Source of the DNA: Thioalkalivibrio sp. ALJ3
GTDB lineage: Bacteria; Pseudomonadota; Gammaproteobacteria; Ectothiorhodospirales; Ectothiorhodospiraceae
DNA: 64,000 nucleotides
Assembly (NCBI RefSeq): GCF_000377205.1
Contig: NZ_KB897906.1
Coordinates: forward strand, 340,272-404,271
Direction: 5' to 3'
Part shown: positions 1 through 64,000 of the stretch, piece after piece
Layout: every line of letters begins with the position of its first letter
Position numbering within the stretch: position 1 is the first letter of the stretch
Program-made: the position numbers and the translations under genes
Notes under the pieces: generated by a model
The model's input: the letters and a program-made list of their open reading frames with translations, nothing else
What the model was told of the DNA's origin: nothing
Databases searched by the model: none

Positions 1-45
1 TGGCCCGATATGCCCCCATGGCGTGGCCTCGCCTCGTGCGAGCCA

Positions 46-2718
46 CTACCTCTTTTCTTCGGCCGCGGGTTCCCCTCCCAGGTCCCCGAGTGCAGCCTGA
101 AGGACCTGCACGATCTCGCGCTCATCCTGGCCGTAGGCATCGACCGAAATCGGCTCGCCGATGATCACGCGCACCTTCTTACCAGGCCGCGGGAAGCTCC
201 GACCCGGGGCCATCACCTCACGGGTCCCCTCAATCCATATCGGCACCACCGGCACGGGCTGCGCTGCGAGCACCAGCCCGATGCCGGGCCGCAGGCGCTG
301 GAGACTGCCGTCCGGGGAACGCTGCCCTTCCGGAAACCAGACCAGGCTGTGGCCACGCTGCACTGTGGCGGCGGCCTGCAGGAGACTGCGTCGCGGTGCC
401 GCGGCGGGATCGACCGGTAGAATGCGCGCGATGCGGCTGAACGCGCGGGAGAACCGGTTGGAAAACAGATAGGCCTCCAGGCCCGCCCAGTACAGCGCCT
501 CCAGCTGCCGCGTGCTGAACGCCGGCAGCAACGCCAGCGGGTCCACGAAGCTCAGGTGGCGCGGCGCGAGGATATGGGGACCCGCGTCCGGATCGGGGAG
601 ACGGCCCTGCACCTCCACCCGCATCAACAATCGGCCCAGCAGCCGCGCACCCCCGAGGAGCAGACGGCCGGCCACCCGGCCGGCCGTCCCCGGCGGCTCC
701 AGTGCACGCTGCTGGACGGAGTCGAGGGAAGACTCGGGATCCTGGAGCTGCTGCTTGAGCTCCCCTCGCCCTTCCTTCGCCTCCGCGGCTCCGGCCGCCT
801 CCTTCAGCAGGTCACGCACCGTTTCCACGCGCTCGATCGCCGAATCGTCGAGGTCGATGCCGGCGCGATCCTCCAGCGCAAGCGTCAGGTCCACCCAGTT
901 GAGCGAATCGATCCCGAGTTCGTCTGCCAGCATGCTGTCCGGCGTCAGACGCAGGTCATGAAACCGCTCCGCAAGATAGGTCCATGTCTGCTCCGCTGCA
1001 GGATCCGACAGCAGCTGCTGGTCTTCCGGCGCCCAGGATTCCGGCGAAACCGGCTCCGGCCGCGCCTCGGAGACGGTGTCCTCCCGCCCCAGCTCCTCGA
1101 ACAACTCTTCCAGCTTGTGCCGACGCAACTTGCCCAGGCGCGTGTGCGGCAACGGGTCGAGCGCAACGCGCACCGTGCCCGGGCGATGATGGCTCGGCAG
1201 TTCCTTCGCCGCCCGGTTCACCGCCTCCTTCAGGCGCTTCTCGAGATCGTCGCCGGTCACCTCGCGCAGCAGACCCGATTCGGGCACAACGACAGCGGCC
1301 AGGCGATCTTCGTGCGCCAGAACCCCGGCCTCGCGTACGTCGTCGATTGCCTTCAATGCATCTTCCACCCGTTCCGGATCAACGTTCTCGCCGCCCGAGA
1401 GGACGATCATCGAAGATTCCCGCCCGTGCAGGTGCAGATAACCGTCATCGTCGATCTCGCCGGTATCGCCGGTGCGGTACCAGCCGTCTTTCTCCAGGAC
1501 CTCCTGGGTCTTGTCCGGAAGGTTCAGGTAGCCGGAGAACACGTTCGGCCCGCGCGCCATCACCTCGCCACGCCCGTCGCCAGACTGCGAATCGTCGATC
1601 TTGAGCTCGACTCCGGGCAACGGCAGACCGGCGGCCTCGATCTTGAGCCGATCCGGCGGGTTGTAGGTCAGGATCGGGGAGGTCTCACTGAGGCCGTAGC
1701 CGGTCGCCACGTCCCAGCCCAGCGCCTGCAGGTTGCGCGCCAGCTCCGGATCGAGCGCCGACCCGCCAGCGACGACCAGCCGCAGGCGCGGGGCCAGGCG
1801 ACTGTGCAGGCCCTTCAGCAGCCTCCGGCCGAGGTTGAGACCGAGCCGGCGGCGCGCCAGCCTGGAGACACCGATGATCCGCCGGAACACGAACGCCGCC
1901 AACCCGCCGCGCCCCGCGACCCGATCTTGCAGGGCCTGCCACACGGCCTCGTACAACCGCGGCACCCCAAGCATCACCGTGGCCTCGCCCTCGCGAAGCG
2001 CGCGCACGATCTGCGGACCCACCAGCGAGAACGGCACGATGATCGTTGCGCCCAGGGTCAGCGGGATCAGGATGCCCACGGTAAACGGATACACATGGTG
2101 AAATGGCAGGGGCACCAGCACCCGATCGCGATCGTCCGCAAGCTCCTGGTCGCACAACGCCTCCACATTGCTGCTCAGGTTGCCATGCGTCAGCGGGACC
2201 CCCTTCGGCGGCCCCGTGGTGCCGGAGGTATAGAAGATCGCCGCGATATCATCCGGGCCCGCAACCGGGTCTGCCGGCTCCTTCGCCAGAAGCCCCTCCC
2301 AGGCATCCGCAGCATCGGCGTCCGCATCGAACAGGTAGGTGCGTACCTCGCCAAGTGCCTCGGGGAGGCGGTCCCTGAGCTTCGTGGTAGTGAAGATGAA
2401 CCGCGGTGCGGAATCCGAGATCGCGTGGTCCAGGTCCTCGCGCGGCATCTGGGTATCCAGGGGCACCAGGACCGCACCGGCATTCATCACGCCCAGGGCC
2501 GACACCACCCACTCGGCGCTGTTGGGAGCCAGGATCAGGACCCGGTCGCCCTGCTCGACTCCGGCCTGCTGCAGCCCGGCCGCCAGACACCCCGCCCGTT
2601 CGAGCAATTGCCCCCGCGAGAGGGCATCGGAGCCATCGCGGCTCATGGAGACGACCGCGTCCTGGTCCTCGCGAACGGAACGGGAAGACAGCAGCTCCCC
2701 GATGGTTTGCGCGCTCAT
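46..2718 (-). CDS. Trifunctional acyl-AMP ligase / acyl carrier protein / PlsC-type acyltransferase fusion
   Basis: About 890 aa. Residues 1-550 form an adenylate-forming acyl ligase: P-loop YTSGTTGPPKG near 163-173, the GYGLSET motif near 340 and the YRTGD motif. Residues ~575-645 form an acyl carrier protein, with the phosphopantetheine serine in GIDSLNW near 605. The C-terminus is a lysophospholipid acyltransferase with HX4D (RHLSFVD, His ~721) and FPEGQRS near 795. The likely role is activating a free fatty acid, holding it on the built-in ACP and transferring it to a lysophospholipid or similar acceptor. E. coli Aas has the acyltransferase first and no ACP, so this order is different. 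Start taken at 2718 because GGGAG lies 8 nt upstream; an in-frame ATG at 2775 would add 19 residues. Confidence 0.85.
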   Translation of the reverse strand: MSAQTIGELLSSRSVREDQDAVVSMSRDGSDALSRGQLLERAGCLAAGLQQAGVEQGDRVLILAPNSAEWVVSALGVMNAGAVLVPLDTQMPREDLDHAISDSAPRFIFTTTKLRDRLPEALGEVRTYLFDADADAADAWEGLLAKEPADPVAGPDDIAAIFYTSGTTGPPKGVPLTHGNLSSNVEALCDQELADDRDRVLVPLPFHHVYPFTVGILIPLTLGATIIVPFSLVGPQIVRALREGEATVMLGVPRLYEAVWQALQDRVAGRGGLAAFVFRRIIGVSRLARRRLGLNLGRRLLKGLHSRLAPRLRLVVAGGSALDPELARNLQALGWDVATGYGLSETSPILTYNPPDRLKIEAAGLPLPGVELKIDDSQSGDGRGEVMARGPNVFSGYLNLPDKTQEVLEKDGWYRTGDTGEIDDDGYLHLHGRESSMIVLSGGENVDPERVEDALKAIDDVREAGVLAHEDRLAAVVVPESGLLREVTGDDLEKRLKEAVNRAAKELPSHHRPGTVRVALDPLPHTRLGKLRRHKLEELFEELGREDTVSEARPEPVSPESWAPEDQQLLSDPAAEQTWTYLAERFHDLRLTPDSMLADELGIDSLNWVDLTLALEDRAGIDLDDSAIERVETVRDLLKEAAGAAEAKEGRGELKQQLQDPESSLDSVQQRALEPPGTAGRVAGRLLLGGARLLGRLLMRVEVQGRLPDPDAGPHILAPRHLSFVDPLALLPAFSTRQLEALYWAGLEAYLFSNRFSRAFSRIARILPVDPAAAPRRSLLQAAATVQRGHSLVWFPEGQRSPDGSLQRLRPGIGLVLAAQPVPVVPIWIEGTREVMAPGRSFPRPGKKVRVIIGEPISVDAYGQDEREIVQVLQAALGDLGGEPAAEEKR

Positions 2719-2970
2719 CCTGAAATCTCCCATACCAGAGCCTGATCGCCCCGTCAGACCGTGAGGCGGCGGCACGGCAGCCTCGCCAGCAGCGCCTCGC
2801 GGCGTCCATCACTGTATCGAGGCATGATTCGCCGTCTCTGTCATCCCCTCGAATCTGGGAGCATAGGACACAGAGGAGGATCTCGAGTTTCACAATCCCC
2901 GATCTGGCTGGGCTGACGTGGGCGCCAGGTCCTCAAAGCCCCGCGCCTCGATGACCTGGCAGAACGAGAA

Positions 2971-2992
2971 ATCACGGGTGTCCTCTTCCCTG
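2971..2992 (-). repeat. Short dispersed repeat, family B, copy 1
   Basis: Minus-strand core GAAGAGGACACCCGTGATTT. It matches copies at 6776-6804 and 7508-7530 with one base change, and a more diverged copy at 4392-4420, all in the same orientation. The 6776 copy lies just upstream of a Y1-transposase fragment, which suggests a REP-type sequence mobilised by that family. No gene lies between 2719 and 3006 apart from this repeat. Confidence 0.6.
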
Positions 2993-3006
2993 TTTCGCCC
3001 GAAGTG

Positions 3007-3339
3007 TCAGGGACAACCGGTGTAGTCCGATCCTGGTGGGTCGACGCGCCATTCGGCGTCCGCAAACTCGCCGATCACCCGCACGTCCACGCACGTCGCC
3101 TGCTCTTCGATGATGCGGCGCACGCTGTCCGCCTGTTCCGCCTCCATCGCATCGCGCTTGTCCTTTGATTCCCAGTGCGCGATAGCCAGAAGTACGTACG
3201 GATCGCCAATCTTCCGGTGCAAGCGGGTGCCACGGGCACCGGGGGCCCGCTGGATGATCCGGCTGGCCCGCACCCAGGCATCGGCATACTCCTCGGCGGA
3301 ACAGCCCGGCCGGAGGTGGATCTCGAACACGAAGATCAT
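3007..3339 (-). CDS. Antibiotic-biosynthesis-monooxygenase-like (dimeric alpha/beta barrel) protein
   Basis: 110 aa. The pattern MIFVFEIHL, then an Arg-rich helix, then YVLLAIAHWESKD and a second helix ending in VDVRVIGEF is typical of the ABM/NIPSNAP dimeric ferredoxin-like fold. Such proteins are small cytoplasmic monooxygenases or stress proteins; the substrate cannot be told from sequence. Start at 3339 is set by GAAGGGAAG directly upstream; a start at 3432 would overlap the next gene's coding region. The adjacent 3389-3709 gene is on the same strand 49 nt upstream, so the two may be cotranscribed. Confidence 0.6.
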   Translation of the reverse strand: MIFVFEIHLRPGCSAEEYADAWVRASRIIQRAPGARGTRLHRKIGDPYVLLAIAHWESKDKRDAMEAEQADSVRRIIEEQATCVDVRVIGEFADAEWRVDPPGSDYTGCP

Positions 3340-3388
3340 CCGCTTCCCTTCACCTGCGGTGGACCCGGCCGATGGCCGCCAGCAACGC

Positions 3389-3709
3389 TCAGTCGTGGAA
3401 AATGATGCGCGCGCCGGCGGGATCGATATCAATACGAGAGCCGGAATACTCGCAGGCGTCCGCGATGTCCTTCAGCCTAGGCATATCGTTGAGCTCGGCC
3501 AGCTTCCGCAGCAGGCCACTACCTTCGCAGTTGCGCTGCATCCCGCTGTCCGGGTCAGCGGTGCACCCGAACTCGCTGCCATCCACCGACCAGTCCATAC
3601 CCGATGGCATCATCAACACCACCGGCTCCTCGTGCATCACCTGGAACTTCACCCGTGCCGCGTTCTGTCCGTCCTGCCAGTCCACGGTCGGGATGTTATC
3701 GCTGGCCAT
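3389..3709 (-). CDS. Hypothetical acidic protein
   Basis: 106 aa, no family recognised. The protein is acidic with two cysteines about 25 residues apart plus one near the C-terminus, and no signal peptide or membrane segment. Start at 3709 is supported by AAGGAG 7 nt upstream; in-frame ATGs at 3775/3772 lack a ribosome binding site. It precedes the ABM-like gene on the same strand. Function unknown. Confidence 0.55.
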   Translation of the reverse strand: MASDNIPTVDWQDGQNAARVKFQVMHEEPVVLMMPSGMDWSVDGSEFGCTADPDSGMQRNCEGSGLLRKLAELNDMPRLKDIADACEYSGSRIDIDPAGARIIFHD

Positions 3710-3910
3710 GAGGTCACTCCTTCCCGGTATCTCGGGCAGTCCCACGAGGCCGTTATAGTTCGCGTGGGACATCATCCGGCCTTCCCTGTGACGCTAGACC
3801 CCCTTCCGACAATGCTCAAGCAGTGCCTGCCGATTGTCAGGCCTTGCGAGCTCATATCGAGACGCAACAATCATGTCTGCCGTTTTGCCATCCCGTTGCC
3901 ACGGCGACGT

Positions 3911-4391
3911 TTACGGCCGCACTGCGTTTTCAATCAGGGCTGCCATCTCATTGCCAACGGCTGCGATGGTGGTGGTGTCCCGTTCGCTGCGGGCAAAGAT
4001 CAAAGCCCCCTCAGACTGGAGGTGATGATCCAGGCCAGGGTGACGGCTCGCAACGGCCTGAAGCCCGCCGCTACAAGCGCATCCCGATACATCACCCTCC
4101 ATTCCTCGAAGCTGGCATGCCACCCTTCCGCGAGCGCGGACTCCTCCTCCAGCATATCCAGCACGATGGACGCCACCGGACAGCCCAACGCGTAGCCGGA
4201 CTCGCTGATCTCGCCCGCCGCCGCCTGAAAACACCTGCGAACCCCCTCGGCCGGGCCATGGGCACTTCCCAGACAATCCCGCAGCACCCGGCTTGCCTCC
4301 GCCACACCGGCCCGAACCGCCTCCAGGACCAAGTCATTCTTCCCGCCGGGAAAGTGGAAGTAGAGCGATCCGCGCGGCGCGCTGCTAGAAA
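3911..4391 (-). pseudogene. TetR/AcrR family regulator remnant (5' truncated and frameshifted)
   Basis: The frame ending at 4000 encodes the end of a TetR helix-turn-helix and the ligand domain (GSLYFHFPGGKNDLVLEAV, later GYALGCPVASIVLDM). It stops at the point where the family continues with an 'LEGAL' helix. That continuation (EGALIFARSERDTTTIA) is present in the -1/+2 frame and runs to 3911. One base appears lost at about 4007-4012, where CTGAGGGGG replaces an expected CTCGAGGGGG-like stretch. The first ~40 residues, including most of the DNA-binding domain, are missing; the coding homology ends at the repeat at 4392. Non-functional as a repressor. Confidence 0.75.
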
Positions 4392-4420
4392 CATGGGCGT
4401 CCCCTTCTTTCTTCTTTTTT
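4392..4420 (-). repeat. Short dispersed repeat, family B, diverged copy 2
   Basis: Plus strand CATGGGCGTCCCCTTCTTTC, two substitutions from the CATGGGTGTCCTCTTCTT core of the other copies, followed by a pyrimidine run. It sits exactly where the TetR pseudogene loses its 5' end, so it may mark the deletion or recombination breakpoint. Confidence 0.4.
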
Positions 4421-4490
4421 TGTCGCCCTTCTTTTGGTCGCAAGATGTGCCAGCCCCCCTGCTATGATGCCGCAAAGCAAAGGGGCGCCC

Positions 4491-5501
4491 ATGAGCAGCA
4501 AGATCATCGAAGTCGTCGGCCCGGCCGGGCATCTGGATACCGTACTGGGAATCGCCGACGGGCTGGCCGTCGATGTTCTCTGGCACGGGGTGGACGAGAA
4601 CCGTGACCGCATGGCCGTACACATGCTGGTCAGCACGGAATACCGCCAGCGCCTGCTGGACGACCTCTATCGTGTGCTGGGCGCGGTCGAGACCGCGCGC
4701 ATCATGGTCCTGCCGGTGGAGGCGGTCCTGCCCGACCCGCTGCAGGACTCCAGCGCCGACGAGAAGGATGCAGCACGCACCGGCAAGAAGGCCCGCGCAA
4801 TCTCGCGTGAAGAGCTCTACACCAACGTTGCAGGGGGCGCCGACCTCACCGGCCAGTTCGTCGTGCTGACGGTGCTGTCCACCATCGTCGCGGCCATTGG
4901 TCTGCTGGAGGACAACGTGGCCGTGGTGATTGGCGCGATGGTCATCGCTCCGCTGCTGGGTCCCAACCTGGCCCTGGCGCTGGGGACCTCCATGGCCGAT
5001 ACCCGGCTAATCGGACGCTCCCTGCGCACCAACCTGGTTGGACTCGGCGGAGCTATCCTGATCGGAATCCTGCTCGCCACTGTCACGTCGGTGGACGTCG
5101 GTGCGCGCGAACTGCAAATGCGCACCGAAGTCGGTCTCGACTCGGTCGCTCTCGCGCTGGCGTCCGGAGCCGCCGCAGTGCTGTCGCTCACCACCGGCCT
5201 GCCCACGGTTCTGGTCGGCGTGATGGTGGCCGTCGCCCTACTGCCGCCAGCCGCAACCGTTGGCATCATGCTCGGCTCCGGCGAGTTCTCCGCCGCCTAC
5301 ATGGCCTTCCTGCTACTGGCGGTCAACGTAGTGTGCGTGAACCTGTCGGCCAAGCTCGTGTTTCTCTATCAGGGGGTGCGCCCGCGCGGACGCGCTCAGC
5401 GGGAGGCCGCTGCGCAGAGCATGGCTGGCTATCTGCTGCTGTGGGCCGTCACCCTCGCCCTGCTGGTGTTTCTGATCCTGGAAGCCGACATCACACTGTA
5501 G
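4491..5501 (+). CDS. DUF389 / TIGR00341 family integral membrane protein
   Basis: 336 aa. An N-terminal ~110-residue soluble ferredoxin-like region (IIEVVGPAGHLDTV) is followed by at least seven hydrophobic segments. These include the conserved LLEDNVAVVIGAMVIAPLLGP and GVMVAVALLPPAATVG stretches that define DUF389. The family has no settled function. Start at 4491 follows AAGGGG; the frame is open to 4434 but without a ribosome binding site. It is divergent from the TetR pseudogene, which may once have regulated it. Confidence 0.85.
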   Translation: MSSKIIEVVGPAGHLDTVLGIADGLAVDVLWHGVDENRDRMAVHMLVSTEYRQRLLDDLYRVLGAVETARIMVLPVEAVLPDPLQDSSADEKDAARTGKKARAISREELYTNVAGGADLTGQFVVLTVLSTIVAAIGLLEDNVAVVIGAMVIAPLLGPNLALALGTSMADTRLIGRSLRTNLVGLGGAILIGILLATVTSVDVGARELQMRTEVGLDSVALALASGAAAVLSLTTGLPTVLVGVMVAVALLPPAATVGIMLGSGEFSAAYMAFLLLAVNVVCVNLSAKLVFLYQGVRPRGRAQREAAAQSMAGYLLLWAVTLALLVFLILEADITL

Positions 5502-5545
5502 GCTGCTCCAGCCCCATCGGGATTCGGGAAACAAGATCCAAGAGC

Positions 5546-6485
5546 GGGGTCGGACCTCGCTACCTGACTGTTTCAAATGGAACTTTCAGTCAAGAAGCCG
5601 TCTATGAATGTCTTATAGGCCATTTTCATGGTCAAAACCGCCCGTCCATGGCATAGCTCGCGGCATCCTCACGAACGCACGCCGTATCCCCCAACTCTTC
5701 CACCTCGCGCCCCGGCGAGCGTATCCCCAATGCCTTGTGCACTACGTCCAAATACGGCCGACTACCCACGGCCACGGACGTCGTCCAGCGATCGTCCCGG
5801 CTGGCACGATCCGACGCAAGCGCATCGTCTACCCACATTCGATGGCATTCCCTCAGCTCTGAGAGCGAACCCATCTCCAGCGACTCCAGCAGTGCTTGCT
5901 GGTCAATCACGCGATATCGATCTGGAGGGTCCTGGATCTCTCGATACCCACTGGCTTCCCACTCGCGCGGATGCTGCACCACCCCCGCCCGGACCATGTT
6001 CAGGTCGATGTACACCACACAACGCGCCAGATGGGGGCCAGTCTCTACCGCCGTGGCATGGTAGCGGTCCTCCCAGAACGCGCCCCTCCGGCCCTTGCGC
6101 CGGTTGTAAGTCTGACCGACTCGCCCCGCGATCAACTGCATGGCCCGCGGGATCTCGCCACGGCCCTCATCACGCACCAGCAGGTGAACGTGGTTGGACG
6201 TGACGATGTAATTCAACACGCACAGCCCATACCGTCGCCGCGCTTGATACAACCAGTACCGCCACAACCGGCGATCGCACGCGAACTTCAGCAGAAACTC
6301 CTGCTTATGGCACCGGTGCGTGATATGCCAGACATGGCCCGGCAACTGATGGCGATTCGCCCGTGGCATGGCTTCCCTCCCTGGAAGGCCCATTTCCTGG
6401 CCAAAATGGCCGCGATAAGCTCCAATCACACCCTTTCTAGACCATCTTCCTTCGATCTTTCCGTGGGTTACCGTGGTCCGACCCC
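5546..6485 (-). mobile_element. RAYT-type element A with 11-bp inverted ends
   Basis: GGGGTCGGACC at 5546-5556 and its inverse GGTCCGACCCC at 6475-6485 bracket an intact Y1 transposase gene. The left (5') flank of ~115 bp is repeated nearly identically next to two other truncated copies (7630-7745 and 8065-8180), which confirms it as an element end. At its right edge it cuts the transposase fragment at 6497-6709. Confidence 0.7.
5632..6369 (-). CDS. REP-associated tyrosine (Y1, HUH) transposase
   Basis: 245 aa. Contains the single HUH metal motif in NHVHLLV and the catalytic tyrosine context GRVGQTYNRR, followed by GAFWEDRYHAT, all characteristic of TnpA_REP/RAYT proteins that process REP palindromes as single-stranded DNA. 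Opening residues MPRANRHQLPGHVWHITHRC are the standard N-terminus. Start at 6369 follows GGGAGGGAAG; the frame is open to 6429. The only complete transposase of four copies in the island, so the likely active source. Confidence 0.9.
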   Translation of the reverse strand: MPRANRHQLPGHVWHITHRCHKQEFLLKFACDRRLWRYWLYQARRRYGLCVLNYIVTSNHVHLLVRDEGRGEIPRAMQLIAGRVGQTYNRRKGRRGAFWEDRYHATAVETGPHLARCVVYIDLNMVRAGVVQHPREWEASGYREIQDPPDRYRVIDQQALLESLEMGSLSELRECHRMWVDDALASDRASRDDRWTTSVAVGSRPYLDVVHKALGIRSPGREVEELGDTACVREDAASYAMDGRF

Positions 6486-6709
6486 GTCATTGCTAAACGG
6501 TTCGACATCACCGCGTACGCGCACACGTCCACCGCGAACACGCCCTGCAGCTCGCGAAGACGCTCCAGCACCCAGCCCCGCCGGTGCTCGTAGTTCTTGC
6601 CCGAATAGGAATCCTCGCCACACAGGAACGCGCGGCGAACACAACGACAAATGCAGTGGTAATACGGCGTCGTCTCGACCGAGACGAGCTCCTTCCTGGC
6701 TCGCGTCAT
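6437..6709 (-). pseudogene. 3'-truncated Y1 transposase of a second subfamily
   Basis: Starts MTRARKELVSVETTPYYHC and continues through CAYAVMSN, where this family would enter its HUH motif. At that point the reading frame runs into the end of element A and stops at 6437. The missing C-terminal part includes the metal-binding and tyrosine residues. A good GGAGGG-type ribosome binding site precedes the start. The family B repeat lies ~70 nt upstream and may be this subfamily's cognate REP. Confidence 0.75.
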
Positions 6710-6775
6710 CTCCGGACCCTCCCTGGTCCATGCACGCCCCCTGAAACCTAGACAGCCCGCCTCAGACCGTCAAGA

Positions 6776-6804
6776 AATCATGGGTGTCCTCTTCTTTTCC
6801 TGTT
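6776..6804 (-). repeat. Short dispersed repeat, family B, copy 3
   Basis: Minus-strand AAGAAGAGGACACCCATGAT core, upstream of the truncated Y1 transposase. It is the best match to the copy at 7508-7530. Confidence 0.6.
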
Positions 6805-6852
6805 CCCAACGCGAAGCTCAGCCGCAGCGAAGCCGTCGGCTGCAACTTGAGG

Positions 6853-7443
6853 TTAGAACTCTGCTTTCACAGATTGAAGGAAGCGCGACCCGGCACGCGT
6901 AGCGAGGTAGAGCGAGCCTCCTTGTGAATTGTAGTCGAGCCGGAGAAGCCCTAACCCCACTAGCGTTTGAAGATCGTCCTCAAGGAAACGATGCTCCTGG
7001 TAGTCAATTTGCCCCTCACCATCGAGTGAGAGAAGGATCGGCGGCCTGTTAAGCGCTTCGGACACCAGAAACCCCTTTGACTCCTTCGATTCCAACTGCT
7101 GGAGAACCGAAACCGCCTGATCCGACAGCTGCTCCTCCGGCCGCACGGCCTGAGCAAGTGGACCCAGCACCTCAACATGTGCCGCAAGGGCGCTCAACAT
7201 TTGATCCAAACGACCCAACTGAGCAAGTAGAACGTCCGTCCGCTCCCTGAGGAGGGCCCTTATGCTCACGCTGAGCTGCGTGTTCCTCTCGAGCTCCGCC
7301 GTAAGCTCCTGGAAGCCATGGTCGCTTAGCCACCTCAGGAAGTCATCTAGGTCGGCGCTCTCGTTTGCCCGCCGTTCTGACCGATATGTCCCCATCAGAC
7401 CAACAATGGTCGCCAGGGATGTTGCCAGAGTAATGGGTTCCAT
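6853..7443 (-). CDS. Hypothetical protein in accessory island
   Basis: 196 aa, family not recognised. The first ~20 residues (PITLATSLATIVGLMGTY) are hydrophobic and could anchor it in the membrane. Residues ~45-105 are helical and leucine-rich, likely coiled coil (ELERNTQLSVSIRALL). The C-terminal 70 residues look like a small winged-helix-type domain (DDLQTLVGLGLLRLDYN). Codon use is less GC-rich than the flanking housekeeping genes, which fits acquisition. GAGGGC precedes the ATG. It sits between transposase remnants. Confidence 0.6.
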   Translation of the reverse strand: MEPITLATSLATIVGLMGTYRSERRANESADLDDFLRWLSDHGFQELTAELERNTQLSVSIRALLRERTDVLLAQLGRLDQMLSALAAHVEVLGPLAQAVRPEEQLSDQAVSVLQQLESKESKGFLVSEALNRPPILLSLDGEGQIDYQEHRFLEDDLQTLVGLGLLRLDYNSQGGSLYLATRAGSRFLQSVKAEF

Positions 7444-7507
7444 TTTGCCCTCTTGTTCTAACGCTTGGCACAGCGGACGTTTCGGAGCGACGAAGGAGCG
7501 GAGAACA

Positions 7508-7530
7508 AATCATGGGTGTCCTCTTCTTCC
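7508..7530 (-). repeat. Short dispersed repeat, family B, copy 4
   Basis: AATCATGGGTGTCCTCTTCT on the plus strand, near-identical to 6776-6804. It abuts the breakpoint of transposase fragment C, whose frame reads directly into it and stops at its TGA. Confidence 0.6.
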
Positions 7531-7629
7531 ACGGTCGCGCGAGAACTTCAGCAGAAACTCCCGCTTATGGCAGCGGTGCGTGATGTGCCAGACATGGCCC
7601 GGCAAGTGATGGCAATTCGCCCGTGGCAT
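7513..7629 (-). pseudogene. RAYT transposase fragment C (N-terminus only)
   Basis: Encodes about 30 residues homologous to the start of the transposase at 5632-6369 (MPRANCHHLPGHVWHITHRC), then diverges at the family B repeat and stops. Its 5' flank runs to the GGTCCGACCCC end at 7735-7745 and abuts fragment D. Confidence 0.75.
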
Positions 7630-7749
7630 GGCTTCCCTCCCTGGAAGGCCCATTTCCTGCCCAAAATGACCCCTATAAGCTCGAATTACACCCTTTCTCG
7701 ACCATTTTCCTTCGATCTTTCCGGGGGTTACCGTGGTCCGACCCCGTTA

Positions 7750-8064
7750 TTAATGGTAGCGGTCCTCCCAGAACGCGCCCTTCCGGCCCTTGCGCCGGTT
7801 GTAAGCCTGACCGACTCGCCCCGCGATCAACTGCATGGCCCGCGGGATCTCGCCACGGCCCTCATCACGCACCAGCAGGTGCACGTGGTTGGACGTGACG
7901 ATGTAATTCAACACGCACAGCCCATACCGTCGCCGCGCTTGATACAACCAGTACCGCCACAACCGGCGATCGCACGCGAACTTCAGCAGAAACTCCTGCT
8001 TATGGCACCGGTGCGTGATATGCCAGACATGGCCCGGCAACTGATGGCGATTCGCCCGTGGCAT
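7750..8064 (-). pseudogene. RAYT transposase fragment D (C-terminally truncated)
   Basis: About 104 residues almost identical to the intact transposase (HUH motif NHVHLLV kept). It is cut immediately after FWEDRYH, where the end of copy C begins. The catalytic tyrosine residue is kept but the C-terminal domain is lost. Its own 5' flank runs to 8180. Near-identity to copy A indicates recent duplication. Confidence 0.8.
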
Positions 8065-8169
8065 GGCTTCCCTCCCTGGAAGGCCCATTTCCTGGCCAAA
8101 ATGGCCGCGATAAGCTCCAATTACACCCTTTCTAGACCATATTCCTTCGATCTTTCCGTGGGTTACCGT

Positions 8170-8240
8170 GGTCCGACCCCGTTATTGTCTCGGATCTTTC
8201 CGAGGCTTACCGTGGCCGAGGCTTACCGTGGTCCAACCCC
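8170..8240 (-). repeat. REP-A ends in partial tandem
   Basis: GGTCCGACCCC at 8170-8180 is the end of copy D. Two further partial units (CCGAGGCTTACCGTGG twice) and a one-mismatch end GGTCCAACCCC at 8230-8240 follow, finishing 8 bp before the stop codon of the Ntn-hydrolase gene. Confidence 0.55.
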
Positions 8241-8247
8241 GTTGTTC

Positions 8248-9099
8248 CTACGCGCACGAATCCTCTCCCTCGCGTCGTTGGCCAAAACTCAGATGACTGG
8301 ATTCAAATGAATCAGGGTCCATTATCCAGTTCTCTATGTTCTCGAACCCAAACACCGGCCTCCCACCCAAAAACACCTTCTCGCAACTTTTATCCGGCCA
8401 ATAAACCGCTGTGTGACGTGAATTCATGTGCTGAGACACAGAAACAATTTGCGGCGCCCCAGCAATCGTGTCGTTCGGCCCCGCATTACGTAACAGATCC
8501 CTCACAACCTCAAATGGTTCATAGTCGAACTGATTCTCCGACGGTTCATCGGATGATACTGACTCCAAACCGAATCTGTCGCTCAAAATACTCCACAGTT
8601 GACGTTCCCCCTTTTTAGCCCAATCACCGATGAACATACATTTCCCGAACCCCCCAAACCGCGTTTTACACTCTCTGTGCTCAAACCGGGTCTTCCCGCT
8701 CACATAATAAATTCGATCAATACAAAACTCCTTTTTAAACCAAGAGTACCCTGCGAGCAGAAATTCCGTATCCGGAACCCTAAGCTCTTTAAGCTCGGTC
8801 CGATAATACGCAAATATCGAGTTCAACAGTTTAATCACGTGCGTCCGAAAAGGAACGTAGTCAATCGCTCTGTCTTTCAAAGGAAAGTGCGAAGCAATTG
8901 ATTGGGACACTTGCGCGATAAGCGGGTAAGCAAAATAAGTATCGCCTGCGAAGGCAATTGCGGCGTCGGTCCTAGGCAGTGTAAATACCTTGGGGCCTGC
9001 ATCAAGGAACCCACCGGCATTCAAACGGCTGTCTGAAACGAGCATAAGCTCCTGCGCTTTTCGGTGGGTTGTCCTGACCCACGCGACACCAATGGTCAT
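8248..9099 (-). CDS. Proteasome-beta/HslV-like Ntn-hydrolase family protein
   Basis: 283 aa. The protein opens MTIGVAW, so removal of Met would expose Thr as N-terminal nucleophile. LMLVSDSRLNAGG (Asp23) and GPKVF (Lys37) then match the Asp/Lys positions of proteasome-type active sites, and AAIAFAGDT and TEFLLAGYS match later fold elements. The C-terminal ~100 residues extend beyond a normal subunit. The assignment rests on this motif pattern only and is an inference; known bacterial relatives are HslV, Anbu and BPH. A strong AGGAGG precedes the ATG. It lies 70 nt downstream of the coiled-coil membrane gene on the same strand, suggesting one transcript. Base composition is AT-richer than the chromosome around it. 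Confidence 0.6.
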   Translation of the reverse strand: MTIGVAWVRTTHRKAQELMLVSDSRLNAGGFLDAGPKVFTLPRTDAAIAFAGDTYFAYPLIAQVSQSIASHFPLKDRAIDYVPFRTHVIKLLNSIFAYYRTELKELRVPDTEFLLAGYSWFKKEFCIDRIYYVSGKTRFEHRECKTRFGGFGKCMFIGDWAKKGERQLWSILSDRFGLESVSSDEPSENQFDYEPFEVVRDLLRNAGPNDTIAGAPQIVSVSQHMNSRHTAVYWPDKSCEKVFLGGRPVFGFENIENWIMDPDSFESSHLSFGQRREGEDSCA

Positions 9100-9169
9100 C
9101 TATTCCTCCTAATGTTCAGCCCAATACCTCGGGTGCAGAAAACAATTACGCACGAACACCCATTAGCTC

Positions 9170-10429
9170 TCAGGATAAATTTCGAACCCCCTTTCGATCT
9201 AACACCACCTCGTGGTCTCCCAATCTCAGATTGACCTTCTCCGCACTGCCCTTTAGAAGATCAAGGAGCTCATCACCTGACGTCCGAGGCTCATCATCTT
9301 CTACCCCAGCGAAAAGGTTCCGAGTGGTCGCATTGAGAAGCTCATGCGGCACCTCCTGAATCCCTTCATTTTTGAATTCTACCAACGTCTCGACGACCCA
9401 GCTAGCTCGCTCAACATCCAAACTCGTCTGCATCAACCTTAGCTCTTCCTTAGTCCTGCTATTTACCCACGCGGACTGCCACCGGACGAAATAAACGAGA
9501 AGCCCACCAAACAACAATGAGCCTGCTATCACCCTTAACGCCAAGAACGCCAACTCGTACGGCTCTTTACCTGTGGACAAAGAGAATGACGTTAGCGCTT
9601 GAAAGGCCACCACCAACCCAACCACCATTCCGACCCAGATACCGATATAAAGAACGTAGCGATCTCTGTTCGTTTCTTTGGTTAATTTCAACTCTTGCGC
9701 AAGGTGATCAAGCTTCTCTTTTATCTGCTCACGGATTTTTCTTCTCGAAACTTTCGCGTCCGCGTAATCTGCCGCTGCCACCCTTTCATCAAGGTCCTTT
9801 TCTTTTTGCTCTAACTCCGCATATCTAGCTGCTATTTCCTTATCGAGTCGCTCCCTCTCTCCTCTCAAAAGATCGTTGTTCTCGATAGCCTGTTGCCGCA
9901 ACGATTCAGTCACTCGTTCAGTCTGCTCTAACGAGAGATTAGAAAGCTTTTGAAGTTGCTGTTCGAGGGCCGTTATATGGGGCGGCACATCTGAATCGTT
10001 GCCCGCGAGGACAGAGTGCAACGGCTTATAGGGGCGGAATTTATCGACCGCACCTTCAATAAGATCCAAATGAGACTGGTCGTCGGACAAATTCCCTGGG
10101 ATCTTTAGTTCCAGCAGCGCGGTAGGGTCGTTACCTTGGCGCTTTATCGAAAACAAAACTCTCGCCGGGTTATCATTTGTAGACTGCACATGAAGGGTGA
10201 TACTCAATGAGTCAATATAATAACCACTCTTACCCGAGAGTCGGTCGACTGCCTGGTCTAGCTCATCAAGGTTTTCCCGATCGATGCTGTATGATTTTCC
10301 TAGCAATACGAACGATCCAGATGGATCCGAATACTCATCACATAGCGACAAAAACGCATCTTTCGCCTGCTGCAACATAAGGCTATCGTGAGTATTTGGA
10401 ATTTTATACGTATACGTCCGATCCGCCAT
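9170..10429 (-). CDS. Coiled-coil membrane protein of unknown function
   Basis: 419 aa. Residues 1-140 form a soluble mixed alpha/beta domain. Residues ~150-250 are a long charged coiled coil (RERLDKEIAARYAELEQKEK). Two transmembrane helices follow at ~257-280 (YIGIWVGMVVGLVVAFQALT) and ~293-315. A ~100-residue soluble tail ends with NLRLGDHEVVLDRKG. No known family is recognised. GAGG precedes the start. It is the first gene of a likely two-gene unit with the Ntn-hydrolase; the architecture would suit a membrane sensor, scaffold or substrate of the protease-like partner, but that is inference. Confidence 0.65.
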   Translation of the reverse strand: MADRTYTYKIPNTHDSLMLQQAKDAFLSLCDEYSDPSGSFVLLGKSYSIDRENLDELDQAVDRLSGKSGYYIDSLSITLHVQSTNDNPARVLFSIKRQGNDPTALLELKIPGNLSDDQSHLDLIEGAVDKFRPYKPLHSVLAGNDSDVPPHITALEQQLQKLSNLSLEQTERVTESLRQQAIENNDLLRGERERLDKEIAARYAELEQKEKDLDERVAAADYADAKVSRRKIREQIKEKLDHLAQELKLTKETNRDRYVLYIGIWVGMVVGLVVAFQALTSFSLSTGKEPYELAFLALRVIAGSLLFGGLLVYFVRWQSAWVNSRTKEELRLMQTSLDVERASWVVETLVEFKNEGIQEVPHELLNATTRNLFAGVEDDEPRTSGDELLDLLKGSAEKVNLRLGDHEVVLDRKGVRNLS

Positions 10430-10484
10430 GTCTTTACCTCATCAAGAAGCACAGGCTTAACTATTATTGCGTATCCAACTAAGT

Positions 10485-10512
10485 GAAAAGGGCGCCATGG
10501 GGCGCCCTTTTC
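10485..10512 (-). terminator. Rho-independent terminator of nrdB
   Basis: Perfect 12-bp stem (GAAAAGGGCGCC / GGCGCCCTTTTC) with a 4-nt loop. It lies 55 nt after the nrdB stop and before the accessory unit, and the A/T ends let it work in both directions. Confidence 0.85.
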
Positions 10513-10566
10513 ATGTGGATCTTGGCCATTTCCCTGGCTCCGTTCCGTTGGGCTTGCCTCGCCGGG

Positions 10567-11805
10567 TCAATCCCAACTCAACGCCCCACCCGTCTGATAC
10601 TCCGTAACCCGCGTCTCAAAGAAGTTCTTCTCCTTCTTCAGATCGAGCACCTCGCTCATCCAGGGGAACGGGTTGTCGGCCCCCGGGTACAGCTCGGCCA
10701 GGCCGATCTGGGCACAACGGCGGTTGGCGATGAAGTGCAGGTATTCCTCGAACATCTGCGCGTTCATACCGAGCACGCCGCGCGGCATGGTGTCGCGGGC
10801 GTACTGCGCCTCCAGCTCGACGGCATCCGAGATCAGGGTGCGCATCTCGTTCTTGAAGTCTTCGGTCCACAGGTGCGGGTTTTCGAGCTTGATCTGGTTG
10901 ATCACGTCGATGCCGAAGTTCATGTGCATGGACTCGTCGCGCAGGATGTACTGGAACTGCTCGGCCACGCCCGTCATCTTGTTGCGCCGGCCCATGGAGA
11001 GGATCTGCACGAAGCCGACGTAGAAGAAGATGCCCTCGAACACGACGTAGAAGGCGATCAGCTCGCGCAGCAGCTTCTGGTCCGCCTCCGGGGTACCGGT
11101 GCGGAAGTTCGGGTCCGCCAGGTGCTTGGTGAACGGCAGCGCCCACTCCGCCTTGGTGGCCACGGAGGGCACCTCGCGGTACATGTTGAAGATCTCGCCT
11201 TCGTCCAGGCCGAGGGATTCCACGCAGTACTGGTAGGCGTGGGTGTGCAGCGCCTCCTCGAAGGCCTGGCGCAGCAGGTACTGGCGGCACTCGGGGTTGG
11301 TGATGTGGCGGTACACGGCCAGCACCAGGTTGTTCGCCACCAGCGAGTCGGCGGTGGAGAAGAAGCCCAGGTTGCGCTTGACGATGGTGCGCTCGTCCTC
11401 GGTCAGACCGTTCGGGTCCTTCCACAGGGCGATGTCCGCGTTCATGTTGATTTCCTGCGGCATCCAGTGGTTGGCGCAGCCGTCCAGGTACTTCTGCCAG
11501 GCCCACTTGTACTTGAAGGGCACGAGCTGGTTGAGGTCCGCGTGGCAGTTGATGATCTTCTTGTCATCGACGCGGATGCGCTCGGCACCCATCTCGATGT
11601 CTTCCAGACCGGTGCCGGTCAGGGCGTCTTCGTTCGGCTCGGCCAGCGGCTGGCCGGCGTTCTCCGGGTCCGGCGAGACGCTGGGCGCGGCGCCGGCGGT
11701 GCTCATCAGGGCTTCGTTCTCCTGAAAGCCCATGCCGGGGCGGACGGCGGGTTCTTTCTGGCCTTCGCCTTTGATGGCTGCGATCGGATCGTCCCAGGAA
11801 AGCAT
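10567..11805 (-). CDS. nrdB: Ribonucleoside-diphosphate reductase class Ia, beta subunit
   Basis: 412 aa. Supplies the diiron-tyrosyl radical for ribonucleotide reduction together with NrdA. Metal ligands are visible as Asp153, Glu184 and His187 (in [10 protein letters not shown]), Glu257 (FEGIFF), Glu291 and His294 (DESMH). The radical tyrosine Tyr191 is present, spaced as in E. coli Y122. The C-terminal tail ending TGGALSWD is the alpha-subunit binding peptide. An ~80-residue N-terminal extension precedes the core and also begins with an LSWD-like motif, as in Pseudomonas NrdB. GAGGAGGGG precedes the ATG. It lies 109 nt downstream of nrdA. Confidence 0.97.
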
Positions 11806-11830
11806 AGTGTCCCCTCCTCTTTTCGGTGGC

Positions 11831-11852
11831 GGCCCGGCGCGGTGGCCGGGCC
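11831..11852. other. Intergenic hairpin between nrdA and nrdB
   Basis: GGCCCGGC (11831-11838) pairs perfectly with GCCGGGCC (11845-11852). The T-run lies on the plus-strand side, so in the nrdAB transcript this is a stem without a U-tail, more likely a processing or stabilising hairpin than a terminator. Confidence 0.5.
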
Positions 11853-11914
11853 TTTTGTTCAGTGCGTTGTGATCGGTGCGTGCTGCGTATTCGGTGCCCG
11901 TGGGCGGGGCCGCC

Positions 11915-14809
11915 TTACTGGCAGGCCTCGCAGTCCGGGTCGAGGATGGAGCACGCTTTCGGGGCCTCGGGCTCGGCCGCCTGCTGGCCGCCGGAGACGG
12001 CGTTCAGCTTGTTGGCGCGCGAGGAGTCGGCCACGGTGCTCTTTTCCACGTGGGTCGCGCCCATGGAGCGCAGGTAGTAGGTCGTCTTCAGCCCGCGGAT
12101 CCAGGCCAGCTTGTACAGGGCGTCCAGCTTGGGCCCGGAGGGCTCGGCCATGTAGAGGTTCAGGCTCTGCGCCTGGTCGATCCACTTCTGCCGGCGCGAG
12201 GCGGCCTCGACCAGCCAGCGGGTGTCCAGCTCGAACGCGGTGGCGTACAGGGCCTTGATGTCCTCCGGCACGCGGTCCAGCGGCTGCACGGAGCCGTCGT
12301 AGTACTTGAGGTCGTTGACCATCACCTCGTCCCACAGCTCGCGGTCTTTCAGGTCGCGCACCAGGTACGGGTTGATCACGGTGAACTCGCCGGACAGGTT
12401 CGATTTGACGAACAGGTTCTGGTAGGTCGGTTCGATCGACTGGCTGACCCCGCAGATGTTGGAGATGGTCGCGGTCGGCGCGATCGCCATGGTGTTGGAA
12501 TTGCGCATGCCGACCTTCTTCACCCGCTTGCGCAGCTTGTCCCACTCCAGGCGCTGGGTGGTGTCCATCTGCAGGTAGTCGCCGCGGGTCTCGGCCAGCT
12601 TGTCGATCGAGTCGATCGGCAGGATGCCCTGGCTCCACAGGCTGCCGGGGAAGCTCTCGTAGCGCCCGCGTTCCTCGGCCAGATCGGTCGAGGCCTTGAT
12701 GGCGTAGTAGGAGACCGCCTCCATGGAGGTGTCGGCAAACTCCACCGCCGCCTCGGAGGCATACGGCACGCGCAGCTTGTACAGCGCGTCCTGGAAGCCC
12801 ATGACCCCCAGCCCCACCGGGCGGTGGCGCAGGTTGGAGCGCCGCGCCTGCGGCACGGAGTAGTAGTTGTAGTCGATCACGTTGTCGAGCATGCGCATGG
12901 CGGTGTTCACGGTCTGCTCGAGCTTGTCCTGGTCCAGCTCGCCCGCCTCGTTCACATGCGCGGCCAGGTTGATCGAGCCCAGGTTGCACACCGCGATCTC
13001 GTCATCCGAGGTGTTCAGGGTGATCTCGGTGCACAGGTTGGAGCTGTGGACCACGCCGGTGTGGCTTTGCGGGCTGCGCAGGTTGCACGGGTCCTTGAAG
13101 GTCATCCACGGATGGCCGGTCTCGAACAGCATGCCGAGCATCTTCCGCCACAGGTCCACGGCCTTCATGGTCTTGTGCACGCGCAGCTCGCCGCGCGCGG
13201 CCTTCTCTTCGTATTCGCAATAGCGCTTCTCGAACTCGGCGCCTACCAGGTCGTGTAGGTCCGGGGTCTCGTTCGGGGAGAACAGGGTCCAGTCGCCGTC
13301 CTCGGCCACGCGCTTCATGAACAGGTCCGGGATCCAGTTGGCGCTGTTCATGTCGTGGGTGCGGCGGCGGTCGTCGCCGGTGTTCTTGCGCAGCTCGATG
13401 AACTCCTCGACATCGATGTGCCAGGTCTCGAGGTAGGCGCACACGGCGCCCTTGCGCTTGCCGCCCTGGTTCACCGCCACGGCGGTGTCGTTGGCGACCT
13501 TCAGGAACGGGACCACGCCCTGCGACTTGCCGTTGGTGCCCTTGATGTGGGCGCCCATGCCGCGCACGCGGGTCCAGTCGTTGCCCAGGCCGCCGGCAAA
13601 CTTGGACAGCAGCGCGTTGTCGCGGATCGCGCTGTAGATGCCGTCCAGGTCGTCCGGCACGCTGGTCAGGTAGCAGCTGGAGAGCTGCGGGCGCAGGGTG
13701 CCGGAGTTGAACAGCGTCGGCGTGGAACTCATGAAGTCGAACGAGCTCAGCAGGTTGTAGAACTCGATCGCGCGCGCCTCGCGGTCGATCTCGTTGATCG
13801 CCAGGCCCATCGCCACGCGCATGAAGAACGCCTGCGGCAGCTCGAAGCGGGTGCCGTCGCTGTGGATGAAGTAGCGGTCGTACAGGGTCTGCAGGCCCAG
13901 GTAGGTGAACTGCAGATCGCGCTCCGGCTTGATCGCCGCGCCCAGCTTGTCGAGGTCGTAGCGGGTCAGCTCGCTGTCGACCAGCTCCAGATCGGCGGCG
14001 CGGCGGATGTAGGCGCCGAAATACTCGGCGTAGCGCTCGGCCAGCTGCGCCTGGGTGGCCTCTTCCGGGCGGCCGTGCACGAAGCTCAGGGCCTCGCGGC
14101 GCAGCGAGTCCAGCAGCAGGCGCGCGGTGACCTCGGAGTAGTTCGGCTCCTGCTCGATCATCACGCGGGCCGCCATCACCAGCGCGGTGGCCACGTCCTT
14201 CTCGGCGACGCCGTCGAACAGGTTGCGGCGCGCCTCGGTCAGGATCTTCTGGCCATCCACGTGCTCGATGCCGGCACAGGCCTCGTCCACCACCGCCTGC
14301 AGGCGGGCCTCGTCCAGCGGCGCCTGGGTGCCGTCGGCGCGGGTCACGTTCAGGGTCGGGGCGACTTCCTGCTCGTCCACGCCCTGCTCGGCGGCCTCGG
14401 CGGCGCGCTTTTGCGCCTGCTGTTCGCGGTAGATCACGTAGGCCCGCGCGACCTTGTGGTGGCCGCCGCGCATCAGGGCCAGCTCCACCTGGTCCTGGAT
14501 GTCCTCGATGTGCACCGTCATGCCCTGGGTGCCGGCACGGCGGAACAGGCTGTCCACCACCTGGCCGGCGACCTCCCTGGAGATCTCGTGGATGCGACGG
14601 CTGGCCGCAGCACTGCCGCCCTCCACCGCAAGGAAGGCCTTGGTCACCGCGACCTCGATCTTCGAGGCGTCAAAGCCGGTGACCTTGCCGTTGCGGCGGA
14701 TCACCTGGTGCTGGCCCGGGCTGGTCGCCAGGACCTCGGCCGACGGCTCGGCTTGCGGCGGGTACTGGATGCCCTCTTGGGCTTCGGCGGTCGGGGTGTC
14801 GCTGTACAT
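11915..14809 (-). CDS. nrdA: Ribonucleoside-diphosphate reductase class Ia, alpha subunit with two ATP cones
   Basis: 964 aa. Catalytic subunit reducing NDPs to dNDPs. Two ATP-cone-type segments occur at ~34-130 ([17 protein letters not shown]) and ~151-240 ([18 protein letters not shown]), matching the Pseudomonas-type enzyme and implying dATP feedback control. Active-site residues are visible: Cys379 (LSSCYLTSV), Asn591/Cys593/Glu595 (SNLCTEI), Cys608 (VCNLGS). The radical-transfer tyrosine pair is in [10 protein letters not shown] and the redox-shuttle cysteines are at the extreme C-terminus ([12 protein letters not shown]). Start at 14809 follows GAGG; the frame stays open to 14923. Confidence 0.96.
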
Positions 14810-14881
14810 GGTGGCGGCCTCACGCGTAACTGTGGGTAGTGGACGTGAAGTACTATAGATCGGGGATCGGTAAGTGCCTAG

Positions 14882-14897
14882 ACACAATATATTGTGC
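14882..14897. promoter_or_regulatory. NrdR box upstream of nrdA
   Basis: ACACAATATATTGTGC matches the NrdR consensus (acaCwATATwGtg palindrome) and lies 73-88 nt upstream of the nrdA start. NrdR represses RNR genes when dATP/ATP is bound. A weaker partner ACTATAGAT occurs around 14852-14860, at roughly three helical turns. Confidence 0.8.
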
Positions 14898-14936
14898 CTT
14901 CTGTTCGAATAACCGGCGCACAAGCCGTGGGCAAAC

Positions 14937-14945
14937 TGTGGATAA
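14937..14945 (-). promoter_or_regulatory. DnaA box (perfect)
   Basis: TGTGGATAA is the complement of the consensus TTATCCACA, ~130 nt upstream of nrdA. E. coli nrdAB is also controlled by DnaA boxes in its promoter. Confidence 0.65.
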
Positions 14946-14993
14946 AAACGCCGATTCCGCGTCCCGCCGCCATTCCCGGCCAGTTCGGCCCAC

Positions 14994-15002
14994 GGTGGAT
15001 AA
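14994..15002 (-). promoter_or_regulatory. DnaA box (one mismatch)
   Basis: GGTGGATAA, complement TTATCCACC, is 57 nt from the perfect box and in the same orientation. The rest of the 14810-15248 gap holds no gene. It also contains the palindrome TACCGA-A-TCGGTA at 15075-15087 upstream of trxB, of unknown role. Confidence 0.5.
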
Positions 15003-15053
15003 ATCGGCGCTGTTGTGATTGAGCGGACCGAGCATTAGCAAAGCCGAACATGA

Positions 15054-16364
<1,311 letters not shown>

Positions 16365-16367
16365 GTC

Positions 16368-17588
16368 GTGAGCGCCGAGGGCGATACCCGGACGGCCCCG
16401 CCGGAAGACCCGGCCGAGCGCATCGAACTGCGTGACGGCCTGGCCGACGTGGACCAGCCCGCCTGGGACGCCCTGACCGGCGGCACCGAGCCGTTCCTGC
16501 GCCATGCCTTCCTGGAGGGCCTGGAGCGCCACGGCTGCCTGGGGCGGCAGTTCGGCTGGTTCCCGCAGCACGTGCTGATCTTCCGTGACGGGACGCTGAT
16601 CGCGGCCGCGCCCGCCTACGCCAAGACCAACAACTACGGCGAGTTCGTGTTCGATTTCGCCTGGGAGAGCGCGTGGAGCCGCCACGGGCTCAACTACTAC
16701 CCCAAGCTGGTCGTCTCCGTGCCCTACACGCCGGCCACCGGGCCGCGCCTGCTGGTGCACCCGGAGGCGCCGGACTTCGATCACCTGCGCACCCTGCTGG
16801 TGCGCGCCCTGGCCACCCGTGGGCGCGAGCTGAACGCCTCGGGCGTGAACATCCTGTTCCCCAACCAGGATGATCTGGACGTGACCCGCGAACTGGGCTT
16901 GGCCGAGCGCATGGGCTGCCAGTACCACTGGACGAACGCCGACTACGGAAGCTTCGACGATTTCCTGGCCGCGCTCAGCTCGAAAAAGCGCAAGAACATC
17001 AAGCGCGAACGCCGCCGCGTTGCCGAGACCGGCATCGAGTTCCGCACGCTGACCGGGGCCACCGGATCGCCCGAGGACTGGGCGCGCTTCCACCGCTTCT
17101 ACGTCGACACCTTCGAGAAGCACATGGGCATCCCGACCCTGTCGGAGGCCTTTTTTGTGGAGACGGCGGCGACACTGGGCGACCAGGTGGTGCTGTTCGA
17201 GGCAAGGCGCCCAGGCAAGGTGGGCGACGACGAGACCATCGCCGCGGCCCTTTGCTATCGCAGCCACGACACCCTGTACGGGCGCTTCTGGGGCTGCACC
17301 GAGGAGATGGCCGACCTGCACTTCGAGACCTGCTACTACCAGGGCATCGAGTTCTGCATCCGCGAAGGCCTGGCCCGCTTCGAACCCGGCGCCCAGGGCG
17401 AGCACAAAATCCCGCGCGGGTTCCTGCCCACGCCCACCTACTCCGCCCACATGATCCTGACCGAGGGCTTCGACCAGCCCGTGCGCGACTTCTGCGAACG
17501 CGAGGCCCAGCTGATGCGCACCCAGTGCGAACGCCTGCACGAACACTCGCCCTACCGGCAAGTCCAACCCGACAATGATCACCCCTGA
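16368..17588 (+). CDS. FemAB-like / DUF482 (PF04339) acetyltransferase-fold protein
   Basis: 406 aa with a GTG start 4 nt after trxB. Two GNAT-like lobes: N-terminal PFLRHAFLEGLERHG and YAKTNNYGEFVFDFAW, then SSKKRKNIKRERR and a C-terminal GCTEEMADLHFETCYYQGIE. These are hallmarks of the 'peptidogalycan biosynthesis' family related to FemAB aminoacyl transferases. Substrate unknown. The trxB / this gene / aat order recurs in gammaproteobacteria, and an aminoacyl-tRNA-dependent transferase beside aat is consistent. Confidence 0.8.
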   Translation: MSAEGDTRTAPPEDPAERIELRDGLADVDQPAWDALTGGTEPFLRHAFLEGLERHGCLGRQFGWFPQHVLIFRDGTLIAAAPAYAKTNNYGEFVFDFAWESAWSRHGLNYYPKLVVSVPYTPATGPRLLVHPEAPDFDHLRTLLVRALATRGRELNASGVNILFPNQDDLDVTRELGLAERMGCQYHWTNADYGSFDDFLAALSSKKRKNIKRERRRVAETGIEFRTLTGATGSPEDWARFHRFYVDTFEKHMGIPTLSEAFFVETAATLGDQVVLFEARRPGKVGDDETIAAALCYRSHDTLYGRFWGCTEEMADLHFETCYYQGIEFCIREGLARFEPGAQGEHKIPRGFLPTPTYSAHMILTEGFDQPVRDFCEREAQLMRTQCERLHEHSPYRQVQPDNDHP

Positions 17589-17595
17589 GCCACCC

Positions 17596-17901
17596 CCTGT
17601 AGGAGGCCAGCCCCCTGGCCGATGGAGCCCATCCCCACGCCCAATCGCGCAGAGGGCTACGCTCCTACAAGGCCCCGCACGCCCAGCCCAACCTGTAGGA
17701 GGCCAGCCCCCTGGCCGATGGGGCCCATCCCCACGCCCAATCGCGCAGTGGGCTGCGCTCCTACAAGGCCCCGCACGCCCGGCCCAACCTGTAGGAGGCC
17801 AGCCCTCTGGCCGATGGGACCCATCCCCACGCCCAATCGCGCAGGGGGCTGCGCTCCTACGGCCGACCCAACCTGTAGGAGGCCAGCCCTCTGGCCGATG
17901 G
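17596..17901 (+). repeat. REP/BIME tandem array
   Basis: Four copies of CCTGTAGGAGGCCAGCCC begin at 17596, 17692, 17788 and 17872 (spacing 96, 96, 84 bp). Each full unit ends in the inverse CTCCTACA, so every unit is flanked by TGTAGGAG/CTCCTACA inverted arms. Inner GGCCAG...CTGGCC arms make a second hairpin. The last copy is partial and runs to 12 nt before aat. Nothing else lies in this 324-bp gap. Confidence 0.9.
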
Positions 17902-17912
17902 AGCGCCACCCC

Positions 17913-18668
17913 ATGACCTCCGGCCCGCAGATCACCCTGCCCTGGCTGGACCCGGAACACCCGGAGGCGCCGTTCCCGGACCCGGCACATGCCCTTCCCG
18001 AACCAAACGGCCTGCTCGCGGCCGGCGGCGATCTCTCCGTGCCGCGGCTGCTGAATGCCTATCGCTCGGGCGTGTTCCCCTGGTTCGAGGCCGGGCAGCC
18101 GATCCTGTGGTGGAGCCCGGATCCGCGCGCGGTGCTGGAGCCGGGCCACTTCCGGATGCACCGCAGTCTGAAAAAAGCGATCCGCAATCGCGGCTATACC
18201 GTCAGCTTCGATCGCGCGTTCGAGGCGGTGATCCAGGGCTGCGCCGGGCCGCGCGAGTACGCCGAAGGCACCTGGATCACCGCGAGCATGCAGCAGGCCT
18301 ACATCGCCATGCACCGCACGGGGCACGCGCATTCGGTGGAGGTCTGGGACGGCCCGCGCCTGATCGGCGGGCTCTATGGCGTGGCCGTGGGACGGCTGTT
18401 CTGCGGCGAATCAATGTTCTCGCGCGAGCGCGACGCCTCCAAGATCGCGCTGGCCTGGCTGTGCCGCCACCTCGTCTCCTGGGACTGGCCCCTGGTGGAC
18501 GTGCAGATGGAGACCGAGCACCTGCGCAACCTCGGCGCGATCACCCTGCCCCGACGCGAGTTCATCGCACGCATCCACGAGATCGCGCACGCGCCCGAGG
18601 CACCCGGACCCTGGCGGGTCGATCCCGCCCTGAGCCCGCTCGACCCCGACTGGAACACCGCCCCGTAG
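17913..18668 (+). CDS. aat: Leucyl/phenylalanyl-tRNA-protein transferase
   Basis: 251 aa. Transfers Leu or Phe from tRNA to proteins with N-terminal Arg/Lys, tagging them for ClpAP degradation (N-end rule). Family signatures: [69 protein letters not shown]. The ATG at 17913 has GGAG ~9 nt upstream, supplied by the end of the REP array; the frame is open much further because the repeats lack stops. ATG at 17898 is an alternative. Confidence 0.93.
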
Positions 18669-18690
18669 TACAAGCGTCGCAAGTACTCCT

Positions 18691-18771
18691 TGTGGGAGCG
18701 GGCTTGCCTGCGAATGGCCCTTGCCAATGTCCGACGCGGGCAGGCGCTTCGCGGGCAAGCCCGCTCCCACA
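18691..18771. repeat. Inverted REP pair (BIME)
   Basis: TGTGGGAGCGGGCTTGCC(T)GCGAA at 18691-18714 is inverted at 18748-18771 with one mismatch, separated by 33 nt. This is the GTGGGAGCGGGCTTGCC type of REP well known in pseudomonads. It lies just after aat and may end its transcript. Confidence 0.85.
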
Positions 18772-18896
18772 ACCTCTGTCACAAGGCCCCCACCACCCGC
18801 CCTTTGCACCGGCCGAGGGTGCTTTATACTCCCGGCCACTGGGGAACCGAGCGGGAGATTCGGGTGGGCAAGGCATATCAGGGGGAATGGCGGGCC

Positions 18897-19538
18897 ATGG
18901 CGCTCAATGGGCTGCGCGCGGGCCTGCTGGTGGCGCTGGCCGCGATCACGGCGGGCTGTGCAACGCTGGCGCCATCGCCGCCGTCGGACCAGAGCAATAT
19001 CTGCGAGATCTTCCGCGAGCAGCCGCGCTGGTACGACTACGCCCGCGACTCCGAACGCGAATGGGGCACGCCCATCGCCACCCAGATGTCGTTCATCCAG
19101 CAGGAGTCCTCGTTCCGTAGCCACGTGCGCCCGGATCGCGAGCGGTTGCTCGGGATCATCCCGTGGCGCCGGCCGTCCTCCGCCTATGGCTATGCCCAAG
19201 CGCAGGACCCGGTCTGGGGCGAATACCGCGAGGATGCCGGCAGCATGATGGCGCGGCGCACGCACATGAAGCACGCGACCGACTTTATCGGCTGGTACAA
19301 CGCGCGCACGCAGCGGATCACCGGCGTCTCGCTGGACAACCCCGAACACCTGTATCTGGCCTACCACGAGGGCCAGGGCGGCTATAACCGCGGCAGTTAC
19401 CGGAGCAAGCCGCAGGTCCAGGCGGCCGCGCGTCAGGTCGCACAGCGGGCCAGCCGCTACGAGTCCCAGCTGCAAAGCTGCGAGTCCGAGTTCCGCTGCC
19501 GCCGCTTCTACCAGTTCGGGCCGTTCTGCCGGCAGTAG
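18897..19538 (+). CDS. Lytic transglycosylase-like lipoprotein (SLT family)
   Basis: 213 aa. Signal peptide with lipobox LAAITAGC, lipidated Cys21. The putative catalytic Glu70 lies in FIQQESSFRSHV, followed by SAYGYAQAQDPVW and YLAYHEGQGGY, the usual SLT motifs for cleaving peptidoglycan glycan strands. It is short for the family, so it is a minimal catalytic domain. Start at 18897 gives the signal peptide; the frame is open to 18690 through the REP pair. Confidence 0.85.
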   Translation: MALNGLRAGLLVALAAITAGCATLAPSPPSDQSNICEIFREQPRWYDYARDSEREWGTPIATQMSFIQQESSFRSHVRPDRERLLGIIPWRRPSSAYGYAQAQDPVWGEYREDAGSMMARRTHMKHATDFIGWYNARTQRITGVSLDNPEHLYLAYHEGQGGYNRGSYRSKPQVQAAARQVAQRASRYESQLQSCESEFRCRRFYQFGPFCRQ

Positions 19539-19684
19539 CCGACCCGTCTCGGATCATCCTCCCTTATCGCGAAGTACGCAGTGACGAGGGATCGAACGCG
19601 GCGTGACGGCGGTATTTGTGGGAACCTCGCAGCCTGTGTTCCAGTCTTCCGGGACAGGCCCTTTAGCCGAGACAAGGACGCACC

Positions 19685-20185
19685 ATGAGCGACAACCCCA
19701 CTGCAGGCTTTCGCTTGAACCACACCATGCTGCGCGTGAAGGACCCGCAGAAGGCGCTGGAGTTCTACCAGCGCGTGTTCGGCATGCAGCTGGTCAAGAC
19801 GCTGGACTTCCCGGACTTCGAGTTCACGCTCTACTTCCTGGCGCAGCTCGGAGAGGACGAGCCGCACCCGCCCAAGGACGGCGGCGAGGCCACCCGCTGG
19901 ATGTTCAGCCAGCGCGGCATCCTGGAGCTGACCTACAACTACGGCACGGAGAAGGACGCCGACTTCCACTACCACGACGGCAACGAGGAACCGCAGGGCT
20001 TTGGCCACATCTGTTTCTCGGTGCCCGACCTGGATGCGGCCGTGCGCTGGCTCGACGAGAACAACGTCGAGTTTGTGAAGCGTCCGGACGAGGGCGGGCT
20101 GAAGGACATCGCCTTCGTAAAGGACGTGGACGGCTACTGGATCGAGATCCTCGAACCCGCCCGGCTCACCGGCCTGGGGCATTGA
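19685..20185 (+). CDS. gloA: Lactoylglutathione lyase (glyoxalase I)
   Basis: 166 aa. Isomerises the methylglyoxal-glutathione hemithioacetal. Metal ligands His13 (LNHTML), Glu80 (GILELT), His107 (GFGHICFSV) and Glu153 (YWIEIL) are all present. The extra loop around residues 42-72 resembles the longer eukaryote/Pseudomonas GloA type, typically zinc-dependent. Monocistronic by spacing. Confidence 0.93.
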   Translation: MSDNPTAGFRLNHTMLRVKDPQKALEFYQRVFGMQLVKTLDFPDFEFTLYFLAQLGEDEPHPPKDGGEATRWMFSQRGILELTYNYGTEKDADFHYHDGNEEPQGFGHICFSVPDLDAAVRWLDENNVEFVKRPDEGGLKDIAFVKDVDGYWIEILEPARLTGLGH

Positions 20186-20295
20186 AAGATCTCGACTGCC
20201 CCCTATGCACAGCCGCATTTCGTGTATGATGCGCGCTGAGTAGCTTCATCCGATTTTCGCCGGGCCTTTGTTCCGGCCCGCCCGAGTACCTCCAG

Positions 20296-22179
20296 ATGTC
20301 CGAATCCCCCTCCTTCGCCGAACTCGGCCTGTCCGAGTCGTTGGCCCGTGCCCTGTTGCAACTGGGCTTTACCACCCCGACCCCGGTCCAGGCCGCGTGT
20401 ATCCCGGCCCTGCTGGCCGGCGACGACGTGCTGGGCGAGGCCCAGACCGGCACCGGCAAGACCGGCGCCTTCGGCCTGCCGCTGATCGACTCGATCGATC
20501 CCGCGCAGCGTCGCGTGCAGGCGCTGATCCTCGCGCCGACCCGCGAGCTGGCCGGCCAGGTCGCCACCGCCCTGGAGGGCTTCGCGGCCAGTATCGACGG
20601 GCTCGAGATCCTGCCGGTCTACGGCGGCCAGCCGATGGGCGTGCAGATCCGCGCCCTGCGCGATGGTGCGCAGGTCGTGGTCGGAACGCCCGGCCGCGTG
20701 GTCGACCACATCAAGCGCGGCACCCTGACGCTGGATGCGCTGCGCATGGTGGTACTGGACGAGGCCGACGAGATGCTGCGCATGGGCTTTGTCGAGGAGA
20801 TCGAGTGGATCCTCGAACAGACCCCGGCCGAACGCCAGACCACGCTGTTCTCCGCGACCATGCCGGCGCCGATTCGTCGCATCGCGCACCGCCACATGCG
20901 CGAGCCGCAGGAGATCCGCATTGGCGCTGGCAACGAGGCCGGCACCGACATCGACCAGAGCTATTGCCTGGTCGACCAGCGCCACAAGACCGAGGCCCTG
21001 TGCCGGATGATCGAGGTGGAACCGGAACTGGACGCGGCGATCGTGTTCGCCCGCACCAAGGCCGCCACCGCCGAGATCGCCGAGGCCCTGAATGCCCAGG
21101 GCGTGCAGGCCTCCCCGCTCAATGGCGACATGGAACAGGGCGAGCGCGAGCGCGTGGTGTCCGATCTGCGCGATGGCCGCCTGGACGTGATCGTGGCCAC
21201 CGACGTCGCCGCCCGCGGCATCGATGTCCCGCGCATCACCCATGTCTTCAACTACGACGCCCCGGGCGATGCCGAGGTCTACGTGCACCGCATCGGGCGT
21301 ACCGGCCGTGCCGGTCGCAAGGGCCGCGCGATCCTGTTCCTGGAGCCGCGCAAGCGGCGCATGCTGCGCGATATCGAACGCCTGACCGGCAAGCCCGTGC
21401 GCGAGCAGAAGGTCCCGGATCGCGCTGCAGTGATCGCCCGCCGCGAGGAGCGCCTGGCCGAGCGTCTGCAGGCCGAGCTGGCCGGCGAAGCGTCGCCGCA
21501 GCTTGACGCCCTCCTGGATCGGCTGCTGGCCAACGGCCAGATGGGCGAACGCGATCTCGCCCGCGCCCTGCTCGCCCTGGCGACCCAGGGCACGCCGCTG
21601 GATGGCACGCCCAATGCCCACGATCCCGTAACGGCGGCCGCCAGCCGCCCCGAACGCGACAGCCATCGTGTGGATCGCAACCGTGACCGCGCCCCCCGCC
21701 CCAGCCGTGGCAAGGACCGCGGGCCGGAAGCGGACATGGTGCGCTACTACATGCCGGTCGGGCGTAACCACGGCATCGCCCCCGGCGCGATTGTCGGGGC
21801 CCTGGCCAACGAGGGTGGCCTGAACGGCCGCGACATCGGCCGGATCGGCCTGCAGGACGACCACAGCCATGTGGACCTGCCGGCCGCGCTGGACGAGGCC
21901 GTGGTGCGCCGCCTGGGCAATATCCATGTCGCCAACCGTCGCCTGGAGATGGGTCGCTCCGTCCCGACCCGCGACTCGCGTGCGACCGAGCGCCAGGCCC
22001 CGGCCGCGCGCAAGCCCCACGGCCCGGGCAAGCCGGCCGCCAAGCGGCGTGGCCCGGCCCCGGCCAACGGCAAGCGCCCGGCCTATGCGGCCGCCGGAAA
22101 GCCGCGCAAGGCGCCGGGCCGCAAGGCCGCCGCCAGCCGCGGTGACGGCACGCTGTCGGTCAAACGCCGCTCGGCCTGA
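20296..22179 (+). CDS. deaD: ATP-dependent DEAD-box RNA helicase DeaD/CsdA
   Basis: 627 aa. Q motif FTTPTPVQ, Walker A AQTGTGKT (49-56), DEAD (155-158), SAT (186-188) and [11 protein letters not shown] are intact. After the helicase core comes a dimerisation region and a DbpA-type RNA-binding domain (YYMPVGRNHGIAPGAIVGAL), then a basic Arg/Lys/Pro/Gly tail. The length and DbpA domain fit DeaD, which acts in ribosome assembly and mRNA decay in the cold, rather than RhlB/RhlE. No clear Shine-Dalgarno is seen directly upstream. Confidence 0.92.
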   Translation: MSESPSFAELGLSESLARALLQLGFTTPTPVQAACIPALLAGDDVLGEAQTGTGKTGAFGLPLIDSIDPAQRRVQALILAPTRELAGQVATALEGFAASIDGLEILPVYGGQPMGVQIRALRDGAQVVVGTPGRVVDHIKRGTLTLDALRMVVLDEADEMLRMGFVEEIEWILEQTPAERQTTLFSATMPAPIRRIAHRHMREPQEIRIGAGNEAGTDIDQSYCLVDQRHKTEALCRMIEVEPELDAAIVFARTKAATAEIAEALNAQGVQASPLNGDMEQGERERVVSDLRDGRLDVIVATDVAARGIDVPRITHVFNYDAPGDAEVYVHRIGRTGRAGRKGRAILFLEPRKRRMLRDIERLTGKPVREQKVPDRAAVIARREERLAERLQAELAGEASPQLDALLDRLLANGQMGERDLARALLALATQGTPLDGTPNAHDPVTAAASRPERDSHRVDRNRDRAPRPSRGKDRGPEADMVRYYMPVGRNHGIAPGAIVGALANEGGLNGRDIGRIGLQDDHSHVDLPAALDEAVVRRLGNIHVANRRLEMGRSVPTRDSRATERQAPAARKPHGPGKPAAKRRGPAPANGKRPAYAAAGKPRKAPGRKAAASRGDGTLSVKRRSA

Positions 22180-22229
22180 TCCCCGCCAGGACCCGCGCGC
22201 CGGCCGTTGATGACCGGCGTGCGATAACC

Positions 22230-23015
22230 TCAACTCAGTAGCATATCCACGATGTCGGCCAGGCAGTCCGCCAGGCCGGCACCGGGGTGTTGTGCCCGCT
22301 GTTCGTCGCCGTCCTGATACTTGCCGGTGCGCACCAGACAGGCCGCCAGACCCGCGGCGCGCGCGCCGTCCACATCCCCCGACACATCGTCGCCCACCAT
22401 CAGCACCTGCTCCGGTGGCAGATCCAGATCCGCAATCGCCGCATGGAACAGCCGGGCATCCGGCTTGCCGAAGTTCTCGGCCTCCACATCGGCCGCATAC
22501 TCCAGTGCGCGTACGAACGGGCCGATATCCAGCGACAGGCCATCCGCCTCGCGAAAATAGCGGTTGGTCCCCATCACCCACAGCGGTGCGCCCTCCATCA
22601 GCACGCGAAACGCACGGTTGAGCACGGTGTAGTCGAACGCGGCGCCCATATCCCCCAACACGACCACGTCCGGCTCGCCCGTGGGCACGCCCTCGAATTC
22701 GGGTTCCAGCGCCGGGTGTACCAGCAGCAGCGGGGTGCGTGACTCGGACTCAAGCCGCTCGCGGATGGCGGAGGGGGCCGTCGTCAGCTGCGCGGGCTCG
22801 AACGCGAAGCCGAGGCCGGCCAGCTTGTCGATGATGGCTGCACGCGGCTCGCGTGTTGTGTTGGTGATCAGGCGGATCGGGAGCCCGGCGGCCTGTACCC
22901 GCCGCACGGCCTCGATGGCGCCAGGGAGGGCCTCGTCGCCCACGTACAGCACACCGGAAAGGTCCAGCAACAGTGCGCGGACCTGCTCCATTCTCTCCGG
23001 CGTAGAGTTAAGCAT
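22230..23015 (-). CDS. HAD-superfamily IIA phosphatase (LHPP/TIGR01458-like)
   Basis: 261 aa. Motif I is LLLDLSGVLYV (DxSG in place of DxDG, as in LHPP-like proteins), motif II LITNTTREPR, and motif III/IV GKPDARLF plus VLMVGDDVSGD. Likely a phosphatase or pyrophosphatase on small substrates; the natural substrate is unknown. Start at 23015 has AAGGGGG at good spacing; ATG 22991 is possible but its GGAG is too close. Convergent with deaD. Confidence 0.8.
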   Translation of the reverse strand: MLNSTPERMEQVRALLLDLSGVLYVGDEALPGAIEAVRRVQAAGLPIRLITNTTREPRAAIIDKLAGLGFAFEPAQLTTAPSAIRERLESESRTPLLLVHPALEPEFEGVPTGEPDVVVLGDMGAAFDYTVLNRAFRVLMEGAPLWVMGTNRYFREADGLSLDIGPFVRALEYAADVEAENFGKPDARLFHAAIADLDLPPEQVLMVGDDVSGDVDGARAAGLAACLVRTGKYQDGDEQRAQHPGAGLADCLADIVDMLLS

Positions 23016-23104
23016 GGGTATCCCCCTTGCCGCGGTACGTCACGCGGTATCCGGCCGGAATCCGTGTGCCCCGGCCCGGGGCACGGGTGTGCCCTTCACC
23101 CGAT

Positions 23105-23725
23105 TCAACGCCGAATCAGGCGATGAAGCAACTCGAACTTGCCGTTGGTGTGCTCGGTCCGCCCGGCGTCATTGCGCCACTCCCAGCGGCTGTCCGGGAA
23201 CAGCGCACGCATGTCGGCCATCTCGCAGTGAAACGGCGGCCCGCCCTCGCGCCCGGTCTGCATGAAGCACGCGAACAGCTCGCCGCCCGGGCGCAGCCAG
23301 GCATGCAGCTGCCGCTCGTAGGCCGCCCACTGCTCGGGCGGGATCGCGCACAGGGAGGTCTGCTCGTAGACCCCATCCACCGGCGTCTCCGGCTGCCATG
23401 CCAGCATATCGGCCTGGACGACCTCCGCCGAAAGTCCCTCCCGCTCCAGCTGTTCGCGCAGATGGCGCACCGGTGTGGGGGCCACATCCAGACCAATCGG
23501 GTAATACCCGAGGCGCGCCAGGGCCGGGACCTCGTGCCCGAAGCCGCAGCCCGGCACCACGATCCGCGCGCCTTTCGCCAGGTCGGTGATCGCCAGCCAG
23601 GCCTCCAGCGACGGGCTGGGGCCACCGCGATCCCAGCGTGTGGAGCCCTCCTGATAGCGGGACTCCCAGTCGGCCTCCGCATCCAGGACGGCGTTAACGG
23701 CGGACGACTCTTCGGAATTTTGCAT
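23105..23725 (-). CDS. SAM-dependent thiol methyltransferase (TPMT family)
   Basis: 206 aa. Opening WESRYQEGSTRWDRGGPSP and the SAM-binding VVPGCGFGHEVPALARLG motif are diagnostic of the thiopurine/thiol methyltransferase family, as is YEQTSLCAIPPEQWAAY. In bacteria such enzymes methylate thiols, sulfide, thiocyanate or metalloids, which would suit a sulfur-metabolising host (inference). Same strand as the HAD gene, 89 nt upstream. Confidence 0.85.
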   Translation of the reverse strand: MQNSEESSAVNAVLDAEADWESRYQEGSTRWDRGGPSPSLEAWLAITDLAKGARIVVPGCGFGHEVPALARLGYYPIGLDVAPTPVRHLREQLEREGLSAEVVQADMLAWQPETPVDGVYEQTSLCAIPPEQWAAYERQLHAWLRPGGELFACFMQTGREGGPPFHCEMADMRALFPDSRWEWRNDAGRTEHTNGKFELLHRLIRR

Positions 23726-23804
23726 CTCTCTCCTTCCCTGCGGACGATGGAACCTCTCGAGTAGTAGAGCCTACCAAGATGGAAACAACTCAATGGAGAT
23801 GCCG

Positions 23805-24512
23805 ATGGACCGCAACGACCTGCCCTACCGCATCCACCGCCAGGAACTCGGGCCGATGGAGAACTTCGTCTACCTGATCGAGGACATGGCCAGCCGCCGC
23901 GCGGCAGTGGTGGACCCGGCCTGGGAGCCGGACGCGATCCTCAGCCAGGCGCGCGAGAAAGACGTGACCATCTCCGACATCCTGCTGACGCACAGCCACC
24001 ACGACCACATCAACGGCGTCGAGGCGATCCTGGAACAGTACCCCAATGCCCGGCTGCATATCCTCAAGCCCGAGGCCGAGTTCTGGGGAAAAGAGCTGGA
24101 GCGCCCGGAACTCCACCACGGCGGCGACACGATGAACCTCGGCGACACCGAGATCCGCCTCCTGCACACGCCCGGCCACACCCCCGGCTCCGCCTGCTTC
24201 CATATGCCGGCCGGCGACGACCTGATTACCGGTGACACGCTGTTCGTGTTCGGCTGCGGCCGCTGCGACCTCTCCGGGGGCGACCCGGAGCAGATGTTCC
24301 ATACGCTGAACGGGCTGCGCGAGGGGCTCCCGGCGCATACCTGCATCCACCCGGGGCACAACTACGCGGAGAAAGTCGAATCGACCCTCGCCGAACAGGA
24401 CCAAGGCAACCCGTTCCTGCACTTCCACGACAAGGACGAATTCGTCCACTACCGCATGCACGAACACGACCGGGTGCGCTCCACGCCCTACCACCCCATC
24501 CCACGCGGCTGA
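23805..24512 (+). CDS. Metallo-beta-lactamase fold hydrolase (glyoxalase II-like)
   Basis: 235 aa. HSHHDH (63-68) is the THxHxDH metal motif; further ligands are in HTPGHTPGSACF, GDTLFVFGCGRCD and HPGHNY. It resembles GloB-type thioesterases and persulfide dioxygenases; GDPEQMFHTL is more like hydroxyacylglutathione hydrolase relatives. Of three clustered ATGs (23793, 23799, 23805) the last is favoured because GGAG sits 6 nt before it. Confidence 0.8.
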   Translation: MDRNDLPYRIHRQELGPMENFVYLIEDMASRRAAVVDPAWEPDAILSQAREKDVTISDILLTHSHHDHINGVEAILEQYPNARLHILKPEAEFWGKELERPELHHGGDTMNLGDTEIRLLHTPGHTPGSACFHMPAGDDLITGDTLFVFGCGRCDLSGGDPEQMFHTLNGLREGLPAHTCIHPGHNYAEKVESTLAEQDQGNPFLHFHDKDEFVHYRMHEHDRVRSTPYHPIPRG

Positions 24513-24576
24513 GGCAATGCCTCATGGCGCTTGCATCCCTCGGGACCAATCGCGATAATGCGCGCCTTCAGTCGAT

Positions 24577-24653
24577 GCGCCCGTAGCTCAGCTGGATAGA
24601 GTACCTGGCTACGAACCAGGTGGTCGGAGGTTCGAATCCTTCCGGGCGCGCCA
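24577..24653 (+). tRNA. tRNA-Arg (anticodon ACG)
   Basis: 77 nt with encoded CCA. Acceptor stem GCGCCCG/CGGGCGC, D-arm GCTCAGCTGGATAGAGT, anticodon arm CCTGG-CTACGAA-CCAGG with ACG at 24611-24613, and T-arm CGGAGGTTCGAATCCTTC. The A34 is expected to be edited to inosine to read CGN codons. Confidence 0.96.
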
Positions 24654-24930
24654 TATTCCCGAGAGAGGGCATCCAGATCCGGGTGCCCTTTTTCATTGTA
24701 GAAAGCCCCAAAGGATTCGAACCTCCGATAAACACGTCGGTTCGATCCCGAGCGCAGCGAGGAACGTGTCGGCCACCGGCCGACACCCGGAAGGGCCAGG
24801 CGCGCAGCGCCGCCGCTATCCTTCCGGGCGCGCCATATTCCTGAGAAAGGGCACCCATGTCGGGCTGCCCTTTTTCGTTTGTCCGATCTCAAAGGATTCG
24901 AGCCTCCGGACAGACACGTTGGTTCGATCG
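24636..24930 (+). repeat. Tandem duplication of the tRNA-Arg 3' end and flank
   Basis: A 24-bp direct repeat covers the last 18 nt of the tRNA plus ATATTCC: 24636-24659 and 24818-24841, period 182 bp. Similarity continues through the following hairpin. Both units also carry an inverted copy of the tRNA T-arm (AAGGATTCGAACCTCCG at 24711-24727; one mismatch at 24892-24908). It looks like an att-type duplication or decayed element scar. No gene lies in 24654-24948. Confidence 0.75.
24666..24693 (+). terminator. Terminator of tRNA-Arg
   Basis: AGGGCATCC/GGGTGCCCT stem (one G-T pair) followed by TTTTT, 13 nt after the CCA end. A second similar hairpin (AGGGCA/TGCCCT with TTTTT) lies at 24848-24875 in the duplicated unit. 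Confidence 0.8.
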
Positions 24931-24948
24931 ACCCAGAAATCACCTCTC

Positions 24949-25395
24949 ATGTATCCACTCACCAGCCCCGTTCCCGACGCCTCCCCCGGCCTCCGTCCCT
25001 GCTGGATGGATGCGCTGATCACCCCACAGGCCTCCACCCGCCTGCGGCACGTCGCTCTGGGCCTGGTGCTGGCGATCGCCCTGATGGCCGCGGAGTTTGA
25101 AGCCGCGGCGGCCGGGTGGATTCTTCTCGGCCTGCTGGGTTCGGTGGCGGTGCTGGCCCTGTCGGTCGATCCGCGCTGGCTGTACCGCATGGCCTATCCG
25201 GGCGTGGTCGTGCTGGCGGTTGCCGTCGCCGTACCCACCGCCTATGCCGCCTACATCCTGGCCCTTTCAGGGGCCGTCGCACCCGCGATCGTGTTCGCGC
25301 TGGTCGCCCTGGCCGCCACACTGCTGGGCCCCGAGGAAGGCAGCCGCTGGCTGGAGCGACGCAGCCGCGAAGAGGACCGCCTGCGCCGCGGTTGA
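24949..25395 (+). CDS. Small membrane protein of unknown function
   Basis: 148 aa. At least four hydrophobic helices (VALGLVLAIALMAAEF, GWILLGLLGSVAVLAL, PGVVVLAVAVAVPTAYAAYI, APAIVFALVALAATLLG) and a charged tail EEDRLRRG. No family recognised. Start at 24949 is the first ATG clear of the tRNA-derived repeat; an internal ATG at 25006 is possible. No strong ribosome binding site at either. Confidence 0.5.
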   Translation: MYPLTSPVPDASPGLRPCWMDALITPQASTRLRHVALGLVLAIALMAAEFEAAAAGWILLGLLGSVAVLALSVDPRWLYRMAYPGVVVLAVAVAVPTAYAAYILALSGAVAPAIVFALVALAATLLGPEEGSRWLERRSREEDRLRRG

Positions 25396-25514
25396 ACGAC
25401 CGCCACTCACCGGCAAGGCGTCCTCGCCTACTCCTCCCTTGCACGACAGCTGGCCACTTGCGACCTATCTCCAGTGAACTTAGCGTGTCGGCATCATCCG
25501 ACACGGAATCCGCC

Positions 25515-25835
25515 ATGCGCCAGATGTCCCCCCGGGAATTGCAGGACCACCTCGCCGAAGCTGACCAACCACCCGTCCTGCTCGATGTTCGCGAGCCCTG
25601 GGAGTACCAGCGCTGCCGTATCGACGGCTCGAAGCTGATCCCGATGGGCGAGATTCCGTCCGCCTACCAGGAGTTGAACCCCGACGACGAGATCGTGGTG
25701 ATCTGTCACCACGGGGTGCGCAGCCAGCAGGTGTGCTGGTTTCTGAGCCAGGCCGGGTTCCACAGGGTGGTCAATCTGGCCGGCGGCATCGACGCCTGGG
25801 CGCGTGACGTCGACCCGCACATGGCGACCTACTGA
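25515..25835 (+). CDS. Single-domain rhodanese (GlpE-like sulfurtransferase)
   Basis: 106 aa. VLLDVREPWEY and the active-site loop with Cys64 in VVICHHGVRSQQV, followed by NLAGGIDAWA, define a complete rhodanese domain. It transfers sulfane sulfur between thiols. 8 nt before the GT2 gene. Confidence 0.88.
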   Translation: MRQMSPRELQDHLAEADQPPVLLDVREPWEYQRCRIDGSKLIPMGEIPSAYQELNPDDEIVVICHHGVRSQQVCWFLSQAGFHRVVNLAGGIDAWARDVDPHMATY

Positions 25836-25843
25836 TCCCTCCC

Positions 25844-26572
25844 GTGCGCGGGCTCCCGGCCCTGTCGGTCATCGTCCCGGCGTGGAACGAGGCGCAGTGG
25901 CTGCCAGAGACCCTGGCGGCCCTGCAGCAGGCCCTCGCGGGCATTGACCGCAAGACCGAGATCATTGTCGTCGACAACGCATCCACCGATAGCACCCCAC
26001 AGATCGCGCAACAGGCGGGTTGCCGGGTCGTGTTCGAGCCCGCACGGCAGATCAGCCGCGCCCGCAACGCGGGCGCCCGGGCAGCCTGTGGCGATTACCT
26101 GCTGTTCGTCGATGCCGACACCTGGCCCGACGCCGATCTGATCCGTGCGACGCTCACAGCACTGGACAGCGGCGAGGTTTGCGGCGGCGGCGCGCGAGTC
26201 GCATTCGATCACCTGACCCATCGCATCTACCGCTGGGGCGCGGCGGCCTGGAACACCCTGTCGGCACGTTTGGGAATCGCCGCCGGCTGCTACGTCTTCT
26301 GCACCCGCGAGGCCTTCGAGGCAGTCGGCGGTTTCAGCGAGCGGGTCTATGCCGGCGAGGAGGTCATCCTGTCGCGCGCGATGGCCCGCTGGGGCCGCCA
26401 CCACGGGCAGCGGTTCGGGATGCTGGACACCCCGGTGCTGACCTCGGGGCGCAAGGCGGACTGGTTCAGCCCCGCCCAGCACATCCTGGTGGTGTTCCAG
26501 GCCCTACTGCTGCCCTGGAGCCTGCGCTCGCGCCGCCTAGCCTGGTTCTGGTACACCCGGCCAAGGGATTGA
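25844..26572 (+). CDS. Glycosyltransferase family 2
   Basis: 242 aa, GTG start. GT-A fold signature: LSVIVPAWNEAQWLPETL at the N-terminus, EIIVVDNASTDST, and the metal-binding DxD in LLFVDADTWP, then GGFSERVYAGEEVILS. No membrane anchor until a weak C-terminal hydrophobic stretch. Acceptor unknown. Confidence 0.85.
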   Translation: MRGLPALSVIVPAWNEAQWLPETLAALQQALAGIDRKTEIIVVDNASTDSTPQIAQQAGCRVVFEPARQISRARNAGARAACGDYLLFVDADTWPDADLIRATLTALDSGEVCGGGARVAFDHLTHRIYRWGAAAWNTLSARLGIAAGCYVFCTREAFEAVGGFSERVYAGEEVILSRAMARWGRHHGQRFGMLDTPVLTSGRKADWFSPAQHILVVFQALLLPWSLRSRRLAWFWYTRPRD

Positions 26573-26676
26573 GGTATCGGGTGAGCCAGCCGACGAGGTC
26601 GGGGTCTCCACTTAGTGCCTGGCTCCGGTATACTGCCCGGTCTTTCGTTTCCGTCGAAGAACACACCCGAGCCGCC

Positions 26677-27870
26677 ATGAACCCGCGCCTGGACCGGCTA
26701 CAGCCCTACCCGTTCGAACGCCTGCGCCGGCTGTTCGAGGATCTGGAGCAACCCGCGGACCGCGAACCGATTGCCCTGTCGATCGGCGAGCCGCGTCACG
26801 CGCTGCCGGGCTTCGTCGAGCCGGTACTGCGCGATTCGATCCTGGGGTTCAATCACTACCCCACCACCCGCGGCGAGCACGAACTGCGCGAAACCATCGC
26901 CGCCTGGCTGGAAAAGCGCTTCGGCCTGGATGCAGTGGACGCGGAGCGCCAGGTGCTGCCCGTCAGTGGCACCCGGGAGGCCCTGTTCGCGATTGCCCAG
27001 GCCGTCGTGGCCGGGAAGCCCGGTGCCCGTGTTCTGATGCCGAATCCCTTCTACCAGATCTACGAAGGCGCGGCCCGGCTGGCCGGGGCGGAGCCGGCCT
27101 TCTATGACCTGGTCCCGGAGAGCGGCTACCTGCCGGACTTCTCGCACGTGGATGCGGCGACCTGGGATGAAGTACAGCTCGTGTACATCTGCAACCCTGG
27201 AAACCCGGCCGGGGCCTGCATGTCCGAGGCTGCGATGCAGGAGTTGCTTGGCCTGACCGACCGGCACGACTTCGTGATCGCCGCCGACGAGTGCTATTCC
27301 GAGATCTATCACCCGGAGGCCCAACCGCCGGCCGGGCTGCTCGGCGCCGCCACCCGCATGGGCCGTACGGGCTTCGAGCGCTGTATCGTGTTTCACAGCC
27401 TGTCCAAGCGATCCAACCTTCCGGGCCTGCGCTCGGGCTTCGTCGCCGGCGATGCCGACCTGCTTGAGCGCTTCACGCTGTATCGCACCTATCATGGCTG
27501 CACCCTGCCACCCCCGACCCAGGCCGTCAGTCGCGCCGCCTGGGCGGACGAGGACCATGTCGCCGACAATCGTGCGCTGTACGCCGAAAAGTTCGCGGCA
27601 GTCGTACCCATCCTGCAGCAGGTCATGGATGTCGAGCGGCCACAGGCCGGCTTCTACCTCTGGCCGCGTGTCCCCGATGGTGACGACGAGGCCTTCGCCC
27701 GCCGCCTCTATGCCGAAGCCGGGGTGACGGTCCTGGCCGGGCGCTACCTCTCCCGCAGCGACCCCGAGACCGGGCACAATCCCGGGGCGGGACACGTGCG
27801 CATGGCGCTGGTCGCCGAACCGGCCGCCTGCATCGAAGCAGCCGAACGCATCGTTTCACTCTATCGATAG
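26677..27870 (+). CDS. dapC: Succinyldiaminopimelate transaminase
   Basis: 397 aa. PLP-dependent class I/II aminotransferase of lysine/meso-DAP synthesis, acting on N-succinyl-2-amino-6-ketopimelate. The opening MNPRLDRLQPYPFERLRRLF and the position before dapD separate it from other aminotransferases. PLP lysine is Lys244 in HSLSKRSNLPGLRSG; CNPGNPAG is the substrate-binding motif. dapD starts 34 nt downstream. Confidence 0.93.
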   Translation: MNPRLDRLQPYPFERLRRLFEDLEQPADREPIALSIGEPRHALPGFVEPVLRDSILGFNHYPTTRGEHELRETIAAWLEKRFGLDAVDAERQVLPVSGTREALFAIAQAVVAGKPGARVLMPNPFYQIYEGAARLAGAEPAFYDLVPESGYLPDFSHVDAATWDEVQLVYICNPGNPAGACMSEAAMQELLGLTDRHDFVIAADECYSEIYHPEAQPPAGLLGAATRMGRTGFERCIVFHSLSKRSNLPGLRSGFVAGDADLLERFTLYRTYHGCTLPPPTQAVSRAAWADEDHVADNRALYAEKFAAVVPILQQVMDVERPQAGFYLWPRVPDGDDEAFARRLYAEAGVTVLAGRYLSRSDPETGHNPGAGHVRMALVAEPAACIEAAERIVSLYR

Positions 27871-27903
27871 AACCGATTTTTATATAATTACAAAGGACAT
27901 TTC

Positions 27904-28725
27904 ATGTCGGATATCAAAAGCATCATCGAGACCGCCTTCGAACACCGCGCCGAGATCAACCCGCGCAACGTGGAAACCAACGTCCGTGACGCCGTGAACG
28001 AAGCCATGGAGATGCTGGACAGCGGCCAGGAGCGTGTCGCCCAGAAGAAGGGCGGCGACTGGGTGGTCAACGAATGGCTGAAGAAGGCTGTTCTGCTGTC
28101 GTTCCGCATTGCCGAGAACGAATTCATCAAGGGCGGCTTCACCAACTACTACGACAAGGTGCCGTCCAAGTACGCCGACACCTCCAGCCGTGACTTTCGC
28201 GAAGGCGGCGTGCGCGTGGTGCCGCCCGCTACCGCCCGCCGCGGCAGCTACATCGCCCCCAACGTGGTGCTGATGCCCTCCTACGTGAACATTGGCGCCT
28301 ACGTTGACGAAGGCACCATGGTGGACACCTGGGCGACCGTCGGCTCCTGCGCCCAGATTGGCAAGAACGTACATCTGTCCGGCGGCGTCGGTATCGGCGG
28401 GGTGCTGGAGCCACTGCAGGCCGCGCCCACCATCATCGAGGACAACTGCTTTATCGGTGCGCGCTCCGAGGTGGTCGAGGGCGTGATCGTCGAGGAAGGC
28501 GCGGTGATCTCCATGGGCGTGTATCTCGGCCAGTCGACCCGCATCTACGACCGCGAGAACGACGAGATCCTGTTCGGCCGCGTGCCGGCCGGCGCAGTGG
28601 TGGTACCGGGCAACCTGCCCTCGAAAGACGGCAAGTACTCGCTGTACTGTGCGGTGATCGTGAAGCGCGTGGACGAGAAGACCAAGGCCAAGGTCGGCCT
28701 GAACGCCCTGCTGCGCGATGTCTGA
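27904..28725 (+). CDS. dapD: 2,3,4,5-tetrahydropyridine-2,6-dicarboxylate N-succinyltransferase
   Basis: 273 aa, full family length. Left-handed beta-helix hexapeptide repeats run from ~95 to 230 ([35 protein letters not shown]). Commits the succinylase branch of DAP/lysine synthesis upstream of DapC. AAAGGA precedes the ATG. Confidence 0.97.
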
Positions 28726-29071
28726 TCTCGTCCTCTACGGGATCGCCAACTGCGACACCGTGCGCAAGGCACGCCGGGCGCTGGATGCGGCCGGCGTGGA
28801 CTTCCGCTTTGTGGACTTTCGCAAGGACGGGCTCGAGGAGGCGCAGTTGCACCGCTGGGTGGATGCTGTTGGCTGGGAGGCCCTGGTGAACCGGCGCGGT
28901 ACTACCTGGCGCCAGCTCCCCGAGGATACGCGCGAGGCCATCGACCAGGAGCGTGCGATTGCCCTGATGCTCGAACACCCGACGCTGATCAAGCGCCCGG
29001 TCGTCGAGCGTGGCGGCGACGTATACGTTGGCTGGAACGCAGCCACTGCGAGTGAGCTTGGGGCTGGCTGA
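28718..29071 (+). CDS. ArsC/Spx-family protein (YffB-like)
   Basis: 117 aa. Thioredoxin-like ArsC fold with a single active-site cysteine, Cys12 in [15 protein letters not shown], then VDFRKDGL and the conserved Arg region LIKRPVVE. Overlaps dapD by 8 nt, an arrangement seen widely. The E. coli relative YffB sits next to dapE. A glutathione-linked reductase role is suspected but not proven. Confidence 0.88.
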
Positions 29072-29214
29072 CCTTTTCCAGCGGGCTCCGGCGCTCGTGG
29101 CTCTTGCTCGCTTCGTTTTGGCTGGGCCTGGTTCGGCATTGGAGTTTACGGTGGCTTCGGTCCGCCGCCTGCCTGCGCTGTCTCGCCAGCGGGCGCCAGA
29201 CCCCACCGTACGAT

Positions 29215-29290
29215 GCGGATGAGCGCAGCGAATCGCATCAGGGTTAGCCCCGCCGTTGGAACGGTGCGTTTCGCTGCGCTCAACGGCACC
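29215..29290. repeat. Intergenic inverted repeat (GAGCGCAGCGAA type)
   Basis: GAGCGCAGCGAA at 29221-29232 is inverted as TTCGCTGCGCTC at 29270-29281, with similar flanks (GATGCG / GGTGCG). It is a common type of short dispersed palindromic repeat in gammaproteobacterial intergenes. It lies between convergent genes and may end both transcripts. The rest of 29072-29330 shows nothing. Confidence 0.6.
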
Positions 29291-29330
29291 CTACGCGACA
29301 GACCGTATACCAGATCTGACCGCAACCAGA

Positions 29331-30566
29331 TCAGGCGCGTTGCTGGCGGAAGCCGGCTACCTCGGCCTGCAGGCGTTCGGCGAGGCCTTCCAGGGCCTCG
29401 ACGGCCTCCTGCATCTCGCGGGCGCCATCGGCACTGCGTACCGCGATGTCGTTGATGTGGTGGATGTTGCGGTTAATCTCCTCGGCGACCTGGCTCTGCT
29501 GCTCCGTGGCCGAAGCGACCTGGCGCGTCATGTCGTCGATGGTGGTGACGGAGTCGTGGATGTATCCCAGCGTCTCCTCCGCCTCGCCGGCCTTGCTGAC
29601 TGAAGACTCGGCCTGCTGTTGACTGACCTCCATCGCCTGCACGGCCTTGCCGGCCGCACCCTGCAGGCGCTGGATGATCTCGCGGATCTCGCCGGTGGAA
29701 TCGTTGGTGCGCTGGGCCAGGTGGCGCACCTCGTCGGCGACCACGGCAAAGCCGCGGCCCGCCTCGCCGGCCCGGGCCGCCTCAATCGCGGCGTTGAGGG
29801 CCAGCAGGTTGGTTTTCTCGGCGATCTCCTCGATGACCTCGAGGATGGACCCGATATTGTCGGAGTCGCCCTTCAGCTCGTCGATGACGGTGCTGGCCTT
29901 GCGAATCTCGCTGGCCAGCGCATTGATCGACCCCTGGGTCGCCTGCACTACATTGCGTCCACCCTCGGCCGCGCGGGTGGCCTGGCCGGCGCTTTCCGCC
30001 GTGCTCTGGGTGTTGTTGGCCACCTCCTGCACGGTTGCCGACATCTGGTTCATCGCGGTGACCACCTGCTCGACATCGGAGCGCTGATCGTTGGTCGCGC
30101 GACTCAACTCGTTGCTGCGGCCTTCCAGCTGGCGCGCCGAGGCGGCGATCCCGTCCGCCGCATCCGCCACCTGCGTGATCAGGCCCGACAACCGCTCCAT
30201 GACCGCGTTGAATGCGGTGCTGGTACGCCCGATTTCGTCATCGGTGGTGATCTCGACACGATGGCCGAGATCCGCCTGTCCCGAAGCGATTGCCTCCAAC
30301 CCCGAAGCCAGTCGCTCCAGGGGCCGAACCAGCATCGAGGCCGCGAACCAGCCGATCGCCAAAGCGACCAGAAAGGCCACCACCCACAAGCCCCAGAGCA
30401 GCCACCACAGCTGGTCCACCAATGCGGCGTCAACGCCCGCTGCCAGATCGCCCTTCATCACGTGGAAGGTTACCCCGCCCATGATGGAAAGCGGGATGGT
30501 GCTGACAAGGATCACAAGGATCACGAGCTTGAGGCGCAGTCCGCCGATCTTCAGAAGCCGGTTCAT
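29331..30566 (-). CDS. Methyl-accepting chemotaxis protein without periplasmic sensor domain
   Basis: 411 aa. TM1 at ~12-35, only ~15-20 residues outside, TM2 at ~52-75, HAMP ~75-130, then a signalling domain with the hairpin tip [18 protein letters not shown]. With almost no periplasmic loop it cannot bind an external ligand in the usual way; membrane-state, energy or partner-protein sensing is more likely. AAGGAGGA precedes the ATG. No che genes are adjacent. Confidence 0.93.
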
Positions 30567-30690
30567 GGGGTTCCTCCTTTCCCCGCTATAACGGCCGGGC
30601 TGGCCGGTACTTTATAGCGCGCCCATCTTCGCGTGGGCGACGCCAAGAGCAGGTGACCGGATCAAGTTCAGTACACAGGTTTACAGACAC

Positions 30691-30722
30691 AAAAAAACCC
30701 GCGTCCCCATGGGAGACGCGGG
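30691..30722 (-). terminator. Rho-independent terminator of rhlE
   Basis: Stem CCCGCGTC/GACGCGGG with a 9-nt loop. On the minus strand it is followed by TTTTTTT, 27 nt after the rhlE stop. Confidence 0.9.
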
Positions 30723-30748
30723 CGGATTCGGTCAGAACGGCGAGGAAT

Positions 30749-32062
30749 CTAGCGGCTGCGTGCAGCCCGATTGCCCTGCGCCGCACGGCCCTGGCCACCA
30801 CCGCGATTGCCGCCGGGCTTGGCCCCACGGCCCTGGCGCGGCTTGCCATTGCGTGCGCCGCCACCCGGCTTGCCGCCACGGCGATGACCATTGCCATCGT
30901 TGGCCGCCGGCTTCGGGGCCGCGAAACCCTCGGTTTCGATCCGATCGATCGGGCGCTGAATCAGGCGTTCGATGCCCTTCAGGAGCTTCATCTCTTCGCC
31001 ATCCACCAGCGACAGTGCGGCACCAACGGACCCGGCACGACCGGTACGCCCGATGCGGTGGACATAATCTTCCGGCACATTCGGCAGTTCGAAGTTGACC
31101 ACCTGCGGCAACTGGTCGATGTCCAGCCCTCGGGCCGCAATATCGGTGGCGACCAGCACCGGCACGGCCCCGGTCTTGAACTGCTTGAGTGCCCGGGTAC
31201 GCGCCGCCTGGCTCTTGTTGCCATGGATGGCCTCGGACGGCACACCGTCCTGCGTCAGCTTCTGTGCCAGGCGGTTGGCTCCGTGCTTGGTGCGGGTGAA
31301 CACCAGCACCTGGCCCCAGTCGTTGCTGCGAATCAGATGGCTCAACAGTTCGCGCTTGCGGCTGGTCTCCACCAAATGCACCGTCTGCTGCACCGTCTCG
31401 GCAGCGGTGTTGCGCGGCGCTACGTCGACCTCTGCCGGCTTGTTCAGCAGGCTCGAGGCCAGAGAACGGATCTCGCCGGAGAAGGTCGCCGAGAACATCA
31501 GGTTCTGGCGCTGCTTGGGCATCAGGGCAATCAGCCGGCGAATATCGCGGATGAAGCCCATATCCAGCATTCGATCGGCCTCGTCCAGCACCAGGATCTC
31601 CACGCCGGAGAGGTCGATCGTCTTCTGGCCAGCATGGTCCAGCAGACGACCCGGGGTGGCCACGACGATATCCATCGGGCCCCGCAGTGCTTTGATCTGC
31701 GGGTTCATGTTCACACCGCCGAAGATGGTCATCGACTTCAACGACAGGTGGCGACCGTAGGTACGAACGGAATCGTGGACCTGTGCAGCCAACTCGCGCG
31801 TCGGCGTCAGGATGAGTGCCCGCGGATGCCCTGGCTTGCGCTCGGGCGCTTGCCCGGTAGTCAGTCGCTGCAGGATCGGCAGCGTAAAACCGGCGGTCTT
31901 GCCGGTCCCGGTCTGCGCAGCGGCCAGCAGATCCCCGCCTTTCAGGACTTCGGGAATTGCCTGGGTCTGGATCGGGGTCGGCGTTTTGTAACCGGCCTGG
32001 TCCAGCGCGCGCATAAGGGGTTCGGCCAACCCAAGGTCGGCAAAGGAAGAAACGGAAGACAT
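30749..32062 (-). CDS. rhlE: ATP-dependent DEAD-box RNA helicase RhlE
   Basis: 437 aa. [20 protein letters not shown] plus Q motif, [28 protein letters not shown] and [10 protein letters not shown] are intact. The C-terminal ~60 residues are a Gly/Arg/Asn-rich basic tail typical of RhlE, with no DbpA domain. Acts in rRNA maturation and mRNA decay. Start at 32062 has GGAG 6 nt upstream; ATG 32074 lacks one. Confidence 0.9.
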
Positions 32063-32451
32063 GCAATACTCCAACGGCTACCCGCCACTCGTACTCGAGG
32101 GGCGCCCATCGGGGTATGACGAAATCGGGGGGACGGGAACCGAAAAGGTTCCGGATCGGTGAACGGACGCTGACGGGCGGGGCGTTCGATGGGGCCACTA
32201 TACGGGCTCGGGACACGAAAGCAAGCTTATTCCGCCGATAAATCCTACCGCGACACTAAAGATCTCTACCCCCTGTTCTAATTACTGTCGTATATTACCT
32301 AGAATATAAGAATAATCGCGCCAGGGAAGGCCGGGCGGCCTGCACCATCGAGAGATGCGTCCATTTCGCCCAAGGGTCAAACGCGCGTGCTTCGCGGCAA
32401 CGGCATACACCCAGCAAATTGATCGTCCGTTGCCGACTCTGGAGGGGCACG
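32063..32451. other. Divergent intergenic region rhlE / GGDEF-EAL
   Basis: About 390 bp without a gene. An AT-rich stretch at ~32220-32310 is the likely promoter zone for one or both directions. GGAACC-GAAAA-GGTTCC at 32136-32152 forms a small hairpin in the rhlE leader. No other structure is evident. Confidence 0.4.
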
Positions 32452-32550
32452 ATGAAGGAGTTCGTCCGGGCCACGCGTGGTCTGGTCACCAACGGCATGG
32501 CAGATCGCCAAGCTCGTTCGCGGGCACGTGGATGCATGGCGGCCGGATGA
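32452..32550 (+). CDS. 32-residue leader ORF, translationally coupled to the GGDEF-EAL gene
   Basis: ATG at 32452 is preceded by GGAGGGGCACG, the best ribosome binding site in the region. The ORF runs 33 codons and its TGA (32548-32550) overlaps the downstream ATG (32547-32549) as ATGA. The peptide is basic (MKEFVRATRGLV...). The downstream gene has only a weak site of its own, so reinitiation is likely. Existence of the peptide is inference. Confidence 0.45.
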   Translation: MKEFVRATRGLVTNGMADRQARSRARGCMAAG

Positions 32551-35075
32551 GAACGTTCCCCCGCTCATGGCCAGTGCGTCATACGCCACTGGCCTGGCTG
32601 GCATTGCTGGCCCTGTTCATGCTGCCCGTGTTTCTGTGGATGGCCGGGATCCCCGTCCCGCCGCTGGTTCCGCTGGAACACATGACAGCGTTCCACACAG
32701 CCACCGAGCTGTTCGCGGTGGTGGTGGCGATCGGGGTGTTCGCGGTGGCCTATCATGTGCGCGACCGGCGACGGGTGCTGGCCACTCTGATCCTCGCCAC
32801 CGGCTTCCTCGCAGTGGGTTTGCTCGATTTCCTGCATCTGATGACCTATCCGCAGATGCCGGATTTCATTACCCGAAATTCTTCTCAGCAGACGATCTTC
32901 TTCTGGCTCGCCGCCCGGCTCATTGCCGCCCTGGCGCTTCTGTTATATGTCGCCTTGCCGCTGATAGCACGCAATCGCGAACCGGCCCCTATGACATTTC
33001 TGGCCGGAGCCCTGGTCCTGGTCGCATTCCTCGCGTGGATTGGGCTCTGGCACGAGCACCGCATCCCGGCGCTGTTCATCCCGGGCGAGGGGCTGACACC
33101 CGTGAAGATCGCCCTGGAAGGCGTGGTGGTCGCACTGCATGCCGCAACGCTGCTCATCCTCCTGCTGCGGCCACAGTTGCTGCAACGCCCGGGCATGCCC
33201 CTGGTGGCCGCCGCACTCATGATCCTGATGTCGAGCGAGGTGTTCTTCACCCTCTACGGCAGCCTGTCCGACGGCTTCTTCGTGCTCGGCCACATCTACA
33301 AGGTGGCGGGCTACGCGCTGATCTACTGGGGCGTATTCATCGCAAGCGTACGCACACCCATGGAGCAGCTAAGAGCCGCCCATCAGGATGTCGAACTGCG
33401 CCAAAAACGTTATGAACAACTGATCGACACGGCCCCGGACGGGGTGCTGGTCACCGACGCGAACGGGACCATCCTGATGGCGAACCGCAACATCGAGCGC
33501 CTGTTTGGCTACCCGCGCCGGCACCTGATCGGCGAATCCGTGGAGACGCTGGTTCCCGAGCGCCTGCGCGAACATCATCGTTCGATGCGCGAACGGCAGG
33601 GCGACAACGTCTCGGAACGCACCATGGGCGAGGTACCCGATCTGCGCGGGCGCCGGCTCGACGGCTCGGAAATTCCGGTCGACATCAGTCTCAACGCCCT
33701 TGAGGACGAGGACGGCTATCGAATCACGGCCTTTATTCGCGACGTCACGGACCGTCAGCGCCGAGAAGCGCGCATCCAGCACCAGGCGACCCACGACAGC
33801 CTGACCGGCCTGCCCAACCGCTGGCTCCTGCACGACCGGCTCACCCAGGGCATTGCCCATGCCAACCGTCACCACCACCGGATCGCGGTGATGCTGCTTG
33901 ATCTGGATCACTTCAAGATGATCAACGACACCTTCGGCCACCACGAGGGCGACGAACTGCTGCGGGAGGTTGCACAGCGCCTGAAAGACGTCGTTGGCGC
34001 CGATGCCACTATCGGACGATTTGGCGGCGACGAGTTCATGATCCTGCTCCCGGACGTTTCGGACAGCCTGCGGATCGGAGAGCTGGCCCAGCAGATCCTG
34101 GAGCTGTTTGACCGGCCGTTTCACACGGGGCCGGCCCGCCAGTTCACCTCGAGTGCCAGCATCGGGATTGCGTTGTTCCCCGAGGACGCGCGCGATGAAC
34201 ACACGCTGGTCCGTTACGCCGACATGGCCATGTACGAAGCCAAGCGCACCGGCCGCAATACTTACGCCTTTTATTCCGCGCATCTCGATGACCAGGTACG
34301 CGCGGAACAGCAACTCCAGGAACGCCTGAAGCGCGCGCTGGAAAATGACCAGCTGGCACTGCACTTCCAGCCGGTAATCGACGTTCACACCGGAGCCGTT
34401 GTCGGCGCTGAAGCCCTGCTGCGCTGGGACGACCCGGAATTGGGCTCCGTGGCGCCGTCCAGCTTTATTCCCAGCGCCGAGGCCAGCGGTCTGATCCTGC
34501 CGCTCGGCGCATGGGTGATTCGGCATGCGTGCCAGCAACTGGCCAGCTGGGAACGCCAGGGCGCCGATTTGTCCCTGTCCATCAACATCTCGGCGCTTCA
34601 GTTCCGCCAGCTGGATTTCGTCGACCAGCTACGGCAGACCCTGAGGGAGACCTCCGCAGCGCCCGAACGACTGGAGATTGAGGTCACCGAAACGGTGGCC
34701 ATGGCCGATGTCGGCCTGGCTCGCGAGCACCTCTCCGGCCTCAAGGCGCTGGGCGTACGCGTGTCGCTGGATGATTTTGGTACGGGGTATTCCTCCCTCG
34801 CCTATCTCAAGTCATTGCCGATCGACAAGATCAAGATCGACCGCTCGTTCATTGCCGACATCGGCCGCGACCGCGACGCCGAGATGATCCTGCGCTCGGT
34901 GATGAGCCTGGGTGACAGCCTGCACCTGAATCTCGTGGCGGAGGGCGTGGAGACGGCCGAGCATCTCGCCTTCCTGCAGCGGGAAGGCTGCGACTTGTAT
35001 CAGGGGTGGCTGCATTCGCCGGCACTGACCATTCAGGAATTCAATGCCACCATCCATTCTCAACTAAAGGCCTGA
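32547..35075 (+). CDS. MASE3-PAS-GGDEF-EAL c-di-GMP signalling protein
   Basis: 842 aa. An N-terminal MASE3-type membrane sensor (about eight helices; FHTATELFAVVVAIGVFAV, LLDFLHLMTYPQMP) spans ~1-270. PAS follows at ~285-410, GGDEF at ~420-580 with intact GRFGGDEF, and EAL at ~595-842 with intact EALLRW, EVTET and DDFGTGYSSLAYLK. Both diguanylate cyclase and phosphodiesterase motifs are complete, so net activity cannot be predicted. The start is set by the ATGA overlap with the leader ORF. Confidence 0.88.
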   Translation: MRTFPRSWPVRHTPLAWLALLALFMLPVFLWMAGIPVPPLVPLEHMTAFHTATELFAVVVAIGVFAVAYHVRDRRRVLATLILATGFLAVGLLDFLHLMTYPQMPDFITRNSSQQTIFFWLAARLIAALALLLYVALPLIARNREPAPMTFLAGALVLVAFLAWIGLWHEHRIPALFIPGEGLTPVKIALEGVVVALHAATLLILLLRPQLLQRPGMPLVAAALMILMSSEVFFTLYGSLSDGFFVLGHIYKVAGYALIYWGVFIASVRTPMEQLRAAHQDVELRQKRYEQLIDTAPDGVLVTDANGTILMANRNIERLFGYPRRHLIGESVETLVPERLREHHRSMRERQGDNVSERTMGEVPDLRGRRLDGSEIPVDISLNALEDEDGYRITAFIRDVTDRQRREARIQHQATHDSLTGLPNRWLLHDRLTQGIAHANRHHHRIAVMLLDLDHFKMINDTFGHHEGDELLREVAQRLKDVVGADATIGRFGGDEFMILLPDVSDSLRIGELAQQILELFDRPFHTGPARQFTSSASIGIALFPEDARDEHTLVRYADMAMYEAKRTGRNTYAFYSAHLDDQVRAEQQLQERLKRALENDQLALHFQPVIDVHTGAVVGAEALLRWDDPELGSVAPSSFIPSAEASGLILPLGAWVIRHACQQLASWERQGADLSLSINISALQFRQLDFVDQLRQTLRETSAAPERLEIEVTETVAMADVGLAREHLSGLKALGVRVSLDDFGTGYSSLAYLKSLPIDKIKIDRSFIADIGRDRDAEMILRSVMSLGDSLHLNLVAEGVETAEHLAFLQREGCDLYQGWLHSPALTIQEFNATIHSQLKA

Positions 35076-35242
35076 AACCGACCCAGCCGAGCGCAGTTCA
35101 AATATGCATTAGCATTCGCTGTTTGACACAAGGCTAACGTTCCCATTGAATCAGGTACATAACGCCTGTTTTACATTGGCGGGCGCAATAACGAAGGGGA
35201 ACGCCCTATTGGCCGAATCCCCTCGCGACGCAGGGAGTCAGC

Positions 35243-37660
35243 GTGACAGGGAGATTCCGTATTGGCACGGCGTCGGGGCCAGGCAGTGGCCATACTCCGA
35301 CGCCGCACACACGCTCAACCTGGGTGATCGGGCTCGGGTTCACGGTTGTGCTGGTCCTGATGACGGTGATGATCGCCCTGGGGCTGAACCGCATGGCGCA
35401 GGTGCACGACCGTCTCGAACTGATCGTGCACGAACACAACGTCAAGACCGAGCTGCTCGGCAACATGCGCAATGCGGCGCGCGAACGGTCGGTCACCCTG
35501 CTCCAGTTGTCGATCACCACCGACCCCTTCGATCTCGACGAGGGGATCATGACGTTTCGCGGCCACGCATCGGATTTCATGGTCAACCGCCAGCAACTGG
35601 ATGCCATGCCGATGACCGCGGAAGAACAGAGACTGCTCGACGAGTCCCGCGGGCTGACCGAACGCGCAGTCGAGGTCCAGGAGCGCGTGCTCGACCTCAT
35701 TCTGGAAGGCCAGACGGAAGAAGCCACGAACTGGCTGCTCGCGGAGGCCATCCCGAAACAGGGACGGGTGCTCGAGCACCTGGACGCGATGATCGGGTTG
35801 CAGAAGGAGGCCAGTGTGGCCGCTGTGCGTGATACGGCACGGCAGTATCGTACCGCGGTCGTCCTGAAGCTGGTGCTCGGTGGCGCCGCGCTACTGATGG
35901 GGATGCTGATTACCCTGGGCGTGCTGCGGCATACGCGGCGAATCGAATCGGCCCTGTTCGAGGAGAAAGAGCGCGCCCAGGTCACGCTGCACGCCATTGG
36001 TGACGGCGTGATCACCACGGATCTGGAGGGCCGGATCGACTACCTCAACCCGGTCGCCGAACACCTGACGGGCTGGGACCAGGAAGCCGCTCGCGGTCAG
36101 CCGCTTTCACGCGTTTTTCACATCATCCGCGAGTCCACTGGCGAACGGCTCCATCATCCTTTGACCGAACGCCTGCCGGACGGCACGGCATGCACGCTCG
36201 ATCAGGAGGCCATCCTGATCTCGACTGAGGGGCGCGAGCATGCGATCGAGGAGGTCTCGGCCCCCATCCGTGACCGCGATGGCACCACCATTGGTGCGGC
36301 CCTGGTGTTCCGCGATGTTTCCCGGGCCCGCGAGATGGCGCGCGAACTGTCCTGGGCCGCCACCCACGACTGCCTGACCTCGCTGGCCAACCGCGCGGAG
36401 TTCGAACGCCGCCTCGCCCAGCTGGTGGCCACGGCCCACCAGGAAAACCGCGAGCACGCCCTGCTCTACATGGACCTGGACCAGTTCAAGCTGGTGAACG
36501 ATACCTGCGGGCACGGGGCCGGCGACGACCTGTTGTGCCAGTTGACCTCGCAGCTACACAGCCAGCTCCGCGAGAGCGACACCCTGGCCCGCCTCGGGGG
36601 CGACGAGTTCGGCGTGCTGCTGTCGAACTGCCCGCTCGTACAGGCGGAACGCATCGCGGAAAACCTGCGCGCGACGGTCGACAGCTACCGCTTCGAATGG
36701 CAGGGACGCATCTTTCGCGTAGGTATCAGCATTGGCGTGGTCCCGGTATTCGGACACACCAAGGATACCGCGCAGTACATGAGCGAAGCCGACGCCGCCT
36801 GTTATCTGGCCAAGGAGCAGGGACGCAATCGTATCCACGTCTCGCGCGCTGGCGACACCGAGCTGTCGCATTGTCAGGGCGAAATGAACTGTGTCCAGCG
36901 CATCACCTATGCGCTGCAGCACAATCGTTTCTGGCTGCATGGACAAAGAATCGTCCCCGTTTCCAGCGACGATCCCGCGCATACCGAGATCCTGCTGCGC
37001 ATGGTCGAAGACGATGGCACGGTGGTACTGCCGGCCACCTTCATTCCCGCCGCCGAACGCTACGGGCAAATGCCTGCGATCGACCGCTGGGTCATCAAAC
37101 GGGTGCTGAAGCACGTCGCCAACGACACCGATACCGAGGGTCACTTTGCCGTCAACCTGTCCGGGCACTCCCTGTGCGACCGCGGCATGCTGGACTACAT
37201 CGTCGAACAGCTCGAGCAAAGCGGCGTCGATCCCGGCCGTATCTGTTTCGAGATCACGGAGACCGCTGCCATCGCCAACCTGAGCCAGGCCAGCCGTTTT
37301 ATTCGCGTACTGCGCGGCCTGGGCTGCCAGTTCTCCCTGGATGACTTCGGCACGGGGATGGCCTCGTTCGGCTACCTCAAGACACTGAAGATTGACTACC
37401 TGAAGATCGATGGCAGCTTCGTACGCAACATGGCGGACGACCGCATCAGCCGAGCGATGGTCGAAAGCATTCACCACATTGGACGCGTGATCGGAGTCCA
37501 GACCATCGCGGAGTGTGTCTCGCACGAGAGCATGCTGGACTCCCTGCGGCTGGTTGGCGTGGACTATGCCCAGGGATTCGGGCTGCATCTTCCGGAACCC
37601 CTCGAGCCGTGCCCGGTGGTCGTCAAGGACAGCCCGCGTACCGGCTCGGTTGCCAACTGA
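35243..37660 (+). CDS. 4HB-PAS-GGDEF-EAL c-di-GMP signalling protein
   Basis: 805 aa, GTG start with AGGGAG upstream. TM1 at ~28-50, a periplasmic four-helix bundle ~52-210, TM2 ~212-235, PAS ~245-355, then GGDEF with intact ARLGGDEF. In the EAL domain the first motif reads EILLR (ExLxR kept) and DDFGTGMASFGYLK is intact, but the late loop is IAECVS, where active relatives usually have AE(G/F)VE. Likely an active cyclase with weakened or regulatory EAL (inference). 167 nt after the previous GGDEF-EAL gene. Confidence 0.88.
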   Translation: MTGRFRIGTASGPGSGHTPTPHTRSTWVIGLGFTVVLVLMTVMIALGLNRMAQVHDRLELIVHEHNVKTELLGNMRNAARERSVTLLQLSITTDPFDLDEGIMTFRGHASDFMVNRQQLDAMPMTAEEQRLLDESRGLTERAVEVQERVLDLILEGQTEEATNWLLAEAIPKQGRVLEHLDAMIGLQKEASVAAVRDTARQYRTAVVLKLVLGGAALLMGMLITLGVLRHTRRIESALFEEKERAQVTLHAIGDGVITTDLEGRIDYLNPVAEHLTGWDQEAARGQPLSRVFHIIRESTGERLHHPLTERLPDGTACTLDQEAILISTEGREHAIEEVSAPIRDRDGTTIGAALVFRDVSRAREMARELSWAATHDCLTSLANRAEFERRLAQLVATAHQENREHALLYMDLDQFKLVNDTCGHGAGDDLLCQLTSQLHSQLRESDTLARLGGDEFGVLLSNCPLVQAERIAENLRATVDSYRFEWQGRIFRVGISIGVVPVFGHTKDTAQYMSEADAACYLAKEQGRNRIHVSRAGDTELSHCQGEMNCVQRITYALQHNRFWLHGQRIVPVSSDDPAHTEILLRMVEDDGTVVLPATFIPAAERYGQMPAIDRWVIKRVLKHVANDTDTEGHFAVNLSGHSLCDRGMLDYIVEQLEQSGVDPGRICFEITETAAIANLSQASRFIRVLRGLGCQFSLDDFGTGMASFGYLKTLKIDYLKIDGSFVRNMADDRISRAMVESIHHIGRVIGVQTIAECVSHESMLDSLRLVGVDYAQGFGLHLPEPLEPCPVVVKDSPRTGSVAN

Positions 37661-37717
37661 TTCGCGCATGAAGACCAGGCGGCCGGAGCCCGGCCCCGGC
37701 CGCCTGGTTTGTCTGCT

Positions 37718-38089
37718 TCAGTAGCCCATATTGGCGTGAACGTCTGGCGGGGCTTCGTGCGTCAACAACGACCACGTCAGATGCGCCATGACCTCGGGCG
37801 CCACCACCGTATGGCGATTCCCGTCTTTCTGCATCCCTTCGCGCAGGCGCTGGCGCACCTCGGCGCGTCCCGTCAGGTCGTAGACCACATCCACCTGGTC
37901 ACCACGGGCCAGGATCTGTTCGACCGATTCCACCGGAATTCCCCGCGCCTGCGCCAGCTTGCGGCCATCGGTTTCGCCCTGCTCGGATACCGCGCAGATC
38001 TCCATCCCCGGCGTGTCGCTGTCCAGCAGCAGTTCCAGGAAACGCCCTCCCACACGGCCAAGACCGACAATTGCGATCTGAATCGCCAT
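37718..38089 (-). CDS. Small stand-alone NAD(P)-binding Rossmann protein
   Basis: 123 aa. Dinucleotide-binding IQIAIVGLGRVGGRFLELLL, then VDVVYDLTGRAEVRQRL and a His-containing tail (HTVVAPEVMAHLTWSLL). It matches only the first domain of homoserine/aspartate dehydrogenase or MocA-type oxidoreductases; no catalytic domain follows. AGGAGGGAG precedes the ATG, so it is a genuine short gene. Function unknown. Confidence 0.65.
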   Translation of the reverse strand: MAIQIAIVGLGRVGGRFLELLLDSDTPGMEICAVSEQGETDGRKLAQARGIPVESVEQILARGDQVDVVYDLTGRAEVRQRLREGMQKDGNRHTVVAPEVMAHLTWSLLTHEAPPDVHANMGY

Positions 38090-38262
38090 CACTCCCTCCT
38101 GTTGTTTTCGTTATATCCGGCATGCATCGAATGGCATGCCCATCGGAGTATAGGAGACATTCCTGTTTTCGTACGGCGGGGAGACATGGGGAAGATCAGG
38201 CCTTTTGGGGGCAGACCCCGCAGGCCCTACACTCGCCCGATCAACCGCAATGGAGTATCCCG

Positions 38263-38910
38263 ATGAGCCAGCTGCAGCTTCCGATCCGCGTGGACCGCCG
38301 CGAACAGGGCAAGATCATCCAGCGCCTGGAGCGCCTGGAGGGCGTGGAGCTGGAGTTCACCGATCTCGATGTAGGCGACTACGAGCTCCCCAACGGAGTC
38401 GTCGTCGAGCGCAAGTCCGCCACTGACATGGTCCTGAGCGTCGTGGACCAGACGCTGTGGGAGAACGCGGCCAAGCTGAAGGCGCAGTACGACAAGGTCA
38501 TCTACGTGGTCGAGGGCGACCTGTACGAACCGCGCTTTCATCAACAGGCGCTGGACATCCATCGCGCCCTTACGCACCTGACGATCGCACTCGGGATCAG
38601 CGTACTGCCCTCCAATGACGAGGACACCAGCGGCATGCTGATCTACCTGCTGGGTCTGAACGCCCAGGTCGATCCCGACCCGGCCGCGCGACCCGCCAAG
38701 CCCGAAAAGCGCCGCGAAGCAGCAGAGTTCATCGTCAGTGGCCTGCCGGGTGTGGAGCCCGACCAGGCCCGCGATCTGCTGCGCCAGTTCGGCAGCGTGC
38801 GCGACGTAATGAACACGGATGCACAGCAACTGGCCGAGATCGATGGCATGGACCTCGAGCGCGCCCAGCGCATCGAGTCGGTCGTAACTTACGGTAGCCG
38901 CAACGCCTGA
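38263..38910 (+). CDS. ERCC4 (XPF/Mus81)-type nuclease with C-terminal helix-hairpin-helix
   Basis: 215 aa. Nuclease signature GDY (38-40) and ERKxxxD (49-55 in VVERKSATD), preceded by RVDRREQGKI. The C-terminal half carries a (HhH)2-like domain (FIVSGLPGVEPDQARDLL, LAEIDGMDLERAQRI). This is the catalytic half of XPF/Mus81 structure-specific endonucleases without a helicase, which would cut branched DNA. Less common in bacteria than in archaea and eukaryotes. GGAG precedes the ATG. Confidence 0.88.
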   Translation: MSQLQLPIRVDRREQGKIIQRLERLEGVELEFTDLDVGDYELPNGVVVERKSATDMVLSVVDQTLWENAAKLKAQYDKVIYVVEGDLYEPRFHQQALDIHRALTHLTIALGISVLPSNDEDTSGMLIYLLGLNAQVDPDPAARPAKPEKRREAAEFIVSGLPGVEPDQARDLLRQFGSVRDVMNTDAQQLAEIDGMDLERAQRIESVVTYGSRNA

Positions 38911-39052
38911 GCGCCGATTCACGTGTCTCGGCCCCAGCCTGGCGTTACAATGCGCGATGTAGCCCATATGCGGACCCAGGGGCCGCGCGGAGCCAGGCTC
39001 GCGATTTCACGGGCAAACGGGACCGCAATTTACTGATTTCAGGGAGAAACCA

Positions 39053-39376
39053 ATGACGTTTGTCGTTCTCGATAACTGCATCAAGTGCAAGTACACCGAT
39101 TGCGTCGAGGTCTGCCCGGTCGATTGCTTCCATGAAGGCCCGAATTTCCTTGCGATCGACCCCGACGAGTGCATCGACTGCACGCTTTGCGAACCGGAAT
39201 GTCCCGCCGAGGCGATTGTGCCGGAGGACGACGTCCCGGAGGATCAGTTGGAGTTTATCGAGCTGAACGCCGAACTCTCGCGTACATGGCCGGTGATCAC
39301 CGCGCGCAAGGACCCGCCGGACGACGCCGAGGAGTGGGACGGCGTGGAAGGCAAGTTGCAGTACCTGGAACGCTAA
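39053..39376 (+). CDS. fdxA: Seven-iron (3Fe-4S/4Fe-4S) ferredoxin
   Basis: 107 aa. Cysteine pattern of Azotobacter FdI-type ferredoxins: [17 protein letters not shown] near the N-terminus and [12 protein letters not shown] near 41-52. A one-residue-shifted first cluster gives the 3Fe-4S site. The C-terminal ~50 residues are the usual extension. Electron carrier, cytoplasmic. AGGGAGA precedes the ATG. A perfect hairpin CCCACG-TCCG-CGTGGG follows at 39394-39409. Confidence 0.95.
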
Positions 39377-39426
39377 GGAAACGCTGATGTAGTCCCACGT
39401 CCGCGTGGGCGCCCCCTTCCTTACGA

Positions 39427-39478
39427 GACAAGACGCGTCGTGCAGCGGGTAATGATTCTACCCCCAACACGGCGCAAC
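39427..39478 (+). repeat. Dispersed palindromic repeat, copy 1
   Basis: A 52-nt stretch including GCAGCGGGTAATGATTCTAC is about 80% identical to the complement of 47590-47640. The GCGGGTA...TACCC core is palindromic. Both copies lie in non-coding gaps. Confidence 0.65.
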
Positions 39479-39649
39479 AAGGTGCCACCCCGTGGGGCCA
39501 GGCGTCACACCCCACGACGCCTCTCCTGGCCTCTACGACACCGGTTCACCCGCCTTCGAACACTCCTTGCCACGTAATGCACGGCAGTGTCTCCGCAATG
39601 ATCCATCCGCATCGCGCGGGATAGGCTCATCATTTCAATGCGTTAGCTT

Positions 39650-39664
39650 CACTCTTTCAGAGTG
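39650..39664. promoter_or_regulatory. Inverted repeat, candidate upstream activator site
   Basis: CACTCT-TTC-AGAGTG, perfect 6-bp arms, about 130 bp upstream of the predicted sigma-54 start point. This is a usual distance for enhancer-binding protein sites. Confidence 0.4.
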
Positions 39665-39670
39665 TGGCCG

Positions 39671-39686
39671 AGTGATCTGTATCACA
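39671..39686. promoter_or_regulatory. CRP/Vfr-like operator
   Basis: AGTGATCTGTATCACA has GTGA-N6-TCAC, the core of the CRP family site (TGTGA-N6-TCACA). Centred about 108 bp upstream of the predicted start point. It could instead be an enhancer site for the local activator. Confidence 0.5.
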
Positions 39687-39759
39687 ACTGGCGCAGTTTG
39701 CGCCTCGTCATCATTCCACGAATCGTTCCAAGTCACTGTTCCTGCGAGGTTTCCATGTA

Positions 39760-39776
39760 TTGGCCTGACTCCTGCT
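39760..39776 (+). promoter_or_regulatory. Sigma-54 (-24/-12) promoter of the repeat-protein operon
   Basis: TTGGCCTGACTCCTGCT has GG and GC exactly 12 bp apart, with TTGGC at -24 and CTGC at -12 (consensus TGGCAC-N5-TTGC). It places the start point near 39787 and leaves a ~74-nt leader before the ATG at 39861. A sigma-54 activator is encoded in the same cluster, which strengthens the call. The rest of 39377-39860 holds no gene. Confidence 0.6.
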
Positions 39777-39860
39777 AGTGGTATGGCTACGTAGCGCGGT
39801 ACCTCGTACACCGGGGCTACGACAACCGTCTATTGCTAGCTAGCCAATGGAGACTTGACC

Positions 39861-40748
39861 ATGAACTTCAAAAAGACCCTGATTGCTTCCGCTGTCGCCC
39901 TGGCCTTCGGCCTGAGCTCGGGCCTGGCCCTGGCCAACCCGACCAATACCGCCGACGGCGAAGTCGGTGATCAAACCGCCACCGCCACCTCCTCGGCGGA
40001 CGGCGGCGGCGCCTCGGCGAACGAGTATTCCCAGGCGTTGGCGATTAACGACTCCGACCTGTCGAACAGCTCGGACAACAGCACCTCGATCTCGGATTCC
40101 GGGAACACCACGGTTTCGGATTCGGGCAATGACAGCTCGGATAACAGCCTCAATATCGCCGACTCCGGCAACGACAGCTCCGACAACAGCACCAACATCT
40201 CCGAGTCCGGCAACACCATGGTTTCGGACTCGGGCAACGACAACTCGGACAACAGCCTGAACATCTCCGACTCGGGGAATGACAGTTCCGACAACAGCAC
40301 CAACATCTCGGACTCCGGGAACGACAGTTCCGACAACAGTCTGAACATCTCGGATTCGGGTAACGACAACTCCGACAACAGCATGGCCCACGCGGACGAC
40401 AACAGCGCGGCCGCCAATAATGGCTCCACCGCCTCGGTGACCCGTGACCAGAGCGACAACTCGGACAACAGCCTGGCCATCATGGACTCCGGCAACAGCA
40501 CCGCGACCGACAGCTTCAACACAACGCTGCAGGTGAACGCCGTGGTCAGCCAGAACGAGCTGTCGGGTACCGTGACCGGGAACCATGTTGACGTTGCGCC
40601 CGAGGCGTCTCAGATGAGCTCCAACAGCATTGGGGCGGATTCCTTCGTGTCTCCGGCGGGGATTACCCAGGTGTCACAGAACAGTGGCGCCAACAGCCTG
40701 ACCCAGCAGCAGGTTTCGGTGCAGGCGCACCTGAACCTGGGCAACTAG
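39861..40748 (+). CDS. Secreted Asp/Ser/Asn-rich repeat protein, candidate fibre/amyloid subunit
   Basis: 295 aa. Signal peptide (LIASAVALAFGLSSGLALA, cleaved near 25). Residues ~65-175 are tandem repeats of a 14-residue unit, consensus SDSGNDSSDNS(L/T)NI, with two longer 22-residue versions that insert SGNTTV-like residues. The tail (~220-295) is different: QVNAVVSQNELSG and VSQNSGANSLTQQQVSVQ, Q/N-rich. No cysteine. Composition, export, the C39 peptidase neighbour and sigma-54 control recall FapC-type functional amyloids, but no direct homology can be shown here. GGAG precedes the ATG. Confidence 0.7.
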   Translation: MNFKKTLIASAVALAFGLSSGLALANPTNTADGEVGDQTATATSSADGGGASANEYSQALAINDSDLSNSSDNSTSISDSGNTTVSDSGNDSSDNSLNIADSGNDSSDNSTNISESGNTMVSDSGNDNSDNSLNISDSGNDSSDNSTNISDSGNDSSDNSLNISDSGNDNSDNSMAHADDNSAAANNGSTASVTRDQSDNSDNSLAIMDSGNSTATDSFNTTLQVNAVVSQNELSGTVTGNHVDVAPEASQMSSNSIGADSFVSPAGITQVSQNSGANSLTQQQVSVQAHLNLGN

Positions 40749-40771
40749 CCGACATACGTTGTCGGAACGGC

Positions 40772-40798
40772 ATGCGGCGGGGGTTTTCCCCGCCGCAT
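40772..40798 (+). terminator. Strong hairpin after the repeat-protein gene (attenuating)
   Basis: Perfect 11-bp stem ATGCGGCGGGG/CCCCGCCGCAT with loop GTTTT and only a weak pyrimidine tail. Likely a partial terminator or 3' stabiliser giving the first gene more mRNA than the rest of the operon. Confidence 0.65.
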
Positions 40799-40826
40799 TC
40801 TCCCTGCCATGCAAGAGGGTCCGGTC

Positions 40827-41216
40827 ATGTGTAATCCGTCAGCCCGTCGCGGCGGCATCGGTTCTGCCGCCTTTTTGTCCATCGGCATGATGCTGGCTGC
40901 GGGCGTTGCCCACGCCGACATGACGCCTGCCAGCACTCCCTCCCTCGAACTTGGCGCCGGGGAATACGAGGTGGTGGACATGGCCACCCTGGATGCACAG
41001 CGGGCACGTCAGGGCGTGACCAACATTCAGCTGGGCCAGATTCATTCGCGCATCGATCTGACCAACAACCAGGTCGTGAACTCCTCTACTGGCAGGAATC
41101 TGGTGGCGCCCGGGGCCTTTGACAACGCCCGCGGGATCTCCACGATCATCCAGAACAGCGGCAACAACGTTGCCATACAGGAATCCATGATCGTGAATAT
41201 CACGATCAATCCATGA
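40827..41216 (+). CDS. Small secreted partner protein of the repeat-protein cluster
   Basis: 129 aa. Signal peptide ending GVAHA (cleaved before DMTPAS). The mature part has ITNIQ-type and IIQNSGNNVAIQESMIVNI beta-strand-like Asn/Gln segments at the C-terminus, similar in flavour to curli/Fap minor subunits. Start 40827 has GAGGG 7 nt upstream; ATG 40809 is an alternative. Ends 10 nt before the C39 peptidase. Role as nucleator or minor subunit is inference. Confidence 0.6.
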   Translation: MCNPSARRGGIGSAAFLSIGMMLAAGVAHADMTPASTPSLELGAGEYEVVDMATLDAQRARQGVTNIQLGQIHSRIDLTNNQVVNSSTGRNLVAPGAFDNARGISTIIQNSGNNVAIQESMIVNITINP

Positions 41217-41226
41217 GGGAGCCTCG

Positions 41227-41934
41227 ATGCGAACCCGCCGATGGTTCCCTGCATTGATCATCGCAGCCACACTGGCGCTTTCTCCGGGCTTGTCGGCCTG
41301 GGCCAGCGGGGCTCAGTTTCCCGGCGTAATCGGCAGCATGAATGTGCCCGTGGAAAGCCTGAAAGACCTTCGCTTTCGCTCGATCGTGCCACAGCGATAC
41401 GACTTCAGCTGCGGCTCCGCGGCCCTCGCCACTCTGCTGACCTACCATTACGACCGACCGACCACCGAGGTCGAGACCTTTGACAGCATGTTCCGGCGCG
41501 GTGACCAGGATCTGATACGCGAGCAGGGCTTCTCCATGCTCGACATGAAACACTACCTGGAGGCCGACCAGGGCCTCCCGGCCGACGGCTTTCGCATCGG
41601 GCTCGACGACCTCGAGAACCTCGGCGTGCCGGCGATCGCGATGATCGAGACCCGCGGCTACCGTCATTTCGTAGTAATCAAGGGGCTCAAGGACGGCCAG
41701 GTTCTGGTGGGCGACCCGGCACTGGGGGTCAACAGCTATACCCGAAACGAATTTCAGCGGGTCTGGATCAACGACATCCTGTTTATCATCCGCGAGGATG
41801 TGGACCTTGCCCGGTACCGCTTCAATGCCTCGGAAACCTGGGCCGCCGTCACCCGGGCCCCGATCGAATCGGGCGTCGTGCGCAGCGATCTGGCGAGCTT
41901 TACGCTGAATCTGCCCCGCGCCGGGCAGTGGTGA
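41227..41934 (+). CDS. Exported C39-family cysteine peptidase (FapD-like)
   Basis: 235 aa. Signal peptide to ~residue 27, then a C39 domain with catalytic Cys62 (YDFSCGSAALATLL), His147 (GYRHFVVIKG) and Asp163 (VGDPALG). C39 peptidases normally cut double-glycine leaders; exported stand-alone versions such as FapD are part of functional amyloid export loci. It has no transporter domains of its own. Stop overlaps the possible GTG of the next gene (GTGA), so the genes are coupled. Confidence 0.85.
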   Translation: MRTRRWFPALIIAATLALSPGLSAWASGAQFPGVIGSMNVPVESLKDLRFRSIVPQRYDFSCGSAALATLLTYHYDRPTTEVETFDSMFRRGDQDLIREQGFSMLDMKHYLEADQGLPADGFRIGLDDLENLGVPAIAMIETRGYRHFVVIKGLKDGQVLVGDPALGVNSYTRNEFQRVWINDILFIIREDVDLARYRFNASETWAAVTRAPIESGVVRSDLASFTLNLPRAGQW

Positions 41935-41942
41935 CCCGCGAG

Positions 41943-42446
41943 ATGAACCCGATAAACCGTTTCCCCTGCAGCGTCCTCCTGGCCATCGTACTGGGCTGGA
42001 CATGGCCGGTGGCCGGTCAAGCGCTCGATGCCCTGCCCCCAAGCGACGACTACCGCGTGGTGCCGGACACGGTACTGGAGGCCCAACGTGGCGGCTTCTT
42101 CGGACGCGACGGCCTGGAGATCTCGTTCGGACTGGAACAGATCACGTCCCTCAACGGCGAGGTGATCCATCAGTCGACGCTGCGCCCCCTGAGCGATCTC
42201 GCGAGCGGCGGCGGCCGGCCCGGCGGCGAGCTGCGATCGGTCGTGATCCAGACCGGTGGCGCGATGCCCGTGGAAAACTGGAGCTCCGGCATGGGATGGG
42301 TGACCGCGATTCAGAACGAACTCGACGGGCAGGACATTCGTCACCAGACCATCCTGCAACTGGAGCTGGGCAACCTGCAAATGCCACGCGGCGACCTCAG
42401 CCGGGCGCTGGAACAGCAAATGCTCGAACGCGGCGGGGGCTTCTGA
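41943..42446 (+). CDS. Exported protein of unknown function in the Fap-like cluster
   Basis: 167 aa. Hydrophobic signal segment SVLLAIVLGWTWPVAGQALD. The mature protein begins DDYRVVPDTVLEAQRGGFF and includes EISFGLEQITSLNGEVIHQ; similar 'VLxxQRGGF' openings occur in small exported proteins near such clusters. GTG codons at 41928/41931 overlapping the previous stop are alternative starts. No known family recognised. Convergent with the outer-membrane protein gene. Confidence 0.6.
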   Translation: MNPINRFPCSVLLAIVLGWTWPVAGQALDALPPSDDYRVVPDTVLEAQRGGFFGRDGLEISFGLEQITSLNGEVIHQSTLRPLSDLASGGGRPGGELRSVVIQTGGAMPVENWSSGMGWVTAIQNELDGQDIRHQTILQLELGNLQMPRGDLSRALEQQMLERGGGF

Positions 42447-42468
42447 CCCCCCGCCACGGCAATGTCCC

Positions 42469-43518
42469 TCAGAAACGGATCGGCACCCGCAGGGTCGCCT
42501 GGACATCCGGGGCCGCCTCGGTCGCCCCTACCCCGAGGGAGAAGTTGACACTGGTGCGATCCGTCAACCGGTGCGAGATCCCCCACAGTACGGTCCCGAC
42601 CTGGCGCCGCCCGAACACGGGTTCAAGTCCGCTGTCGTTTTCCACCCGCGTGCGGAACACCGTGCTGTGGTCATACCCGAAGCTCATCGAAGTGCGGTCA
42701 TTCAGGCTGATGGCCATCCCCAGGCTCATCCCGACGGCATCGCCGGGATTGACCTTGCCATAGCCATCACCCACATCGCGCTCGATATTCCAGAGATAGC
42801 TGACATTGGCAAAGATGACCGCCGGGTCGGTGGGATAGATCATCGTCACACTGGGCTGGATGCTCCAGAACCCGGAACCCGTGGGCTGCTCCAGGAAGAT
42901 CTCGCCCAGGCGATTACCCTCGTCGTCCAGAATCTCGCGGCGGGCTACGTCGAAGGGCCCCTTCCCGGTCGTACTCTTGGCCTTGAGGTTGCCGATAAAG
43001 AATGGCCGACCACGATCCGCCATGTTGAACTGGTAGGAAAGACCGAATTCGATATCGCCCAGTCCCTGCCCGGTGGAGCCGGTCACGCGCTCCAGCGCGG
43101 TCGCCTCGAGGATGTCGCGCCTGCGCACCTGCTGCTCACGGTAGACATAAGGGATCTTCATCCCCACCTCGAGCCGCTCGGTCACGCCATACCGGAAGCT
43201 TACGGCCGCGGTCAGCGTGTCGCGCTCTGTCTCGCTGACATCAATCAGGCCAATCGCCAGGGCCGGAACGATGGTGAACCCCTCGATTGATACATCCAGC
43301 GAGCTGCTGTGAACGTACGACAAGGACGGTTCTATTACCCACTGCCCCTTCGGCGTGAGCACGCCACGCTCCGCGAACACGGTCACCTCGGGACCTGAAT
43401 CGACCGGGGCATCCCCGACGGCCTCTCGTCCCTCCTGACTCATGGCCGGCCCGGCCAGCCCCCAGCATAGAGGCACGACCCCCAACCCACTCCACTTGAT
43501 CCATCGCTTGTCCACCAT
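42469..43518 (-). CDS. Outer-membrane beta-barrel protein
   Basis: 349 aa. Signal peptide (GVVPLCWGLAGPAMSQ), then alternating amphipathic strands (WVIEPSLSYVHSS, TAAVSFRYGVTERLEVGMKI, SMSFGYDHSTVF). The protein ends in Phe (VPIRF), the outer-membrane insertion signature. It resembles the MetA/'transporter' barrel families. In this cluster it is the best candidate for the outer-membrane exporter, in the role FapF plays in Pseudomonas (inference). Start 43518 has GGAG 5 nt upstream. 64 nt after the activator gene on the same strand, probably cotranscribed. Confidence 0.7.
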   Translation of the reverse strand: MVDKRWIKWSGLGVVPLCWGLAGPAMSQEGREAVGDAPVDSGPEVTVFAERGVLTPKGQWVIEPSLSYVHSSSLDVSIEGFTIVPALAIGLIDVSETERDTLTAAVSFRYGVTERLEVGMKIPYVYREQQVRRRDILEATALERVTGSTGQGLGDIEFGLSYQFNMADRGRPFFIGNLKAKSTTGKGPFDVARREILDDEGNRLGEIFLEQPTGSGFWSIQPSVTMIYPTDPAVIFANVSYLWNIERDVGDGYGKVNPGDAVGMSLGMAISLNDRTSMSFGYDHSTVFRTRVENDSGLEPVFGRRQVGTVLWGISHRLTDRTSVNFSLGVGATEAAPDVQATLRVPIRF

Positions 43519-43582
43519 CGTTCTCCATGGCCCCAAGGGCCGAACCGTTACGCAAGGGCCATCCTCTTCCCCTACACAACCT

Positions 43583-45037
43583 TCACGGTGCGTCGGAACG
43601 CAGCCCGTGCTTGGCGAGCAAGCGGTAGAGCGTCATCCGGCCCACCCCCAACTGGCGTGCGGCCCGCGAGACGTTGTTGTCGCACTGGCCAAGCGCCTTG
43701 ATGAGCAATTCCCGTTCGGCATTCGATCGCGCCTCGGCAAGCGTCGGTGGCTTCTCGGCCTGGGCCGGCACCGCGGCCAGTCCAAGATCCTCCGGACGAA
43801 TCAGGCGTCCTTCCGCCATCGTGACCGCACGCCGCACACGATTGACCAGCTCGCGGACGTTGCCGGGCCAGCTGTAGGCGTGCATCGCCTGCCACGCGGC
43901 CTGGGTAAAGCCGCGCAAACGGGGGTTCTGACGACGAAACTGATCGAAGTAAAAACGTCCCAGCTCTTTCAGGTCCGTGCCCCGCTCACGCAGAGGAGGC
44001 ACATCGAGCTGGATCACATTCAGGCGGTAATAGAGGTCCTGCCGAAACCGACCGGTTTCGACGGCCTTGTCGAGCGCAACGTGGGTCGCCGCGAGGACGC
44101 GTACATCCACCTTGATGGACTGTAGTCCACCGAGCCTGACCAGCGTCCCTTCCTGCAGAAAGCGGAGCAGATTGACTTGAAGATCCAGGCTGAGGTCGCC
44201 GATCTCGTCCAGCAGCAAGGTACCGCCATGCGCCAGCTCGAACTGCCCGATCTTGCGACGTCCTGCTCCGGTAAAGGCACCTGCCTCGTGCCCAAACAGC
44301 TCCGACTGGATCAGTTGTGCCGGCAAGGCGCCACAATTAACCGCGACGAACGGCCCGTTAGCCCGCCGCGAGTGCCGGTGTACCGCCAGCGCGGCCAGCT
44401 CCTTCCCGGTCCCGCTCTCTCCCTGAAACAGCACTGGCGCCTCGGAGCCGGCCACCCGTTCAATCTGACGGGCTAACGCCTGCATGGCAGGGCTGTGCCC
44501 GATAATAGGGATCGCATCTCCCGGCTCTGCATCCCGAGTCGGGCGCACAGGCCGTGCCTCCAGAGCCGCCATACCGCAGGCCCGCCCAAGGGTGATCTCA
44601 AGGCGCGCCTGGTCCAGTGGCAGAGTATGGAAGTCGTAACAGGACTCGCGGATCAGCTCGCGAACGTCATCGTGCAACAGTAAATCCGGGTGCACCAGCG
44701 CAATCCACTTCACGTGCTGGTGCGTGTGAACAAGCTCGGTGGCCCAGGGCGGTACCGGGCTCCCCAGGTCCAGGAGCCCAACCCGGATCTTGTCCAGCAC
44801 CTCGCCGGAAGACCCGGCCGGGCGCGGCACATGGGTCAGCTTCCAGGCATCCGAAAGGCCCGCGAGCGAGTCGCATGCACATCCCCCCGCGTCCATCCAC
44901 GCCACTTCGCGCACCATGGAGGTCGCGCAGGCGCGCTGCAGCGCATAACGCGATCCGTCGGCATCCCCCCGGGGCAGGAAACCCCCACCATCCACCGACC
45001 GCAAAAAGGAACCGTTCAACCTTCGCGATCCGGCCAT
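43583..45037 (-). CDS. Sigma-54-dependent enhancer-binding activator (VpsR-like)
   Basis: 484 aa. N-terminal ~170 residues form a degenerate receiver-like domain (VGLLDLGSPVPPW, IALVHPDLLLHDDV) like VpsR. The AAA+ domain has GESGTGKE (206-213), the sigma-54 contact loop GAFTGA (253-258) and Walker B LLLDEIGD, and the C-terminus is a Fis-type HTH (NNVSRAARQLGVGRMTLYRLL). No clear phospho-Asp pocket is seen, so control by ligand (VpsR binds c-di-GMP) is plausible. Likely drives the promoter at 39760. Start at 45037 chosen; ATG 45106 possible. Confidence 0.88.
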   Translation of the reverse strand: MAGSRRLNGSFLRSVDGGGFLPRGDADGSRYALQRACATSMVREVAWMDAGGCACDSLAGLSDAWKLTHVPRPAGSSGEVLDKIRVGLLDLGSPVPPWATELVHTHQHVKWIALVHPDLLLHDDVRELIRESCYDFHTLPLDQARLEITLGRACGMAALEARPVRPTRDAEPGDAIPIIGHSPAMQALARQIERVAGSEAPVLFQGESGTGKELAALAVHRHSRRANGPFVAVNCGALPAQLIQSELFGHEAGAFTGAGRRKIGQFELAHGGTLLLDEIGDLSLDLQVNLLRFLQEGTLVRLGGLQSIKVDVRVLAATHVALDKAVETGRFRQDLYYRLNVIQLDVPPLRERGTDLKELGRFYFDQFRRQNPRLRGFTQAAWQAMHAYSWPGNVRELVNRVRRAVTMAEGRLIRPEDLGLAAVPAQAEKPPTLAEARSNAERELLIKALGQCDNNVSRAARQLGVGRMTLYRLLAKHGLRSDAP

Positions 45038-45243
45038 GCTCGTCCCTATTGTTCCAAACCCCGGCCAATATGCCGATGGACTCCCCCTGAGACAGGGCCG
45101 GGGCATTCAACAGCGTCTACGCCGAATATAGGGCAAAAGAACGATCAGAACGGGAAAACGCAGGAGGGAAATTCACCACCCAAAAGAATTAAGATTGAAT
45201 TTAATATTCGGCATTAATATTCCCAAAAACAAAAACGCAGAAA

Positions 45244-45277
45244 CAAAAACAGGCCGCTACAAGGCGGCCTGTTTTTG
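45244..45277 (-). terminator. Rho-independent terminator
   Basis: Perfect 14-bp stem (CAAAAACAGGCCGC/GCGGCCTGTTTTTG), 6-nt loop. Ends the leftward transcript of the 45361 gene and insulates the activator. The rest of the 45038-45360 gap is AT-rich and may hold the activator's promoter. Confidence 0.9.
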
Positions 45278-45360
45278 TGATCAATTTAAAACTTGTCAAT
45301 GCCTACACAGCACTCACAATGGGTCAATCACACAACGGGTTTACATCCTGCCGACGCCGA

Positions 45361-45750
45361 TCACCACAGCCAGGTCTCTGGCTGCTCAATGGCCCGGTCT
45401 TCGTTGTTTGCCAGCAGCCCCTTGATACAGCGCACCAATAGCCAGATGATCATGAACAGCAACACCAGGAACCCAATGCCGACTGGGGTCAGGATCGCAC
45501 CCACGACTACACCCAGCAGTCCAATCCAGAACGTACGAATCTGGTATGTGAAATGAGTATCGCTGACAGCGTCTCCATCGTGACGCTTGATGTAAGCAAT
45601 AATCACTCCCGCGATCGCGGTCAGGGCGGTGAGAAAACTGACCAGGTACAGCACGTACACCACAGTCACCATGGTGCGCTCCTTGCGCGGACCCGGCACC
45701 GGACGGCTCACTTCGCTTGGTTCGACTTCCGGTCTTGTTCCCTCGGTCAC
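45361..45750 (-). CDS. Small membrane protein (DUF4870-like)
   Basis: 129 aa with GTG start preceded by GGGAGG. A charged N-terminal ~26 residues are followed by three helices (VVYVLYLVSFLTALTAIAGV, FWIGLLGVVVGAILTPVG, GFLVLLFMIIWLLVRCIKG). The YIKRHDGDAVSDTHFTYQIRTFW loop is typical of DUF4870/YtfT-like small membrane proteins. No known function. Confidence 0.7.
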   Translation of the reverse strand: MTEGTRPEVEPSEVSRPVPGPRKERTMVTVVYVLYLVSFLTALTAIAGVIIAYIKRHDGDAVSDTHFTYQIRTFWIGLLGVVVGAILTPVGIGFLVLLFMIIWLLVRCIKGLLANNEDRAIEQPETWLW

Positions 45751-45839
45751 CTTGCACCTCCCGTTGGCATGGTCAGGCTCATCACAGGCCTCTTGGGCGA
45801 GACTAGCACTTTTGATACTGCCCCAGCAGACTCGTGCGT

Positions 45840-46730
45840 CTACATTGGGCCCGCCCAGACGATCAGCACGATCCCCAGCAGCGCAAACACAAAGCCCGTC
45901 AACTGCACGCGTGACATGCGCTCGGCCTGAAACAGGCGGGCCATCAGTGCGGTCGGCGCGGGTGATAGTGCCCCGGCCACTGCAATAATCGACAACAGCC
46001 CCATGCGCACGGCCACCACGAAGGCCAGTGTAGCGGCGGCCTGAAACAGCCCCGCCAGCGCCAGCAGAACAAAGGTGGAGCGGCTCATACCGCGTTCGGG
46101 CCGCAGGACCAGCATGACCAGGGCCAGCGTAAAGGCCCCGACCGCCGAGGTCGCAACCACGGGCCACAAAGGCGACCCGGTCTGGGCCTGATCGAGAAAC
46201 ACGAACACCAGTCCGAAACAGACCCCCGCGATCACGGCGTTGAGCAGACCCTTGACCGGATGCGCACCCCGGGCCAGCGCCAGCAGACCACGCACCGGTT
46301 GATCCAGACGCCGCGGGCTGGCCTTGCGCGCCCCACCCGAGATCATGCCAATCGCGACCACAATCGCGGCAATCCCGACCAGGGCCAGCACCCCGGGCCG
46401 CTCGCCGAGCGCCAGCCCGACTCCCAACGGGACCAGCGCGGAGATCACACCGGTAATCGCCGCCACCAGGCCCATGGAGCCCTCTGCCAGCCCGCGGTAG
46501 TAGGCGAGGAGGCCGAGCGCCAGCGCCAGTCCGGAGGCACCGCCCCAGAACAGTGCCTGAGGGCCCGGAAAGCCGGCAAGCGGAACGGCAATGAGCAGCA
46601 GTACGCCGGTGGCCAGGAGCTGCGAGTAACAGGCCACGACCAGCGCCGGAATACGGCGCGAGGCCAGACCACCAAGAAAATCGCCCGCGCCAAACCCAAG
46701 CGCCGTCAGAAGCCCGAGAAAAAACGCCAT
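45840..46730 (-). CDS. EamA/DMT-family transporter
   Basis: 296 aa. Ten hydrophobic helices in two homologous halves (GLVAAITGVISALVPLGVGL and GLLSIIAVAGALSPAPTALM), standard for drug/metabolite exporters. Substrate unknown. Confidence 0.85.
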   Translation of the reverse strand: MAFFLGLLTALGFGAGDFLGGLASRRIPALVVACYSQLLATGVLLLIAVPLAGFPGPQALFWGGASGLALALGLLAYYRGLAEGSMGLVAAITGVISALVPLGVGLALGERPGVLALVGIAAIVVAIGMISGGARKASPRRLDQPVRGLLALARGAHPVKGLLNAVIAGVCFGLVFVFLDQAQTGSPLWPVVATSAVGAFTLALVMLVLRPERGMSRSTFVLLALAGLFQAAATLAFVVAVRMGLLSIIAVAGALSPAPTALMARLFQAERMSRVQLTGFVFALLGIVLIVWAGPM

Positions 46731-46775
46731 CAGCGATACCGCCGTCGCGAACGCGGGGTTCGCTGGCGGCGGGCC

Positions 46776-47291
46776 TTATTCACCTGCCTTTTCGAGCAGC
46801 TCCTTCAGACGGCCTTCGTTCGCCGCGGTGTGGATGCCGGTGACGGTGCCCTCGCCGTCGAGCAGGATGACGGTGACCTCTTCCGGAGTATGCGGCATAA
46901 AGCCCGCGTCCTCTTCCGAGCGAGTAATCGCGGTGGGGTACTCGCGTGCCTGCATGCGAGGCAGGACGACGTTTTCCATCACATGCGGCGGCATCTGATG
47001 AATATCGGCGATATAGATCACCCCGATTTCATTGCGTTGTTCTTCTGTCATTTCACCCAGAACGGCATTGGCGATATCCGCCGGGGCCATCTCCACCGTC
47101 TTGAGGATGACGCGCGCCGCGCCCGGGATCTGTAGCGGGTTCCCGTGTTGATCGTTCAGTGTGCGCTCGGGGAAGGTCTCGCCCTCGACGACGTCATCGG
47201 CCGAGGCCTCGACGCCACCCTCGCAGCCCGCCAGCAGCAGGGTCGAGGTGGCAAACAGGGCGGCAAGCAAAAGTGCGGGCAATCGTGTCAT
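46776..47291 (-). CDS. Thioredoxin-fold lipoprotein lacking CxxC (YtfJ-like)
   Basis: 171 aa. Lipobox LLLAGC. FPERTLNDQHGNPLQIPG and VTVILLDGEGTVTGIHTAANE are thioredoxin-fold elements like YtfJ/peroxiredoxin relatives, but no active cysteine pair exists after the lipid cysteine. Role unknown. GGAG-type site precedes 47291; the upstream frame to 47450 is not needed. Confidence 0.65.
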   Translation of the reverse strand: MTRLPALLLAALFATSTLLLAGCEGGVEASADDVVEGETFPERTLNDQHGNPLQIPGAARVILKTVEMAPADIANAVLGEMTEEQRNEIGVIYIADIHQMPPHVMENVVLPRMQAREYPTAITRSEEDAGFMPHTPEEVTVILLDGEGTVTGIHTAANEGRLKELLEKAGE

Positions 47292-47394
47292 GGGGATTCC
47301 TCCAGGGCTGTGAATCAATGCGCGCCGCGAACAACCGGACGTACGCGGCAAACGCCGCCGATGGTAACGCATCCATTGCGCCAGTAGACTGCAG

Positions 47395-47691
47395 GGGAAA
47401 CACTGGTCCATGTACACGCTCGCGCTCGAGTCGCTTTTGCGTGCGAACAAGGCGCGGCGACTGCCGTGCAGTCATTCTGCACAAAGGAGCCGCAACGCCG
47501 TGCGCGCGCCCGTTTTTGATGACAACGGGCGGCCGAGCCCCTGCATTGAATGGTTTGTGGGGTTGGTACCCCAGGTTCCCCGATCCTGCGTTGCGCCGCT
47601 TGCGGGTAGAACCACTACCCGCTGCGCGACACGCCTTGTCTCGGAAAACCTGGGGTACCAACGCGAGCGTGTACATGGACCAGTGTTTCCC
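47395..47691. mobile_element. MITE-like element with 30-bp terminal inverted repeats
   Basis: A 30-bp perfect inverted repeat (outer end GGGAAACACTGGTCCATG) at 47395-47424 and 47662-47691 encloses 237 bp with no gene. Nested inside are a 16-bp inverted pair (GTTGGTACCCCAGGTT at 47562-47577 / 47647-47662) and a hairpin GCGGGTAG-AACCA-CTACCCGC (47602-47622). The segment 47590-47640 is a second copy of the repeat at 39427-39478. It sits just upstream of the arabinose-lipid operon. Confidence 0.65.
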
Positions 47692-47716
47692 TACGCGAAT
47701 TTCCAAGGGCCCGCCG

Positions 47717-48592
47717 ATGGTTCAGCCACTGATCAAACTGCTGCGGCCGCACCAGTACATCAAGAACGGGTTTGTCCTGCTGGGCGTCGTGTTCGCCCAC
47801 GAGTGGGAACCGGCGATGCTGCTGGCCGCCGGGGTCGCCTTTGTCGCGTTTTGTGCAATGGCGAGTGCCGTTTATGTACTGAACGACATCGTCGACGTCG
47901 AGGCCGACCGCCAGCATCCGGTCAAGCGCCACCGGCCCATTGCCAGCGGGGCCATTCCGGCCAGTACCGCCTGGGCGATCTTTGCAACGCTGGTGGTGGT
48001 CGCGCTCGTACTGGCGGCGTTGGTCAGCACCGGCGTGACCGCACTCGTGCTTGCCTACCTGGTGCTGAACGTCGCCTACTCCTGGTGGCTGAAGCATGTC
48101 GTCATCCTGGATGTGTTCAGCATCTCGGCGGGCTTCATGCTGCGCATCCTGGCCGGCACGCTCGGCCTCGGGATCGAACCCTCGCAGTGGCTGCTGCTGT
48201 GCGGCCTGATGCTCACGCTGTTTCTTGGCTTCGCCAAGCGCCGTGCGGAACTGGCGGATACCGCGATCGAGCGGTCCCCCGAGCGCGAGGGCCCGCGCCG
48301 TGTACTCAATGACTACAGCGTGGGCCTGGTGGACCAGTTCATCGCGATCAGCGCAGCCTGCACGGTCCTGGCGTACGGGCTTTATACGGTCAGTGCACAG
48401 ACGATCGACCTGCACGGCACCGACGGGCTGATCTACACCCTGCCGCTCGTAATCTACGGCATCTTCCGCTACCTGTTCCTGCTGCACGCCCGAGGCGGGG
48501 GCAACGACACCTCGCGCGACCTGGTCACCGACCCGCACCTGCTCGCGACGGTCGCTGTCTGGCTGGGCGTCACCATCGTCGTACTCGCATGA
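47717..48592 (+). CDS. UbiA-family decaprenyl-phosphate phosphoribosyltransferase
   Basis: 291 aa. Membrane prenyltransferase with the first Asp motif NDIVDVEADRQHP and about nine helices. The opening LIKLLRPHQYIKNGFVLLG and later SWWLKHVVILDVFSISAGF are typical of DPPR synthases (mycobacterial Rv3806c) rather than quinone UbiA. It would attach phosphoribose from PRPP to a polyprenyl phosphate. The DprE1/DprE2 genes downstream support this. Next gene overlaps by 4 nt. Confidence 0.85.
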   Translation: MVQPLIKLLRPHQYIKNGFVLLGVVFAHEWEPAMLLAAGVAFVAFCAMASAVYVLNDIVDVEADRQHPVKRHRPIASGAIPASTAWAIFATLVVVALVLAALVSTGVTALVLAYLVLNVAYSWWLKHVVILDVFSISAGFMLRILAGTLGLGIEPSQWLLLCGLMLTLFLGFAKRRAELADTAIERSPEREGPRRVLNDYSVGLVDQFIAISAACTVLAYGLYTVSAQTIDLHGTDGLIYTLPLVIYGIFRYLFLLHARGGGNDTSRDLVTDPHLLATVAVWLGVTIVVLA

Positions 48593-49560
48593 GCGCAGTG
48601 CTGCTGTCCGGCTGGCGCATGCGGGCCGTGATGCTCTCCGTAATCGCGGCGGTCGTGCTGTATCTCGGAGTTGCGCTGTGGGCGGGGGCCACCGAGGTCT
48701 GGCATGCCCTCACCCTCGTGGGGATCGGCGGCCTGCTGCTGGCACTGTCGCTCTCATTGGTGAACTATTCGCTGCGTTTCACGCGCTGGCAGCTCTACCT
48801 GCGCCGCCTGGGTCACCACGTGCCCCTGCGCGGGAGCGCGCACATCTACCTGGCGGGGTTCGCCCTGACCACCACCCCCGGAAAGACGGGCGAGGCGCTG
48901 CGCGGGGTGCTCCTGAAGCGACGCCATGTTCCCTATCCCGACAGCTTCGCGGCCTTTGTCAGCGAGCGTCTGTCGGATCTGATCGCGGTCGTGCTGCTGT
49001 CGATGCTGGGCTTCACCCTGGTGGTCAAGGGTGGCTGGCTGATCCTCGCCGGGGCCAGCGCGGTGGCGCTCGCGCTGGTCATCCTGTCGTGGCGCCGACC
49101 ACTTGCGCGGCTGCAGGCGTGGACGGACCGACCCGGCCAGCGTCTGTGGCGGACCATTCATCACCTGGCGACCGTCCTCCTGCAGGCCCGCCGCTGCCAT
49201 CGTCCGGCCCTGCTGGCCGGGACGACCCTGCTGAGCGTGGTCGCCTGGAGCGCAGAGGCGCTCGCCTTCTGGTGGATCCTCAACGCGATGGGCTTCGAGG
49301 CCAGCTTTGCCTTCGCCGCATTCGTGTTCGCGCTGGCGATGCTGGCCGGCGCGCTGAGCTTCCTGCCCGGCGGGCTCGGCGGGACCGAGGCCGTGATGGT
49401 CGGCCTGTTGCTGCTGCACGACATGCCCGCAGCCGATGCGGTTGCCGCGACCATGCTGATCCGCTTCACGACCCTGTGGTTTGCGGTCATCCTGGGCCTG
49501 ATTGCACTGGGCACCAACCCCGAGGCCCGCGGCCGCGAACAACCGGAGGCTACGGCATGA
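48589..49560 (+). CDS. Flippase-like membrane protein (UPF0104/YbhN, LPG-synthase TM family)
   Basis: 323 aa, about eight transmembrane helices. Family marks: LRFTRWQLYLRRLGHHV, LTTTPGKTGEALRGVLLKRR, FLPGGLGGTEAVMVGLLL. Members are proposed lipid-linked sugar flippases; in this operon it may move polyprenyl-phosphoryl-pentose across the inner membrane (inference). ATGA overlaps at both ends. Confidence 0.75.
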   Translation: MSAVLLSGWRMRAVMLSVIAAVVLYLGVALWAGATEVWHALTLVGIGGLLLALSLSLVNYSLRFTRWQLYLRRLGHHVPLRGSAHIYLAGFALTTTPGKTGEALRGVLLKRRHVPYPDSFAAFVSERLSDLIAVVLLSMLGFTLVVKGGWLILAGASAVALALVILSWRRPLARLQAWTDRPGQRLWRTIHHLATVLLQARRCHRPALLAGTTLLSVVAWSAEALAFWWILNAMGFEASFAFAAFVFALAMLAGALSFLPGGLGGTEAVMVGLLLLHDMPAADAVAATMLIRFTTLWFAVILGLIALGTNPEARGREQPEATA

Positions 49561-50855
49561 CCACGAGCTGGAACCGCATCCCGCGTGTCGCGCACGCCGC
49601 CGAGGTCTCCCTGACCCGGCGCGGCCAGCCCCTGCCCGAGGCTGCGCACCCGCTGCTGGCCCACGCCCTCGGCCGTAGCTACGGCGACGTCTGCCTGAAT
49701 CCCGGCGGGACCCTGCTGCATACCCGAGACCTCGACCGCTTCATCACCTTCGACACGGACACCGGCCGCATTACCGCCGAGGCCGGTCTGACCCTCGACG
49801 ACTTGCTGCGCTTCGCGGTCACGCGCGGCTGGTTCGTGCCGGTGGTACCCGGCACACGCTTTGTCACACTCGGAGGCGCCGTGGCCAACGACGTGCACGG
49901 CAAAAATCACCACCATGCCGGCAGCTTTGGCGAGCATGTCCGCGCCCTGACCCTGCGCCGCTCCAACGGCGAATGCCTCGAAGTGACCCCCGACGGCACT
50001 CCAGACTGGTTCGCCGCGACCGTCGGCGGGCTCGGGCTGACCGGCCTGATCGAGACGGTCACGCTGCAACTCATTCCCGTGCGCACCCCCTGGATGCGCG
50101 CCTGGTCGCAGCGCTTCGACAGCCTGGACGAGTTCTGGGAACTGGACGCCCGGGCCGAGCGCGAATGGCCCTACACCGTCGCCTGGATCGACTGCCTGAA
50201 CCCGGGCCCGCGCGGCGAGGTCGGGCGCGGCATCTACAGCGGGGCACGCCATGCGACCACCGCACCGGCACGCAGCCGATACCGGGAGCCCCGCCGCGCC
50301 ATCCCGCTGGACCCGCCAGTGTCACTGGTCAACCGCGTGACCCTGCGGCTGTTCAACCAGCTCTATTTCCGCCAGTCCGTACACCCGACCGCCCGCGCCG
50401 TCCATCACCTGCCCTGGCTCTTCCCGCTGGACGCGATCCGCCACTGGAACCGCATCTACGGGTACAAGGGCTTTTACCAGTACCAGTGCGTACTGCCTCC
50501 GCATGCGCAGAAGGACGGCATGCAGGCGCTGCTCGATACCGTGGCCGCCAGCGGCCAGGGTTCGTTCCTCGCCGTGCTCAAGCGCTTCGGGGATCGCGCG
50601 GGACCGGGGATGCTGTCATTCCCCCGACCCGGCGCGACCCTGGCGCTGGATTTCCCCGATCGCGGCAACGACACCGAGCACCTGTTCCGGCGCCTGGACC
50701 GCATCGTGCAGGAAGCCGGCGGCGCGCTGTATCCGGCCAAGGATGCGCGCATGTCACCCGAGCTGTTCCGCAGCGGCTTTCCCCGCTGGGAGGAGTTCGC
50801 TAGCTTTGTCGACCCCGAATTCTCCTCCGGCTTCTGGCGCAGGGTAACCAAATGA
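49557..50855 (+). CDS. dprE1: Decaprenylphosphoryl-beta-D-ribose 2'-oxidase
   Basis: 432 aa FAD enzyme (VAO fold). GRSYGD (39-44) and GGAVANDVHGKNHHHAGSFG (106-125) match mycobacterial DprE1 closely. C-terminal YPAKDARMSPELF carries the conserved Lys. Oxidises the ribose 2'-OH as step one of epimerisation to arabinose. At the position of the M. tuberculosis benzothiazinone target Cys387 this protein has Ala363 (TLALDFP). Coupled by ATGA overlaps to its neighbours. Confidence 0.9.
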   Translation: MTTSWNRIPRVAHAAEVSLTRRGQPLPEAAHPLLAHALGRSYGDVCLNPGGTLLHTRDLDRFITFDTDTGRITAEAGLTLDDLLRFAVTRGWFVPVVPGTRFVTLGGAVANDVHGKNHHHAGSFGEHVRALTLRRSNGECLEVTPDGTPDWFAATVGGLGLTGLIETVTLQLIPVRTPWMRAWSQRFDSLDEFWELDARAEREWPYTVAWIDCLNPGPRGEVGRGIYSGARHATTAPARSRYREPRRAIPLDPPVSLVNRVTLRLFNQLYFRQSVHPTARAVHHLPWLFPLDAIRHWNRIYGYKGFYQYQCVLPPHAQKDGMQALLDTVAASGQGSFLAVLKRFGDRAGPGMLSFPRPGATLALDFPDRGNDTEHLFRRLDRIVQEAGGALYPAKDARMSPELFRSGFPRWEEFASFVDPEFSSGFWRRVTK

Positions 50856-51616
50856 ACCGTTTGCAATCCGTCGTGATCCTCGGCGCCACCTCGGCAATCG
50901 CCACCGCCGTCGCGCGCGAACTCGCCGAGCACGGCGCCCGACTGTTCCTGGTCGCGCGCGACGGCGAGCGGCTGGAGCCCCTGCTGCAGGATCTGCGCGT
51001 ACGCGGCGACGATGCCTCCGCCATGCGCATCCTCGGCACGACGGCCGACCTGGCGGACGTCGACGCCCATGCGGACGTATGGGCACAGGCCCAGGAGGCG
51101 CTGGGAGACAACATCGATGCGGTGCTGCTGGCCTGGGGCGCGCTGCCGGATCAGGAGGCCTGCAACGTGTCGGTCGCGACCACGCTGGAGGCGATCCACG
51201 TGAACGGTACCAGCGCCATCGCCTTCCTGGCCCATATAGCGCCCGACTTCGAACAGCGCGGCCGTGGCGTGATCGCCGCCATCGGGTCGGTCGCCGGCGA
51301 CCGCGGGCGCCAGAGCAACTACGTCTACGGCACTGCCAAGGGCATGCTGGCCACCTATCTCCAGGGGCTGCGCAACCGGCTGTTCTTCAGCGGCGTGGAT
51401 GTGGTCACGATCAAGCCGGGTTTCGTGCGCACCCCGATGACCGAGGGCTTCAACCGCGCCGGCGCGCTGTGGGCGGAGCCCGAGACGGTCGCGCGCGGGA
51501 TCGTCAAGGCCATGCGCCGCGGCCGCGATGTCGCCTACCTGCCCTGGATCTGGTGGGGCATCATGACCGTGATCCGCCTGATCCCCGAGTACCTGTTCAA
51601 ACGCCTGAAGCTGTAA
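50852..51616 (+). CDS. dprE2: Decaprenylphosphoryl-2-keto-ribose reductase (SDR)
   Basis: 254 aa short-chain dehydrogenase. Cofactor motif VVILGATSAIATA and catalytic Ser-Tyr-Lys in IGSVAGDRGRQSNYVYGTAK. The C-terminal IWWGIMTVIRLIPEYLFKRL is a membrane-association tail seen in DprE2. Completes the epimerisation begun by DprE1, giving decaprenylphosphoryl-D-arabinose. Confidence 0.9.
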   Translation: MNRLQSVVILGATSAIATAVARELAEHGARLFLVARDGERLEPLLQDLRVRGDDASAMRILGTTADLADVDAHADVWAQAQEALGDNIDAVLLAWGALPDQEACNVSVATTLEAIHVNGTSAIAFLAHIAPDFEQRGRGVIAAIGSVAGDRGRQSNYVYGTAKGMLATYLQGLRNRLFFSGVDVVTIKPGFVRTPMTEGFNRAGALWAEPETVARGIVKAMRRGRDVAYLPWIWWGIMTVIRLIPEYLFKRLKL

Positions 51617-52269
51617 TGACGGCTCCGCAACGCATCGTGCTGTTCGACTTCGACGGGACCCTGACCCGACGCGACACCCTGTTCCCGTTCCTGCGCTTCA
51701 CGCTGGGTACGCCGCGCTTTCTCGCGTCCCTGCCCGGGTGCCTGCCGACACTGGCGGGCTTCGCGCGCGGGCGCATCGCCAACCAGGTCGCCAAGGAGGC
51801 CGTGCTCCAGCGGACGATCGGCGGCGCATCCCTGGACGATCTGCAGGCCCGGGGCCGTGCCTTCGCCGATCGCGGGCTGGACCGCTTGCTGCGACCCGTC
51901 GGCATGGAACGCCTCAACCATCACCAGGCGGCCGGCGACACCTGCGTGCTGGTCTCGGCCTCGCTGGATCTGTGGCTGCGCCCCTGGGCCGAGCGCCATG
52001 GCCTGGCCGACGTGATCTGCTCGCGCCTGGCGGTCGACGATCACGGCCGCGTCAGCGGGCACCTCGACGGCACCAACTGCCAGGGCGCGGCCAAACCCGC
52101 CGCGATCGCCAGCTGGCTGGGGCGCTTCGACCCGGATACCCCTGTGGATCTCTACGCCGCCTACGGCGACACCGCGGGGGACGAGCCGATGCTACAGATG
52201 GTCACCACGGGTTATCGGCTGCGTGGCGGCCGGTTCGAGCCGGTCCAGACGGGCACGTCGTCGGCATGA
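51616..52269 (+). CDS. HAD-IB family phosphatase
   Basis: 217 aa. Motif I VLFDFDGTLTRRDTL, motif II LVSASLDLWL, motif III Lys in GAAKPAAI, motif IV YGDTAGDEPML. Phosphoserine-phosphatase-like fold. In this operon it may remove the 5-phosphate of decaprenylphosphoryl-5-phosphoribose, the step done by a different family in mycobacteria (inference). Start shares one base with the dprE2 stop (TAATG). Confidence 0.82.
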   Translation: MTAPQRIVLFDFDGTLTRRDTLFPFLRFTLGTPRFLASLPGCLPTLAGFARGRIANQVAKEAVLQRTIGGASLDDLQARGRAFADRGLDRLLRPVGMERLNHHQAAGDTCVLVSASLDLWLRPWAERHGLADVICSRLAVDDHGRVSGHLDGTNCQGAAKPAAIASWLGRFDPDTPVDLYAAYGDTAGDEPMLQMVTTGYRLRGGRFEPVQTGTSSA

Positions 52270-53777
52270 GTGCAGATCGGCTGCCTCCCGGCGCGCCCTG
52301 GCTCGCGCGCCACTACGGTGCGGTGCTGCTGACCGCCCTGGCTGCGAAGATCCTGATCGCCTGGACCCTGCCGATCACGGGCGACGAGGCCTACTTCCTG
52401 ATCTGGGGGCAGAACCCCGATCTCGGCTACTACGACCACCCCCCGATGGTGGGCTGGTGGCTGACCGTGGTGCTGGCAATCTCGGACCACCCGCTCGCGA
52501 TCCGGGCGCTGGGGATCGCCGTATCCATGGCCCCCGCCCTGCTGATCCTTGCGCTGTGGCATCGCCAGGACCCGGTTCGGGCGCGGCTGGTCTCGCTGAT
52601 CGCCCTGTTCGTGCCGCTGCTGTTCATCGCGGTACTGACCGCCACGGACACCCCGCTGCTCCTGTTCGGCCTGCTGGCCACCGGTCTGACCTGGCAAGCG
52701 CTGCGCACCGGGCGTCCCGGCTGGTTCCTGCTGGCCGGATTCGCTCTGGGCCTGGCCTTCCTGTCGAAGTACTTCGCGGTGCTGCTCGGGATTGCGCTAG
52801 GGCTGCATATCCTGCTGTTCGCGCCGCGCCACTGGCGCGGACTGCTGCTGATCATCCTCGGCGTCGTGCCGGCGGTGGCCCTGAACCTGTACTGGAACTG
52901 GGACAACTGCTGGTACAACGTGATGTTCAACATCGTGAACCGGCATGGCGGCGACGGGATCGATTCCGCCAACGTGCTCGCCTACGCGGCGATGCTGGTC
53001 TATGTGTTCACCCCCTGGCTGCTGTGGTTCATCGCCCGCGAGTTCCGCGCGCTGGGGCCCGGCATCCGCGAACATCACTTCGGGGTCTTCCTGAGCGCCG
53101 GGCTGATCCCGCTCGCGGTGTTCGCCCTGCTGGCGCCGTTCAAGAGCATCGGCCTGCACTGGTTGGCGGTGTTCGTGCCCTTCCTGCTGCTGCCCGCCCT
53201 GTTCCTGAGCACCCGCTCGCTGAACATCAGCGCCTGGCTCTCGGCCATCCTGGCCGGCGTGCACGCGGCCGTACTCTTGACCATCGCACTGATGCCCGTG
53301 GAATGGCTCGAGGGCCACGACCGCTACGGCGATGCGGTCTACTACCTCGCCCCGGAATCCGTGGCCGAGGCCGTGAACGAATATGACCCGGACTGGCACG
53401 TGTTCACGCGCAGCTATTCACGCTCCGCGGTCCTCGCCTACTACGCGGGACGCGAGGTCGGGGTATTCGGCTCCGGCTCGCACTATGGCCGCCAGGATGA
53501 CCTGCTGACCGACTTCCGCGCCCTCGACGGCGAGAATCTGCTGTACGTCGCGACCCGCGGCAAGGTCGACCGGGGCGATCTGGAACCCTTCTTCGACGAG
53601 GTCGTGATCCGCCGCCAGTCCATCCGCGGGATCGACTGGGAGATCGCCGAGGGTCGGGGCTTTCGGTATGAGGCCTACCACGAACAGGTGCTGCAGGAGA
53701 TCCTGGACGACTACTACACCATCCCCACCTGGCTGCCCGAAGGCCGCTGCGACTTCACCGATCGATATAGCCGGTGA
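52266..53777 (+). CDS. GT-C glycosyltransferase (ArnT/GT39-83-like)
   Basis: 503 aa. First loop GDEAYFLIWGQNPDLGYYDHPPMVGW carries the acidic residue and DHPP motif of GT-C enzymes using polyprenyl-phosphate sugars. About 10-12 helices span to ~residue 345, then a ~150-residue periplasmic domain. It probably transfers the operon's lipid-linked pentose onto an envelope acceptor (LPS, glycan or pilin; not determinable). Confidence 0.85.
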   Translation: MSADRLPPGAPWLARHYGAVLLTALAAKILIAWTLPITGDEAYFLIWGQNPDLGYYDHPPMVGWWLTVVLAISDHPLAIRALGIAVSMAPALLILALWHRQDPVRARLVSLIALFVPLLFIAVLTATDTPLLLFGLLATGLTWQALRTGRPGWFLLAGFALGLAFLSKYFAVLLGIALGLHILLFAPRHWRGLLLIILGVVPAVALNLYWNWDNCWYNVMFNIVNRHGGDGIDSANVLAYAAMLVYVFTPWLLWFIAREFRALGPGIREHHFGVFLSAGLIPLAVFALLAPFKSIGLHWLAVFVPFLLLPALFLSTRSLNISAWLSAILAGVHAAVLLTIALMPVEWLEGHDRYGDAVYYLAPESVAEAVNEYDPDWHVFTRSYSRSAVLAYYAGREVGVFGSGSHYGRQDDLLTDFRALDGENLLYVATRGKVDRGDLEPFFDEVVIRRQSIRGIDWEIAEGRGFRYEAYHEQVLQEILDDYYTIPTWLPEGRCDFTDRYSR

Positions 53778-53891
53778 CCCACCGAACGCCTGTTCGGTAT
53801 TACGGTCACACAGGCACGCCGATGCGCTTGAACCCGCCGCCATGCGCGTTCAAGCTGACGCGTTTGCCAATGCAATGACGGAGATCCTTAC

Positions 53892-54422
53892 ATGAAGCCT
53901 TACCTGGCATTCGCTGGTGCGCTGCTACTGGCCATCCCGGGCCTGACCCTGGCCCAGGCCCAGACCGACCCGCAGATGGAAGAGCAGATGCAACAGCAGG
54001 AGCCGGAGACCACGACCTATCAGGACTGGGAGGTCGCCTGTATCGAGACTCAGGGTGGCGAACGCTGCCGCATGCAGCAGACGTTGCAGATCCAGGACGA
54101 GCAGGCGCAGGGCGCCTACCTGCAGGCTTCACTGTTTCGCGATGGTGACAGCTATATCATCGAGATCCTGCTCCCGCTGGGAGTGGACCTGCGCCCCGGT
54201 ATCCTGATGCAGGTCAACGACGATGGCGAGGAGGTCGAGGCCCCGTATATCGCATGTGTGGAACAGGGTTGCGTGGCGGGCCATGAGCTCTCCGACAGCC
54301 AGTTCAACGCGATGCGTGGCGGTCGCGCGCTGACGGTCGGCTTCTGGCCTCTGCATGGCGAACAGCCGCTGGCCTTCGACGTCTCGCTGATGGGCTTCAC
54401 CGACGCCAGCGAGCGCCTCTGA
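53892..54422 (+). CDS. Invasion-associated locus B (IalB) family periplasmic protein
   Basis: 176 aa. Signal peptide ending LTLAQAQ, then YQDWEVACIE and GERCRMQQTLQ, with four cysteines likely paired (C~51/60, C~122/127). PF06776-type; function in free-living bacteria is unclear. GGAG precedes the ATG. Confidence 0.85.
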   Translation: MKPYLAFAGALLLAIPGLTLAQAQTDPQMEEQMQQQEPETTTYQDWEVACIETQGGERCRMQQTLQIQDEQAQGAYLQASLFRDGDSYIIEILLPLGVDLRPGILMQVNDDGEEVEAPYIACVEQGCVAGHELSDSQFNAMRGGRALTVGFWPLHGEQPLAFDVSLMGFTDASERL

Positions 54423-54456
54423 GGCTGCCCTTGGCTGCGCCTCGCGGGCCGGTACA

Positions 54457-55011
54457 ATGACCCGTGTGGCAAAGCACAGGGACGCAACGAGCCGAGGCGG
54501 CCTGAACCGGGCTCGGGCACGCTGGCGGCGGGCAGCCTGGACTGTCCTGGCCGCCGCTGTCCTGTGGTGGATACTGGCCGGTCTCGATTCTCTGCTGGAA
54601 CCACTGGCCCTGCTAGCGGTTGTGCTGGCGGGCGCCGCCAGCCTGGTCCTGCCCACCGGCCGACCCCTCGCCATTCGCCCCCGTGCCATTCCGGGTCTGA
54701 CCGCCTATTTCGTGCGTGCCTCATTCCTCGGCGGCATCGATATTGCCCGCCGTGCGCTGGATCCAAGGCTGCCCATCGCCCCCGATTTCATCGAATATCG
54801 GGCGGACCTGCCGCACGGGCCGCCCCTGACACTGTTCATGGCGGTGCTCAGTCTGCTACCCGGGACGCTCAGCGTGCGCCTTGAGGGTCGCCTGTTGACG
54901 GTGCATGTACTCGATCGTCACAGCGACCCCGAGAGCGCCCTGCGGGACCTGGAGAAACGGATCCACGCCGCATTCGAAGACCCGCGGCAGGAATCGGGGG
55001 GGGACCAGTGA
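54457..55011 (+). CDS. mnhE: Na+/H+ antiporter subunit E
   Basis: 184 aa. MrpE/MnhE pattern: hydrophobic VLAAAVLWWILAGLDSL, then ADLPHGPPLTLFMAVLSLLPGTL and LTVHVLDRHSDPE. First gene of the eight-gene antiporter operon; overlaps mnhF as GTGA. Confidence 0.9.
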   Translation: MTRVAKHRDATSRGGLNRARARWRRAAWTVLAAAVLWWILAGLDSLLEPLALLAVVLAGAASLVLPTGRPLAIRPRAIPGLTAYFVRASFLGGIDIARRALDPRLPIAPDFIEYRADLPHGPPLTLFMAVLSLLPGTLSVRLEGRLLTVHVLDRHSDPESALRDLEKRIHAAFEDPRQESGGDQ

Positions 55012-55328
55012 TCACCTTCTATCTGATGGCCGCGCTCTTTCTCCTGGCGACGATTCTGCTTGGCCTGATCCGCGTGCTTCGTGGCCCCGGCTCGGGTGAC
55101 CGCATGCTCGCCGCACAATTGTTCGGAACGACCGGTGTGACCATCCTGTTGCTGCTTTCGATGACGCTGGAGACCCCGGCGCTGGTCGACGTTGCCCTGG
55201 TATTTGCGCTACTGGCTGTCGTCGCCGCCGTCGCATTCGTCCGTCAGCATGGCCTGCCGGAGCCCTCGGGCACGCCTGTACACCAGCGCAAGAACGACCA
55301 GAAAACGGAGTCAGACGATGATCGCTAA
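55008..55328 (+). CDS. mnhF: Na+/H+ antiporter subunit F
   Basis: 106 aa, GTG start. Three helices with the MrpF motif RVLRGPGSGDRMLAAQLFGT and TPALVDVALVFALLAVVA. Confidence 0.9.
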   Translation: MITFYLMAALFLLATILLGLIRVLRGPGSGDRMLAAQLFGTTGVTILLLLSMTLETPALVDVALVFALLAVVAAVAFVRQHGLPEPSGTPVHQRKNDQKTESDDDR

Positions 55329-55614
55329 CACCCTGACCGTGATCCTGATCCTCGCGGGGCTGGTGTTCTTTGCCGCCGGCACGGCCGGGCTTCTGCGATT
55401 CCCCGATGTCTATTCGCGTCTGCACGCCCTGACCAAGGCGGACAACGTCGGGCTGGGTCTGGTCATCCTCGGCCTGATGCTGCAGGCCGCTGGGCCAGCG
55501 GACATCCTCAAGCTGCTTCTGATCTGGGTGCTGGTCCTGGCGGCCGGCACCACGGCTGCGCACATGGTGGCGCAACGCACCTGGACCCACGGGGAATTCG
55601 AGTCCGATCGATGA
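55318..55614 (+). CDS. mnhG: Na+/H+ antiporter subunit G
   Basis: 98 aa. MrpG motif AAGTAGLLRFPDVYSRLHAL and KADNVGLGLVILGLML, three helices. Overlaps mnhF by 11 nt and the next gene by 4. Confidence 0.92.
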   Translation: MIANTLTVILILAGLVFFAAGTAGLLRFPDVYSRLHALTKADNVGLGLVILGLMLQAAGPADILKLLLIWVLVLAAGTTAAHMVAQRTWTHGEFESDR

Positions 55615-56606
55615 GCAACCTGCTCCTGGTCATCTTCGACCTGGTCCTGCTGGCCGGGCTCCTGGGGGTGGCCTGGCGCTGCCTGGCGAGCACCGACCTG
55701 TTTCGCGCGGTGGTGCTCTTCATCACCTTCGGGCTATTGCTGGCGCTGGCCTGGGTGCGTCTGGAGGCCCCCGACATCGCACTGGCCGAGGCCGCGATCG
55801 GCGCCGGGATCACCGGTGCCCTCTTGTTGGTCACGCTGGAGCGGCTGCGCAGCATCGCGGTCGAGCGCCGCCGCGGGCGGCCCGACCAGCCACCCGACCC
55901 CGCCGGCGCCGACGCCCTGCTGCACGCCCTGCATGATCCGCCGCCGCCACGACGGACCTTTGTCCCGGCGCTGAGCTTTGCCCTGGTGGTGGGCGGGCTC
56001 ATGGTCACCGCCCTGTGGCACCAGCCGGACGCCGTCGGCCTGGAGCCGGTGGTCGACGAACACATGGGCGTCTCGGGCGTGGATCACCCGATCACCGCCG
56101 TGTTGCTGAATTTCCGCGCCTACGACACCTTCCTGGAGCTGGCGATCGTGCTGATTGCACTGCTCGGGGCCTGGTCGCTGGGACGCTACGACCGCCTGCC
56201 GGCCCGCCCAGCGCCGGGCCCGATCCTCCCCGGCACCCTCCGCCTTCTGGTGCCGGTCGCGATCGTTACGGGCGTGTACATCCTCTGGGCGGGCAGCCAT
56301 GCCCCGGGCGGAGCGTTTCAGGCGGGGGCGATCCTGGGTGCCGCCGGCATCCTGCTCGTGCTGGCACGGCCGCGCGACCTGCCGATGGCACCGAGTACAC
56401 CGCTGCGGCTGGGCCTGACCGCAGGGGTGGGCCTGTTCCTGGCGATCGGCATCGTGGGCCTGTTTATCGGCCCGGGTCTGCTCGGCTATCCGCCGGAATG
56501 GGCCTATCCGCTGATTATCGTGATCGAGATCGCGGCCACGCTGTCGATCGCGCTCACCCTGGTGGCGCTGTTCATCGCCGGCCGGCCCGCCGGAGACGAT
56601 CACTGA
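55611..56606 (+). CDS. Fused MbhD (DUF4040)-MnhB antiporter subunit
   Basis: 331 aa. The N-terminal ~80 residues are DUF4040/MbhD (WVRLEAPDIALAEAAIGAGI). A linker follows, then an MnhB domain from ~145 on (LLNFRAYDTFLELAIVLIAL, GSHAPGGAFQAGAILGAAGI). In canonical Mrp these are parts of MrpA and MrpB, so the long MrpA is split and its C-terminus fused to B. Confidence 0.88.
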   Translation: MSNLLLVIFDLVLLAGLLGVAWRCLASTDLFRAVVLFITFGLLLALAWVRLEAPDIALAEAAIGAGITGALLLVTLERLRSIAVERRRGRPDQPPDPAGADALLHALHDPPPPRRTFVPALSFALVVGGLMVTALWHQPDAVGLEPVVDEHMGVSGVDHPITAVLLNFRAYDTFLELAIVLIALLGAWSLGRYDRLPARPAPGPILPGTLRLLVPVAIVTGVYILWAGSHAPGGAFQAGAILGAAGILLVLARPRDLPMAPSTPLRLGLTAGVGLFLAIGIVGLFIGPGLLGYPPEWAYPLIIVIEIAATLSIALTLVALFIAGRPAGDDH

Positions 56607-56625
56607 TGGCCGGGGACGCACGCTG

Positions 56626-57027
56626 ATGGAATGGCTCGCCCAGCAGCTGGCCCCAGGCCTGATCTATCCGACGGCGGGCGCACTCCTGTTTGCCCTGGGC
56701 CTGTACGGGCTGATCCGCCGCCACCACCTGGTGCTGCGCATCCTGGCGCTGAACATCATGGGTTCCGGGGTGTTCATGGTGCTGCTGGGCATTGCGGCCC
56801 GGGGCGAGGGGGCGCCGGACCCGGTCGCGCAGGCCCTCACGCTGACCGGCATTGTGGTCGCGGTCAGCGCGACGGCGTTCGCGCTGGCGCTGGTCGTACG
56901 CCTTGCGCGCATCACGGGGCAGGCGATGATGCTGCCGGGTCCGCCGGACGATGAAGCACCGGTGGATGACATCTCGCGCGAGGAGCATGCCCCCTCCGCA
57001 GAGTACGAGAGGGAGCATCGCGAATGA
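56626..57027 (+). CDS. mnhC: Na+/H+ antiporter subunit C (NuoK-like)
   Basis: 133 aa. Three helices with GLIRRHHLVLRILALNIMGS and QALTLTGIVVAVSATAFALAL, the NuoK/MrpC signature, and an acidic cytoplasmic tail. Overlaps the next gene by 4 nt. Confidence 0.9.
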   Translation: MEWLAQQLAPGLIYPTAGALLFALGLYGLIRRHHLVLRILALNIMGSGVFMVLLGIAARGEGAPDPVAQALTLTGIVVAVSATAFALALVVRLARITGQAMMLPGPPDDEAPVDDISREEHAPSAEYEREHRE

Positions 57028-58508
57028 GCGAGGCACCCGCCGAGATGCTCCCGCTGGCGATCAGCGGCTTGGTGGCCCTGTCGCTGACGCTTGCGATCCT
57101 GGCCACGGTCTGGCCGCGCCAGGCGCACCGGATTGGGGGTTATGGCGCGGTACTGATGGCGGCAGCCGTAGTGGCGCTGAGTGCCCTGTTCGTGGCTGCG
57201 GGACCCGAACCGGAGTCCGCGGCCACGCGCGTCGCCCTGGGCGGCTGGGAGGCACCCCTCGGCGTGATGCTGCATCTGGATGGGCTGTCGATGACCCTGC
57301 TGGTCCTGACCGGCGTGGTCGGACTGGCGACCAGCCTGTACAGCCTCGGCTACGTGCACGACCCGATCGAACGCCGCCAGTTCTGGCCCCTCTGGCTGTG
57401 GCTGTGGGCCGGGTTGAACATGCTGTTGCTGTCCGGCGATGCCTTCAACCTGTACATCTCGCTGGAGGTGGTGTCGCTGTCGGCGGTGGCGCTGGTGGCA
57501 TTCACCGGTACCGCGGCCGCCGTCTCCGGGGCGATGCGCTATCTGCTGGTCAATATTCTCGGCTCGCTCAGTTTCCTGATGGGGGTCGTGCTCCTGTTCG
57601 GAGAACACGGTGTGCTGGATCTGGTGTTGCTAGAGGCGCGCACCGAGATCGGCCCCACCGAGCGCATGGCCGCGGTACTGATGACCGCCGGGCTGATGCT
57701 GAAGGCAGCGCTGTTCCCGCTGCATGTCTGGCTCGCCCCCGCACACGGCTCCGCCCCGGCGCCCGTCAGCGCCGTGCTCTCCGGTCTGGTGGTCACCGGC
57801 TCGTTCTACCTGATCCTGCGTCTGTGGATGGGACCCTTTGCCCCGCTGGCCACGCCGGCGTTCGGTATCCTGGTGGGCCTGCTCGGCGTAGCCGCGCTGG
57901 TCTGGGGCTCGGCCCAAGCCCTGCGGTCCGGGCGCCTGAAATCCATCGTTGCGTATTCGACCGTGGCCCAGTTCGGCTATCTCCTAATCGCGTTCCCGCT
58001 GATGCTGATCGAATCGGAGGCGTGGAAAGTCGTGGTGTTCTTCGCCATCGTCCATGCCCTGGCCAAAGCCTCGGTCTTCCTCGCCGCCGGCACACTGCAA
58101 CACGCGGCCGGGCATGACCGCGTCGCCGAGATGGGCGGGGTCCTGCGCGCCCGCGGGCGGACGGTATTTGCGCTCGGACTGGCCGGGGTCAGCCTGATGG
58201 GACTGCCCTTCACCGGCGGCTTCATCGCCAAGTACCTGTTGCTGGAGGCGGGTCTGTCCACGATCCTGGCAGGCAGCCTGATCGGCGTGCTGTGGGTGAT
58301 CGCGATTGCTGGAGGCGGGTTGCTCGCCGCCGGCTACGTGCTGCGCATGGTAGCCCCAGCCTTTCACCGCGGGGCCCGTGACGCCGGCGAGGCGGTCTCG
58401 CCGTGGATGGACTGGGTACCGCTGGGACTGGCCGTGGTCGCGGCCGCCGCCGGGTTCGCCGGCACCCTGACGCTGCACACGCTGACGCTGACGCCGGGGG
58501 CGCCATGA
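57024..58508 (+). CDS. mnhD: Antiporter subunit D, complex I NuoM/N-like (paralogue 1)
   Basis: 494 aa, ~14 helices. Proton-antiporter core with the key Glu in LYISLEVVSLSAVALVAFTG, Lys in GLMLKAALFPLHVWLAPAH and the His/Lys helix KSIVAYSTVAQFGYLLIA. Closest to MrpD. Overlaps neighbours by 4 nt each side. Confidence 0.92.
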   Translation: MSEAPAEMLPLAISGLVALSLTLAILATVWPRQAHRIGGYGAVLMAAAVVALSALFVAAGPEPESAATRVALGGWEAPLGVMLHLDGLSMTLLVLTGVVGLATSLYSLGYVHDPIERRQFWPLWLWLWAGLNMLLLSGDAFNLYISLEVVSLSAVALVAFTGTAAAVSGAMRYLLVNILGSLSFLMGVVLLFGEHGVLDLVLLEARTEIGPTERMAAVLMTAGLMLKAALFPLHVWLAPAHGSAPAPVSAVLSGLVVTGSFYLILRLWMGPFAPLATPAFGILVGLLGVAALVWGSAQALRSGRLKSIVAYSTVAQFGYLLIAFPLMLIESEAWKVVVFFAIVHALAKASVFLAAGTLQHAAGHDRVAEMGGVLRARGRTVFALGLAGVSLMGLPFTGGFIAKYLLLEAGLSTILAGSLIGVLWVIAIAGGGLLAAGYVLRMVAPAFHRGARDAGEAVSPWMDWVPLGLAVVAAAAGFAGTLTLHTLTLTPGAP

Positions 58509-60028
58509 GCGACGGCGGCTGGCTGCTCCTCGCCATTCTTTTGAGTTCGCTGGGCCCAGGCCTGGCGATCTTCTTCCTGCCCGAACGGCGCTATGGCCTG
58601 CGGACCCTCCTGAACCTCGGCGGGGCCGGGACCAAGCTGGTACTGGTCGGCTGGCTTCTCCTGAGCGTCCTGCGCGGCGATGAATATCAGCTCAGCATCC
58701 CGCTGCTGCCAGGGATCGACTTCGTGCTCGCAGCGGACGCTCTGTCGCTGTTGTTCGCCACCCTCTCGGCGGTGCTGTGGTTCGTCACCACCGTGTACGC
58801 CATCGGCTATCTGGAAGGTTCACCACGCAGGAGCCGCTTTTTCGGGTTCTTCTCCCTTTGCGTCAGCGCCACGGTCGGGATCGCGCTGTCGGGCAACCTG
58901 ATCACGCTGCTGATCTTCTACGAGCTGCTGACGCTGGCTACATGGCCACTGGTGGTACACCGCGGCACGCCCGCCGCCCTGCGTGCCGGACGGCTGTATC
59001 TTGGCTACACGCTGACCAGCGGGCTGGTGCTGTTCACCGCGATCGTCTGGCTGACCCTGCTGGCCGGGGCCGAGCCGTTCGTGCCGGGTGGCTACCTGGG
59101 CGAGCTTGCGACCACGCACGAGACCACGCTCAAGGTCCTGTTCGTTATGCTGATGATCGGATTCGGGGTCAAGGCCGCATTGGTGCCTCTGCACTCCTGG
59201 CTGCCGATCGCGATGGTCGCACCCGCCCCCGTCAGTGCATTGCTGCACGCGGTCGCGGTGGTCAAGGCCGGGGCCTTCGGGATCGTGCGGGTGGTGAACG
59301 ACGTCTACGGCGCCGAGGTCGCGATGGAACTCGGACTCGCCGCGGGGCTGGTGGTGATCGCCGCGATCACCATCCTGTACGGCTCGATCCAGGCCCTGCG
59401 CACGGACGACCTGAAGCAGCGGCTGGCCTTTTCCACCGTCAGCCAGGTCTCGTACATCGTGCTGGGTGTTGCGCTGGCCGGGCCGCTGGGGGTCATCGGC
59501 GGGCTGGTGCATCTGGTGCATCAGGGGATCACCAAGATCACGCTGTTCTTCTGCGCCGGCAACTTCGCCGAGACTCTTGGCATCCACAAGATCAGCGAAC
59601 TGGACGGCGTGGGCCGGCGCATGCCGCTGACCATGCTGGCCTTTACCCTGGGCGCCCTGGGCATGATCGGCCTCCCGCCGCTCGCCGGCTTCGTCACCAA
59701 GTGGCATCTGGGCCTGGGCGCGCTGGAAGCCCAGTTCCACTGGGTACTGGTCGTGCTGATCGCCAGCAGCCTGCTCAATGCCGCGTACTTCCTGCCGCCG
59801 GTGATCCGCGGCTGGCTGGGCGAGCGGCGCACGCCCTGGCACGAGCATCTGGTCGAACATAGCGGCCCCACACGCTTCGAAACCCACTGGATGCTGCTCG
59901 TCCCGACGTTGTTCGTCGCAGCGCTGAGCCTGCTCGGTGGTCTGCTGGCGGGGATGAGCCTGAGCCCGCTCGACTGGGTGACCCTGATCGTGGAACGCGA
60001 CTATTCGATCCCGGGGTTCGCACCATGA
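58505..60028 (+). CDS. Antiporter subunit, complex I NuoL/MrpA-N-like (paralogue 2)
   Basis: 507 aa. LITLLIFYELLTLATWPLVV (Glu), GFGVKAALVPLHSWLPIAM (Lys), KQRLAFSTVSQVSYIVLGVA and VHQGITKITLFFCAGN show an intact ion channel. Adds to the E-F-G-D/B-C-D set as a second antiporter module. Confidence 0.9.
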   Translation: MSDGGWLLLAILLSSLGPGLAIFFLPERRYGLRTLLNLGGAGTKLVLVGWLLLSVLRGDEYQLSIPLLPGIDFVLAADALSLLFATLSAVLWFVTTVYAIGYLEGSPRRSRFFGFFSLCVSATVGIALSGNLITLLIFYELLTLATWPLVVHRGTPAALRAGRLYLGYTLTSGLVLFTAIVWLTLLAGAEPFVPGGYLGELATTHETTLKVLFVMLMIGFGVKAALVPLHSWLPIAMVAPAPVSALLHAVAVVKAGAFGIVRVVNDVYGAEVAMELGLAAGLVVIAAITILYGSIQALRTDDLKQRLAFSTVSQVSYIVLGVALAGPLGVIGGLVHLVHQGITKITLFFCAGNFAETLGIHKISELDGVGRRMPLTMLAFTLGALGMIGLPPLAGFVTKWHLGLGALEAQFHWVLVVLIASSLLNAAYFLPPVIRGWLGERRTPWHEHLVEHSGPTRFETHWMLLVPTLFVAALSLLGGLLAGMSLSPLDWVTLIVERDYSIPGFAP

Positions 60029-61749
60029 ACGCCCTGGTCTGGCTCGCGATCCCCCTCATCCCGCTGCTGCTGGCGGTGCTGATCGGCCTGCGGCCGCACC
60101 GGACCCGCTTCAACCGGTGGGTCCCGTGGGCGGCATTGCCAGGCCTTGCGGGGGCGGCCTTCGGGGGCGATGTCGAGCCTGCCGCCCTGGACGGTCTGAT
60201 GCTGAACACCCTGCTGGGGCTGGACCCGCTGGGACAGGCCTTTCTGGCACTGACCTCGGGGCTCTGGCTGGCCGCCGGCCTGTTCGCCCTGAGCGACCGC
60301 CAGGATGATCCGCTGCGTCATCGCTTCTACGTGTTCTGGCTGCTGGCGCTGTCCGGGAACCTGGGCCTGATCCTCGCACAGGACGCCCTGAGCTTTTACC
60401 TGTTTTTCTCCCTGATGAGCCTGGCGGCCTATGGTCTGGTGGTGCACTCCAATACAGGGGAAGCCTGGCGTGCCGGACACATCTATCTGATTCTGGCAGT
60501 CGTCGGCGAAATCCTGTTGTTTGCCGGCTTCGTAATGGCGATCCACCAGACAGGTGGGGATACGCGGTTGACCGCAATCGCCGAGGCACGCCCCGAGGGC
60601 TGGGGCCTTGCGCTGCTGGTGCTCGGTTTCGGCATCAAGGCCGGCATGCTTCCACTGCATTTCTGGCTCCCACTGGCCCACCCGGCCGCACCGGTCGCGG
60701 CCAGCGCCGTACTGTCGGGGGCGATGATCAAGGCCGGCGTGCTGGGCTGGCTGCGCGTGTTGCCACTAGACGAGACCGGCCATGTGCTGCTCGGCGAGAC
60801 CCTCGTGCTACTGGGTCTGGCGGCCGCCTTCCTCGCCGCGCTCGCCGGTGTTCTGCAGTCGCGTCCCAAGACTATCCTCGCCTACTCCAGCATCAGCCAG
60901 ATGGGGCTGATAACGGCCGGGGTCGGACTGGCACTCGTCCTGCCCGACCTGCGGCCCTGGCTGCTGATGGCCGTTACGCTCTACGCCGTGCATCACGGCT
61001 TTGCCAAGGGTGCGTTGTTCCTGGCCGCCGGGATGACCGCACAGCGCCCTGCGGGTGGTGCAGGCCGTCTGGCCTTTTTCCTGTTCGCGGCGCTGCCGGC
61101 GCTCGCCCTGGCCGGGATGCCAATGACCAGCGGGGCGCTGGCCAAAAACACCCTGAAAGACCCGCTGTACGGCGCCGACCTGGCCGGCTGGATGGCCTAC
61201 ACGGAATTCGCGCTGACGCTCGCGGCTGCTGGCACAACGCTTCTGATGCTGCGCTTTCTCTGGTGCTGGCACCAAGCACAGCAGGACATACAGGCGCCCC
61301 CGCGAGCGGACTCCCGCCGCTGGTGGGCCTGGGGCGGCCTGGCGGGCATGTCGCTGGTGTTTCCCCTGCTGGGGATCGCGGTTGCACCGCCGGAGCAGGT
61401 GCCGGCCTGGGTTGTGCTGACGGGGCTGAGCCTGGTCTGGCCGATTGGCCTGGGCCTGGTACTGGGTCTGCTGGCCTGGCGATGGCTGCCAGATCGCAAT
61501 CGCCCATGGCTCCAGGAAGGCGATCTGGTCGTGCCACTGGAGTGGCTCGCGCACGCCAGCCAGCGCCTGTGGCACAGCCGCCCTGCACTGATCGGCATCG
61601 GGCGCCACCCGGCGCGCCTGCGCTGGGTTCGCTACCGGCTGCGTGAACGGCTGGAACTGGCCGAGCGCGTACTCACTCGCTGGGAAACCATTGGCCTGCT
61701 GTTCGCCGCCGCGATGCTCGGACTCTACCTGACCCTCTGGGCCGGTTAA
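60025..61749 (+). CDS. Antiporter subunit, complex I NuoM/HyfB-like (paralogue 3)
   Basis: 574 aa. DALSFYLFFSLMSLAAYGLVV has Phe/Ser where paralogues 1 and 2 have the channel Glu (YELL/SLEV). GFGIKAGMLPLHFWLPLAHP and KTILAYSSISQMGL keep the Lys positions, and VHHGFAKGALFLAAG the His. A C-terminal ~100-residue amphipathic extension resembles the HyfB/NuoL lateral helix. It may be a modified or accessory module given the missing Glu. Confidence 0.88.
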   Translation: MNALVWLAIPLIPLLLAVLIGLRPHRTRFNRWVPWAALPGLAGAAFGGDVEPAALDGLMLNTLLGLDPLGQAFLALTSGLWLAAGLFALSDRQDDPLRHRFYVFWLLALSGNLGLILAQDALSFYLFFSLMSLAAYGLVVHSNTGEAWRAGHIYLILAVVGEILLFAGFVMAIHQTGGDTRLTAIAEARPEGWGLALLVLGFGIKAGMLPLHFWLPLAHPAAPVAASAVLSGAMIKAGVLGWLRVLPLDETGHVLLGETLVLLGLAAAFLAALAGVLQSRPKTILAYSSISQMGLITAGVGLALVLPDLRPWLLMAVTLYAVHHGFAKGALFLAAGMTAQRPAGGAGRLAFFLFAALPALALAGMPMTSGALAKNTLKDPLYGADLAGWMAYTEFALTLAAAGTTLLMLRFLWCWHQAQQDIQAPPRADSRRWWAWGGLAGMSLVFPLLGIAVAPPEQVPAWVVLTGLSLVWPIGLGLVLGLLAWRWLPDRNRPWLQEGDLVVPLEWLAHASQRLWHSRPALIGIGRHPARLRWVRYRLRERLELAERVLTRWETIGLLFAAAMLGLYLTLWAG

Positions 61750-61765
61750 GGAAACGAGTTTCCTT
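61748..61765 (+). terminator. Short inverted repeat at the end of the antiporter operon
   Basis: AAGGAAAC-GA-GTTTCCTT starts within the stop codon of the last gene. No T-run follows, so it is at best a weak terminator. Confidence 0.4.
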
Positions 61766-61776
61766 ACGGCAGGCAC

Positions 61777-61804
61777 AAAAAAGGCCGGCCCATCAGGGCC
61801 GGCC
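61777..61804 (-). terminator. Rho-independent terminator
   Basis: GGCCGGCCC-ATCA-GGGCCGGCC perfect 9-bp stem. On the minus strand it is followed by TTTTTT, 21 nt after the hydrolase gene. Confidence 0.88.
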
Positions 61805-61825
61805 CGACTGCGTCAGATCAGCGAG

Positions 61826-62725
61826 TCAGTGCTGATCGAGAAAATCGACAGTGAAGTCCACCACGTCATCCGCGAAGAAATCACGGAAGAAGTGATCCGC
61901 ACCATCAACGGTGTTCACGGTGATGTGCTCTTTGTCCTCGACCGCATCCATCCGCTCCGGCAGATCCGCCACCACGTCATCCTCGGCCCCGATCACCACG
62001 AGCGTCGGGGTCTGGATGCCGTCGATCACACTGGGCGTGTTGTGAACGGGGGCCGGATCGTAATAGCTCAGGAACGCATGGGGTGCGACGTCCAGCTCGC
62101 CGCATTGCAGAAAACGCACGCCTTCCAGCATGGAGCCGTCGCCACGATCGTGCTTCTCCTGGGCGCGGGCCAGCACTTCACCCAGCGGCTCGCCGGCCTG
62201 CTCTTCGTAATCCGCGGAGACCCTGTCTGCATCAAACGTGGACGGGGCCACCAGCACCATCGCACGAATGTCGTCCGGATCGTGCTCGGTCAGATAGCGC
62301 GCCACCTGGTTACCACCGCGCGAGTGCCCGAACAGGGTGACCGGGCCATAGCCTTCACCCTGCAGCCATTCCTGCCAGAGAGCGACCTCCTTCAGGTGCT
62401 CGTCCACGCCATGGTGAATCGGCGCGTCACACTCGAACATCCCCTCGCGCTCGTCGATCCCGTAGCTCAGGTTGATCGACAGCGTATTGTGTCCCCGGTC
62501 GGCGAGTTGATCCTGAACCGCCTGCATGATCTCCATGCGGCCGTGGGCCAGCGTGCCATGCAGCATCAGCACCACGCCATCTCCAGGCGAGGCACCCGCC
62601 CCCTCCTGGAAATGACCGATCAAGGTCAGGTCATCATGTACCAGCGTGACCTTCTCGGCCGCAAACGCCGGGGCGGAGGCCAGGGCAGCGGCCGCACAGG
62701 CCGTCGTGATCCACGAATACCGCAT
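61826..62725 (-). CDS. Periplasmic alpha/beta hydrolase
   Basis: 299 aa. Signal peptide ending APAFA. Oxyanion region LMLHGTLAHG, nucleophile Ser135 in LFGHSRGGNQ, Asp in VVIGAEDDVVAD and His in VDGADHFFRD complete the triad. Highly acidic, as expected for an exported protein of a salt-adapted host. Substrate unknown. Confidence 0.85.
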   Translation of the reverse strand: MRYSWITTACAAAALASAPAFAAEKVTLVHDDLTLIGHFQEGAGASPGDGVVLMLHGTLAHGRMEIMQAVQDQLADRGHNTLSINLSYGIDEREGMFECDAPIHHGVDEHLKEVALWQEWLQGEGYGPVTLFGHSRGGNQVARYLTEHDPDDIRAMVLVAPSTFDADRVSADYEEQAGEPLGEVLARAQEKHDRGDGSMLEGVRFLQCGELDVAPHAFLSYYDPAPVHNTPSVIDGIQTPTLVVIGAEDDVVADLPERMDAVEDKEHITVNTVDGADHFFRDFFADDVVDFTVDFLDQH

Positions 62726-62949
62726 TGCAATCTCCTTTTTCGGAATGGAATCGTTCTAATGATCCCGCGAACGACTAGACCATTGAGGGCTCGAAAAAAT
62801 TCCCGACTTCTACTACGCCAAAAGGAACCACCCCAACGTGGCAGCATCGGCTGCGCCGAGAGACAACACGGAACGCCCCGGACATTTCCCGTACCGCTCG
62901 CCGCCTGTAACCTGAAGGCTGAATTCGCTCTTGGAAGCCCTTGCCCCTC

Positions 62950-64000
62950 ATGAGTGCCGAACAGCCCCTGACCCCGGATTCCACTGCGCTGGAAGCGCTG
63001 GCGGCCGCGATCGCGGTCCTGCAGGGGGAGCTGCCCGCGGATCGCCTGATCCTGGAGGCACACGAACGCCGCACCTACGAATGTGACGGGCTGTCCGCCT
63101 ATCGCCAGACCCCCGGCGCGGTCGCGCTCCCCCAGACCCGTGAGGAACTGCTCACCTGCCTGCGGGTCTGCCGCGAGCACCAGGTCCCGATCATTCCCCG
63201 CGGCGCGGGCACGGGGCTCTCGGGCGGAGCGCTGCCCAGTGCCACCGGATTGCTACTGTCGCTGGCACGGTTCAATCGCATCCTGGAGATCGACGCCGAC
63301 AATCGCTGCGCTGTGGTACAACCCGGAGTACGTAACCTCGCAATCTCCGAGGCAGCCGCCCCGCAGGGCCTCTACTACGCCCCCGATCCCTCATCGCAGA
63401 TCGCCTGCTCGATTGGCGGCAACGTCGCCGAGAACGCCGGCGGCGTGCACTGCCTGAAATACGGCCTCACCGTGCACAACGTCCTGGGCCTGGAGATGAT
63501 CACGCTGGATGGCGAGATCATCCGGCTGGGCGGCAAGACGCTGGACACCGCAGGCCCCGATCTGCTGGCGCTGATGATCGGCTCCGAGGGGATGCTTGGC
63601 ATCGTCACCGAGGTCACCGTGCGCCTGCTGCCCCGCCCCGAGCGTACCCAGGTCCTGCTCGCGAGCTTCGACGATGTAGAGGCTGCCGGACGCGCAGTGG
63701 CCGGGATCATCGCGGCCGGGTTGATCCCGGCCGGCCTGGAGATGATGGACAACGCCGCGATCCGCGCGGCCGAGGACTTCGTCCATGCCGGTTATCCGGT
63801 GGATGCCGCCGCGATCCTGCTGTGCGAGCTCGACGGCACTAACGCCGAGGTCTCCGAGGACATTATGGTGGTGCGCCGCAAGCTGCTCGAGTTGGGCGCC
63901 ACAGAGGTGCGCACCGCGCGCGACGCCCAGGAGCAGGCCCTGTTCTGGGCCGGGCGCAAGGCCGCGTTCCCCGCGGCCGGGCGGATCTCGCCGGACTACT
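62950..64000 (+). CDS. glcD: Glycolate oxidase FAD subunit (5' part, runs off window)
   Basis: 350 aa seen. FAD-binding PCMH domain: LRVCREHQVPIIPRGAGTGL, YYAPDPSSQIACSIGGNVAE, NAGGVHCLKYGLTVHNVLGL, all GlcD hallmarks. Oxidises (S)-2-hydroxy acids such as glycolate with GlcE/GlcF. The reading frame is open to the last base, so the stop and probably glcE/glcF lie outside. Confidence 0.9.
   Translation, partial: MSAEQPLTPDSTALEALAAAIAVLQGELPADRLILEAHERRTYECDGLSAYRQTPGAVALPQTREELLTCLRVCREHQVPIIPRGAGTGLSGGALPSATGLLLSLARFNRILEIDADNRCAVVQPGVRNLAISEAAAPQGLYYAPDPSSQIACSIGGNVAENAGGVHCLKYGLTVHNVLGLEMITLDGEIIRLGGKTLDTAGPDLLALMIGSEGMLGIVTEVTVRLLPRPERTQVLLASFDDVEAAGRAVAGIIAAGLIPAGLEMMDNAAIRAAEDFVHAGYPVDAAAILLCELDGTNAEVSEDIMVVRRKLLELGATEVRTARDAQEQALFWAGRKAAFPAAGRISPDY

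Follow-up and report, generated by a model that had tools for sequence, protein, structure and literature searches.

A probable sister branch of Fap functional-amyloid export in Thioalkalivibrio sp. ALJ3, with a candidate double-glycine leader behind the Sec signal

The locus described here raises the question of whether a secreted repeat protein, encoded beside a C39 peptidase and an outer-membrane barrel, belongs to an unrelated new class of fibre or to the Fap functional-amyloid systems. Six genes, designated A to F, and a sigma-54-type promoter occupy positions 39761-45037 of the window, by which we mean the whole 64,000-nucleotide stretch of DNA that was analysed, in a genome of the Thioalkalivibrio type (soda-lake type). 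Genes A, B, C and D lie on the + strand and encode exported proteins, with signal peptides called by eye and by a hydropathy score; E (the barrel) and F (the activator) lie on the - strand. All six genes reported in the preliminary description were confirmed in place. The features are as follows.

39761-39776, + strand: sigma-54-type -24/-12 box, TGGCCTGACTCCTGCT, 84 bp before the start of A; best match upstream of A
39861-40748, + strand: gene A, secreted repeat protein (295 aa; Sec-type signal by eye), candidate main fibre subunit
40041-40388, + strand: 14-residue Asn/Ser/Asp repeat region of A, with a unit like DSGNDSSDNSLNIS
40623-40745, + strand: C-terminal Fap-type repeat of A, NSIGADSFVSPAGITQVSQNSGANSLTQQQVSVQAHLNLGN, with a profile match to the C-terminus of B
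40827-41216, + strand: gene B, small exported protein (129 aa) with a leader-like motif and one Fap-type repeat
40974-41009, + strand: gene B's leader-type motif, VDMATLDAQRAR, with diverged last positions; proposed site of C39 recognition
41227-41934, + strand: gene C, exported C39 peptidase, FapD homologue (235 aa; Peptidase_C39, E 1.4e-17)
41943-42446, + strand: gene D, exported FapE-like protein (167 aa)
42060-42095, + strand: gene D's double-glycine leader motif, VPDTVLEAQRGG with F as the next residue; proposed site of C39 cleavage
42469-43518, - strand: gene E, outer-membrane barrel of the FapF type without the N-terminal coiled coil (349 aa)
43583-45037, - strand: gene F, sigma-54-dependent activator (484 aa) whose N-terminal domain is of the VpsR type

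The conservation of the gene neighbourhood, proposed earlier as a check, was borne out. Matches to B, C and D were consecutive in all 31 loci of the same type (L001-L023 and L101-L108), and E was found with them in 30, on the opposite strand in 25 and on the same strand in five; the remaining locus stops at a contig end. F was present in 21 of the 31, and A was detected by HMM in 23. Low-complexity copies are probably missed by the HMM of A; in the loci inspected, an exported ORF occupies the position of A.

The peptidase C matched the NCBIfam FapD model with an E of 1.3e-43 (148.8 bits, under the equivalog cut-off of 330), and its nearest solved relatives by profile were double-glycine C39 domains. 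Residues Q56, C62, H147 and D163 were invariant in 26 aligned proteins from both branches, in agreement with the intact Cys/His/Asp noted earlier. A phmmer search with E found FapF (5o67) with an E of 2.6e-31 over residues 48-348. C and E are thus homologues of FapD and FapF, which supports the earlier proposal of a Fap-like export locus. The canonical Pseudomonas Fap locus (fapABCDEF) likewise combines a periplasmic C39 peptidase, a FapF-type barrel and Asn/Gln-rich repeat subunits, and it shares with the window a FapE-like gene directly after the peptidase gene and a leader motif in FapE/D.

In the C39 tree, which was midpoint-rooted and has several long branches, the window-type loci (31 rows) grouped in a single clade (100/99) with canonical Fap as its sister, and the rooting placed loci of a "third type" outside. 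Among 30 FapD-family loci from one class, nine were window-type (the genome studied here included) against 12 canonical; two sphingomonads, a Thauera and a Myxococcota MAG also have related loci. Among the matches listed for Fap with Thioalkalivibrio, Marinobacter or Halomonas, no publication dealt with loci of this kind. An excerpt of the 2025 GTDB census states that only clusters with a FapBC_repeat hit were retained (PMC12392863); members of this branch, the four-repeat ones described below above all, may be counted in published Fap lists (the 2018 list of 25 further genera and the 2025 census).

Is the locus then merely a diverged canonical Fap, which should carry the same name? This is a question of naming and not a mechanistic rival, and we regard it as possible but not probable. 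The presence of FapD, FapF and a FapE-like protein, with Fap-type repeats in A and B, speaks for it. However, the canonical HMM for the three-repeat FapB/FapC found 90 ORFs in canonical loci and none in L001-L024, and no FapA match was obtained among the six window proteins, although the control FapA of P. lundensis scored above the cut-off. These results agree with the earlier observation that a FapA/FapB pair is absent. Moreover, the NCBIfam scores lie far under the equivalog cut-offs, and the loci form a separate clade. The window A has one recognisable Fap-type repeat and acidic 14-residue repeats without Cys; the leader of D ends in G and that of FapE in R/K; the gene for the activator (EBP) lies inside the cluster, and E and F are on the other strand. 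The window barrel also lacks the coiled coil of FapF, since the NCBIfam FapF model, 420 positions long, is matched from position 116 onwards. The stretch from position 22 to the barrel motif came to 20-38 residues in the proteins measured from Thioalkalivibrio, Marinobacter, Halomonas icarae and L021, against 98-161 in Thauera and two sphingomonads; the Kineobactrum value was dropped, as its match fell inside the barrel, and canonical proteins gave no match to the motif. The coiled coil of FapF is reported, in an excerpt of PMC6173795, to be essential for function, and its absence from E counts against the export model proposed below.

The candidate main subunit A is very acidic. Its mature part holds 39 Asp and Glu, one Lys or Arg and no Cys. 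The 14-residue repeat described previously was confirmed, as residues 61-176 (picked by eye) gave an autocorrelation of 0.53 at lag 14 against a maximum of 0.37 in 2000 shuffles. The repeats differ in unit number and sequence between relatives, the middle of A being Gly-rich in Halomonas icarae, Thauera and L021; across the branch, main-subunit middles consist of Asn/Ser/Asp repeats, of Gly-rich sequence or of four Fap-type repeats. The predicted structure of A is disordered (pLDDT 33.8), and its profile gave only a chance match to solved structures (E 0.36). A, B and D matched no NCBIfam model up to E 1, the Fil models included, and the same holds for B with Pfam.

Profile comparisons were made with 20 A (without L008, L018 and L023), 22 B (without L023), 22 D, 45 FapE and 120 of 173 distinct FapB/C repeats. 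The C-terminus of A matched that of B with a score of 29.9 (null maximum 13.8), and A against the FapB/C repeats alone was marginal (13.6, null maximum 13.1). A against FapE was negative, 11 of 40 shuffles being equally good. In two relatives, L084 and L085, A carries four tandem Fap-type repeat units where the window A has one; the canonical FapB/C HMM matched the A of L084 at 5.2e-5, and the four-repeat A of L084 and L102 match weakly.

These properties of A could also be explained if the secreted product of the locus is a hydrophilic surface polymer or adhesin of a non-amyloid kind, in which A is a disordered acidic spacer anchored at the barrel or the matrix by its C-terminal hairpin, with the Fap-like parts recruited for export only. 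The disordered model, the very acidic composition with Lys/Arg nearly absent and the exchange of Asn/Ser/Asp for Gly-rich repeats in the middle would all suit such a polymer. Against it stands the Fap-type repeat shared by the C-terminus of A and by B, of which L084 and L085 hold four tandem copies at the same gene position. Because of these repeats A fits a stacking subunit, and we consider the non-amyloid polymer unlikely.

The remaining subunits, B and D, appear to be related to one another. With the signal peptide removed, D and FapE have a 33-residue block in common (score 45.9, null maximum 18.8, 0/60). The homology lies in the leader block; without the motif, D against FapE is not significant. 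A Marinobacter D matches the NCBIfam FapE model weakly (E 0.12), and D against FapB/C was negative, with 29 of 40 shuffles equally good. The chain of subunit homology would run A-B-D-FapE-FapB/C. The earlier view that the subunits are unrelated to those of Fap was not upheld, as the leader block of D and FapE, the Fap-type repeat in A and B and the four-repeat relatives bridge the gap. An unrelated new fibre class was rejected for the same Fap-type blocks in the subunits, and because the subunits share blocks and two relatives bridge the gap, the locus is better placed as a sister branch of Fap.

The block common to D and FapE contains a short motif, L/M-x3-R-[G/A]-G, which follows the Sec signal in all 22 D proteins; R49 and G51 are the sole invariant columns in the 19 of 22 D that were aligned. 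D carries the strict motif in 19/22 (0.023 in shuffled sequences) and the relaxed one in 21/22 (0.205), its last two residues being GG in 19 of the 20 assigned motifs and AG in one. FapE has the relaxed motif in 46/46 (shuffled 0.154) and the strict one in 0/46, all ending in RG-R/K; 29 have R at -1 and 17 have K, and GG never occurs. In B, 20/22 have the relaxed motif (shuffled 0.136) and 4/22 the strict one, with R at -1 in 16 of the 20. Further loci, outside those used to define the motif, gave 12/12 FapE relaxed (shuffled 0.234) and 7/8 D strict (0.010); the eighth D (L083) has its motif outside the scanned stretch. B had the motif in 4/8 of these loci, and in two of the misses (L084 and L085) the wrong ORF was scored. 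The relaxed motif was found in 0/16 A, 8/70 C, 3/67 E and 8/90 FapB/C as controls; these counts come from a scan with mislocated signal peptides, those for D, FapE and B from one with corrected starts. Two D proteins have the motif at a distance from the signal, its last residue being 183 in Thauera (L011) and 92 in Halomonas icarae. Since the motif was first spotted in the same, related families, the counts measure conservation and not independent origin.

The published C39 consensus is L(-12)-x3-E(-8)-L(-7) before GG, and according to an excerpt of the same paper the groove of the peptidase accommodates residues -4, -7 and -12 (PMC6363468). The leader motif behind the Sec signal fits this consensus. 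The double-glycine features, hydrophobic -12/-7 and small -2/-1, are found together in D only, as FapE and B deviate at -1; a plain GG cut does not explain FapE and B, because -1 is R/K in FapE and R in most of the matched B. The C39 domains of PCAT/AMS transporters (LahT, PCAT1, ComA) belong to the same catalytic family and read the leader consensus L(-12)..L(-7)..GG (PMC6363468, in part). However, the C of the window is a free, Sec-exported protein without an ABC transporter, and the proposed leaders lie behind a Sec signal.

The unusual -1 residue raises the possibility that the L..L..RG motif is a docking helix and not a cut site, C acting as a chaperone that brings D and B to the barrel, like the proteolytically dead C39-like domains in some type I systems. 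Arg or Lys at P1 in all 46 FapE, and Arg in 16/20 matched B, would be unexpected in a peptidase whose S1 site is narrow, and positions -7, -12 and -3 are largely retained. On the other hand, C62, H147 and D163 are kept in every one of the 26 aligned proteins of both branches, the D motif ends in the GG or AG described above, and the active-site cysteine of FapD is reported to be required for secretion of FapC in canonical Fap (PMC5557850, excerpt). We find a docking function quite unlikely. In the same excerpt the N-terminus of FapE yields no peptides in mass spectrometry, which speaks for the export model proposed below; against it, this gap extends to about residue 70, past the motif in most FapE.

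The model of E resembled FapF (5o65) with a TM of 0.83 by target length. As the alignment behind the model included canonical FapF rows, this likeness is not fully independent, and the single-sequence phmmer search gives independent support; both agree with the outer-membrane barrel first proposed. That E is a COG4313-type substrate-uptake channel beside incidental secreted genes, as its Pfam name (Phenol_MetA_deg) and the COG4313 channel 4rl8 (the next structural match, TM 0.66 by target length) might suggest, is scarcely credible and was rejected, since FapF chains hold the first 18 structural places and E accompanies B-C-D in every locus except the one cut off by its contig end.

F contains Sigma54_activat (8.2e-69), VpsR (2.1e-14) and HTH_8 (1.1e-10) domains and the letters GAFTGA, as had been described. 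Sigma-54 control, also proposed earlier, is supported by this activator gene, by an rpoN gene in the genome and by comparable -24/-12-type boxes that precede A by 84-107 bp in 15 of the 20 regions scanned (L015, L018, L023 and L101-L108 were left out of the scan); the other five showed no box near the expected place. Taken by itself the window box is weak, with p 0.09 in the weighted scan against base shuffles, and the strict sigma-54 pattern gave five matches across the window against 9.5 expected, none upstream of A.

Other systems share parts of this arrangement. The Fil pilus system of Acinetobacter (FilA, the C39 protein FilB and the barrel FilC) is similar by NCBIfam models (FilB E 2.7e-40, FilC 3.7e-17), but the window scores are below the curated cut-offs (138.5 of 475 bits for FilB, 62.7 of 630 for FilC) and lower than those for FapD/FapF; the literature on Fil gave a passing mention in an excerpt of PMC11784438. 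In the "third type" loci (L093-L100) the C39 gene adjoins the gene for a FapF-type barrel, but these fall outside both clades of the C39 tree and have no match to A, B or D. By eye, the exported proteins encoded immediately upstream of C carry LSxxQLDxxxAG-like leaders in L109 and L112, as does one exported protein on the opposite strand in L115; none was seen in L110, L111 or L114, and L113 showed only a near-match.

Curli also export small Asn/Gln-rich subunits through an outer-membrane channel, and the likeness is a functional idea only. The HMM comparison proposed earlier gave FapD and FapF matches for C and E; its FapA, FapB/C and curli parts were negative, curlin repeats and a CsgG-type channel being absent from the Pfam and NCBIfam scans of the six proteins.

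Taken together, the sequence comparisons suggest that the locus is likely a sister branch of Fap functional-amyloid export, with cleavage, amyloid formation and surface exposure presumed. F with RpoN would turn on A-B-C-D, and Sec would carry the four proteins across the inner membrane. On the periplasmic side, C would bind the L(-12)..L(-7)..R-G-G leader that follows the signal peptide in D, as well as the variant of this leader found in B. It would cut after the second glycine, similarly to the C39 domains of ABC transporters in the cytoplasm, and the barrel E would be the exit for A and for the shortened D and B. Outside the cell, the Asn/Gln-rich repeats of A may stack as amyloid-like hairpins with B and D as minor subunits, and its long acidic 14-residue repeats may stay exposed as a flexible, hydrated coat.

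The target of FapD has been called unclear or yet to be determined, and excerpts of PMC5557850 and PMC6173800 describe Fap proteins as lacking canonical C39 sites. A 2025 review, in the part cited, considers that FapD is thought to process the N-terminus of FapE and the periplasmic region of FapF, and names no site there (PMC12822426). FapE was thus already a suspected FapD substrate, and what may be new is a candidate defined site from the branch comparison. The diverged branch has retained a double-glycine leader close to the textbook form, by which the weaker FapE form becomes recognisable and the question becomes a peptide-cleavage experiment. We lean slightly towards the view that Fap-type systems generally use a two-step tag, a Sec signal and a double-glycine-type leader read by a free periplasmic C39 peptidase in FapE/D, B and the partners of other C39-plus-barrel loci, with the canonical P1 shifted from Gly to Arg/Lys. 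If this is true, the suspected relation of FapD and FapE could be pinned to a specific recognition site, and the leader code of C39 peptidases, familiar from the ABC exporters of bacteriocins, would act as a periplasmic gate for amyloid secretion. The sister branch would in this way widen the world of Fap-type systems.

The six genes of the locus were checked in the window and are arranged as follows.

39861-40748, + strand, gene A, repeat protein
40827-41216, + strand, gene B, small exported protein
41227-41934, + strand, gene C, C39 peptidase and FapD homologue (Pfam Peptidase_C39)
41943-42446, + strand, gene D, FapE-like protein
42469-43518, - strand, gene E, FapF-type barrel (Pfam Phenol_MetA_deg, weak)
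43583-45037, - strand, gene F, sigma-54 activator (Pfam Sigma54_activat, VpsR and HTH_8)

Sec-type N-termini were judged by eye to be present on A to E. In Pfam searches up to E 1, B and D had no match and A had a chance match only. In NCBIfam, C matched FapD (1.3e-43) and FilB (2.7e-40), and E matched FapF (6.3e-43, profile 116-420 of 420) and FilC (3.7e-17), all far below the curated cut-offs; A, B and D had no match, and in the P. lundensis control (L028) FapA, FapB, FapC and FapE all exceeded theirs. The genome is 2.63 Mb (G000), and its closest relatives by peptidase C are Thioalkalivibrio. Elsewhere in the window, a UbiA-type prenyltransferase, an LPG-synthase-TM-type protein and an FAD-binding oxidase lie in a row (47159-50852), a trio that we take to resemble arabinose-lipid donor genes.

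A single scan of species genomes with short peptide patterns taken from C yielded 69 loci, across which a FapB/C HMM was built outward from one canonical FapB; it matched 90 ORFs over the 69 loci and none in L001-L024. In the 31 loci of the present type (the window-like branch, L001-L023 and L101-L108), B, C and D matches were consecutive in all 31, E was in view in 30 (25 on the opposite strand, 5 on the same strand), F was seen in 21 and A was recognised in 23. Of 274 genomes in the class, 40 had a FapD-family match, and the 30 loci fetched from these comprised 12 canonical Fap, 9 of the present type (counting the window's own genome) and 9 of other kinds. Within the window's family, a C relative at E 1e-10 was found in 18 of 47 genomes, patchily inside the genus. 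In a midpoint-rooted tree of 98 C39 proteins, with several long branches, L024 and L070 unlabelled, and L088 (own duplicate) and L092 (interrupted) excluded, the 31 present-type rows formed one clade (100/99) and the 57 canonical rows another (99/93). An in-frame TGA interrupts the C39 gene of L092 and L115, and in Marinobacter changyiensis (L023, 5887-6441) this gene is short (query residues 23-165 matched) and the locus looks degenerate. A Myxococcota MAG (L018, 3363-5395) has three similar exported Asn-rich proteins in tandem ahead of B and C.

Residues Q56, C62, H147 and D163 of C were invariant across 26 aligned proteins from both branches, and the solved structures closest to the C profile were the double-glycine protease domains of AMS/PCAT transporters (6mpz, 6.1e-13). 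A PDB search with E alone found FapF at 2.6e-31 (residues 48-348). Structural matches 1-18 of the predicted E model (pLDDT 76, pTM 0.71) were FapF chains (5o65, E 2.6e-21, TM 0.83 by target length), and the first non-FapF match was the COG4313 channel 4rl8. The coiled coil of FapF has no room in window E, where the barrel motif begins about 50 residues after Met. It is reported that this coiled coil is essential for FapF-mediated secretion (PMC6173795), so we regard its absence from window E as a real difference. A similarly short stretch was found in the measured Marinobacter, Halomonas icarae and L021 proteins, and 98-161 residues precede the barrel motif in Thauera and two sphingomonads. 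A small exported coiled-coil gene, not in the window, lies between D and a coil-bearing E in L105 (4176-4634), L106 (5309-5749) and L108 (7070-7570).

Pairwise profile comparisons, with 40 column-shuffled nulls per pair, are given as score (null maximum). The scores were 54.6 (16.8) for D-FapE, 42.9 (15.2) for B-D, 33.2 (13.1) for FapE-FapB/C, 33.1 (20.9) for B-FapE, 29.9 (13.8) for A-B, 20.0 (10.7) for A-D, 16.5 (11.2) for B-FapB/C and 13.6 (13.1) for A-FapB/C; A-FapE at 10.8 (16.2) and D-FapB/C at 6.7 (12.2) were negative. Without the signal peptide, D-FapE still scored 45.9 over 33 columns (null maximum 18.8; 0/60 nulls as good). The score fell to 16.5 without the leader motif (null maximum 18.8; 1/60 as good), indicating that the detectable homology consists of the leader and the residues right after it. 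At the A position of L084 and L085 there are four tandem units like NTIKDNAFQxASGITQVQQNNGSNNAMQQGVAVSAN, and the same kind of unit ends window A in single copy. The A HMM matched these proteins at 1.4e-17 and 4.1e-29, respectively, and the canonical FapB/C HMM matched L084 (5.2e-5) as well as a second A copy in L102 (4.2e-6). From these four-unit proteins and HMM matches, the best reading of A is that of a Fap-type subunit with its linker expanded into acidic 14-residue repeats. In mature A, Asp+Glu total 39 and Lys+Arg 1, and Cys is absent.

The leader, a double-glycine-type motif, follows the signal peptide of D as V/L-x4-L-x3-R-G-G-F. Using corrected protein starts, the strict pattern (GG or GA) was found in 19/22 D (shuffled 0.023) and the relaxed one in 21/22 (0.205). 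FapE gave 46/46 relaxed (0.154) and 0/46 strict (45 canonical loci and L024), with R at -1 in 29 and K in 17, and B gave 20/22 relaxed (0.136) and 4/22 strict. The relaxed pattern in the controls was found in 0/16 A (0.012), 8/70 C (0.114), 3/67 E (0.094) and 8/90 FapB/C (0.045). L/M-x3-R-[G/A]-G was present in 22/22 D, and the following residue was F in 21/22 D and F or Y in 40/46 FapE. The motif ends at residue 183 of D in L011, 92 in L008 and 47-69 in all others. In an alignment of 19/22 D, the sole invariant columns were R49 and G51, with L45, G50, F52 and N125 near-invariant. Further loci gave 12/12 FapE relaxed (0.234), 7/8 D strict (0.010), the eighth (L083) having VSETKLDDMRGG beyond the scanned stretch, and 4/8 B relaxed (0.133), where two misses scored the wrong ORF. 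All these motif counts show conservation, since counting began only after the motif had been spotted in the families concerned, whose members are related. Inspection by eye of seven wide-flank loci of a third type (other C39 peptidase and FapF-type barrel loci, outside both clades) revealed such leaders in exported proteins encoded immediately upstream of C in L109 and L112, and in one encoded on the opposite strand in L115. In L101 (3715-4968), the FapF-like barrel E carries the leader-type VSSADLDTQRGG between coil and barrel, as though E too were processed by the C39 peptidase, and a small neighbour, FapA-like by eye, carries LSAQELGEVSGA.

ComA-type peptidases are reported to recognise Leu(-12)-x3-Glu(-8)-Leu(-7) preceding Gly-Gly/Ala/Ser, and a hydrophobic groove of LahT holds leader residues -4, -7 and -12 (PMC6363468). 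The Marinobacter D leader LSDPELSEYRGG fits the published C39 consensus exactly, and the leader of D, FapE and B reads as a putative C39 site. In canonical Fap, FapC secretion requires the FapD cysteine; the FapD target was called unclear, Fap proteins were said to be without canonical C39 sites, and FapE was the one Fap protein with no peptides from the N-terminal ~70 residues (PMC5557850, PMC6173800). A 2022 review still called the role of FapD unclear (PMC9268375), and a 2025 review names the N-terminus of FapE and the periplasmic region of FapF as presumed targets of FapD processing (PMC12822426). In 45/46 FapE the last motif residue falls at 38-64, and in one at 71, so the motif accounts for only part of the peptide gap; since it contains R/K, trypsin would mask a cut there. 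The idea of FapE cleavage is prior, and what is added here is the shared motif, its register and the link to B and D.

A -24/-12-type box was found 84-107 bp ahead of A in 15/20 upstream regions (the window, five Thioalkalivibrio, L007, Halomonas icarae and seven Marinobacter) and not at that distance in L011, L012, L016, L017 and L021. Against base shuffles, p was 0.09 in the window and <=0.06 in the other 14. The genome has an rpoN gene. A large 4HB_MCP-PAS-GGDEF-EAL protein (35243-37657) lies about 2 kb upstream of the locus and, with the Pfam VpsR domain on F, suggests a possible c-di-GMP link. According to one published description, the fap operon codes for no regulatory proteins (PMC6173800); in contrast, a sigma-54 activator gene lies beside fapF in canonical loci of Pseudomonas and Trinickia (L028 8864-10249, L048 8882-10537, L042 9391-10899).

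Dueholm et al. noted in 2013 that most FapD and FapF HMM matches did not fall in curated Fap loci, and interpreted them as belonging to two larger families; Thioalkalivibrio, Marinobacter and Thauera are not mentioned in the main text of that paper (PMC3792158) or of a 2018 review, whose genus list is outside the main text. As described, a 2025 GTDB census retained only clusters with FapBC_repeat homology (PMC12392863), a filter by which most of the present branch would be missed. FapB/FapC, FapA and the FapF coiled coil, features of Fap, were looked for and not found in the window locus, and therefore it is not classed as canonical Fap. It belongs to the larger FapD/FapF family, in a clade that is sister to Fap, and it probably works like Fap.
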